From positions 1-32,690 of the IMG/VR virus record IMGVR_UViG_3300050821_005168: a stretch of DNA of 32,690 bases; one strand, given 5' to 3'. Positions 1 to 32,690 of the stretch are shown in pieces; position 1 is the first letter of the stretch, and the number at the start of each line of letters is the position of its first letter. The DNA is from a virus. The notes under the pieces are model-generated. The model saw only the letters and a list, made by a program, of their open reading frames with translations. It was not told where the DNA came from and did no database searches. The translations under genes were made by a program, and so were the position numbers.

Positions 1-3
1 TTA

Positions 4-699
4 ATGCCATCGTATCCATGGGCGCACGACAGCGACGCTCTTATAAAAGAATACTCACAGGCCTTCGAGCAACCCATCCGCGACCTGATAGCGCAAGCGA
101 CCGCAGATGCGCTGGAAGCGGCGGCGCAACGAGTGCTCGACCTAGCTACCCTCGCTCCCGACATCGCTGCCAAGGCTAAAGAGCACGACGCGGCGCTGGT
201 GGCCGACTTGGCTATGCTGGTTAGGCGACTAATCAAACACTGCAAAGACGGTGATTCTGCAGCAGCGCAAGCCTTGGATTATCTACATCGCAAAGGATTG
301 GAGGGTTCACCATTGCGCAGAGAAACCGAAGCTCCAGAAAGATCGCCAGAGGTCCAAGAAATACTTAACGGGTTACGGAAGGATGATGACATAGACATCC
401 TTCGCAAACTCGAAGCCGAGAACGCCGCCCTGCGCTCGCAGCAACAAGAGCACGACGCCAAGATCAGGCGGGAAGCACAAGAGGAATATGCCGAGAAGCA
501 CGCCGAAGTTCACAGGCAGCAAATCCTCCTGCTGATGGGCGACAAGGACAAACTCAAAGAGCAATTGCGCACAATTCGCCGGGAAGCGTATCTGCGATGC
601 GCGGACCGCGCAGCCAACACCATTGCCTATCGAGACAATTTACTGCTAATGCGTGACGAGTTCCGCAAGTGGGCCAACGAAGCAGACGGAGGGGGATAA
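4..699 (+). CDS. Hypothetical coiled-coil phage protein
   Basis: A 231-residue, charged, almost wholly helical protein. The middle and C-terminal parts (about residues 120-200) are rich in Glu, Lys, Gln and Leu with heptad-like spacing, so a coiled coil is likely. There is no signal peptide or membrane segment and I do not recognise a family. The ATG overlaps a TAA at 2-4, which is probably the stop of a gene cut off by the window edge; the same TAATG overlap recurs at 2443-2447. The next gene starts at the base after its stop, so it belongs to the same dense + strand operon. Confidence 0.75.
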   Translation: MPSYPWAHDSDALIKEYSQAFEQPIRDLIAQATADALEAAAQRVLDLATLAPDIAAKAKEHDAALVADLAMLVRRLIKHCKDGDSAAAQALDYLHRKGLEGSPLRRETEAPERSPEVQEILNGLRKDDDIDILRKLEAENAALRSQQQEHDAKIRREAQEEYAEKHAEVHRQQILLLMGDKDKLKEQLRTIRREAYLRCADRAANTIAYRDNLLLMRDEFRKWANEADGGG

Positions 700-825
700 G
701 TGAGCACACTAGAATGGTATTTATATGGAGGATATTTCGGTTTGCTGATTGGCATTCTGATAGGAATTCCGATTGGCGCTTGGATGCGTGGCAGGCCCGC
801 GCCCAAGCCCGAGGGAAAGGAGTAG
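700..825 (+). CDS. Small single-span membrane protein, 41 aa
   Basis: A GTG directly after the preceding TAA opens a 41-codon frame. It encodes a short N terminus, a hydrophobic glycine-rich stretch (about residues 9-27, GLLIGILIGIPIGAW) and a basic/proline tail ending PKPEGKE. This looks like one transmembrane helix. The frame is tightly packed between two genes and ends just before the next ATG, with the GGAAAGGAG ribosome binding site of the next gene inside its last codons. Function unknown; small phage membrane proteins near a holin are often lysis accessories, but that is only context. Confidence 0.55.
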   Translation: MSTLEWYLYGGYFGLLIGILIGIPIGAWMRGRPAPKPEGKE

Positions 826-830
826 AGCGA

Positions 831-1541
831 ATGGGTGAATCTAAGAGCTTCCTAGCGCTGGAGCGCCTGATAAATGTAGTTGGTCGCCGACACGGTGTAT
901 ACCTGAAAGCGGCCCGCGCAGAGCTTGAGAAGGCAAGGGAGGTCTTAAGTGAGCGATTCCAGAAAGAAGCGATCTTGAAATGCGAATCAGCGCTTCCGGG
1001 TGAAGCGCAAGCAGAATCGTTCCCGCATCAGGGCGAAGAAACTGGCATTCGGGATGTCGGTGCCGGGGACGGGACGACGACATTAGCCGAGGCCAAGGTA
1101 GCGTGGATGGATAGCATCGCTTTTAGCGCAGAACTTAGCGATAAGCCAATCGTAAGCGTGTACGCCAACCGCCGTGCCTGCGAGCGGGGCAATCCGTGTA
1201 TCCGCTTATCGCGGGCTGATCCAGAAGAGACTTGGAAGTGTACCGCTATACGTGTCTACGTTTTCGATGCGGACAAATACGATAAATCTTACGCTAATCC
1301 GTGCGAGCGAGAAGATTGCGCGGCACAGCGAGAAGTACTCCAAGAATTAGCCAAAGAGAAGAGAGACCTGGACCTCGCGGTGCTGGAGGCGAGGATTGCG
1401 CAGACAGAGGCGTTTCAAGAGATACACGGAGATGATATAGACGGAGTGTTGCACATCAGGCAGCACTGCCGAGAGTGTAAGATTTTCGCAGCAACGCTGG
1501 CCGATCTCCAGAAGCAGAAGGCGCAGTTGGAGAAAGCCTAG
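831..1541 (+). CDS. Hypothetical protein with Cys pairs and coiled-coil C terminus
   Basis: I place the start at ATG 831 because AAAGGAG lies 8 nt upstream. The frame is open further upstream, but that part overlaps the two previous genes. The 236-residue product has a helical N-terminal region, a central segment with scattered Cys (RACERGNPC, CEREDC) and a C-terminal region with HCREC followed by a Gln/Lys-rich coiled coil. The Cys pairs could bind metal. No family recognised. It is a soluble protein in the early/lysis-side small gene cluster. Confidence 0.65.
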   Translation: MGESKSFLALERLINVVGRRHGVYLKAARAELEKAREVLSERFQKEAILKCESALPGEAQAESFPHQGEETGIRDVGAGDGTTTLAEAKVAWMDSIAFSAELSDKPIVSVYANRRACERGNPCIRLSRADPEETWKCTAIRVYVFDADKYDKSYANPCEREDCAAQREVLQELAKEKRDLDLAVLEARIAQTEAFQEIHGDDIDGVLHIRQHCRECKIFAATLADLQKQKAQLEKA

Positions 1542-1542
1542 C

Positions 1543-1716
1543 GTGAGATGCCCTAACTGCCGATCTGACAAAAGCAAGATCAAGATGAATTGGGCCGTGG
1601 AGTGGGTCATTATTAGGATTCGTAAATGCCTCGATTGCGGCAAGGAGTATGAGACTCAGGAGAAAGTAGCACCAAATGCGGACAAACTTAAGCCAACCTC
1701 TTGCACTCATACGTGA
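1543..1716 (+). CDS. Zinc-ribbon microprotein, NrdR-like N-terminal motif, 57 aa
   Basis: A GTG start 2 nt after the previous stop opens a 57-codon frame. It has CPNC at residues 3-6 and CLDC at residues 29-32, separated by a basic segment and followed by GKEYET. This spacing and the surrounding residues resemble the four-Cys zinc ribbon at the N terminus of NrdR-type regulators, without the ATP-cone. The four Cys are seen directly; zinc binding is inferred. A phage transcription modulator or nucleic-acid-binding protein is plausible. About 310 nt without a convincing gene follow it. Confidence 0.6.
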   Translation: MRCPNCRSDKSKIKMNWAVEWVIIRIRKCLDCGKEYETQEKVAPNADKLKPTSCTHT

Positions 1717-2026
1717 ATTACCGTATAGCTGAGCTACAACTAAATTACGGGGCTACGGTCCTTACCCCATACCACCTCTAGGTAGCCCCGATAATCTAGC
1801 TGGAATGCCCACCGTCAGGGCGGACGCGACGAGGCCATCGCGCTATTAGTCAGATACCAGCTTCCCAAAATCTTCCACTGAGCAAGAGACAGCGAAGAAA
1901 AGCCAATTTCGACCGTATTCGTGTGCGTGGATTCGAGCGATGGGAATGGCGCGCAATGAGTTCCCCGGCGCATCGCAAGAAAGAACCTGCACACATGATG
2001 GTGATGCAACTCTCGTAAGGAGCAAA
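1717..2026 (+). other. Gene-poor gap with an inverted repeat and a start-less open frame
   Basis: The longest stretch here without a convincing gene. It contains the 9-bp inverted repeat at 1748-1790. It also contains an open frame from 1800 to a TAA at 2016-2018, about 72 codons, encoding a basic protein with a KRQRRK run; its only usable starts are an internal GTG at 1923 or a CTG at 1800. The frame could be a decayed or unusually initiated gene, or chance. The last bases hold GTAAGGAG, the ribosome binding site of the gene at 2027. I found no tRNA cloverleaf on either strand. Confidence 0.5.
1748..1790. repeat. 9-bp perfect inverted repeat in intergenic gap
   Basis: CGGGGCTAC at 1748-1756 pairs perfectly with GTAGCCCCG at 1782-1790, leaving a 25-nt loop. 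Eight of the nine pairs, counted on either arm, include a strong GC core. There is no T-run after the 3' arm, so a classical intrinsic terminator is not supported. It could be an mRNA structure, a processing site or an operator at the junction between two gene groups. Confidence 0.5.
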
Positions 2027-2203
2027 ATGAATTATGTTTACGTAGGTGTAGCGTGTTTCGCAGCGGGCGCAATCGTGGCGCGTATCTACCTGGCACGCGC
2101 AATAAATGAAGTCAAAACTATCTGCCATGACACGCGAGGATTGGTTACGCTGACCCACGCCAAGCTCGATGCGCTGATGAGCGCGGCAAAGGCTAAGCTC
2201 TAG
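2027..2203 (+). CDS. Small N-terminally anchored membrane protein, 58 aa
   Basis: ATG 2027 is preferred over an upstream in-frame ATG because GTAAGGAG sits immediately upstream with good spacing and the upstream residues are not protein-like. The product begins with a hydrophobic segment (about residues 3-20, YVGVACFAAGAIVARIYL), followed by a helical soluble tail ending AKAKL. One N-terminal membrane span with a short helical tail fits a small holin, antiholin or truncated inner-membrane spanin. It lies two genes upstream of the three-TM holin, which supports a lysis-related role. Exact function unknown. Confidence 0.6.
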   Translation: MNYVYVGVACFAAGAIVARIYLARAINEVKTICHDTRGLVTLTHAKLDALMSAAKAKL

Positions 2204-2445
2204 TGTGCCTCGTTAGCGTAGTGACACAGGGAGCGATTGGTCAGTTGCCGCCCCTCAATAAGTGGCCAATGCAGCAAGTTTCGGAGATGCGCGAGGTTAT
2301 TCGGTTGCTTGAGAGCATAGATAGAAAGCTTGGCGCGAAGGACTGCGTTGACGAGACAAAAGAGAGCTTCTTGGCTGAGCTAGATAAGCGCGTCTCCGCA
2401 CTGGAACTAGAAACCGGCTTAATAGCCGAAGGTTCACCAACTTAA
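2203..2445 (+). CDS. Hypothetical helical protein between membrane protein and holin
   Basis: An 80-residue protein that starts with GTG sharing one base with the previous TAG (TAGTG) and ends in TAATG shared with the next gene. The C-terminal two thirds are charged and helical (REVIRLLESIDRK, LDKRVSALE), suggesting a short coiled coil. An internal in-frame GTG at 2221 is an alternative start. No family recognised. Its position between two membrane proteins of the lysis cluster hints at an accessory role, for example a spanin-like or antiholin partner, but the sequence does not show this. Confidence 0.6.
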   Translation: MCLVSVVTQGAIGQLPPLNKWPMQQVSEMREVIRLLESIDRKLGAKDCVDETKESFLAELDKRVSALELETGLIAEGSPT

Positions 2446-2984
2446 TGCCAAACGTAATCGGCTTCCTGCGTAAGGCGTTCCCGTATATCAGCGCTGCCGC
2501 GCAATTCGGAGGGCCGCTAGGCACGCTTGCAGCTAGTGCCGTTGGTCAAGCGCTTGGCGTCAATAAGCCCCCAGATCCTACCGTTGACGCGATCTCGACG
2601 GCTATTGCTAGTGCAACGCCAGACCAAATGGTTGCGCTTAAGCAGGCCGAGCTGGACGTACAGACCAAACTCGCGCAATTAGGCTTCCAAGACGCGGAAG
2701 AACTCGCCTCACTCGCTGACCAAGACACAGCTAACGCTAGGGCGCGCCAGATTGCCTTGCGCGATAGGATGCCTGCTTTTCTCGCAAGTGGAGTGACGCT
2801 AGGCTTCTTTGGCACGCTTTACCTGCTATCTCGCGGCGTAAACCCACAAGCCCATGATGTGATGCTGACAATGGTAGGGGCATTGGGCACGGCATGGATT
2901 AGCGTGGTGGGCTACTATTTCGGCTCCAGTGCGGGTTCCGCGAGAAAGACTGAGATACTCGCCAATGGTAATGGCCATGCTTAA
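2445..2984 (+). CDS. Holin of the GTA-type three-TM family
   Basis: This 179-residue protein matches the layout of the phage/GTA holin_3TM family: an N-terminal Ala/Gly-rich hydrophobic stretch (about 14-40), a central amphipathic helical region containing LKQAELD and the DTANARARQIALRDR block, then two clear membrane segments (about 109-129 and 138-160). It ends with the family-typical YYFGSSAGSARKTE. Such holins permeabilise the inner membrane so that lysis can proceed. It overlaps both neighbours by a few bases. No endolysin is recognisable next to it, so the muralytic enzyme is probably elsewhere or divergent. Confidence 0.8.
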   Translation: MPNVIGFLRKAFPYISAAAQFGGPLGTLAASAVGQALGVNKPPDPTVDAISTAIASATPDQMVALKQAELDVQTKLAQLGFQDAEELASLADQDTANARARQIALRDRMPAFLASGVTLGFFGTLYLLSRGVNPQAHDVMLTMVGALGTAWISVVGYYFGSSAGSARKTEILANGNGHA

Positions 2985-3162
2985 GATTGACCCCGTTCCC
3001 ACAGGGCTAAGTGCTGGCATATATACCATTGCTTGCGAGTGTGGGTGGGAAGCGGTTTTTGTTCTGCCAGAAGAACAGCCACATTATGAAGGCGCTATCT
3101 TTCGCCACCTAGCCGAAATACATGGTTTAGAGTTGCCAATGCTTACGGTGACTTGCCACTGA
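2977..3162 (+). CDS. Small C2H2-type putative zinc-binding protein, 61 aa
   Basis: I choose ATG 2977, which overlaps the holin stop by 8 nt, because upstream codons read inside the holin gene. The product has CEC at residues 20-22 and HLAEIH at residues 44-49, a C-x-C / H-x4-H arrangement like a compact zinc finger. Function unknown. It is the first of several adjacent small Cys/His proteins. Confidence 0.55.
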   Translation: MLKIDPVPTGLSAGIYTIACECGWEAVFVLPEEQPHYEGAIFRHLAEIHGLELPMLTVTCH

Positions 3163-3181
3163 TGAATTTTTGGGAGGCAAT

Positions 3182-3409
3182 ATGAACGAGAAACAAAGCA
3201 CTACTGGTTACTGGCCGCAGTTCTCACCTTGTCCTGGGTGTGGGCGGTGCCCAGTTTGCGGTCGTGGGCAGATCGCGCGACCATACTACCCATACCAACC
3301 CATATGGATAGTGGACAACCAGCCGAGTATCACATGGGGCATAAACGTAACTGTCGGCGCAGCCGGTAACACGCTGCCCTATATCCAGACCTCTCAGAAT
3401 ATGGCGTGA
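3182..3409 (+). CDS. Cys-rich zinc-ribbon-like small protein, 75 aa
   Basis: ATG 3182 follows GGGAGG with ideal spacing, so it is preferred to an in-frame upstream start. The N-terminal part carries a dense cluster (CPGCGRCPVCG, about residues 17-27), typical of a zinc knuckle. The rest is rich in Tyr, Pro and Trp (residues 34-52), then small and polar. Known function: none that I recognise. The dedicated strong ribosome binding site suggests substantial expression. Confidence 0.6.
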   Translation: MNEKQSTTGYWPQFSPCPGCGRCPVCGRGQIARPYYPYQPIWIVDNQPSITWGINVTVGAAGNTLPYIQTSQNMA

Positions 3410-3431
3410 TGCGCGTATACGTCACCGATTG

Positions 3432-3701
3432 ATGCGCTGGACTCTCGCCCTAATTGCGCTGGCAGTGAGCATGTTTATAGCGACGTTCTTTGTACGCGCT
3501 TACGCGCAAGATGAAGAATCACCAATCGTTTCATGCGATAACAGCGACAGGCCCGACACAGCAACAAGGCTGCATAACTGTAAATGTGAAAGAACCACAG
3601 CCGAGTGCGATACGGACCGCGAAAAGGTCACAATGAGCAACAAATGCGGCAAGTATTGCGACGAAAAGGCTTGCGCCTGCGAAAACCATCAATGCAGCTA
3701 G
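3432..3701 (+). CDS. Secreted Cys-rich protein with Sec signal peptide, 89 aa
   Basis: Starting at ATG 3432 (a TTG lies one codon upstream), the product opens with a signal peptide. It has a basic N terminus, a hydrophobic core (TLALIALAVSMFIATFF) and a likely signal peptidase I site after AYA, leaving Gln as the first mature residue. The mature part of about 64 residues holds nine Cys, five in the last 18 residues (KCGKYCDEKACACENHQC), which resembles a metallothionein-like or disulfide-bonded peptide. It is predicted to act outside the cytoplasm. Function unknown; a host-envelope effector or accessory lysis factor are possibilities. Confidence 0.65.
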   Translation: MRWTLALIALAVSMFIATFFVRAYAQDEESPIVSCDNSDRPDTATRLHNCKCERTTAECDTDREKVTMSNKCGKYCDEKACACENHQCS

Positions 3702-3898
3702 AGACTTACGGAGAAGCCACGCTCCCGTGCGGTTGTATTGTGCGCTATGCGGGGGAAATGATGTATTCGCTGTGCGCTTTCCATGAAAGCGATGGTGGGT
3801 CGCCGTGGTCTCTCTGTTGCTATCTAAGGAGATGGCACAGGCGGAATGAGGCGCTAGCCGCCATGCCGATCACTAAGACTTCGGTTTGCAAAGACTAA
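3692..3898 (+). CDS. Small CGC/CxxH phage protein, 68 aa
   Basis: ATG 3692 overlaps the previous TAG (ATGCAGCTAG), a coupling arrangement like its neighbours. The product carries LPCGC (residues 11-15) and CAFH (residues 32-35), a C-x-C / C-x2-H pattern common among tiny phage zinc-ribbon-like proteins, then CC further on. An open extension upstream is rejected because it lies inside the preceding gene. Likely cytoplasmic and metal-binding; function unknown. Confidence 0.55.
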   Translation: MQLETYGEATLPCGCIVRYAGEMMYSLCAFHESDGGSPWSLCCYLRRWHRRNEALAAMPITKTSVCKD

Positions 3899-4131
3899 TT
3901 GCTCCACAATATCACTTAGGCGAGCAGGGCGAGATACTCGAAGTCTTATGGGCGGGAGGCGAGATATTGCCAAGTTACCCAACAGGCTCAAGCTTAGAGA
4001 CCAAAGAGGGCGAAACTAAGTATTGGGGATCTAGCAACATCGTCAGGCCGGGGGCGAGCAAGCGCAGCAAGGCACGCAGGCAAATGGTAGACAGAGCACA
4101 ACGCAACGGTGCAGCCAGGTGCTCAAGGTAA
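3886..4131 (+). CDS. Hypothetical protein, TTG start, 81 aa
   Basis: A TTG at 3886 overlaps the preceding gene by 13 nt and gives an 81-residue product that reads like a real protein: an acidic N-terminal half (GEQGEILEVLWAGGEIL) and a strongly basic C-terminal half (SKRSKARRQMVDRAQR). No other frame is open across this interval. There is no good ribosome binding site and no recognised domain, so the start is uncertain. Confidence 0.5.
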   Translation: MQRLIAPQYHLGEQGEILEVLWAGGEILPSYPTGSSLETKEGETKYWGSSNIVRPGASKRSKARRQMVDRAQRNGAARCSR

Positions 4132-4295
4132 TTGCGCTCATGCTTATGCTAAATGCTTGCAGTGCAAGAACCTACGTATCAGGTCAGCATCAATTACCAA
4201 CTCTCTCATGTGGCGTAATCAGGCTAGGCCAGAGACTTCAAACCGTTTGTTGCTACGAGGACAACGCCGGAGTAGCGCATTGCAAATTCGAATAA
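4119..4295 (+). CDS. Putative lipoprotein, 58 aa (outer-membrane spanin candidate)
   Basis: A GTG at 4119 overlaps the previous gene by 13 nt and opens a 58-codon frame. Its product begins MLKVIALMLMLNACS: a short hydrophobic core followed by a lipobox, with Cys at residue 14 as the predicted lipidation site. The mature peptide of about 45 residues has four more Cys. A tiny lipoprotein close to a holin is the hallmark of an outer-membrane spanin (Rz1-like), though proline enrichment is low. It is followed by a second lipoprotein, whose ribosome binding site overlaps its stop. Confidence 0.6.
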   Translation: MLKVIALMLMLNACSARTYVSGQHQLPTLSCGVIRLGQRLQTVCCYEDNAGVAHCKFE

Positions 4296-4305
4296 GGAGC
4301 GCAAA

Positions 4306-4566
4306 ATGAAGAAACTACTGAGCTTGTGTATTCTGATAACTGGCTGCGCAGTCGCCAAGGTGCCTGTCAAGGTCGGGAAGGCAGTAACACCGCCAATTGC
4401 TATTCCGGTCACAAAGGCAACGGCTAAGGTAGGCGGAAACGTAGTCAAAGAATCAGTGATGCTGCCCGTTCGCGTAGTGAAGGACTCAGTGCCAAAGGCA
4501 AAGACGCAAGCAGCGAAACACGCGCCAAAGGCAGAGCTGAAGAAGCAAGAGAAGCATAGCAAGTAA
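4306..4566 (+). CDS. Putative lipoprotein, 86 aa, Lys/Val-rich
   Basis: ATG 4306 follows AAGGAGC at good spacing. The product starts MKKLLSLCILITGCAV, a lipoprotein signal with lipobox ITGC (Cys at residue 14). The mature part is basic, Val/Lys/Ala-rich and low complexity (VKVGKAV, KVGGNVVKES), ending in a Lys-rich tail. It would be anchored to a membrane by lipid and could contact negatively charged envelope polymers. With the lipoprotein just upstream it may form a lysis/spanin set or a surface-modification pair. The function is not shown by sequence. Confidence 0.65.
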   Translation: MKKLLSLCILITGCAVAKVPVKVGKAVTPPIAIPVTKATAKVGGNVVKESVMLPVRVVKDSVPKAKTQAAKHAPKAELKKQEKHSK

Positions 4567-4578
4567 CAGTACTTAGCT

Positions 4579-4998
4579 ATGTCTAATCGTACTGATAACT
4601 TACAGGCCTTCGCCAAGCGCATAGAAGCAAGAATGCTCAAAGGCAAAAGCCCTGTAGCAATGGAGCAATTGATTTGCAGGCTGCTAAGCGGCAAAGACCC
4701 TCGAATAGCGTCTGCAATGGCTTCAAAGTGGACCGAATGGCGCTATGGCAGAGTCCCCGAGACACCAAGCATAACCATTAACAATCAGCCCATTATGGTC
4801 ATGTCCGGCTATACGAATGACAGAATCAAAGCACTTAAGCGAGGAACGCTGGAATTAGCTTCGCAGAATTGCATCGAGAATGAGCTGGAAACTAAGTCAA
4901 TCGAAGCGAACGACTCATCTGCTACAAATGTAATAGATAGCGAAACGACTCATGTAGTAGGAGTCAAACAAGGCGAAACGGAAGGTCTAGTACGTTGA
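4579..4998 (+). CDS. Hypothetical protein, possible terminase small subunit
   Basis: A 139-residue protein with a helical N-terminal 60 residues (KRIEARMLKGKSPVAMEQLICRLL) and the segment DPRIASAMASKWTEWRYGRVPE, which recalls the C-terminal part of small terminase subunits that reads like 'A...W.E.RYGK'. The C-terminal 50 residues are Ser/Thr/Glu-rich and probably disordered. Its position about 1 kb upstream of TerL also fits. The assignment is tentative; a DNA-binding helix-turn-helix is not clear by eye. Confidence 0.45.
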   Translation: MSNRTDNLQAFAKRIEARMLKGKSPVAMEQLICRLLSGKDPRIASAMASKWTEWRYGRVPETPSITINNQPIMVMSGYTNDRIKALKRGTLELASQNCIENELETKSIEANDSSATNVIDSETTHVVGVKQGETEGLVR

Positions 4999-5059
4999 CC
5001 AGTTCGTACCTAATTCAGTTATCTTGTTTGTTTGGTGTTATTTGCGCAGGACTAGTACG
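4990..5059 (+). promoter_or_regulatory. Possible promoter/operator before the ribbon-helix-helix gene
   Basis: This spans the longest non-coding stretch between 4.6 kb and the capsid gene. CTAGTACG occurs twice (4987-4994 and 5052-5059), and CGTAC at 5005-5009 is inverted relative to GTACG at 4990-4994, so GTACG half-sites recur. TTGACC (4995-5000) resembles a -35 box; TATCTT (5020-5025) is a poor -10 at 19 nt. Repeats around a promoter directly before a ribbon-helix-helix gene suggest autoregulation. All of this is read by eye. Confidence 0.3.
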
Positions 5060-5067
5060 GTAACAGA

Positions 5068-5490
5068 ATGATGGTTATCAACGACAGCTTTGATTATCAG
5101 GTGGAAACAACCGGGATACAGGGTCGGAGTGACTCCCGCGATTCAGTCGGGGCTTTCGTACCTACCGCGCACGCACTTTCTTCTCAATCTGAATCTGTAC
5201 ACACATCCAGTTCTTGTACACACACGCAAAGAATCGACCTACGGGTATCGGAAACCGAACTTGCGAACTGGAAACGCCTCGCCAAAGAAGCCGGGGTGGG
5301 TCTCTCCGAATGGATACGCCGTAGATGTAACGGGCCGGGTGCCATATCGCTGAAATTGGCAGAAGATCGTGGACTCACCACGCTACCCAAAACTGTACAC
5401 ACAAAGCAGAAAACAGCGAAAGCTTGCGTACATGGCACCGAGAAGGGCTTCAACTGCTGGCAATGTGGCGGAGTTGCGAAGGTCGAATGA
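5068..5490 (+). CDS. Ribbon-helix-helix DNA-binding protein with Cys-rich tail
   Basis: A 140-residue protein. Residues 55-87 form a ribbon-helix-helix unit: a short beta strand (RIDLRVS), helix one (ETELANWKRLAKEAG) and helix two (LSEWIRRRC). This is the layout used by MobC/NikA-type relaxosome accessory proteins and by Arc-like repressors. A Ser/Thr-rich, probably disordered arm precedes it, and the C terminus holds CVHG and CWQCGG, a possible zinc knuckle. It may regulate the adjoining packaging genes or help terminase choose DNA. The start is ATG 5068 or the next codon, 5071. Repeats lie upstream. Confidence 0.65.
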   Translation: MMVINDSFDYQVETTGIQGRSDSRDSVGAFVPTAHALSSQSESVHTSSSCTHTQRIDLRVSETELANWKRLAKEAGVGLSEWIRRRCNGPGAISLKLAEDRGLTTLPKTVHTKQKTAKACVHGTEKGFNCWQCGGVAKVE

Positions 5491-5759
5491 GCCGTACATA
5501 CCAGATTTCGACCCGCACCATGCTTTCCCATATTTCCAAGCTCAATTTGCAGCAAGGCGACGTAATCGTGTGCAGCGACTACCAGACGCTGGATTACCTA
5601 TCGCGCGTGCAATTGCCGCTTGGCTTTACCGTTCCGTTGGTTTTCTCGCCTAATGGCGTAGAAAAGCTTAACCGGCAGGATTTGCTGAACCTGATCGAAC
5701 AGCTAGACCAAGCGCCCGAGACCCCCGCTTCCGTGGAAATGCCCTCAGCTCCGCTATGA
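5487..5759 (+). CDS. Hypothetical protein, 90 aa
   Basis: ATG 5487 overlaps the previous TGA (ATGA), so I prefer it over an upstream in-frame start inside the neighbouring gene. The product is mixed alpha/beta (LQQGDVIVCSDYQTLDYL, LPLGFTVPLVFSPNG), with a helical LLNLIEQLD segment and a proline-rich tail. No family recognised. It is coupled at both ends and lies in the packaging-gene approach. Confidence 0.6.
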   Translation: MSRTYQISTRTMLSHISKLNLQQGDVIVCSDYQTLDYLSRVQLPLGFTVPLVFSPNGVEKLNRQDLLNLIEQLDQAPETPASVEMPSAPL

Positions 5760-5929
5760 AGGTAATGCTCCTTGAGGTTAATAAGCCGATCGATCACAAC
5801 CCTGGCAATCCTCCGGTGTCTCTTATTAATGCGCGCGATCCGTATAAGGGCTGGCGGGAATTTCACTTTACGGGCCGCTTCACGTCAGATGGGTGGCCTA
5901 TCTATAGCGAGAAGGTAGCCCACGCCTAA
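5756..5929 (+). CDS. Small hypothetical protein upstream of TerL, 57 aa
   Basis: ATG 5756 overlaps the previous TGA and opens 57 codons, ending at TAA 5927-5929. The product is compact and aromatic (GWREFHFTGRF, DGWPIYSEKV). Its end overlaps the start of the TerL reading frame, which is open from 5919 in the +1 frame relative to this gene. It could therefore be a separate small gene, or the upstream part of a +1 frameshifted TerL. No known family recognised. Confidence 0.5.
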   Translation: MKVMLLEVNKPIDHNPGNPPVSLINARDPYKGWREFHFTGRFTSDGWPIYSEKVAHA

Positions 5930-6008
5930 AGCTGCCGCCCCGCAAATTGTCTTTGAACCTGCCTCTGAAACCCAGGCCGACTACATTTGGAACACCAAGC
6001 GCGAATCT

Positions 6009-7442
6009 ATGTTCGACGGCGGGGTAGGCAACGGCAAGACTACGGGCGGTCTTATGCGCCTACTTATCCTTGCGCGAGAGTTCCCTGGCTCAAGGTGGGT
6101 GGTAGCTCGCCAGACTTACAAAACCTTGATGAATACGACCCGCAAGACGTTCGACAGGCTATGCCCCCCTGCCTGGATCAAGCGGGACGTGAAAGAGGAA
6201 ATGGTCCTGGCCAATGGTTCCGAAATTAACTGGATGCACCTGGACGAAATGAATGAAGGCGATCTTAGGTCCCTTGAGATCAATGGGGCCTTTGTAAGCC
6301 AAGCGGAAGAAGTCGCCCCCGAGATGTGGGAGTTCATAGACTCGCGCATAGGCCGCTGGAGCCGCCCAGAGTGGAAAGAACCATGCCCGCCCTATCTTTG
6401 GGGAGAGTGCAACCCTAACGGGCATGATTGGGTCTATTTCCGCTTTCATCCCGAAGTCGTAGGAGATCATCCAGACAGGGCGTATTTCTTTGGCGCGACC
6501 TCAATCAACAAAGTCATGCTCGATAAGTTCTCTCCCGGCTATTACGACATGCTTATGCGAAAGCCGGAAGCCTGGAAGCGCCGCTGGGTCTACGGGTCCA
6601 GGGACATATTCGAGGGAGCTATCCACCCCGACTTTAGAAGGGAGATACACGTTTACGATGCAGATAGATGGGACCCCTTTGAGCATATGGACATCAAATC
6701 GTGCTGGGGATGGTTCGATTACGGTCTTAGCGCCCCGACCTGCCTTCTCCTCAGCGCCTCTACCTCCGACAATTACCACTTCATTACACATGAGTACTAC
6801 AAGCGCTCTACTCCTGGCCGCACAATTACTATACGCGAGCATGCGAGCGCTATTCTCAAGCTCATGCGTGAAAATCGTTATTCCGTCAGAGGGGTATATG
6901 CGGACCCGTCAGTCTTCTTTGAAAGTACGCGAGATCGGCGTACGCAAGTAACCTCTACGGCTCAGGAATACCGCGAGTGTGGTCTCTACCTCATTAAGGC
7001 AGATAACAATGAAACCGCCTCTATCGCCAACCTGCAAGAGCTTATGCATATCAACCCTTTACTGCGCAATCCTGTGCTTAAGACTGTTGGTTCGCCGCGC
7101 CTATTTATCTCTTCCCGCTGCGAGAACCTGATCGACCAAATCCAGCTCCAACGCCACGCGGAGACGCGCAACCCACTTACAGGCGAGAAGGAGTTCACCG
7201 AAGAAAGGGCGGCAGGCATCCCCGACCATGCTTATGACCCATTGCGCTATTTTGCCAACTCTTCAGTGTGGCAAGCCATCCGAGTTAGAGAGCAACCCCC
7301 CGCACCGCAATATCGAACCACGCCGACAAACAACAAGCCAGTAAAGGGATATGCGAATCCCGGCATGATGCCGAAAACCAGAACTACCGAATGGCGACAA
7401 CTTCCACCAGCCCCACAGCCTAAGAGGGTCGCGCAGAATTGA
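6009..7442 (+). CDS. terL: Terminase large subunit
   Basis: The DNA-packaging motor ATPase and nuclease. Counting from ATG 6009, the Walker A is GGVGNGKT (4-11); a Walker B-like strand with paired acids is FVSQAEEV (95-102); and a coupling-type CNPNG lies at 134-138. The RNase H-like nuclease shows Asp in WFDYG (237), Asp in YADPS (299) and DHAYDPLRYF (406-415). This ATG almost abuts Walker A, which is too short for a terminase: the frame is protein-like from about 5922 and encodes the usual adenine-contacting segment (FEPASETQADYIW), yet it has no ATG, GTG or TTG before 6009. I list the first ATG as the minimum; the real N terminus is likely about 29 residues longer. Confidence 0.9.
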   Translation: MFDGGVGNGKTTGGLMRLLILAREFPGSRWVVARQTYKTLMNTTRKTFDRLCPPAWIKRDVKEEMVLANGSEINWMHLDEMNEGDLRSLEINGAFVSQAEEVAPEMWEFIDSRIGRWSRPEWKEPCPPYLWGECNPNGHDWVYFRFHPEVVGDHPDRAYFFGATSINKVMLDKFSPGYYDMLMRKPEAWKRRWVYGSRDIFEGAIHPDFRREIHVYDADRWDPFEHMDIKSCWGWFDYGLSAPTCLLLSASTSDNYHFITHEYYKRSTPGRTITIREHASAILKLMRENRYSVRGVYADPSVFFESTRDRRTQVTSTAQEYRECGLYLIKADNNETASIANLQELMHINPLLRNPVLKTVGSPRLFISSRCENLIDQIQLQRHAETRNPLTGEKEFTEERAAGIPDHAYDPLRYFANSSVWQAIRVREQPPAPQYRTTPTNNKPVKGYANPGMMPKTRTTEWRQLPPAPQPKRVAQN

Positions 7443-7780
7443 ACTGGGTCGGTAAGACATGGGGGGCTGAGCAGTGGATCGTCAACAACGAACTATATTG
7501 CATGAAGTTCCTGCATGTAACACCAGGCTTTCAATCTTCTATGCATAGGCACCTACTTAAGGACGAGACTTTCTATGTCCGCGAAGGGGCAATCAGATTA
7601 GAAGTTGGCGAAGAGGAACCAATAATACTTCGTCCTAGCGACGAGTTCAGGATTGCGCCTGGTACGTGGCACAGATTCGCCAATCATCCCAAATGGGCGA
7701 TGGCGCTAGTTATCGAGGTTTCCACGCATCACGATGATGCCGACGTTGAGCGCAGAGAACTATCGGGACCAATCGAATGA
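7439..7780 (+). CDS. Cupin-fold protein, phosphomannose isomerase-like
   Basis: A TTG at 7439 overlaps the TerL TGA (TTGA). The 113-residue product is a single cupin barrel. Motif 1 has His 36, His 38 and Glu 43 (MHRHLLKDETFYVREG) and motif 2 has PGTWHRF with His 78, so the metal-binding set is complete. The MNWVGKTWGAEQWIVN opening resembles small cupins related to type II mannose-6-phosphate isomerases and sugar-nucleotide enzymes. It probably acts on a sugar phosphate in the cytoplasm. A sugar gene wedged between terminase and portal is unusual and may link to the GT9-like glycosyltransferase downstream. Substrate not deducible. Confidence 0.75.
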   Translation: MNWVGKTWGAEQWIVNNELYCMKFLHVTPGFQSSMHRHLLKDETFYVREGAIRLEVGEEEPIILRPSDEFRIAPGTWHRFANHPKWAMALVIEVSTHHDDADVERRELSGPIE

Positions 7781-7956
7781 ACGATTCGGGGCGTAACGCA
7801 ACCTGCTGTAAAGCCAAAGTGCCTGATAAGTGCAACATCTGCGGAATGTGTGGAAGGTGTTTCGATCACATGGATAAATCGCCGTGGGAACGCTGCCCAA
7901 TTTGTTCACCCATAGACTCGCGCAAGAGAATGAATCGACTATCCATTGGCAACTAA
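7777..7956 (+). CDS. Cys-rich zinc-binding microprotein, 59 aa
   Basis: ATG 7777 overlaps the cupin TGA (ATGA). The 59-residue product holds nine Cys, mostly in CxxC-type pairs: CNICGMCGRC at 19-28 and CPIC at 40-43, with His 31 nearby. This looks like a compact double zinc knuckle, followed by a basic tail (DSRKRMNRLS). The ribosome binding site of the portal gene lies in its 3' end, and it overlaps the portal TTG by 11 nt. Function unknown; treble-clef or RING-like folds are possible. Confidence 0.6.
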   Translation: MNDSGRNATCCKAKVPDKCNICGMCGRCFDHMDKSPWERCPICSPIDSRKRMNRLSIGN

Positions 7957-9982
7957 CTTCGTAAGCAGCTTTGGGATGCCTCCAGGTCCTCCGACCTCGG
8001 TTTCACCTGACACGGGACCGGCTGAGCGCGACTCCGATCAAGGCACAACCCATTCCGATGACACGAAACAAGCCAGTGTCCGTGGCAAGACAGGCCTATC
8101 CGATGCGGAAATAGTCTCGCAGATTGAGCGCTACCGCAATGAAGCGTTCATGCGCGAGTACATCATTCGCAATACGTGGCTCGACTGCTACGGCCAATAC
8201 CGGAACAAGCAGGACTTTGACGATAAGGCTCCCTGGCAATCACGACTCACTTACGCGAAGGCTCATAGCGCAGTCAAGAACTTCGCTGCCAACATTATTC
8301 GCCTGCTTTTGCAATCGGAGCAATGGGTCACAGTAGACCCCGGATCGTCCGTTAATCCGACTATCGACATTAAGAGCATGGCTCCGCTAGTCGAGCGAGT
8401 CGTGCTTAAGCTCGCCAACAATGCACACTTCAGAAGCCAGTTTCGAGATGCGCTCGAATTTGGCGCAGCGTGCGGGTTGGGAGTGCTAAAGGTTGGCTGG
8501 GGCTATGAGAACGTCTTTGACCTATCGGTAGGCGCGGACGATACCGGACCTCTACTGATTCAGAAAAAACGCAAGGAGGGGCGATTGTATGTTCAATCCA
8601 TCGACCCTTTCCACATTTGGTTTGGGCCTCGCACTCGGGACAATAATCGGTTCGATTTCATTATCGAAGAGACCCTGGTCGATGTGGATGAACTCAAGTC
8701 GCAGAAAGGCTTGGAGAACACGAGCGAACTCGAACACGTGGACCGGATTGCCGACCAGATGTACTTCGCAGACCAGGTGTACACACGCGACTTTGCCCGT
8801 TACGACAAGCGTCTCATCCCCGCCGAGCATTACCGCAAGCAAGCACTGCTCTGGGAGTACTGGGGCGATATTGTTAACGTCCACACGCAGCAAGTCGTAG
8901 ACGCCAACGTGCATATCCTTATCGCCAATCGCACCACCATCCTGAAGTACGAGAAAAACCCATACTGGGATGGACTGCCGCCTTACATCATCTTCTCGCC
9001 ATTGGTTGTAGCTGGAAGGTTCCCAGGTCAGGGCTTATTGGAGATGAACTTAAGCGTTAAGGACGCGGCGGACAGGACAGCCCAGAAGCAAGAGGATCAC
9101 CTAAGCTTTAGCGTAGTACCCATGCTGGAGGTGGAAGCGAGTGCTCTCGAAAATCCTGAAGGCGATATGCAGACTGGCGTCCAGCCAGGGAAGGTCTTCT
9201 ACAAAAGAGCTGGAGCAGGTCCTAGTGCGGTACAAGGGGTACAGTTCCCCCAACTCGGAAACTCATCCTTCAACTTCCTGCAATCGCTCAACAAAGAGTA
9301 CGAACGCGGCACCTTCATCACCGAACAGGCGCAAGGCTTGCTCGACGTTAAAGGCGAAACGACGGCTACGGAGATCCAGCAAACCCAACTCCAATCCACG
9401 CTGATCCTGGCCGACATAGCCGTAACCATTGAAGATAACTGTTTGCAATTCGTAGCGCAGAAGATGTGGAGTAGAGCCTTTCAGTTCATGGATGCAACTT
9501 CTACGCCTACCTGGACGATGCTGCTAGGGCAGGTAGGGCAAGTACTAGATCAGTTACCCATTCAAGAACGCATCAAACTTATCTGGGGGCGCTACAACTT
9601 TGAGGCTCGCGGGCTATCGCGCACGATTGAGCGCCAGCAGAATCTATCGAAGTACAAAGACCTGCTTGAGACGCTAGCGCAACTAGGACCGCAGGCAATT
9701 AGCGGAGTGGGAATGCAGTTGAACAAGTTCCTGCGGCGCATCGTGGACGCTTACCATTTCCCCGATCCGTGGGAACTCTTTGCGCCAGATGCGGACGACA
9801 TGGAAGAACAGCAAAGACAGGCCGCTCTCGCTCAACAAAATCCGTTCTTATCGGAGATGGCGCGAGCGCACGGGCAGATTGCCTCTTCGCGTGAAGCGAA
9901 CGATCAACAGACTTTACAGAAATTGCTGGATGCGGCTATGTCGTTAGGGCAACCGCCTTCAGCCCCAGGGCCAGCAGCATAA
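7946..9982 (+). CDS. Portal (head-tail connector) protein
   Basis: The 678-residue product has the size and layout of podovirus-type portal proteins. A Pro/Ser/Thr-rich N terminus is followed by an alpha/beta clip and wing region with WLDCYGQYRNK, AKAHSAVKNFAANIIRLL and IDPFHIWFGP. A long helical stem follows (LSVKDAADRTAQKQEDHLSF, GETTATEIQQTQL), and the C-terminal part is helical. A portal dodecamer forms the DNA channel and the docking site for terminase and tail. The TTG start (7946) overlaps the previous gene; an ATG eleven codons later is the alternative. It is followed by a clear AAAGGAG before the next gene. Confidence 0.85.
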   Translation: MATNFVSSFGMPPGPPTSVSPDTGPAERDSDQGTTHSDDTKQASVRGKTGLSDAEIVSQIERYRNEAFMREYIIRNTWLDCYGQYRNKQDFDDKAPWQSRLTYAKAHSAVKNFAANIIRLLLQSEQWVTVDPGSSVNPTIDIKSMAPLVERVVLKLANNAHFRSQFRDALEFGAACGLGVLKVGWGYENVFDLSVGADDTGPLLIQKKRKEGRLYVQSIDPFHIWFGPRTRDNNRFDFIIEETLVDVDELKSQKGLENTSELEHVDRIADQMYFADQVYTRDFARYDKRLIPAEHYRKQALLWEYWGDIVNVHTQQVVDANVHILIANRTTILKYEKNPYWDGLPPYIIFSPLVVAGRFPGQGLLEMNLSVKDAADRTAQKQEDHLSFSVVPMLEVEASALENPEGDMQTGVQPGKVFYKRAGAGPSAVQGVQFPQLGNSSFNFLQSLNKEYERGTFITEQAQGLLDVKGETTATEIQQTQLQSTLILADIAVTIEDNCLQFVAQKMWSRAFQFMDATSTPTWTMLLGQVGQVLDQLPIQERIKLIWGRYNFEARGLSRTIERQQNLSKYKDLLETLAQLGPQAISGVGMQLNKFLRRIVDAYHFPDPWELFAPDADDMEEQQRQAALAQQNPFLSEMARAHGQIASSREANDQQTLQKLLDAAMSLGQPPSAPGPAA

Positions 9983-10003
9983 TTCAAACAAAGGAGCAAC
10001 AAA

Positions 10004-10276
10004 ATGCAGAATGACGTGAAACCCGTTAGCGGTGGTGGCAAGACTCCCAATGAGCACTCCGTAGTTCCGGCAGTCAATGAGTTGCCGAACGAGTCTACCG
10101 AAGACGCACGCCAGGGTGGGCGCATCGAGACCCAGGCATTCGCGTCCGATGAAACGCGGCCACAGGACATGCACGGCGCGGTTGCGTATCAGCAAGCGAC
10201 TGCCGATCCTGGCAAAAAGCCTAGCTTCGTCGCCTATACCGATCTGACTCAGCCTCGCGGCGAAGTGCGCGGGTAA
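10004..10276 (+). CDS. Small head-region protein with HGAVA motif, 90 aa
   Basis: ATG 10004 follows AAAGGAG with good spacing. The product is hydrophilic, Gly/Pro/Glu-rich and probably largely disordered. Near the C terminus it has MHGAVAY followed by SFVAY, a pattern repeated in the larger protein at 10547 (LHGAVAS then SYASF). The shared motif suggests a common binding partner or a duplicated short module. No family recognised. It sits between portal and scaffold genes. Confidence 0.65.
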   Translation: MQNDVKPVSGGGKTPNEHSVVPAVNELPNESTEDARQGGRIETQAFASDETRPQDMHGAVAYQQATADPGKKPSFVAYTDLTQPRGEVRG

Positions 10277-10537
10277 ATGGAACGACGAAAACTGCTCAGC
10301 GCTATTGCGGCCCTGCCAGCCATCATTGTTAGTCACAAGGGCAAAGAAGTCGGGCAGGCATTCAAGGTCGATTCAAATGCCAAGTATCTAGTGTTTTTGA
10401 ATGCAGCCGTAGTAGACGAAACTTTTTGCGATCCAGGCGATGCTGTTCCGCCGTTCCCTGAGGGCACCCCCATCTATTTCGTTCACCCAAACATCGACAT
10501 GGATCAAATTGCCAGAATTTACAAGATAAGCGAATAA
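10277..10537 (+). CDS. Small hypothetical protein with twin-Arg-like N terminus, 86 aa
   Basis: The ATG starts at the base after the previous stop. The first residues are MERRKLLSAIAALPAIIVS: two Arg, then a short hydrophobic stretch, reminiscent of a Tat-type or weak membrane signal, but no clear cleavage site follows. The remainder is a beta-rich domain (KYLVFLNAAVVD, PIYFVHP). Function unknown. It could be a small head protein; the export reading is uncertain. Confidence 0.55.
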   Translation: MERRKLLSAIAALPAIIVSHKGKEVGQAFKVDSNAKYLVFLNAAVVDETFCDPGDAVPPFPEGTPIYFVHPNIDMDQIARIYKISE

Positions 10538-10546
10538 AGGAGCCCC

Positions 10547-11227
10547 ATGGCACGCAGCAGGGTACCGGCACACATTACCGAATCGGTTAGCAGGGACTTC
10601 GGCCTGGAAGTTAATGTCATTCGCTCCACAAGGCCGAACGTAAATGAGATGCCCAATGGCGATACCAAGGACGGCAAAATATCGCCGCCCTACAAGGGCT
10701 ATCGGGAAGTAACCCCTCCTGGCACTTTCGGTTCACGCGAGGGCGTAGACAAGATGGAGCCTGCACCGCAGCGAGTGGACACGGTTGCGGATTATCCAAC
10801 CGCGCAAAATGATCCATCGCTGCACGGAGCAGTGGCTTCGCTTCGTTCCGCCGATACGCAATCAGTCCCATTTCAAAGCTACGCATCATTTCAGCCGCGC
10901 TCGTCTCCGTTGCCTCGCAATGCTTCGGATGAACTGTATTTGCGTGGTTATGGAGTAAACGCCGCCGATCCGCGCATGAGCGATTATGACTCCGACACCA
11001 TGCTAACGGATCGAGACAAGCCGGACCGCCTCGACCTGTACGGCAACAACCGGGATGGCGTGCTGCACAACGACAACGGTCATCCAGGCTTCAAGTCCAT
11101 GCAAGGCCAAATAGCGGCCAAGGAAGGCGTGTCGCAGCAAGCGGCAGGGGCCATTCTTGCCAACTGCACGCGTCACGCTTCTGCGTCAGCGAAGAAGGCT
11201 AACCCAAGGCTGAAAGGGGTCAAGTAG
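10547..11227 (+). CDS. Phage head-region protein with conserved helical C terminus
   Basis: ATG 10547 has a strong AAAGGAG upstream. The 226-residue protein has a disordered, Pro/Asp-rich N-terminal half with HGAVA at residues 93-97. A C-terminal helical unit of about 50 residues (FKSMQGQIAAKEGVS, AAGAILANCTRHAS, NPRLKGVK) is a module I have seen in several phage virion-region proteins without a known function. Likely cytoplasmic or virion-associated. Its stop overlaps the next GTG by one base. Confidence 0.7.
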   Translation: MARSRVPAHITESVSRDFGLEVNVIRSTRPNVNEMPNGDTKDGKISPPYKGYREVTPPGTFGSREGVDKMEPAPQRVDTVADYPTAQNDPSLHGAVASLRSADTQSVPFQSYASFQPRSSPLPRNASDELYLRGYGVNAADPRMSDYDSDTMLTDRDKPDRLDLYGNNRDGVLHNDNGHPGFKSMQGQIAAKEGVSQQAAGAILANCTRHASASAKKANPRLKGVK

Positions 11228-11652
11228 TGCCTACGCAGGAACAACTCGAATCCCGTAAGAAGCTCGATGATTTCGTCGAAGCGGCCAGTTCTACGCTTCG
11301 CAAGATCAAGGGCGGGTTAAAGTCAAAGTGGTTCAGCAGGCCGGATGATGAACTCAAGGGCTGGATCGAGCGCGGCAGGGCTATCGACGAAATCAAAGAC
11401 TCGATGGGCTATCAGCTCATCGTTACGCAAGCAGACCGGGAGATAGTTTGGGCACAGCAGCAACTAGAGATATGCGCGGAATCGGACGTGCGTGATTTGA
11501 GGCTATATCTCAGGGCTTTGCGCTTCCTGCACGACTTCATACTTACAACCGAACGCAATGCGGATATAGCCTCCGGGGTGTTATCGGGAAGAGAAGCGGC
11601 CATTGGCCGTGATGCAACTACGTTTGTTAAGAATGCACAAGTGAGGAATTGA
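11227..11652 (+). CDS. Hypothetical helical head-region protein, 141 aa
   Basis: A GTG sharing one base with the preceding TAG starts a 141-residue helical protein. It has several charged segments (SRKKLDDFVEAASSTLRKIKG, ADREIVWAQQQLEI, LRLYLRALRFLHDFIL) and no signal or membrane segment. It could be a packaging or scaffold accessory. No family recognised. Confidence 0.65.
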   Translation: MPTQEQLESRKKLDDFVEAASSTLRKIKGGLKSKWFSRPDDELKGWIERGRAIDEIKDSMGYQLIVTQADREIVWAQQQLEICAESDVRDLRLYLRALRFLHDFILTTERNADIASGVLSGREAAIGRDATTFVKNAQVRN

Positions 11653-12623
11653 TGCCAGCAGCCGGAACGACTAGCGACCTGTATATAGACCCGCATGACA
11701 GCTCTTCTACTCTTGGAGCACCTCCAGCGGCCCCATCTCCCGTACCACCGCCCACCAAGGTAGCTGTGGCAGCGCCTGTGGTTACTAAGGGGCGCATGGC
11801 GGACGAAAAGCCAGACGGCACTATCCGCGACACATCTGCGGAGGCTGTCAGTAACCCTGGTCAAGATTTGGGATTCCGCAATATCACCGATGAGAGCGAA
11901 AATGCACCCAGACCCAAAGAGGCCGCTCCTGCAACCGAAAAACCGGCTGAAGCTCCAAAGGTTGAAGCGGCAAAGGAACCTGCGCCAGAGCCGAAGGTTT
12001 ACGCTGGTAAATTCAAATCAGCCGAGGATCTAGAAAAGAGCTATCAGGAACTTGAAAGCAAGATGACCAAAACATCGCAGGAGAACGCCTCCCTGCGAGC
12101 CGCCCAGCAAGCCAAACCAGCCGAGCCGGTAGCTAAGACGCCCGATCGGATCGCGTCAGAGCAGGCCGAGAATACGCGGATTCTCAACGAGTTTGTAAAT
12201 AACCCCAAGGAGTACATTGAAAAGAATGTAGTGCAACGGGTTACGACGGCGCTAACCGCTCAGCAGATAGCCGAGAACTGGCGCAAGACCAACCCGGATT
12301 TAGCAGAACATGAAGTGCGTGTGGCTTTCGAGGCTACCCTGCTTACACAATCGGACCCCGAACTTGCGCGGGACCCCGCCGCCTTGCTCAACAAGGCTAC
12401 GGACAATTTCCGCCAATTCACCGGGAGAATCCGAACAGAGGGCGCCAAGGAAGCACTCACGCAAGAGACGCGGACCATTCCGCTTCTCAGCAATACCGCT
12501 CCAGCCGCAGCGACGGAACAACCTTCCCCGAAGGCTCCGCTAAGTTCAGATGACGCGTATTCGCTTCATCTGAAGATGCTGAAGGAAAACGAGCAACGCT
12601 CCCATCGCGGTCTTAGACGCTAA
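11649..12623 (+). CDS. Scaffolding-like protein
   Basis: The TTG at 11649 overlaps the previous TGA; the ATG at 11652 is the alternative start. The 324-residue protein is Ala/Pro/Glu/Lys-rich and probably disordered in residues 1-115. A KFKSAEDLEKSYQELE segment follows, of the kind found in many phage scaffolding proteins, then a helical stretch (QENASLRAAQQ, RIASEQAENTRILNEF) and a helical C terminus (LHLKMLKENEQRSHRG) that would contact the coat protein. It lies directly before the capsid gene, as scaffolds do. No protease domain is visible. Confidence 0.75.
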   Translation: MMPAAGTTSDLYIDPHDSSSTLGAPPAAPSPVPPPTKVAVAAPVVTKGRMADEKPDGTIRDTSAEAVSNPGQDLGFRNITDESENAPRPKEAAPATEKPAEAPKVEAAKEPAPEPKVYAGKFKSAEDLEKSYQELESKMTKTSQENASLRAAQQAKPAEPVAKTPDRIASEQAENTRILNEFVNNPKEYIEKNVVQRVTTALTAQQIAENWRKTNPDLAEHEVRVAFEATLLTQSDPELARDPAALLNKATDNFRQFTGRIRTEGAKEALTQETRTIPLLSNTAPAAATEQPSPKAPLSSDDAYSLHLKMLKENEQRSHRGLRR

Positions 12624-12643
12624 GAGCGGTTGTCAGTTCAGCG

Positions 12644-12663
12644 GGCAGATCAAGGTGTCTGCC
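12644..12663. other. Small hairpin before the capsid gene
   Basis: GGCAGA (12644-12649) pairs with TCTGCC (12658-12663) around an 8-nt loop, ending one base before the capsid ribosome binding site (AGAGGAG). It could form in the mRNA and influence translation or stability of the abundant capsid message, but there is no T-run and six pairs are few. Confidence 0.35.
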
Positions 12664-12678
12664 TAGAGGAGTCTAATC

Positions 12679-13635
12679 ATGCCTTCACAGTTGTTCGGTA
12701 CGAACAGCTTGGGCGGCTTTTTCACTAACAATGAACTGTCGCTCCAGTTGCGCATCAAGGCGCAGCCGCTTAAGCGGTTCCGTCAATTCGTGCAGATTAA
12801 AGGGGCTAAGGGAGCGCGGCGCGGCAACAAGGTCTATTTCGACAAGTTGCAGCCCGTCGCTACCGCCGCTGCTACTGGCGGTCTCGCGGAAACGGCAACC
12901 ATTCCTGAAACAAACTTCTCCATCAATCAGGGAACCCTCACCATCAACGAGTACGCGAACGCCATCGCGTTCACCAATCAGCTTGTAGCGCTGTCTGAGT
13001 TGGATGTCGATAACTCGGTCGTGCAAACGTTGATGAACGATATGGCCATCACGCTCGACTCCGTTGCTGGGGCGCAATTCCAGTCGAGTGACTTGGTTTA
13101 CGTTGCTTCGCTCTCGAACAGCGTAAACATCACTACGGCTGGCACCGCATCTTCAACCGCCAGTTCGAACCTCAACGGCACTAACTGGCGGGCGATTTGC
13201 GATGACATGCGCAAGAAGAACATCCCCTTTTACGACGGGCAGTCCTACGTTGTGATTTGCAGCGTAGGCGCGTTGTCTGGCTTCTTCAACGACACCCAGA
13301 CGGGCGGCTTCGTGGACGTGACCAAGTATTCAGAGACGCTTTCTGAGTACCTGTATCGCGGAGAGGCTGGCCGGTACTATATGGGCCGTTTCGTTGAAGA
13401 GACCAACGTGCTCAAGAACCTGGCAGGCACTTCCACTACAAGCGGAGAGGCTGTAGCAATCGGCTTCGATGCGGTTATGGAAGGCGTCGCCATCCCCGAG
13501 GAACTACGCGAGAAAGTGCCGACTGATTATGGTCGGTCACAAGGTATCGCGTGGTATGCCTTGCTCGGCTTCCAGAAGATTTGGAACCAACAGACGGATG
13601 GGAGCGAACGTATCGCTCACATCACGAGTTTGTAA
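12679..13635 (+). CDS. Major capsid protein (HK97-fold type)
   Basis: The 318-residue product follows a strong AGAGGAG. An N-terminal arm (SLGGFFTNNELSLQLR) leads to a beta-rich region with long strands and Thr/Ala-rich loops. Residues PYDGQSYVVI and the PEELREKVPTDYGRSQGIAWYALLGFQKIW segment resemble the P and A domains of P22/N4-like coat proteins. The assignment rests on position (after a scaffold, before small head proteins), length and the general look of the sequence rather than a diagnostic motif. It would form the icosahedral shell. Confidence 0.8.
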   Translation: MPSQLFGTNSLGGFFTNNELSLQLRIKAQPLKRFRQFVQIKGAKGARRGNKVYFDKLQPVATAAATGGLAETATIPETNFSINQGTLTINEYANAIAFTNQLVALSELDVDNSVVQTLMNDMAITLDSVAGAQFQSSDLVYVASLSNSVNITTAGTASSTASSNLNGTNWRAICDDMRKKNIPFYDGQSYVVICSVGALSGFFNDTQTGGFVDVTKYSETLSEYLYRGEAGRYYMGRFVEETNVLKNLAGTSTTSGEAVAIGFDAVMEGVAIPEELREKVPTDYGRSQGIAWYALLGFQKIWNQQTDGSERIAHITSL

Positions 13636-13648
13636 GGAGACTGACGAC

Positions 13649-14047
13649 ATGGGATACACAGACGACCGCTCGTATATCAATGCCGCAGTTGCCGCGCAAA
13701 ACGTGGTGTCCACCGCCTCTGCCGCTGTAGTGACATCCACAAACGTGCAGTATTTCATCGCTGCCGAAGCTACGTTCCTTTGTAGCATCGCCGGCGTAAT
13801 TACTGCCACACCCTCTAGCCCGCCCTCGACCGTAAAGTATGCGATCTTGAGCGGCACAACCACGCTCGGCTCAATAACGCCAGGGCAAACAGTAGGTACG
13901 GGTGCCTTTTCAACCGTCGTACCTCCTGTAGCCATCAGTTCTGGCGGCATTTTGACGCTAAGTATTGTTTCCACTGGAACCGCCTCGGCCACCGAAACGG
14001 CAGGAGCTATTTACATCGTCTTGGGGCTTGCGCCTCAATTCGTCTAA
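13649..14047 (+). CDS. Small beta-rich head protein, decoration or stabilisation candidate
   Basis: ATG 13649 follows AAGGAG. The 132-residue product is rich in Ala, Thr, Val and Ser with alternating hydrophobic strands (GVITATPSSPPSTVKYAIL, GGILTLSIVSTGTA) and no Cys cluster. A beta-sandwich is likely. Directly after the capsid gene, this is the usual place for a decoration or cement protein, but no family motif is visible. An upstream in-frame extension is rejected because it lies inside the capsid gene. Confidence 0.65.
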   Translation: MGYTDDRSYINAAVAAQNVVSTASAAVVTSTNVQYFIAAEATFLCSIAGVITATPSSPPSTVKYAILSGTTTLGSITPGQTVGTGAFSTVVPPVAISSGGILTLSIVSTGTASATETAGAIYIVLGLAPQFV

Positions 14048-14061
14048 TCGGATAGCGGCCA

Positions 14062-14571
14062 GTGGCGACTAACGGAGAACTGAAGAAGTTCGACGCTACA
14101 CCCACTGGCCGCACTTCCGTTGTAAGGGGGGCGAAGTATGCGCGAGGCTTCGTCATCCGGCCCGAGCAGATACTTTCCCTCTTTCACGACACGCAACCCA
14201 ACCTTCCCCTGCCGGGAGATGCGCAATTCCAAGGTGTGGGGTTTGAGGATGCTGGCGTGGATAGCCAGATTCAATTCTTCTTTACCTCGCAGACGGCTCC
14301 GTGGGAACACTGCTTCGCCATGAAGCCGCAACTATTCTTCAACATCCTGGTTGATCTCGCGGATGGACTATTGCCGCTAGATTCCGAACTGGACGGTATC
14401 GAGATCAGCCATCGGTTTACGGTGCTTATGCTGCGCGTGAAGTCGTCTCATTGGCCTGCAGCACCAACCGACAATCTGCCGATCTATCACCTGCGTTACG
14501 ACTTAGGGAGACTGATACTTGTCGATCCATCGAAAGCTATTGAAGGCGATAGGCGCATTCGCATTAATTAG
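14062..14571 (+). CDS. Hypothetical head protein, 169 aa
   Basis: A GTG at 14062 starts a 169-residue globular alpha/beta protein with a Trp/Phe-rich core (IQFFFTSQTAPWEHCFAMKPQLFFNI). It ends with positively charged residues (GDRRIRIN). No family recognised. The next gene's TTG overlaps its 3' end by 53 nt, a larger overlap than the usual few bases here, which raises doubt about one of the two starts. Head completion or tail-adaptor function is possible from position. Confidence 0.6.
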   Translation: MATNGELKKFDATPTGRTSVVRGAKYARGFVIRPEQILSLFHDTQPNLPLPGDAQFQGVGFEDAGVDSQIQFFFTSQTAPWEHCFAMKPQLFFNILVDLADGLLPLDSELDGIEISHRFTVLMLRVKSSHWPAAPTDNLPIYHLRYDLGRLILVDPSKAIEGDRRIRIN

Positions 14572-16315
14572 CCTTCTGCCCGTTCTGGCGATGGCGCAAG
14601 GCAATACCTACCAGCCACAACTCATTACAGGTTCGGGCGCTCCAGGTACAGGGGCGGTTCAGAATTGCGCCATCTACCAGGAGTACACCGATACGGCCAC
14701 GGGCAATCATTGGTGGTGCAAGCCAGACAATAGCGGCCAGCATGGCTCATGGGTGATGGCTGGCAATCCCTCTTCCCTAAACAACTTCTTCTTCGTGGAC
14801 GGTGTGACATATACCACGATAGCTCAGGCGGCAGCAGCGGCTGATCCCGGTTTGGTGAACTGTAGTTTTACGACTAGCTGCGGGACGGTTGTGATCCCTC
14901 CGAAGTACGCAGGTACGGACAACTTCAATAATGCCGGTATCAATCTGCTGATCTTGGATTACCGCAGTAAGTTATTCAACGCACCCAGTATCAACGTGCC
15001 GACGTTCATCACGTCAATCGATAGCGACGCTACCTATCCGGCGGGCCGCGATATGAACTTCTTTCCCGGCGGACCGGCAGGATTGTACTTCAGACGCTCC
15101 ACAGTCGACACGACGACCACTGCTTCTCTGAGCGTTGGAGCAAACACAAATGTCTTAGTTGGTGCGGTCAACAATCACAACGTAGATTTGGGGAACGTCC
15201 AGACAGGTACTCTATCGACCCTGTTCTCCATTGGCACGGGTACAGCCCCACAGAAAATTTATGTGGGCCGCGAGACGGCGAATAACGAGCAGTTGACCTA
15301 CAGCGCGACCGTGAACTGTCCCATATCCGGGACCTGGAACATCGTGGACGGCACGCATCTTTGCCTGAACACGACGAAGACACACGCGGGAACGACCGAC
15401 ATCGAGCAGCCTCCGGACCCAGTTCGCTACGATTTTACCGATCTCCAGATTCGCGCTTACCAGTCTCGACCTTCACAGGATGCGAGTACTTGTCTTCCTA
15501 TGTTCGTGAACGACTTCAATGGCGTCAACCTGATGACGCTTCCAAGCGACTCGACATGCGCGGCTCCGAGGAATCAGCCTGCTTTTAACAGCGGGTTCAA
15601 CATCTATGTGGGTGGTGGAGTGCTCAGTGGCTCTCCGGTCTCTACATCTTGGGAATCGTTCACCCTTGGTGGTCCCAACTTCTCCATGAGCAATATCGAC
15701 CAGGGCGGGACAATTCGCGGCTTCGTCGGTCCCTTCTATGGTGGCACCGTAAACAACGGATCGTTTGGTGCGATCCGAATGCAAAATCAGACTTATCTTA
15801 CTCAAAGGAACGCTGCGAACAACGACGATAGCTGTATAAGCCTGGACGCCAATGACCAATGGTATTTGCAGACCAAGTGCAATGGCTCTGCCCCGCGCAT
15901 CAGCTTCTTCCCTGGCCTAAGCGGAACTGCGACGCTTGTTAATTGCAACACTTCGCAGAAATCAGAGTCCGCAGCGGATGTCAATGTGTTGACGTGTACA
16001 CCGCCCGCTGTGGCTGGAAGCTACCGAGTCCATCTGAATCTGTCTCTCTCGGCAGCGACCGCAGCCACGCTGGGATGGACAGCAACGTGGACAGACTCCA
16101 ACGGCACATCCCAAGCTCCAACAAATCTTCCCATCTGCATCAGTTCGGCGGGAACTTGCGCGGCAACGACGGGAGCGTTGAGCAGCACCGTAACCGCGTC
16201 GGGCGACTACTACATTGACGTGAACAATGCAGGAACGGCCATTGTGATTAAGCTTACCTTCAGCGGCACATCATTCACGGCCAAGGTCAGTGCGACGGTT
16301 GAGAAGCTGATCTGA
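14519..16315 (+). CDS. Exported fibre/spike-like protein with Sec signal peptide
   Basis: The 598-residue product starts with a textbook signal peptide: a basic N terminus (HRKLLK), a hydrophobic core and AMA before Gln 27. It continues with VDGVTYTTIAQAAAAA and VVIPPKYAG, as at the start of pectate-lyase-type phage spikes. A Ser/Gly/Asn-rich beta-strand region follows, then a C-terminal beta domain (residues about 470-598, LNLSLSAATAATL). Such proteins recognise or degrade surface polysaccharide. A signal peptide on a spike-like protein in the virion operon is unusual. The TTG start (14519) is needed to include the signal; no in-frame ATG precedes the hydrophobic core. Confidence 0.7.
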   Translation: MSIHRKLLKAIGAFALISLLPVLAMAQGNTYQPQLITGSGAPGTGAVQNCAIYQEYTDTATGNHWWCKPDNSGQHGSWVMAGNPSSLNNFFFVDGVTYTTIAQAAAAADPGLVNCSFTTSCGTVVIPPKYAGTDNFNNAGINLLILDYRSKLFNAPSINVPTFITSIDSDATYPAGRDMNFFPGGPAGLYFRRSTVDTTTTASLSVGANTNVLVGAVNNHNVDLGNVQTGTLSTLFSIGTGTAPQKIYVGRETANNEQLTYSATVNCPISGTWNIVDGTHLCLNTTKTHAGTTDIEQPPDPVRYDFTDLQIRAYQSRPSQDASTCLPMFVNDFNGVNLMTLPSDSTCAAPRNQPAFNSGFNIYVGGGVLSGSPVSTSWESFTLGGPNFSMSNIDQGGTIRGFVGPFYGGTVNNGSFGAIRMQNQTYLTQRNAANNDDSCISLDANDQWYLQTKCNGSAPRISFFPGLSGTATLVNCNTSQKSESAADVNVLTCTPPAVAGSYRVHLNLSLSAATAATLGWTATWTDSNGTSQAPTNLPICISSAGTCAATTGALSSTVTASGDYYIDVNNAGTAIVIKLTFSGTSFTAKVSATVEKLI

Positions 16316-16345
16316 TGATCCCTCTCCATTGCGGAGCGTGGTGAG

Positions 16346-18217
16346 ATGACCTGGAGAATTGACGCAAGCGAAGGCAACGAAACCGCAAAGGTCCACGACA
16401 GAATAGCGCCATTCGTCTACGGCCACGGAGTGGACTTGGGGTGCGGCTGCTGGAAGCTCAAGGTCGAAAAGAGCAGGGAGCATAGCTGTATTGGCGTAGA
16501 TATGGGGCTTTCCACGTTCGCGTGCAAAGAAGCCGACATGATAGCGGATGTGTCCAGCCTGCCTTTCAAGGATGAAGCCTTCGATTATGTCTATTCCTCG
16601 CACACGCTTGAGGACATGCACTACACCGAAGCGGTCCTTCTGGAGTGGTGGAGGATTCTCAAGCCCGGAGGCAGGTTAATACTCTATCTGCCGCTCACGC
16701 GCAAAGTGGCAAAAGCAATGGGTCGCGAGGATTGGGAGAACTTCTATCCCAACAAAGGCGAAGAGGGCGCAAATGTCTACCATGCAAGGGACTTCCATCC
16801 GCAAGAGATTCGAGATGCTATAGCTACAATCGGTGCTGCGGAGGTACTGGCCGATGAAATCAGAGGCGAAAAAGACGAATACAGTTTCCTGCTCGTATTC
16901 CGAAAGTGCGCATCTTCTGCAAGTCCTGTTAAGGGTATCGTTGCTGGAACTCCCGGAAAGCGAGCTTTGGTGGTTCGCTACGGAGCTATCGGCGATTTCA
17001 TACAAACTGTTCCAGTTCTTAAAAAACTCAAGGGAGAAGGCTATCACGTCACGGTCAACGGTTCGGAGACCGCTAAAGATGTCCTGAAGTACTGTCCCTA
17101 CGTGGATGAGATAGCCGTTCAGATCAAGGACTACGTTCCCAACAAGGGCGTGGTATCCGGTCCTCTGTTTGACTACTGGAAAGAACTCTCGACCAAGTAC
17201 GACAAGTTCATCAATCTCACCGGAGCGGCGGAAGAGACTCTACTTGTGCCTGATTCTCGCTTGATGCACATGATGGAGGGCGTTCGCACAAAGCATCCCG
17301 AACTGAACGAAGAGAGCGTCTTCTTCAACGCCATACGCGCCGTACAGCAGCAAGTAGGCGAGACCAATTACTACGACAACCACCTAGCGAAAGCGGGCTA
17401 TCCAGATCGCGGCATGAACGGGGAGCTATTCTTCAGTGAGCAAGAAGAGGTCATGGCCCAGGGTTTCCGAGACAAGTATCCTGGTCGGTTTGTGGTTATG
17501 TGGGTGCTTAGCGGCTCTAGCTATCACAAGCGTTACCCGTATTTTCAGCAGGTGGCGCAAGAGCTGGTCATAAAGAATCCCGATATTCTGCTGATTAGCG
17601 TAGGAGACCCGGAATGCGCACTTATCGAGAGGTCGGAGTCAAACAGATACTTACCTCGCGCAGGAAAATGGCAACTCCGAACAAGCTTAGTAATGACTAA
17701 ATACGTAGACTGCGTGATTGGTCCAGAAACGGGCATTCTAAACGCGGCAGGTTGTTTCTCGACTCCCAAAATCACTATGCTATCGCACTCAAGCCACGAG
17801 AATCTTTGTAAGTACTGGGCCAATGACTTCTGCATTGCGCCTGACCCGAAAGAGGTCTTTTGCCATCCCTGCCACGTGCTGCACTACATTCACTCGGTAA
17901 ACTCAGAGTGCCCGACGTGCAAAGGCAGTACGCACACCTTTCAGAATAGCAATGGGCCTGCCGGGGTAGGAACTGTTTGGACTTGCCCCTATGAGATTCC
18001 TAACTCCATGAAGGACGCAACGGGACTGGGACCGCCCTCGCCGCTGTGCACTACCCGGCTCTATCCCCAGAAGGTGCTCGCACGCATAAACGAGGTTTAT
18101 CGTTTGTGGCTCTCTGGACAGCACCGGCACCCGCAACCGCTAGTTACCATAGGGCAGCCTAATTCCGTGAAGCATTCGGCTTTGTTACGCGAAACAACGC
18201 AGGCGGTGGCGGGGTGA
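16346..18217 (+). CDS. Fusion of SAM methyltransferase and GT9-type glycosyltransferase
   Basis: A 623-residue protein with two enzyme domains. Residues about 20-190 form a class I methyltransferase: VDLGCG (29-34) is the SAM loop, and FDYVYSSHTLEDM and WRILKPGGRL match the type 11 family. Residues about 204-480 resemble glycosyltransferase family 9 (heptosyltransferase-like): ALVVRYGAIGDFIQTVPVL at the start and CVIGPETGILNAAGC (456-470) as the donor-site signature. A C-terminal Cys/His cluster (FCHPCHVLH, ECPTC) may bind zinc. It could add and methylate a sugar on the host surface or on virion proteins. It sits among structural genes. ATG 16346 is preceded by a weak GAGCGTGGTGAG. Confidence 0.8.
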   Translation: MTWRIDASEGNETAKVHDRIAPFVYGHGVDLGCGCWKLKVEKSREHSCIGVDMGLSTFACKEADMIADVSSLPFKDEAFDYVYSSHTLEDMHYTEAVLLEWWRILKPGGRLILYLPLTRKVAKAMGREDWENFYPNKGEEGANVYHARDFHPQEIRDAIATIGAAEVLADEIRGEKDEYSFLLVFRKCASSASPVKGIVAGTPGKRALVVRYGAIGDFIQTVPVLKKLKGEGYHVTVNGSETAKDVLKYCPYVDEIAVQIKDYVPNKGVVSGPLFDYWKELSTKYDKFINLTGAAEETLLVPDSRLMHMMEGVRTKHPELNEESVFFNAIRAVQQQVGETNYYDNHLAKAGYPDRGMNGELFFSEQEEVMAQGFRDKYPGRFVVMWVLSGSSYHKRYPYFQQVAQELVIKNPDILLISVGDPECALIERSESNRYLPRAGKWQLRTSLVMTKYVDCVIGPETGILNAAGCFSTPKITMLSHSSHENLCKYWANDFCIAPDPKEVFCHPCHVLHYIHSVNSECPTCKGSTHTFQNSNGPAGVGTVWTCPYEIPNSMKDATGLGPPSPLCTTRLYPQKVLARINEVYRLWLSGQHRHPQPLVTIGQPNSVKHSALLRETTQAVAG

Positions 18218-19158
18218 GCGAATCCCTTAACCTAGGAGCAATCCGTTCTCAAGCCCAGATATACTTGCTTAACACCTCGACCGACCTTAATTCGCTGTCT
18301 TGGTCTACGAGTGAGCTTAACGGCTACATAAACGAGGCCACGTTGTACACACAGCAGCTCACGAATTGGTACGAGGACTTTGACACTCTGGTTTGTACAG
18401 CATCAGTGTCGACCTACACCGCCCCGCCTACAGTGCATCAATTCCTAAGACTTACATGGGATAGGGTATTTTTGCCGCAGACCAACGAATACGAACTAGA
18501 TAGAGACGATCCTAGCTGGCGAGCCGCACCAAATAACAATCCATTTCGCTTCTACTTCCCGCAGTTCGGCCAGCAAGCGGCTATCTCACCCTATCCCGTT
18601 CCTTCGCAAAACGGCACCACTTACACATCAACTCCAGAAACCGGAGCCGTCACTGCGCTTACGCTCGATGACGGAACGGCAATCACGTTCAATCAGGAGA
18701 CCGGAGTAGTCATTCAGGTAACGGATAGCAGCGAGACCTTGCTAGGATTCCGATCCGACCGCCTAAACAATCCCTTCCCCAGTCAGGAGTTTGGCGAGAT
18801 TGCCATGTTCACGAGCGACAAGCTCAATATCGGCATGGCCTTTGTACGCTTGCCGGATACGCTCGTTCTTGATACGGATACACCACAACTCCCGATTCAA
18901 TGTCATCTCGGGCTTGTGTTCTATACGCTGATGAAATGTTTCGCGCGAGAAGGCGAGTTTCAGGATTTGGACGTTGCGCAAGGCTGGTTTCAGGCATACG
19001 GCGATTGGATGGAATCGGTCTTAGAGAATAAGGCCAGGTGGTGGGCGACTCGCGTCAAGTCGCTTGAGCCATACGAAGAGGGAAGCCTTTTCGCGCAAAG
19101 ACTTAATGCTATCGGCTACCCGATGCAACTTGATTTGAAGCCGAGTTACGGAACGTGA
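18214..19158 (+). CDS. Head-tail adaptor protein, SU10-like, copy 1
   Basis: GTG 18214 overlaps the previous TGA. The 314-residue product opens with the helical pattern LGAIRSQAQIYLLNTSTD, then LSWSTSELNGYINEATLY, typical of SU10-type adaptor proteins that join portal to tail. A beta-rich domain (DRDDPSWRA, FYFPQFGQQ) and a helical C terminus (FQDLDVAQGWFQAYGDWMES) follow. The gene at 19523 shares the opening and the YPVP/VPVP strand style, so the two are probably paralogous adaptors. A receiver-domain gene lies between them. Confidence 0.7.
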   Translation: MSESLNLGAIRSQAQIYLLNTSTDLNSLSWSTSELNGYINEATLYTQQLTNWYEDFDTLVCTASVSTYTAPPTVHQFLRLTWDRVFLPQTNEYELDRDDPSWRAAPNNNPFRFYFPQFGQQAAISPYPVPSQNGTTYTSTPETGAVTALTLDDGTAITFNQETGVVIQVTDSSETLLGFRSDRLNNPFPSQEFGEIAMFTSDKLNIGMAFVRLPDTLVLDTDTPQLPIQCHLGLVFYTLMKCFAREGEFQDLDVAQGWFQAYGDWMESVLENKARWWATRVKSLEPYEEGSLFAQRLNAIGYPMQLDLKPSYGT

Positions 19159-19526
19159 AGAAGCTACTTCTAGTAGATGATGAATTGCACCGCGCCCAAT
19201 CAATCAAGAGTGTCATGCCATCAGAGATAACGGCTATCTGGGCGCAAAATGCGGGCCTCGGTATTCAGGCATTGCGGGCCGAGAAATTTGACATTCTCTT
19301 ACTGGATCACGACCTTTACCACGAATCCGGTAGCGGTGAAGATGTCGCCAAGGTTGTAGCCGAGACCCAAAATCCAACCTGCAAAATATTCATCCACTCC
19401 CAGAACGAAGCTGGTGCCAATGCAATGCGTCAGCTGTTATCGGGATTCGAGATTTCGCGATCCGCGTGGGATAACGGGCAACGCATGGCCCCCGGACTCC
19501 CGGAGTGGCTTAAGGCTCAGGCGTGA
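19155..19526 (+). CDS. Cyclic-phosphate-processing receiver (cREC)-like protein
   Basis: GTG 19155 overlaps the preceding TGA; its stop overlaps the next GTG. The 123-residue product has a receiver-like alpha/beta fold: LLLVDDE at the start (Asp 8-9), DILLLDHDLY (Asp 51, His 52, Asp 53) and IFIHSQNEAGANAM (His 81, Ser 82, Asn 84). A DHD instead of a lone phosphoacceptor Asp, with the HSxN motif, is the set described for the cREC family, proposed to process cyclic phosphate ends of nucleic acids, rather than a two-component receiver. A phage role in repair or evading host RNA/DNA damage is inferred. Between two adaptors it is out of place. Confidence 0.65.
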   Translation: MKKLLLVDDELHRAQSIKSVMPSEITAIWAQNAGLGIQALRAEKFDILLLDHDLYHESGSGEDVAKVVAETQNPTCKIFIHSQNEAGANAMRQLLSGFEISRSAWDNGQRMAPGLPEWLKAQA

Positions 19527-20236
19527 GCGTACAGAACTATAGCCTTTCAGGTTTGCGCACCATCGTTAAGACCAAACTGAATGAGCTAACCAACGATGGC
19601 CTGTGGACTACTCCTGAGCTAAACACCTACATCAATCACGCCATTCTGCGCGTGGTTCTCGATACGCGCATCCTGCAAACCGATGAATCGGTGCCCCTGC
19701 TTCAGAATCTCGCGCTCTACCGGATGCCGAGCGACATGCTCACGCCACTGTGGATTTATGGGCCTTCGTTGTGGGGCAGCCTTAGACTCTTTCCTTCGTT
19801 CCTGCTTTCGCTCGATAAGCAATATGGCGGGATGTACCAGTGGGAGAAGGACAGCACTAATCAGTCGCAGGGCTTCGTCCCATTCTCCTACGATCAGTTT
19901 ATTCTCTGGCCGCCGCCTTCCGCGAATACCAACGTAACGCTACATCACGTGCCGGTGCCGACCACGCTGGTAAATGATAGCGACACCACTGCGCTTCCCC
20001 TCTTTGCTCAGCGAGCCGTAGCCACATTCGCCTCTTATCTGGCGATGATGAAGGCGGACATCCAGAAGGCTCAGAAGTGTTTGGCCGAATATAAGCAGCG
20101 AATCGTTTCGGTTCTGGAGATCACGCGGCATCAGGATCAGACTAGACCGTCGCAGATGATTCCTGGCAGAGGCTTTGATAGATCAATGGCCAATCCGTCG
20201 ATTCGCGCGTATAGGAACAGCCGCCGTTACTACTGA
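19523..20236 (+). CDS. Head-tail adaptor protein, SU10-like, copy 2
   Basis: GTG 19523 overlaps the previous TGA by 4 nt. The 237-residue product starts with the same pattern as the adaptor at 18214 (SGLRTIVKTKLNELTNDG, then LWTTPELNTYINHA), followed by a beta-rich middle with Trp/Pro (FSYDQFILWPPPSANT) and a helical C terminus (ADIQKAQKCLAEYKQRI). Shorter than copy 1, it lacks the internal insert at residues about 120-180 of that protein. It probably forms the next ring in the head-tail junction. Its stop overlaps the next ATG. Confidence 0.7.
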   Translation: MSVQNYSLSGLRTIVKTKLNELTNDGLWTTPELNTYINHAILRVVLDTRILQTDESVPLLQNLALYRMPSDMLTPLWIYGPSLWGSLRLFPSFLLSLDKQYGGMYQWEKDSTNQSQGFVPFSYDQFILWPPPSANTNVTLHHVPVPTTLVNDSDTTALPLFAQRAVATFASYLAMMKADIQKAQKCLAEYKQRIVSVLEITRHQDQTRPSQMIPGRGFDRSMANPSIRAYRNSRRYY

Positions 20237-21012
20237 TGGTCTTGGCCTACGTTTTGCGACATGGAGTCACAGATTTAAGTCCCAAGCATGAAGGGCAAAC
20301 CCAGATTCCCATGAACGAGTTCGGCAAGTCGCAGATACGCGACGCCGCCAACTACATCAAAGATCAGCTCAAATCCAAGCCGGGATGGGGCGTTTCCTCC
20401 GACCTGAAAAGGGCAGAGCAAGCCCTTTCAATATCGGCGGAAGTCTTAGGTCTGAGAACCGTGCGGCCCATGCCTGACTTGCGCAATCTGGGCGACGATG
20501 AAACTTCGGTGCAATTCGAGAGGCGGCTAACCAAGGCATTCTCCGCCATCCTGGACACGCGCAAAAAGATCAAAAGCATTCCCATTATAGCGACGCACCG
20601 CTCGGTGAGCGCCTGGGTCTGCAAGCAATACGGGTACGTCGAGCAGGAGATGGATTACACCAGGGCAAGCGTAGTCTGGGAGGGCGGGATAGTCGTCATT
20701 GATTCTGATGGTGCGCGACCAATCTATAAGCCGCTAGTACAGAACACCGCAGAAGATTTACAGCCCTTCGACGGCACACACATCTCAGGTTTCGTAACCG
20801 CAGAAGATAACCAGCCACCGCGACAATGCGATAACTGTAAGTGGTGGGCCAGGGATTCATCTTGCCACCATCAGGTGGTAACGGCAGACGATGAACCAGG
20901 AATACTTTACGGAAAGAAACGAAACAAAGAAGGCTATTGGATCATGGGTCCGCGCGATTGTTGCAATAACATGCAGAACAAATTTTTGCCAGCTCCAACG
21001 GCATTGCACTAG
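20236..21012 (+). CDS. Histidine phosphatase superfamily protein with Cys-rich tail
   Basis: ATG 20236 shares one base with the previous TGA. The 258-residue product has the catalytic set of the histidine phosphatase (phosphoglycerate-mutase-like) superfamily: LRHG with His 9, Arg 8 and Arg 59 (SSDLKRAEQ), and IATHRS with His 121. Thus the enzyme should form a phospho-histidine and hydrolyse a phosphomonoester. After residue about 195 a tail follows with CDNC (197-200), CHH (209) and DCCNN (241-242), probably a zinc or Fe-S site, unusual for the family. The substrate is unknown; a role with the GT9 protein in sugar phosphate chemistry is one inference. Confidence 0.8.
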   Translation: MVLAYVLRHGVTDLSPKHEGQTQIPMNEFGKSQIRDAANYIKDQLKSKPGWGVSSDLKRAEQALSISAEVLGLRTVRPMPDLRNLGDDETSVQFERRLTKAFSAILDTRKKIKSIPIIATHRSVSAWVCKQYGYVEQEMDYTRASVVWEGGIVVIDSDGARPIYKPLVQNTAEDLQPFDGTHISGFVTAEDNQPPRQCDNCKWWARDSSCHHQVVTADDEPGILYGKKRNKEGYWIMGPRDCCNNMQNKFLPAPTALH

Positions 21013-21021
21013 GAGACCACA

Positions 21022-21702
21022 TTGGCCGGAATCGTTACCAAGGGACAGATCGGATACGAGGACATAGCGACAGGGACTTCCACCTTTACCCGCACAACCT
21101 CAACAGGCGGAACGCAAGTCATGCACCAGCTACCCTTCACGGTAGCTGGCGGCAACATAACGATCTTGGGTTCGCCCACGATTGCCAGCCCAACCATCAC
21201 GGGAACGGATACCGGCACAGAGACCCTAGTCAACAAGACCCTAAGCACGTCCACGCTTACCTCTCCGGTCATCAATGGCACTCCGAGCGGCACAGGCATT
21301 CCGACAATCACGCTAAAAAAGGGTAGCGGCGGAGGCAACTATAGCAGCGCCAGTACGTCTTATGTGGACGTGGATGCGGCAAACCTCGGATACACCGTGA
21401 CCATTCCTACGGGTTGGAAATTAGCAGTCTCGGCATCGGGGAATATCTCAGTCTTGACGGCGGCGGTCTTGGTATCCGCGTCTCTCTTTGACAGCTCTAC
21501 GCTAGTCGAAACAGAAATTAACCCCAACGCAGCATCGGCCATATTCCAATTTACCTTGAACTGGGTTATCACCGGGGACGGCAATTCGCACACGGTAAAG
21601 TTGCAATACAAAACCAGCAACGGCTCCGATTCCGTTCAGATTATTAACAACAGTGCGACTCTGACTCCGACGATCCTGTTTACGCTTACCCCATCAAATT
21701 GA
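21022..21702 (+). CDS. Tail-fibre-like beta-repeat protein
   Basis: The TTG at 21022 has AGGAG about 7 nt upstream. The 226-residue protein has Gly/Thr/Ser-rich short repeats of the kind found in phage fibres (SPTIASPTITG, TLVNKTLSTSTLTSPVINGT), then a beta-sandwich domain rich in Val/Ser/Thr (residues 105-226). No signal peptide. The repeats suggest a trimeric fibre shaft and the final domain a globular tip. It probably assembles with the neighbouring fibre-like genes; the receptor is unknown. Confidence 0.7.
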   Translation: MAGIVTKGQIGYEDIATGTSTFTRTTSTGGTQVMHQLPFTVAGGNITILGSPTIASPTITGTDTGTETLVNKTLSTSTLTSPVINGTPSGTGIPTITLKKGSGGGNYSSASTSYVDVDAANLGYTVTIPTGWKLAVSASGNISVLTAAVLVSASLFDSSTLVETEINPNAASAIFQFTLNWVITGDGNSHTVKLQYKTSNGSDSVQIINNSATLTPTILFTLTPSN

Positions 21703-22112
21703 GCGATTCCGTCAGCTTCGATCTTGGCTCCGTGGTTGTGGTTACGCCGCATAGCGTCGCGTGCATGGTGGAGTGCTACTGCTTGGGAAGTGGCTCAACG
21801 GTCAAGGGCTTTCCGCTTAAAGAGGCGGCGGTAGTTGATTCGGTCTCGGGAACGCTCAGCTTCTATGGTTTGAACTGGTCGTGGTTGAAGCGTCTCTGGA
21901 ATGGCAACACGGCCATCTGTGGAACCATCAATTCTGGCGACGATCCGCTAATCGCATTTGACATACAGGGCAGGGGGGCGGCGCCGCAGATTATTCCCGT
22001 TTACGCGACATTCTCAAAGTTGCGCCTAGAAACACTGCGGTTTGATCTGTACCCAGACTTGAATCTACCTACCGACTTCCGAGTAGCGCTGGCGTTTCAT
22101 CGAGTTGAATGA
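21699..22112 (+). CDS. Small beta-rich fibre-associated protein, 137 aa
   Basis: TTG 21699 overlaps the previous TGA. The 137-residue product is beta-rich with Ser/Gly and aromatic residues (SGTLSFYGLNWSWLKRLWNG) and a C-terminal FRVALAFHRVE. No family recognised. Coupled translation with the fibre-like gene points to a tail-tip component or fibre chaperone. Its 3' end overlaps by 16 nt the end of the minus-strand gene below, so the two transcripts converge. Confidence 0.6.
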   Translation: MSDSVSFDLGSVVVVTPHSVACMVECYCLGSGSTVKGFPLKEAAVVDSVSGTLSFYGLNWSWLKRLWNGNTAICGTINSGDDPLIAFDIQGRGAAPQIIPVYATFSKLRLETLRFDLYPDLNLPTDFRVALAFHRVE

Positions 22113-22465
22113 GGGTTACGTTCTCCAAGATCACAGTGGCAGCGAAGGTGTTCAAGTTCGTGGGCAATAACTTCTCGCAGGTGCAGGGGATCGGCGAAGG
22201 CTTTTGGTCCAAGCCAGATTCTATTTGCTGACCAATCGGTCAGCGCAGTTTCAGATGGGCGTAGGCCATTCTTCACCATCACGCTTTCCCAGTCGGAAGA
22301 ATTGCAGATGACGTACAGCTCAAACTCCGGGGCCTTACCCTGTTCCGAAAATACTTTAATGGCATCCGTAGCACTCGCCGAACAGCTTCCCACGACGTGG
22401 GTATGTGTTGGGACCTGCGCATGAGCTGGAATGACGCACAGCAGAAATAGTGGCAAGTATTTCAT
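22097..22465 (-). CDS. Exported HExxH putative metallopeptidase (moron)
   Basis: A minus-strand gene inside the + strand late block. The 122-residue product starts MKYLPLFLLCVIPAHAQ, a Sec signal peptide cut after AHA, leaving Gln. The mature domain has two Cys early (SCSAS, VICNS) and HELEH at residues 102-106, with a further His 110, so it carries a zincin motif near its C terminus. Signal plus HExxH suggest a periplasmic zinc peptidase or amidase-like enzyme; the fold is not certain. AGGAGC is only one base from the ATG. The convergent 3' overlap with the preceding gene is typical of inserted moron genes. Confidence 0.65.
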   Translation of the reverse strand: MKYLPLFLLCVIPAHAQVPTHTHVVGSCSASATDAIKVFSEQGKAPEFELYVICNSSDWESVMVKNGLRPSETALTDWSANRIWLGPKAFADPLHLREVIAHELEHLRCHCDLGERNPHSTR

Positions 22466-22519
22466 GCTCCTAGCTTACACCGTACATGGCATGGCGCAAG
22501 CGAACGGACGGCGAAGGTA

Positions 22520-24853
22520 ATGGAGCAGATATTCAGCGATTTCAGCGGCGGGATGAATGCCCTCGCGGGAGTCGATAAGCTGGACCCCAAGGAATGCTTA
22601 CTCGCAGAGAACGTGCGCTTAGATGAAGCGGGGAATGTAGCATCGGCTGGAGCCTTCACCCATCAAAACACGGCGGCTTATGCAGCCGCTGGCGGGACTA
22701 GCACCAACAACGCCCACTCCCTCTATTGGAATCCTTCGCTCGGGGCTGTTACTGGCGTTGGACAGGATGTATTTTTCGGCAAGACACTGGGTGGTCAATC
22801 GAGCGGATTGGCCGGAAGTAATGCATCCCTACAGAAGATGTCTTTCGCCTCGGCTCCCAATCGGGTCTATTTCGATGTCGGCTCGGTCGGTTATTGGACG
22901 GACTTGAATAACCTGATTACTGTCGATTGGAATCCCCCGTCGGCACAGGGGGCGACACTATCAGGGCCTACCTTAGTAGGGACGGCCACTCAAACCAGCG
23001 ACTCAGGTCACACGGTAGCATGGACCGCCCCGGCCAGTATCAACAGTACCAATACTAACAGCACGGTTGCGGGATGCTCTTTATCTACTTCCCATTCCAC
23101 ATCGCAATATCTTCGTGCGACGATGTCTACCAACTCCTTCGCCATAAGCGCCACGGTCGTAACCGGCATCGCCGTTACGATGCAAGCAATAGCAGTAAAT
23201 GCCACCGGGGCACAGTTCCAGGTAACCCTATTAAAAAATGGCATTCCCGTTGGCGCTACGCGTACATGGACCCCTACGGCCAGCAATGTGTATCAAACGC
23301 TTACGGTCGGCGGCGGAAACGATCTATGGGGAACCACCTGGGCACAGGCGGACATCAACTCAGGAAGTTTCGGCTTTCAGTTGGTCGTGTTGGGAACAAG
23401 GGAGGAAGACGCATATAACGCCCAAATCACCATCTATCAGGGGGCCGGATTTACGGTAGGTACTGGCGCGGCAGGAGCGCTTACCGGGACCTACACATAT
23501 AAGGTTACATTTGTCGCGGCGAACGGCGAAGAATCGGACGGCAGCGGTGATTCGGCGGCGGTTATTCTCAGCGCACAACAGGGCTCTCTTACGGTGCTCC
23601 CGACAGGCGACGCGCGAACCACAGCAAGAAACGTCTACCGCAAGGGGAATACGCTCACCGCGCATTATCTTGTGGGGACTATTGGTGACAATGTCTCAAC
23701 CACTTTTAGTGACAACCAGACCGACATTGCCGCACTCGCAGCGGGAGTAATTCTTGCTGGCGACGTTCCTGGCGATTATCCCAACTCCAGGTTGGGCAGT
23801 CAGCAGGTGCGCTTCCCCGTCCTTCACTACGACCGCGTTTTCTGGATTGTCCCTGGAACGAACAAGATCATTTGGTCTAAGCCCCTCAACGGCTTCGCCT
23901 ATGCCGCTGTAAATTTCCTGTTCGTAGGCGACTCCAAGCCGGTCTCTCGCATTGTCTCTATCTTTGGCGAGCTAATCATCATCAAGACTGATTCTGTTTG
24001 GCGACTTACGGGCACGGACGAATCGAGCTTCGACCTCTCGCAGACTCCCTCAGCCGTTGGAACAGACCAGCCATTTACCGTTGTCGCTCTACCAGACAAG
24101 ATCATCTTTGCGAATCGTTGGGGCCTGTGGATGTTCAACGGCTACACGTCTCAGCCGCTTACGCCCAAGCTAGATTTGTGGTTCAAGCAGGATGATCGCA
24201 CGAACGAAGAACTGTTTGGCGTGAACGGCTTCCATCCGCCCGAAGTGGCAAGCTCGACTGTTCCTCTTAACTTTGAGGCGGTAGGTAACAGCGAGAAGTA
24301 TGTGTGGGCTTATGCGGAAGCGGGACAGGCAGCAAACAACGCGATCCTGATTTTCGATCTCAAGCACGGCAATATCACTAAGCGTACGGTAGGAGTTCCG
24401 TTATCGTTGGCTATCGACCCGGTAACAGGATTCGTCTACATGGGCGATAGCTCTGGCTTCGTCTCGTTGCTGGATGATTGGAACGGCGCGACAGGCGGAG
24501 GGTCGGCGGTCAACTTCGACTTCCAGACTGGCTATATAGACCTCCAGCGCGGGAGCAACAAGGCTCTTTGGGCTTTAGAGTTACTTATCGACACCGATGG
24601 CCAAAATATCAGCCCATTCGTCTATTACGACAATGGCGTGGCTTCTGAAGCACTCCCTGCGCTTTCTACGACAGGTTTGCAGCGTGTCGTGCGTACCTGT
24701 CAGGCGGGTAATGCTCGTAAGTGCCAAAACTTCTCGGTTCGGCTTAATGGCAGCATCAATCCAGTGAACATAAACGGCCAGCCACAGATTCAGCTCATAC
24801 ACATCAAGGCGCTATTTAAGATTCACGAGGGACGAGCTAGGACGGGTCAATGA
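22520..24853 (+). CDS. Phage stabilisation/tail-hub protein (P22 gp10-like)
   Basis: The 777-residue protein opens with FSDFSGGMNALAGVDKLDPKECLLAENVRLDEAG, the pattern of podovirus stabilisation or tail-hub proteins that seal the portal channel and bind the tail needle. A middle segment (about 170-320) is a Ser/Thr-rich insert, probably a beta-sandwich. The C-terminal half has repeated strand-turn segments (LPDKIIFANRWGLWMFNG, EKYVWAYAE) resembling a beta-propeller-like ring. The start lies just downstream of a GAAGG at short spacing. A 54-nt divergent gap separates it from the minus-strand gene. Confidence 0.75.
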   Translation: MEQIFSDFSGGMNALAGVDKLDPKECLLAENVRLDEAGNVASAGAFTHQNTAAYAAAGGTSTNNAHSLYWNPSLGAVTGVGQDVFFGKTLGGQSSGLAGSNASLQKMSFASAPNRVYFDVGSVGYWTDLNNLITVDWNPPSAQGATLSGPTLVGTATQTSDSGHTVAWTAPASINSTNTNSTVAGCSLSTSHSTSQYLRATMSTNSFAISATVVTGIAVTMQAIAVNATGAQFQVTLLKNGIPVGATRTWTPTASNVYQTLTVGGGNDLWGTTWAQADINSGSFGFQLVVLGTREEDAYNAQITIYQGAGFTVGTGAAGALTGTYTYKVTFVAANGEESDGSGDSAAVILSAQQGSLTVLPTGDARTTARNVYRKGNTLTAHYLVGTIGDNVSTTFSDNQTDIAALAAGVILAGDVPGDYPNSRLGSQQVRFPVLHYDRVFWIVPGTNKIIWSKPLNGFAYAAVNFLFVGDSKPVSRIVSIFGELIIIKTDSVWRLTGTDESSFDLSQTPSAVGTDQPFTVVALPDKIIFANRWGLWMFNGYTSQPLTPKLDLWFKQDDRTNEELFGVNGFHPPEVASSTVPLNFEAVGNSEKYVWAYAEAGQAANNAILIFDLKHGNITKRTVGVPLSLAIDPVTGFVYMGDSSGFVSLLDDWNGATGGGSAVNFDFQTGYIDLQRGSNKALWALELLIDTDGQNISPFVYYDNGVASEALPALSTTGLQRVVRTCQAGNARKCQNFSVRLNGSINPVNINGQPQIQLIHIKALFKIHEGRARTGQ

Positions 24854-25401
24854 GTAGGAGGGGGAACGTAGCGAGATTGCCTTTGCCTCCAGCGGTAAGT
24901 GGAACGATTCCCAAGGCTGGCGATGACATCAAGACATTGCGTGACCATCTCGCGCAGATGACCGTCATCCTAAACCAAGGCTTGCAGTCGCTTCAGAATC
25001 GCGTCAACACCGTACAGCAAACAGGGGCGAAGACTCCGCCTACCGTAACGGGCCTTACCGTCACCGGAAAGCAAGGTCTATTCCACCTTACCTGGAATCG
25101 CGTCGTTCACGCTGATGGGTACGTAGTCATGCAGGCTTCCGATTCGGCCATGAGCAACCTTATCGGGCGACATCCCGTGCCAGATGGCGAAGCCTGTACG
25201 TTCCAGATTCCGGTTGGAAACGTCGCGTTCACATCGTCGTTTCAGGTTTACGCCTACCAAGGGCAGAAGTATTCGGAGCCGTCAAACATCGTGACTGCGA
25301 CTACGGCGGGATATGGCTCAGCGGAAGCAGCACCAGCCAATCCGCCCTTCGCTCCGAGGCATCCCAAAATCGCTCCAGTCAGGAGTGGGCCCAACTTATA
25401 G
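24850..25401 (+). CDS. FN3-domain virion protein with coiled-coil N terminus
   Basis: ATG 24850 overlaps the previous TGA. In the 183-residue product, residues about 24-55 are helical (IKTLRDHLAQMTVILNQGL) and residues about 62-150 look like a fibronectin type III domain (TVTGLTVTGKQGLFHLTW, GYVVMQASDS, PSNIVTATTAG). The tail is Pro-rich. FN3 domains on phage virions are thought to help weak carbohydrate binding. Likely part of the tail hub or fibre attachment. Confidence 0.65.
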   Translation: MSRRGNVARLPLPPAVSGTIPKAGDDIKTLRDHLAQMTVILNQGLQSLQNRVNTVQQTGAKTPPTVTGLTVTGKQGLFHLTWNRVVHADGYVVMQASDSAMSNLIGRHPVPDGEACTFQIPVGNVAFTSSFQVYAYQGQKYSEPSNIVTATTAGYGSAEAAPANPPFAPRHPKIAPVRSGPNL

Positions 25402-25692
25402 ATGGGCGCTCCGCTGATTTCAGCCCTACCGCAGTTCGGCAACCTACAGGGCGGTAACGCTAATAACGATGCGCTGGCTTCGTCTAGCCCCATCTTTCAA
25501 GCACTGCTACAGAGCACGGGCGGGAATCTCTCAAACGTCGATTCGCTGGCAGCGAGCAATCCGGGCTTTGGGTCGGCGTTGTCGTTCATGTCTCCAGGTG
25601 GAGGCTTAAGCCCGCAGCAGGGAGCGCAGTTCGGGCCGCTGTTCGGGCTAATCATGTCGTTGATGGGTGGTCAGCAGGGGGGACAGCAATGA
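25402..25692 (+). CDS. Small Gly/Gln-rich virion protein, 96 aa
   Basis: ATG 25402 starts at the base after the previous stop. The 96-residue protein is Gly, Ser, Gln and Ala-rich with mild hydrophobic stretches (GPLFGLIMSLMGG) and ends GGQQGGQQ. No family recognised. It precedes two larger Gln/Ala-rich proteins, so it may be an ejection-protein partner. Confidence 0.55.
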   Translation: MGAPLISALPQFGNLQGGNANNDALASSSPIFQALLQSTGGNLSNVDSLAASNPGFGSALSFMSPGGGLSPQQGAQFGPLFGLIMSLMGGQQGGQQ

Positions 25693-26276
25693 GTTTCTTA
25701 GCACCGATTTTGGGAGCGATCCTTCCAGGCTTACTTGGTGGGGCGGCGGGAGCGGCAAATACACGGCCCCCTGCACTCAACCCAACCCAGACTGGCGCAC
25801 TGAATAGCCTCATTCCTAGCCTAATGCCCACGGCGACCGGCACGCCGCAGATTGATCCTATCCAGCAGGCGCTTCTTTACGGCCAGAACGCGCAATCGCT
25901 CACAGGCGCCAACAATGCCGTTACCCATGCGCTTGTCTCACGAGGACTAGGCCGAAGCGGCCTACTCGGTGCTGGCTTAATTCAGAATCAGAACCAATCT
26001 CAGGCTAACCAGAACAACATCAATCTGGGATTGCAACAGCAAGCGATACAGCAAAAGCAGCTTTCAATTCAGGACCTTTTGGGCTTGCTGAATGTGAACG
26101 CCACACCAGGGCAGAGTAAGGGCGGAGGGTTTTTGGCTGGCTTGGCACCCGTGATGGCTGGATCGATTCAGCAAATGCTATTGAACCGACAAAACGGCGG
26201 TGGTGGTTATTTGGCATCCGGCTATCCAGCAGGACAAGCCCCACTGAATCTACTGGGGAATCAGGGGAGCCAATAA
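25689..26276 (+). CDS. Ejection (internal virion) protein candidate A
   Basis: ATG 25689 overlaps the previous stop by 4 nt. The 195-residue product has a Gly/Ala-rich hydrophobic N terminus (LAPILGAILPGLLGGAAGAA), a low-complexity Gln/Asn-rich centre (IQNQNQSQANQNNI, LQQQAIQQKQLSIQDLL) and a Gly-rich end. Glycine-zipper-like N termini followed by Gln-rich helices are seen in podovirus ejection proteins that form a channel into the cell. Position after the tail hub agrees. Confidence 0.65.
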   Translation: MSFLAPILGAILPGLLGGAAGAANTRPPALNPTQTGALNSLIPSLMPTATGTPQIDPIQQALLYGQNAQSLTGANNAVTHALVSRGLGRSGLLGAGLIQNQNQSQANQNNINLGLQQQAIQQKQLSIQDLLGLLNVNATPGQSKGGGFLAGLAPVMAGSIQQMLLNRQNGGGGYLASGYPAGQAPLNLLGNQGSQ

Positions 26277-27578
26277 ATGCCAGTTGATACACGAATCAAC
26301 ATCCCGTTTTTGCCCCAGGAGTCCATAACTAATTCCATCCTGGCCGCAATTCAGGCAGTTAACGAAAACCACATCCGCCAGCAACAGGTGGGGATTCAGC
26401 AGCAGCAAGCCAATCAGCAGGGCGCACTTATACCCAGCGAGGCCGCTAAGAACACAGCTCAGGCGGGACAGGCGACGGCCGAGGCCGCGAACGTTCAGGC
26501 TGGAACCGCCGCTGGTTTACCAAAGGCTCAGGCCGATAAAGCTGCCGCAGATGCGGCCCTTGCACAGACACAGGCGCAATTGGAGCAAGAATCCAATCCC
26601 ATCAAAAAGGCTATCCTTCAGCAAAACCTTAGAATGGCGCAGATTGAAGGGGATCGCGCCGAAGCTACAATGAAATTCTTCACCGCTACCGGAGGTGGGA
26701 CGAGTGGCTTCGATCAAGCAATTAGTGGCGCTAAAACGACGTTGGGTAAGCTCGCCCCAGAAGAACAGGCAGTCCTAGACGCAGCAGAGCAATCATCGCG
26801 CTTCGATGCGATGCAGGGACGCCCCGATGCCCTCAACCATCTACAGCAAGCCGTAAGCGAGATCAGCAATAACCGCCGTTCTGTAGAAGTGGCGAAGCTG
26901 TTCGGTCAGCAACGCGGCGACATGTACAACAAGGAGTATTACAACACCGACACCGGCGAAGTGGAGCAACTCACTGCTAATGAGTTTTTGTCCGCCTCAA
27001 AGGAAAATCCGCGTCGCTACATTCAGTACTCACCGACAGTTCAAAACACGCTGAAAGCCCAGAGCCTCGTGAACGATATACAGGACGGCATAGATAACAT
27101 GAAGAAGGTTATCTCCGATCCTAAATTCAATCTTTCGGCTGGTGGTAGGGCATTGCTATTCGAGGCACAGAAGAATCCAGAAAGCGCAGCCAGCACCATC
27201 TTATCGGGGATGTCCACGCAGAAGCTCGATCCTTCAGAGCGTAACTACCTAATGGCCATGGCAACCCTGGATGAACGCGCTATGGCGATGCGCGGATTGC
27301 AGGGACAGGGTTCGGGTTCTGACCAGCAGCGCGAAGCCATCGTTCGTATGTTGCCGGGATTGTTGACCGCTGATCCAGGGATGGCGAAGCAGCAACTCGC
27401 GCTCTTTCAGAACAACTTAGACAACCTCAACAAGATGATTCCCAAGATCGGTAAGGCAGGGAAAACCTCTGCGGGGCAGGGTGGCGCATCAGGATTGATT
27501 CAGCCAGGGGATATTGAGGATGGGTTCCGCTTCAAAGGTGGAGATCGCGGCGATCCGAAGAATTGGGAGAAACAGTAA
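26277..27578 (+). CDS. Ejection (internal virion) protein candidate B, coiled-coil
   Basis: The 433-residue protein starts at the base after the previous stop. It has long Gln/Ala-rich helices (NHIRQQQVGIQQQQANQQ, NTAQAGQATAEAANVQ, KAQADKAAADAALAQTQAQ) that should form a coiled coil, then a helical C-terminal region (SLVNDIQDGIDNMKKVIS, QLALFQNNLDNLNKMIP). No signal peptide. This is the middle of a three-gene set that occupies the place of the T7 gp14-gp16 or P22 ejection genes; assignment is by composition and position. Confidence 0.65.
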   Translation: MPVDTRINIPFLPQESITNSILAAIQAVNENHIRQQQVGIQQQQANQQGALIPSEAAKNTAQAGQATAEAANVQAGTAAGLPKAQADKAAADAALAQTQAQLEQESNPIKKAILQQNLRMAQIEGDRAEATMKFFTATGGGTSGFDQAISGAKTTLGKLAPEEQAVLDAAEQSSRFDAMQGRPDALNHLQQAVSEISNNRRSVEVAKLFGQQRGDMYNKEYYNTDTGEVEQLTANEFLSASKENPRRYIQYSPTVQNTLKAQSLVNDIQDGIDNMKKVISDPKFNLSAGGRALLFEAQKNPESAASTILSGMSTQKLDPSERNYLMAMATLDERAMAMRGLQGQGSGSDQQREAIVRMLPGLLTADPGMAKQQLALFQNNLDNLNKMIPKIGKAGKTSAGQGGASGLIQPGDIEDGFRFKGGDRGDPKNWEKQ

Positions 27579-28481
27579 TTGGCCACACTTCCCGTAGCTG
27601 GGCCATGGACTAAATACGCGGCATCGCAATCCGCTGAGGGCCCGTGGACTAAGTATGCCGCGGCAGCATCATCCTCAACCCCGCAGCAGACTCCTGAACA
27701 GCAAGCGGCCAGTGCCCAGAGTCAAGGGTTGGCTCCTACCGGGAAAGCGCCTGTAGGCGTTCAGATGAAACAATCCCTACTGGCTCCGGTTGGGGGCACA
27801 TTTAATCCGCTGGCTGCCAGTGATCCAGACAACCCTTTAACCAAATTCTTTAATAGGCCGGAAGTGCAAGCCGCAATGAACGTAGTGGGTCCAACCACCG
27901 CCGCGTCGGATGTTGCTGGCGTTGCAACTAAACTTCCCGCAGCCGGGCGGAAGGCAAGCTCTCTCGGCAACGCGGCACTGGAATCTGTTACGGGAGCCTC
28001 TGATGCTAGGCAGGCCTTCCAGGAGCTTGAGGGAACTCTAGGACAGCACACCGTAGCGATGACAGACGAACTCAAGACAGCCCTCGATGACCTGAAAGAG
28101 TTTACCGATGTTACAGGTCGCAACCCACCGTCAGTAGTCACTAAGCTCGTTACGCGCATGGCAGACACGGAACAAGGGCCTCTCACTTACAAGGAAGCAC
28201 GGATAGCCTATTCGGATCTAAGTGATCTATCAGCCTCCGATAAGATGAACGCTAACGCCAAGCTGAGTCGCCTAGTAATTCCAGTCAAACAAGCTCTCGG
28301 GAATGCCATTGGACAGACTGCCGATGCGGCAGGCCTTTTGCAAAAGTACCAAACCGCAATGAAGGATTTCTCCCAAAGTCAACAGATGACGGAGTTTGGA
28401 CAGAAGATTCTGAAAGCACTTGCGGGTGCGGGGATTAGCGTTGGAGCCTACGAAACCATTAAGAATGTGCTCAAGAAATGA
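27579..28481 (+). CDS. Ejection protein candidate C with GPWTKYAA repeats
   Basis: TTG 27579 follows the previous TAA directly. The 300-residue protein starts with two copies of a GPWTKYAA unit (residues 8-15 and 21-28), short repeats with PW-x-Y as seen near the N termini of some phage virion proteins. A Gln/Pro-rich linker (residues 34-55) and a helical body follow (TDELKTALDDLKEFTDV, NAKLSRLVIPVKQAL). The C terminus (LKALAGAGISVGAYETIKNVLKK) looks amphipathic. No transglycosylase motif is visible. Probably ejected with the DNA. Confidence 0.65.
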   Translation: MATLPVAGPWTKYAASQSAEGPWTKYAAAASSSTPQQTPEQQAASAQSQGLAPTGKAPVGVQMKQSLLAPVGGTFNPLAASDPDNPLTKFFNRPEVQAAMNVVGPTTAASDVAGVATKLPAAGRKASSLGNAALESVTGASDARQAFQELEGTLGQHTVAMTDELKTALDDLKEFTDVTGRNPPSVVTKLVTRMADTEQGPLTYKEARIAYSDLSDLSASDKMNANAKLSRLVIPVKQALGNAIGQTADAAGLLQKYQTAMKDFSQSQQMTEFGQKILKALAGAGISVGAYETIKNVLKK

Positions 28482-28562
28482 ATCGAGCTATGACACTAAT
28501 CAGCCATAGAAAGAACACGATAAGCGCCAAGTCAGACCACGTTGTATCGGCGACGCGGTTAC

Positions 28563-28853
28563 TCATATGTTCTCACACTTCTTTTCAGTCTTGTCTTTCT
28601 GTTTGGCCTCATCCCTTGTCTGCCACTGCATATTGCCTGGAGAGTCTGTACCACCACATTCCAATGGCTTTATATGGTCGATTACATAACCAGGCTTACC
28701 GTGAGGGTATCCAGTTATACGCATGAACTCGCGTCGAGCTGTTGAACTGCGCTTAATCCTACCGCGTGAGTCGCGCACGCAGGTATCGCAACGCTTCTGT
28801 GCGAACGCAGGGATGCAGGCCAGCGCCAAGGTCAATAGGGCGGCGCGTCTCAT
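28563..28853 (-). CDS. Exported HNH endonuclease (moron)
   Basis: A second minus-strand gene in the + strand late block. From ATG 28853 (an upstream TTG at 28871 is possible) the 96-residue product begins MRRAALLTLALACIPAFAQ, a Sec signal cut before Gln 19. The mature protein has CDTC (22-25), then the HNH core: VIDHIKPL with Asp 59 and His 60, CGG, Asn 74 in GNMQWQT, and KD at 86-87. This matches the small exported HNH nucleases with a DH...NMQWQT signature. In the periplasm it could cut incoming phage DNA (superinfection exclusion) or scavenge DNA. It has its own promoter (28860-28887). Confidence 0.8.
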   Translation of the reverse strand: MRRAALLTLALACIPAFAQKRCDTCVRDSRGRIKRSSTARREFMRITGYPHGKPGYVIDHIKPLECGGTDSPGNMQWQTRDEAKQKDKTEKKCENI

Positions 28854-28859
28854 GGCCCA

Positions 28860-28887
28860 ATCGTATTCCAAGGTTTGATTCAGTCAA
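28860..28887 (-). promoter_or_regulatory. Sigma70-like promoter for the minus-strand HNH gene
   Basis: Read on the minus strand, TTGACT (28882-28887) and TACGAT (28860-28865) are separated by 16 nt and match TTGACA and TATAAT at 5/6 and 4/6 positions. The -10 box ends only 6 nt before the ATG at 28853, so initiation would fall at or next to the start codon and give a leaderless or nearly leaderless mRNA. This agrees with the lack of a ribosome binding site there. Confidence 0.5.
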
Positions 28888-28916
28888 TACCGAAAATAAG
28901 GCGAAAGGCTAACTCC

Positions 28917-30194
28917 ATGAAACTAGCCCTACTGGTACTGGTGTGCGTGTTTGCGGCGCTTCCAGGGCTTGCGCAAAACACAGGCTTGCCTAATGACGCG
29001 CCCCCGTTACCTTCAAACCTCTATACGACGCCAAGCTATATTGGCACAAGCGGCTCCGGACTTCCCGCTGGCGGGGGCACAACTCCCGCCAATCGTGCGC
29101 AGGTCGTTACCGAAACTCCTAACGGCACTACTCAAGGCACGGGGGCATGGGCCTTGCCGGGTGATTCGCCCACGGATCGTGGAAGCGGTGAAGCCTCGTA
29201 CACGATAGCGGTTACCGACATCGGCACTTCGATACGCGAAACGAACGTGAATGGCGAGGCCTTCACCATCCCGGACGGTAATACGAACGGCTTCGTGCTG
29301 CCGGTGAATATTGGCTTCATCATCGAGGGTGGGACTTCGACCATCACACGCACGACCTCGTCGCAGTTTCGCTGCACGCCCAACGGTCCATTGGCGAATA
29401 CGTGCACTCTTAACCCCGGCGCTCAGTACATTCTGAAAGAGACCAGCGACTTCAATTACACGCTGAGCGTGGCTGGCGACACGAATCCAAGTCCTCAAGA
29501 CGACAAGATTTGGTCTTACTCGACAGAGTTCGGAACAGTTGCTTTTTCCACGAATCTTTATGGCTTCTCCGCCCCTTGGCAATGCAGTGGGGGCACCAAT
29601 GGAACGGTGGCGATCTCTAACGGGTCGTGGCCTTACTTTGCGTATCTCCAAATGACCAGTTCAGCCACGGCATCGTCATTCGCCCAGTGCGCATTCCCTC
29701 AAGTTAGCACCAACGCCAATCCTCACGCTCTTTATGGAAGCAATACGGGTTGGGATTTTACTTGGGTCGCAGCTCTAGCTCAGACGACGAATACGCGGGC
29801 CTATTTTGGGCTGTTCTCGGCAAACGCAGCGGTCCGTCCTACCGATGGAATGTGGATTCGTTACGACACGAATGCCACGTTCAACGATACAAAGTTTACA
29901 TTTGAGACCTGCAAGGCGAGTGCGTGCACGATCATCGCCCAACTAAACGTAGACACGAACTTTCACCGATTCGAGATCAAGAGCACAGTCGTCGGAACAA
30001 TCGACTTCTTCATCGACAACGCCAACCATGGCTGCTTCAACTCCGGGGGCACTGGCGGTTGCACAGCTTCAGCCAATATCCCAACTGTCGCCGAACTACC
30101 TACTGTAGTGGCTGGCAACGATACGACCGCATCTGCTTCGCTTGTTAATTTTAACCGCGCCGCGGGAACCATTACGGGGCTGGCGCGACCGTGA
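28917..30194 (+). CDS. Exported fibre-like protein with Sec signal peptide
   Basis: I use ATG 28917, preceded by GCGAAAGGC, because an upstream in-frame start lacks a ribosome binding site. The 425-residue product starts MKLALLVLVCVFAALPGLAQ, a signal peptide cut after GLA, leaving Gln. The mature part is Thr/Ser/Asn/Gly-rich and beta-strand-like: a low-complexity N-terminal segment, a domain at about 75-190 (YTIAVTDIGTSIRETN) and a lectin-like sandwich at about 200-400 with aromatic positions (WDFTWVAALAQT, FHRFEIKSTV). It resembles phage fibre or carbohydrate-binding proteins, but is predicted to be exported. The next gene overlaps its stop. Confidence 0.65.
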   Translation: MKLALLVLVCVFAALPGLAQNTGLPNDAPPLPSNLYTTPSYIGTSGSGLPAGGGTTPANRAQVVTETPNGTTQGTGAWALPGDSPTDRGSGEASYTIAVTDIGTSIRETNVNGEAFTIPDGNTNGFVLPVNIGFIIEGGTSTITRTTSSQFRCTPNGPLANTCTLNPGAQYILKETSDFNYTLSVAGDTNPSPQDDKIWSYSTEFGTVAFSTNLYGFSAPWQCSGGTNGTVAISNGSWPYFAYLQMTSSATASSFAQCAFPQVSTNANPHALYGSNTGWDFTWVAALAQTTNTRAYFGLFSANAAVRPTDGMWIRYDTNATFNDTKFTFETCKASACTIIAQLNVDTNFHRFEIKSTVVGTIDFFIDNANHGCFNSGGTGGCTASANIPTVAELPTVVAGNDTTASASLVNFNRAAGTITGLARP

Positions 30195-32503
30195 GAACGC
30201 TATCCTGGCTCGCCGTCGAAATCTTCTGGATTGCGGCGATTATTTTCATATTTGTGCTACCTGGGCGTTCTCAGGTTACGGTCGGCGTGCCCCTGTTTGA
30301 GCCGCCGACGCAGGGAACGGACTACAACCCCACGCCGGGAGCGAGTTCCTACACAGGGACGGGCGGAATCGTTCTCAACATCCTGACCGGCACGCCGCCG
30401 TTTTCGTGCGCGGTCACGAGCGGGGCGATTCCAACCAGCATGACACTCGATGAAGTGACGCCCACTTCGACGCCTGCCGGCGGATGCCGCATCAAGGGAA
30501 CGCCTACCGTAGCAGGAGATTTCGTGTTCACGCTGCAGGTCACGGACGCGAACTCGAATACGGCAAGCCAGAGCGTGACGGTTCCGGTGAATACGAGCAG
30601 CCCGGCTACCTACTCCGCGCAGACCTGCGGCAGTCCCGGAGTGAGTACGGCGACATGTACTTGGACTACAAGCGTGGCTACGACAACGCAGCTCTGCGGC
30701 AGTATGGATAACACGTTCCCGAAGGGAGTTCCGGGATCGTCTGGGCCTGCGAGTTTCTGTACTACAGAAACCGATTTAACTGGTGTCACATCCCATTCGG
30801 TTAGCCTCTCTGGGTTGGCAGAAAACGCTAAATATTATGTTTACTTTATAGGTCGAGGGATCAGCGCGGGCTCCCCGCAGGATTATTTGTTTTCATTCAA
30901 TGAGCCTTCATGTGCTGGCAATCCCGGATGTGGCTCATCCTTTTTCACGACAGCCGTAGCATCGAATGCCGGAACGGCAGACTTTAGCTTGCAGATGTAT
31001 GGTGCCCACAACATTATTCAGGGATTCCCGCTTTATGTGGCGATTCACCCGTGGCCCCTTGTTGGAGTCACGGACATCACGGGGCACAATGTCGTCTTCC
31101 AGGTCACGGGACTGCCTACTAACTCGCAGGTCCATTGGCCCGACCAGCAGGATGACGGCTGCGCTTGCGGCACTGTCAGCACCACGACCACGACCAACGA
31201 CACGTTCACGCTCGTCGGGGGCGTGAGCATCGTCAACAACGAGCAATTCGAGATTCTGACCAACGTGGGCGGCACAACCCCCGTGGGAAGTTCGACCCTT
31301 ACGTTGACCGTGACGGTTGGAGCGACGCCGACCATTCACACCTTCAACTGGACGCTAAATGTGGCTGCGCCTTCGTTTACGTTCGGGAGCCCCTCAAGCT
31401 ATCCAGCAATCCCTTCTTTATCGACGTGGACAAGTAATCAGTCCATTGGAAATCTAGATTGGGCGACTCCGGGTGGATCGCAAGGCATTTGCTCGATGGG
31501 TTTTACTAATGTTGGTTTCTATGACGGTGCTTGGGCCTTCTACCAAGGGGGAATCTGGAACGGTCAATCTATCCCGTGGGCTCAAGATGCCAGAGTTTGT
31601 AGTCAGAATTATCAGAACACAGAAGTCAATGTGATTGGAAGCGACACGAACTGGCAGAGTTTTGCGATCTTTGTTCACCCACATGGCCAGTATTATGAAT
31701 GTAAGCAGTATGGAATTCCTCTTTCTTGCAATGGTGTAGCCGCACTCCCTGCATGCTGCGGCGGTTCAATGATATCTAACAGCACCCCATACGCTAGTGC
31801 CGATTACGCCCGTGAATCAGCATTCATGCTGAGCGCCAAGCGGCTCGACTACGACAACGGAGGGGCTACCACGCTCGCCAAAGTAAAGACGATGGCGGCT
31901 TATGTTCTCGGCAACATTGATCAGTACGTCAACGAAGATACGACCATTCTAAATGAGACGTTCATGCACGGACTCTTGGGGCAGGCGGCTATCGAGTTTT
32001 ACGCCGATCCGAACACTGGCAACGGCGATGTGCGCGTTCCTCAGGCAGTCTGTGGTATGGCGGATCATCTCTGGAGTACCTGGTTCGTCCCGTGGAACGG
32101 AGCCGCTGGAGGTTTTCCTTATGAGCATGACACTTGGGCAAGTACCAAAAGCGCAGGATGGAAAAGTGTTCCTGCCTTCGGCGCCGGTGGAAGCGCCCTT
32201 GAAGATTTGAATAACTTAATCGCTCCAGTATTTGCGTGGTGCTTCTCGATAACGGGACAGCAAAAGTACCAACAGGAGTTCGATACGCTCTTTAATTCCA
32301 GCAATCTTGAGCCTCTAAACATAGGCGAAGGGGCGGTGGGGAAGACTTGGACTCAAAATTATCGCTGGACATATTTAGGGCTACTGTGGCGCGGCGCGAC
32401 TGCCCCTTCGGGCGCTGGAATTGGCTGCTTTCAACTGCCGCAAACAGGAACATGCCCGAGAGTGCAACTGCCCGTTCCGGCAGTGGGGAGTCCAACGCTA
32501 TGA
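30191..32503 (+). CDS. Exported multi-domain protein: Ig/FN3-like domains plus helical enzyme-like C terminus
   Basis: GTG 30191 overlaps the previous TGA. The 770-residue product has an N-terminal hydrophobic signal (LAVEIFWIAAIIFIFVLPGRS, then Gln). An Ig-like domain of the He_PIG kind follows at about 45-133 (CRIKGTPTVAGDFVFTLQVT), then a FN3-like domain (about 140-235) and another Ig-like domain (about 270-400). The C-terminal half (about 400-750) has alpha-hairpin-like segments (YARESAFMLSAKRLDYDNGG, LLGQAAIEFYADPN) and aromatic/acidic clusters (WFVPWNGAAGG, PYEHDTWAS). This suggests an alpha/alpha-toroid polysaccharide-active enzyme; catalytic residues are not identified. Confidence 0.65.
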   Translation: MRTLSWLAVEIFWIAAIIFIFVLPGRSQVTVGVPLFEPPTQGTDYNPTPGASSYTGTGGIVLNILTGTPPFSCAVTSGAIPTSMTLDEVTPTSTPAGGCRIKGTPTVAGDFVFTLQVTDANSNTASQSVTVPVNTSSPATYSAQTCGSPGVSTATCTWTTSVATTTQLCGSMDNTFPKGVPGSSGPASFCTTETDLTGVTSHSVSLSGLAENAKYYVYFIGRGISAGSPQDYLFSFNEPSCAGNPGCGSSFFTTAVASNAGTADFSLQMYGAHNIIQGFPLYVAIHPWPLVGVTDITGHNVVFQVTGLPTNSQVHWPDQQDDGCACGTVSTTTTTNDTFTLVGGVSIVNNEQFEILTNVGGTTPVGSSTLTLTVTVGATPTIHTFNWTLNVAAPSFTFGSPSSYPAIPSLSTWTSNQSIGNLDWATPGGSQGICSMGFTNVGFYDGAWAFYQGGIWNGQSIPWAQDARVCSQNYQNTEVNVIGSDTNWQSFAIFVHPHGQYYECKQYGIPLSCNGVAALPACCGGSMISNSTPYASADYARESAFMLSAKRLDYDNGGATTLAKVKTMAAYVLGNIDQYVNEDTTILNETFMHGLLGQAAIEFYADPNTGNGDVRVPQAVCGMADHLWSTWFVPWNGAAGGFPYEHDTWASTKSAGWKSVPAFGAGGSALEDLNNLIAPVFAWCFSITGQQKYQQEFDTLFNSSNLEPLNIGEGAVGKTWTQNYRWTYLGLLWRGATAPSGAGIGCFQLPQTGTCPRVQLPVPAVGSPTL

Positions 32504-32690
32504 AACGAGCATTTACGCTGTTGCCGCTGATCCTCGCGCTGCCGTTTCTCGCGCACGCGCAAGCGGGTGCAGGCTATACCAAGCTCGCCTCCACCAACGG
32601 CCTCTCGCAGATCGATACCTCCGTAACCGATGGTGCGGTCTACGAATATCAGATCACGTCGTTTTGCGCACAGCCTGTGGCGCCAGCGAC
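32500..32690 (+). CDS. Partial exported protein, N terminus only
   Basis: ATG 32500 overlaps the previous TGA (ATGA). The visible 63 codons begin MKRAFTLLPLILALPFLAHAQ, a Sec signal peptide cut after AHA to leave Gln, followed by the start of a beta-rich region (GAVYEYQITSFCAQPVAPA) that could be a fibronectin-like domain. The gene runs off the window, so its size and function cannot be judged. It continues the run of exported proteins. Confidence 0.7.
   Translation, partial: MKRAFTLLPLILALPFLAHAQAGAGYTKLASTNGLSQIDTSVTDGAVYEYQITSFCAQPVAPA

Follow-up and report, generated by a model that had tools for sequence, protein, structure and literature searches.

The 32,690-nucleotide stretch of viral DNA analysed here (hereafter, the window; IMG/VR record IMGVR_UViG_3300050821_005168) carries, at 16346..18217 (+ strand), a gene whose product was described in a first-pass annotation as a SAM methyltransferase (MT) fused to a family 9 glycosyltransferase (GT9), with a Cys/His cluster added at the C-terminus. 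What such an enzyme would transfer, and to which acceptor, is the question raised by this locus, for which that annotation had offered two answers: modification of a host surface glycan to block superinfection, or decoration of virion proteins.

The fusion joins a class I methyltransferase to a divergent GT9 domain

The gene starts with an ATG and runs as a single uninterrupted frame of 623 aa plus the stop, which is overlapped by 4 nt by the GTG start of the downstream gene (GTGA, 18214-18217). Residues ~1-190 (16346..16915, + strand) form a class I SAM methyltransferase domain with the SAM-binding motif VDLGCG at positions 29-34; the Methyltransf_11 profile matched residues 30-113 well above its cut-off (E 1.7e-12, 48.2 bits against 21.2) and was also found in 38 of the 39 aligned family members. 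The GT9/GT-B catalytic domain (16955..17845, + strand; residues ~204-500, with the GT9 match at ~205-500) was assigned from TIGR02193 and Foldseek. PF01075 gave a weak match to residues 278-494 with hmmscan (E 0.008) and reached E 2e-5 in a one-genome search, where its 18 bits fell under the 22-bit cut-off. The NCBIfam heptosyltransferase I model TIGR02193 matched residues 207-494 (E 2.2e-7), its 30 bits against a cut-off of 185 falling short of the equivalog level for LPS core heptosyltransferases. Both profiles place the protein in GT9, with scores under the cut-off of each model; among the aligned members, 15 of 39 matched PF01075 (best 5.8e-9), and a profile of the C-terminal half found the GT9 structure PDB 3TOV (E 4e-4).

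AlphaFold2 models obtained from 39 and 41 family rows had a mean pLDDT of 79.9 and 78.6, respectively, with values mostly of 80-96 across the MT domain (except for the first 10 residues) and low-confidence stretches at residues 295-305, 511-545 and 596-623. Foldseek matched the model of the GT half to 3TOV (6e-15), WaaF (1e-13), WaaC (2e-10) and TibC (7e-8), the first three being the top matches, with TM scores of 0.53-0.66 by target length, which corresponds to a GT-B heptosyltransferase fold. The full-length model also matched many SAM methyltransferases, and none of the top 50 BFVD viral models scored well in an alignment covering the two halves (best query TM 0.37). The single frame, the profiles and the predicted structures thus bear out one polypeptide with both activities' folds, and fold and profile agree that its C-terminal half is GT9.

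The motifs VDLGCG, VVRYGAIGDFIQTVP and GPETG were all present as first described. D217, K395, R445 and E461-T462-G463 were invariant in the 39 members, and D217 (16994..16996, + strand), the Asp of the GxxGD motif of GT9 enzymes (here GAIGD), occupies the position equivalent to the catalytic Asp of WaaC and TibC, which in TibC is Asp110 (PMC4358343). On these sequence grounds Asp217 is a candidate catalytic base, and the fusion a putatively active enzyme.

The Cys/His tail (17861..18049, + strand) is an expanded knuckle made of C506, C509, H510, H513, C528, C531, C547 and C568. Each of C506, C509, H510, H513, C547 and C568 was conserved in at least 90% of the family, and all six Cys were invariant within the group of 53-90% identity, while other lineages have a short tail, with C-x2-C or C-x10-C followed, after ~9 and ~10 residues, by the next two Cys. 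Several GT9s from an Omnitrophota genome likewise end in CQPC...C...C, CRPC...C...C or CTPC...C...C. Because ordinary bacterial GT9s carry such a C-x-P-C...C...C tail, the cluster is a GT9 feature that has been expanded in the window's group by two extra Cys (C528 and C531); its presence was correctly noted at the outset, but not its being an addition, and a newly appended domain was rejected. A heme site at CXXCH was also discarded, given the C-x10-CH spacing in many members and the Cys4 tail of bacterial GT9s. TibC has four iron-binding Cys, which it requires for assembly and activity (PMC4358343).

The fusion recurs in divergent phages under purifying selection

Scanning IMG/VR with the GT half yielded 65 loci, in most of which ~190 MT residues precede the GT. 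The fusion was present in 41 loci non-redundant at 90%, with identities down to 26%, and contigs of the same architecture were found at 90, 84, 72 and ~37% identity. Both halves were under purifying selection, with dN/dS of 0.09-0.13 (MT) and 0.05-0.08 (GT), and their distances correlated (r 0.85, 38 members). Since the architecture recurs in divergent contigs and is selectively maintained, we rejected the possibility, contemplated in the first-pass annotation, that two separate genes had been merged by a sequencing error, as well as a chance origin: the MT-GT9 gene encodes a genuine enzyme fusion, well conserved among these phages.

Some members depart from this arrangement. In L064 the MT of the fusion is degenerate and lacks the SAM motif while the GT is retained, and in L022 and L035 MT and GT9 are adjoining separate genes. 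In L007 (2640-2780) and L008 (2610-2750), a 7-nt insertion, TTGAAGG, inside VVRYG^AIGD places the two halves in overlapping frames: the MT frame stops at ...ALVVRYG* and the GT frame continues in +1, with an ATG that overlaps that stop. Both halves of this pair are still under purifying selection (dN/dS 0.09 and 0.035, dS ~0.45), and a search of IMG/VR contigs for the 7-nt junction pattern returned L007 and L008 only. A recent split with restart would fit these data, as would a +1 frameshift giving VVRYGEGAIGD, so that programmed frameshifting and stop-restart are both possible.

The fusion was absent from 50,697 phage records and its architecture did not appear in the literature searched, in line with the initial impression that it is not a characterised phage enzyme. 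A scan of bacterial genomes retrieved only a GT9 of 21% identity from an Omnitrophota MAG, revealing neither host nor source lineage, and the cultured relatives by capsid or closure protein (PTXU04, Vibrio 431E48.2 and Rhodoferax P26218) have no GT annotated in the equivalent slot.

The gene lies between capsid and adaptor and is inherited with the capsid

As anticipated, the fusion lies inside the structural block. On the + strand, the window encodes the terminase large subunit (6009..7442; phrog_2, E 1.4e-18), an SU10-like portal protein (7946..9982; PF23899, E 1.4e-20; phrog_332/1216), the major capsid protein (12679..13635; phrog_1357, E 4e-19), small genes, a protein of 598 aa whose N-terminus looks like a signal peptide (14519..16315; read from the sequence, with no Pfam or PHROG match), the fusion and, directly downstream, a head-tail adaptor (SU10_adaptor, 18214..19158; PF24175, E 2.4e-10). 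Proteins of ~600-810 aa resembling that at 14519-16315 in having a signal-peptide-like N-terminus occur in the head-gene block of L002 (3459-5894), L004 (3926-5980), L007 (3933-6059) and L008 (3903-5723); their C-termini are variable, and those of the window and L002 had no Pfam match. Near the window end, 30191-32503 encodes a 770-aa protein with a hydrophobic, signal-like N-terminus and no convincing family match.

The order capsid, MT-GT9, adaptor is common to groups with P22 gp10-like closure proteins and to groups with SU10-type adaptors. So that loci were not picked by the gene itself, the major capsid protein, blind to the GT gene, was used as the anchor of this conserved position. MT and GT9 occupied the capsid-to-adaptor interval, in the same orientation, in 34 of the 37 capsid-anchored loci in which it was visible (29 fused, 5 with MT and GT9 separate, 3 with neither), a count that is favoured by adaptor models derived from GT-bearing loci and by a capsid profile derived from gene-carrying phages. 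Eight more capsid-anchored loci of at least 7 kb had no recognised adaptor, and 3 of them had the gene while 5 did not. In 53 of 54 loci the downstream gene had the same orientation and in 44 it was of adaptor type, the two genes mostly overlapping or being separated by 1-4 nt. GT distances closely followed capsid distances (Mantel r 0.93, or 0.75 once the window's own group was removed). The same slot harbours GT2, GT4, TylF-type O-methyltransferase and Methyltransf_23 genes in relatives, and extra GT9-family copies lie between capsid and adaptor at L064:2606-3871, L063:2428-3498, L035:5962-8560 and L092:9373-12201. MT-GT9 is therefore no one-off, but a near-core gene linked to the capsid in a large group of uncultured phages, although not essential to the capsid type, because some capsid relatives lack it.

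Such consistency between capsid and adaptor makes the gene look like part of the head-building programme. Its capsid-like conservation and position, together with the loss of the SAM motif in L064, would also agree with a protein of the head or its assembly in which the enzyme folds are reused without catalysis. Nevertheless, the candidate catalytic and donor-site residues are invariant in the GT9 half, the SAM motif is kept by nearly all members and MT and GT9 also exist as separate genes, and we regard a purely structural role as very unlikely.

Some relatives encode the pathway to ADP-D,D-heptose

GmhA and the HldE kinase were encoded in 4 of the 57 records with GT9-family genes, compared with none of the 6 records without them, and two of those four also carry HldE-II and GmhB, that is, the whole pathway to ADP-D,D-heptose. 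G005, the record of L027, has HldE-I kinase (TIGR02198, E 9e-56), GmhA (E 1e-55), HldE-II adenylyltransferase (E 6e-19) and GmhB (E 7e-39) in genes that overlap one another, with DNA polymerase and other phage genes alongside; all four are likewise present in G043 (the record of L107, where MT and GT9 are separate), and G024 and G054 have HldE-I and GmhA. The four-gene pathways of two uncultured phages are located on the minus strand, at L178 (G005:46000-62900) 6199-8571 and at L189:3026-5345. These gene names are best-match assignments, since their scores fall under the NCBI equivalog cut-offs. GmhA-like matches numbered 12 in the 50,697 phage records, some of them likely host sequence, and the enrichment of GmhA in GT9-family records over that set (Fisher p 2e-9, denominator 56) is a guide only, as the two counts come from different methods, an HMM search and tblastn, and related records are counted as independent. 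The NAD-epimerase (PF01370) of the HldD-type step was absent from all 63 records, which leaves ADP-D,D-heptose as the predicted end product of the pathway; TibC uses this donor on protein (PMC4358343). GDP-mannose dehydratase genes were absent from the 13 relative records inspected. The window, a fragment, encodes no heptose pathway, and its donor could therefore be another nucleotide sugar. An independent link to heptose genes comes from cyanophages S-T4 and Sf-CH5, whose stand-alone MT genes, the nearest cultured relatives of the MT domain, adjoin a heptose kinase/adenylyltransferase, with phosphoheptose isomerase nearby.

Two other observations were made in these regions. In G024, the neighbour of GmhA/HldE-I (L190:3778-4353, minus strand) matched pyruvate dehydrogenase E1 alpha (TIGR03182, E 1e-29). 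G005 carries thymidylate-synthase-type and 5-hmdU DNA kinase-like genes (L178:9803-11610, minus strand), suggesting hypermodified DNA. DNA is the substrate of some phage GT-B enzymes, and modified bases of such a phage might be what the fusion glycosylates, but the base-modification genes of G005 are far from its MT-GT9 gene, and both the head-block position and the GT9 homology to heptosyltransferases speak against it; we consider this reading very unlikely.

Host LPS or another surface glycan is a more serious candidate acceptor, with a heptose and a methyl cap blocking superinfection or keeping new virions from binding again to debris. Transfer of heptose to the LPS core is the typical activity of GT9 enzymes, the top curated model for the window protein is heptosyltransferase I (TIGR02193), ADP-heptose genes occur in some relatives, and integrases in 4 of 13 records checked leave room for a lysogenic role. 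However, surface-conversion genes are usually accessory and located away from head genes, and a fixed place between capsid and adaptor with capsid-like divergence would be unusual for one of them. Because GT9 and ADP-heptose are the normal tools of LPS synthesis, and some relatives have integrases, we keep a minor share of probability for LPS modification, while judging it unlikely.

Proposed function

The near-constant presence of this gene beside that of the capsid points to phages that put a methylated sugar on their own particles. We propose, with moderate confidence, that the fusion is a capsid-linked bifunctional enzyme that performs heptose transfer and O-methylation, most likely on a virion protein. 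It would be encoded, and probably made, together with the head proteins; its GT9 domain would attach a sugar, probably heptose, and the MT domain would then O-methylate that sugar or one next to it. Among virion proteins, the capsid, a small head protein and the exported protein encoded next door are the likeliest acceptors, and the particle would then carry a methylated heptose glycan. Of the two roles first suggested, virion decoration fits the capsid-adaptor position and capsid co-inheritance better than superinfection blocking, both roles being hypothetical. Counted against decoration were that position and co-inheritance are no proof of virion modification, the acceptor being postulated; that LPS heptosyltransferases share the ADP-heptose donor; that the GT9 domain is divergent, with a Pfam score under the cut-off in the window protein; and the mismatch to TIGR04414 (see below), the capsid relatives without the gene and the integrases mentioned above.

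A narrower version takes the adjacent protein at 14519-16315, possibly exported or receptor-binding, as the acceptor, by analogy with TibC, which modifies an autotransporter (PMC4358343). Large signal-peptide-like proteins indeed precede the gene in the window, L002 and L004 and follow it in L007 and L008, but such a neighbour is missing from most of the family, and the beta-helix impression given by the neighbour in the window comes from reading alone, with no database match. We find this version improbable. More tentatively than for the enzyme itself, and as something short of probable, we suggest that virion decoration extends to the whole uncultured clade with SU10- and P22-like head-tail genes, which would have protein heptosylation and methylation built in through a near-core head gene, clade-wide virion methylheptose and, in some members, their own ADP-D,D-heptose pathway.

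Phage particle glycosylation is known from few cases, and this widespread group has no cultured carrier among the phage records searched; the analysis names ADP-D,D-heptose as a candidate donor and narrows the possible acceptors to a few. ADP-heptose is also established as a microbial signal to which animal innate immunity responds (PMC10269868), and phages that make or consume it would therefore be of wider interest.

Comparison with known systems

The fusion shares with WaaC, WaaF and 3TOV (PF01075, TIGR02193) the GT-B fold, the GD motif with its invariant Asp, a Lys in the nucleotide-binding half and the Cys4 tail also carried by bacterial GT9s. It differs from them in a structural-alignment identity of only 11-18%, in having GPETGxxN where many bacterial GT9s have (D/N)(S/T)GxxH, in the attached methyltransferase and in its location among phage head genes. 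TibC/AAH (BAHT) enzymes resemble it in fold (the 7e-8 match), in a four-Cys finger and in a plausible ADP-D,D-heptose donor; yet TibC has an N-terminal beta-barrel where the fusion has its MT domain, and four conserved Cys are not diagnostic of BAHT, since bacterial GT9s have a similar tail. Membership of BAHT was rejected, as the window protein did not match the BAHT/TibC model TIGR04414 up to E 10.

Among phages, mycobacteriophages such as Che8 encode GTs and are reported to bear glycans on the capsid protein (cited in PMC11256854); in the related Maravista the GTs map close to the 3' end of the genome, unlike the head-block place of the fusion. S-T4 and Sf-CH5 have the stand-alone MT relative (37% identity) with heptose genes and GTs nearby, but they lack an MT-GT9 fusion, have large genomes of T4-like size and carry these genes outside the head block. 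The chlorovirus PBCV-1 protein A064R belongs to a eukaryotic virus, and its GT families are unrelated (the first domain is GT-A-like) and its domain order opposite. Nevertheless, it offers an analogy, and only that, for a viral GT and methyltransferase in one protein: A064R, a single GT-GT-methyltransferase polypeptide, builds a methylated glycan on the major capsid protein (PMC9614988).

Follow-up and report, generated by a model that had tools for sequence, protein, structure and literature searches.

We regard it as probable, if well short of assured, that a small minus-strand gene in the viral DNA analysed here (the window, a record of 32,690 bases taken at its full length) encodes a Sec-exported, disulfide-stabilized ββα-metal DNase, and that this gene is cargo of a soil podovirus, which took it over from a family of envelope or extracellular nucleases in bacteria. 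We refer to the gene and its relatives as mini-HNH.

A short gene for an exported HNH-type protein

The open reading frame begins at the ATG at 28853, which was chosen over a TTG further upstream at 28871, and ends with the stop codon at 28563-28565; its 96-residue product, MRRAALLTLALACIPAFAQKRCDTCVRDSRGRIKRSSTARREFMRITGYPHGKPGYVIDHIKPLECGGTDSPGNMQWQTRDEAKQKDKTEKKCENI, combines a signal peptide with a ββα-metal (HNH) core. An earlier note on this DNA had pointed to a small minus-strand gene for an exported HNH-type protein, and that observation is real and confirmed. Relatives across viral and genome stretches, described below, show that the frame is not a chance one, and a pN of 0.19 against a pS of 0.80 relative to an acidobacterial copy (L023) argues for a coding gene under constraint. 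The gene and its parts are as follows.

28563..28853, minus: mini-HNH gene, from the open reading frame and family relatives
28860..28887, minus: promoter-like TTGACT-16-TACGAT, a 9/12 match ending 6 bases before the ATG
28800..28853, minus: signal peptide, residues 1-18, MRRAALLTLALACIPAFA, with a predicted cut before Q19, from the sequence and the relatives' N-termini
28779..28790, minus: N-terminal CxxC (Cys22, Cys25), seen in a minority of relatives
28584..28691, minus: HNH core, residues 55-90, from conservation, the ββα model and the structural alignment to colicin E9
28674-28679, minus: D59/H60, invariant or nearly so among relatives
28656..28658, minus: Cys66, half of cysteine pair B, covarying with the C-terminal Cys
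28632-28634, minus: N74, invariant or nearly so among relatives
28593-28595, minus: D87, invariant, pairing with colicin E9 residue 131
28584-28586, minus: E90, nearly invariant among relatives
28575..28577, minus: Cys93, the other half of cysteine pair B, from its covariation with Cys66

A promoter of the gene's own, which the earlier note had assumed, finds no backing in this one site: shuffled sequences average 0.7 such sites, so that it does not rise above chance, and it would yield a leaderless mRNA. No terminator was found in a search around the gene. Besides mini-HNH, the record holds a podovirus-like late head-tail module, with PHROG matches to terminase, portal, major head protein and connector-type genes.

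A family shared between bacteria and viruses

Searches with tblastn and profiles returned 20 close viral relatives, and a search with the alignment widened the family to 193 viral and 269 genome stretches, the latter from Acidobacteriota, Bacteroidota, Gemmatimonadota, Proteobacteria and others. Judged from these sequences, the family is large, widespread and largely bacterial. The Pfam HNH family PF01844 gives the window protein 14.0 bits (E 0.057) and does not reach its curated cut-off of 21.4; 39 of 76 relatives match it at E up to 0.01. The best PHROG, phrog_4590, whose function is not known, covers residues 18-84 at an E of only 1e-4, and neither NCBIfam nor a plain PDB sequence search yields anything at threshold for the window protein. 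Presence in Acidobacteriota is patchy, with matches in 14 of 199 genomes at E 1e-3 and strong ones in 5 of the 199. A single phage record among 50,697 matches (MW202512, annotated 'hnhc'), as does a single plasmid record, NZ_MG869627 (Polaromonas), at a spot where no gene is annotated.

Genes in acidobacterial genome contigs are the closest relatives of the window protein, which makes an acidobacterium the probable phage host. In the family tree, which was built on a short alignment and has weak branches, the labels 'viral' and 'genome' require 19 changes, at least 4 of them forced by supported branches, and thus exchange between viruses and genomes was repeated. In Methylophilaceae, the orthologs (L078, L080, L081, L085, L087, L094) occupy a conserved chromosomal block, a designation that is firm for this block only, as MAG contigs may hide unrecognized prophages. 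There mini-HNH forms a fixed single-gene island on the strand opposite to its neighbours, with a FemAB-like gene on one flank and a ROK-kinase or transporter gene on the other. The mature parts differ by a dN of about 0.08 and a dS of about 1.5, which shows strong purifying selection, in bacteria that are streamlined (one ortholog sits in a 1.3-Mb genome). With its conserved block and the purifying selection, this is a bacterial gene that serves a purpose of its own. The island would be a good experimental entry point.

How does this distribution agree with the role proposed in the earlier note, namely that an infected or lysogenic cell makes a periplasmic DNase which degrades the DNA of superinfecting phages during its passage through the envelope? 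An export signal and an HNH core are present, the gene is patchily distributed, and in viral contigs at large it most often adjoins repressor and late-activator families, as would fit a lysogeny-linked cargo. However, the family is largely bacterial and has a conserved chromosomal locus in Methylophilaceae, the PADLOC defence library has no match to the window protein, our literature search found no paper on such a role, and neither a repressor nor an integrase could be identified in the 32,690-base window. Moreover, tailed phages generally eject their DNA through a protein channel, in which it is shielded from the periplasm. A superinfection block is therefore an improbable role for mini-HNH. 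At a distance of five to six genes from mini-HNH in viral contigs, primase and replication families lead.

An HNH fold with an altered active site

The AlphaFold model (76 aligned sequences, with one row, from a phage record, left out of the alignment) is a ββα finger with a core pLDDT of about 97, in which strands are predicted at residues 56-60 and 75-79 and a helix at residues 80-89. A hairpin and helix, with a His as general base and an Asn, place the protein in the ββα-metal (HNH or His-Me finger) superfamily. Its best match in both structural and profile comparisons is the HNH domain of Cas8f from the type I-F HNH CRISPR-Cascade (PDB 8w1p, 9siu), with a profile E of 1.6e-7 and, as the best solved structure in Foldseek, an E of 3e-3; against the PDB, Foldseek gave no match at E 0.001 or better. 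VIA-align with 9siu_A yields Z 7.7 and an rmsd of 2.4 over 70 residues, in a comparison that covers a list of structures and leaves room for families off that list. The Cas8f-HNH site consists of His304, Asn318 and His327, the third ligand standing nine residues after the Asn (PMC11459484), and the domain cuts DNA with Mg or Mn (PMC11480323). Mini-HNH shares its His-to-Asn spacing of 14 (PMC11459484), but has Ala, Gly or Ser in place of His327, and whereas Cas8f-HNH is part of a cytoplasmic RNA-guided complex, mini-HNH is exported alone.

The core of the window protein reads GYVIDHIKPLECGGTDSPGNMQWQT. The earlier note had called it complete, which goes too far: D59, H60 and N74 are retained, but the third catalytic His or Asn of the canonical three-residue HNH motif is missing, as the N+9 position is Ala83 in the window and A, G or S in 110, 31 and 13 of the 154 relatives, respectively. 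All 154 relatives retain the D, H and N, which belonged to the motif used for their selection, and ten more loci outside the search motif likewise keep them. At positions outside the selection motif, to which N+9 also belongs, K86 and D87 (N+13) are invariant and E90 is nearly so in the 154 relatives. Because metal ligands vary within the superfamily, the lost N+9 ligand marks a variant of it and not an exclusion from it.

A candidate for the missing ligand emerges from the colicin E7 and E9 DNases, which have the same ββα-metal fold. D59 stands just before the general base, as do colicin H544 and H102 (PMC10386286, PMC2816704). The structural alignment to colicin E9 (2gzf_B) ends with model residue 87 paired with residue 131 (His131), and the alignments to ColE7, ending at 90/576 (1m08_A) and 89/575 (3fbd_A), are consistent with 87 lying on 573; in ColE7, H573 binds the metal together with H544 and H569 (PMC10386286). 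Thus D59 and D87 are likely metal ligands, going by aligned ranges and not by coordinates.

Since the canonical helix ligand is absent, activity may have been lost or changed. In the extreme, mini-HNH would be a non-catalytic or much altered HNH-fold protein, a binder of DNA or of another ligand in the envelope that has lost efficient cleavage. The A, G or S at N+9 in 154/154 relatives, with K86, D87 and E90 nearby instead, would be in line with this, but D59, H60 and N74 are unchanged in very distant relatives, including loci outside the motif, and D87 falls on a known metal-ligand position (PMC10386286), so that we consider such a protein unlikely. The fold is also common to the Rhs2-CT, pyocin and colicin DNase toxins, which would allow mini-HNH to act as an antibacterial toxin secreted against competitors or sibling cells, on its own or as part of a pair. 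Colicins, however, have His ligands including one at N+9 (H569/H127), receptor and import domains, and immunity proteins, and mini-HNH differs in all of these: it has no import domain, no immunity gene adjoins it (it lies between a virion-type gene and one with a signal peptide), and the small, stand-alone exported form prevails across the whole family. A toxin is, accordingly, distinctly improbable.

Export and paired cysteines

By inspection, a positive n-region, a hydrophobic core and an AxA-type site can be recognized in the N-terminus of the window protein, MRRAALLTLALACIPAFA|Q. Signal-peptide-like N-termini, called by inspection and a simple hydrophobicity rule, occur in 146 of 154 distinct relatives when the best start is taken, and contig ends cut some of the exceptions. 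A few relatives carry a lipobox (e.g. L049, L102, L162, L171), and some bear, by eye, other extracytoplasmic-looking segments, among them DUF4124-like ones and GGxY...KxYV repeats.

The cysteines add to this. The pair PC...GxC is present in full in 87 sequences, absent from 63 and halved in 4, and pair B (CGG...C-terminal Cys) is present in 81, absent from 70 and halved in 3, while the two pairs vary independently of one another (53/39/34/28), as judged by counts alone, the tree having too few supported branches for a p-value. A four-cysteine zinc site was considered and rejected on this independence. Covariation within but not between the pairs indicates two separate disulfides and hence, as far as sequence can tell, points to an oxidizing compartment for the mini-HNH proteins. 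The window protein contains the second of these pairs (C66, C93) plus the N-terminal CxxC; with its signal-peptide-like N-terminus and covarying cysteines it bears the export signal of a secreted nuclease. The earlier note's view of the protein as exported thus stands, and the two contrary findings it had named, loss of the catalytic His or Asn and a cytoplasmic location in relatives, were looked for and not found.

Phages commonly carry HNH genes, which serve as homing or packaging nucleases. Were mini-HNH one of these, its hydrophobic N-terminus would not be a signal peptide; yet such N-termini recur in 146/154 relatives, some with lipoboxes, the cysteine pairs covary, no terminase gene is a neighbour and the 96 residues include no DNA-recognition domain. 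We regard this origin as very improbable indeed.

Cargo at a variable junction

A capsid-protein search retrieved sister phages 87-94% identical in this protein. The full mini-HNH gene is absent from all 13 sister records, one short weak match not being this gene. In the three sisters that cover the junction (G209, G211 and G216; capsid protein 91-94% identical), the last virion-type gene and the one after it overlap by 4 bp, where the window has 435 bases including mini-HNH between the flanking genes; the sisters have another downstream gene than the window, and the comparison of the empty site is thus not base-exact. The presence of an additional gene that close relatives lack at this position supports variable cargo at a variable junction, a 'moron', as the earlier note had suggested.

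The following window genes bear on the surroundings of mini-HNH.

14519-16315, plus: gene with a signal-peptide-like start, from the sequence
22097..22465, minus: exported HExxH gene, with a weak SprT-like match below cut-off, 6 kb from mini-HNH
28917..30194, plus: signal-peptide gene adjoining mini-HNH, N-terminus conserved in G216
30191..32503, plus: large gene of the exported run with a signal-peptide-like N-terminus, from the sequence
32500-32690, plus: start of a gene of the exported run, signal-peptide-like, from the sequence

The earlier note had seen in the HExxH gene a mirror image of mini-HNH. It does exist on the minus strand, exported and 6 kb away, but it is not a conserved partner. 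In its slot, G209 has a 111-residue exported HEAAH protein, also on the minus strand and 30% identical, and G211 and G216 have no such gene. Across the viral contigs, phage records and loci compared, the only other relatives are in L173 and L174, which represent the same or a near phage; one of 75% identity (G006/L174) is located elsewhere. A search for the pair in other contigs found G209, with an HExxH gene and no mini-HNH, and no HExxH gene near mini-HNH in any other HNH-bearing locus within the DNA compared. The two as a unit were therefore rejected: their presence differs among sister phages, and the HExxH gene belongs to the same phage as mini-HNH with a different history.

The four plus-strand genes listed have signal-peptide-like starts, mostly ending in AxA-Q, and corresponding signal-peptide genes are found in G216 (28145/30069), G211 (12149/16504), G209 (8362/9064) and G006 (15093); one N-terminus including its signal peptide is 50% identical between the window and G216 over 60 residues. 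The run comes behind the final virion-type gene, a position in which one would expect tail fibres or spikes, and in G209 it is followed by a lysozyme-like gene. Large exported proteins in this position are unexpected. Further observations concern other plus-strand genes. A methyltransferase fused to a weakly heptosyltransferase-like part (16346-18217) lies inside the virion gene cluster and is 72-91% identical in sister phages. The tail-gene cluster includes a small receiver-domain protein (19155-19526; PF20274, cyclic-phosphate processing receiver, E 7.7e-15) and a histidine-phosphatase protein (20236-21012; PF00300), the latter present in G209 and G207 and not found in G211 and G216. A small protein at 3429-3701 combines a signal peptide with a Cys-rich mature part and has no Pfam match.

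Physiological role

What can be said about the function of such a protein? Secreted HNHc-type nucleases, catalogued by domain name only, have been reported from activated sludge and, like mini-HNH, are exported and come from diverse taxa; in some phyla, Acidobacteriota included, several secreted nucleases are encoded in the MAGs (PMC11495043). NucB of Bacillus (PMC5758888) is likewise a small secreted ββα nuclease with a stabilizing disulfide, but it uses a Glu instead of a His as general base and belongs to a different sequence family. What we infer for mini-HNH, from its catalysis and metal to its compartment in this phage and its biological role, would combine as follows. The signal peptide would take the protein through Sec, and it would fold outside the cytoplasm, where the Cys66-Cys93 disulfide could form. 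His60 would activate a water molecule, with Asn74 orienting His60, and Asp59 and Asp87 would hold a divalent metal, Asp87 replacing the missing third His or Asn. The enzyme would then nick or digest free DNA in the periplasm or outside the cell, whether this is eDNA, comes from lysed neighbours or is on its way into the envelope.

As the family is kept outside phages, has no defence association and is exported, the most parsimonious role is an action on free DNA, and the benefit is more likely to lie in clearing DNA or salvaging nucleotides, for host and phage alike, than in a dedicated block against superinfecting phages. In a broader scenario, which we think has a slim chance of being right, this HNH subfamily, with its swapped metal ligand and exchangeable disulfides, would form a general DNA barrier in the envelope that limits the entry of phage or transforming DNA, encoded in chromosomes and repeatedly borrowed by phages.

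Mini-HNH thus represents a compact exported nuclease family, found in several phyla of bacteria as well as in their viruses, for which none of Pfam, NCBIfam, PHROGs and PADLOC has a name at threshold, and it offers a testable altered active site together with a clear cysteine-pair signature for its compartment. An action on incoming DNA would make it a simple barrier at the envelope; with free DNA as its substrate, it would be an enzyme of salvage or clearance, widely shared and passed around by phages.
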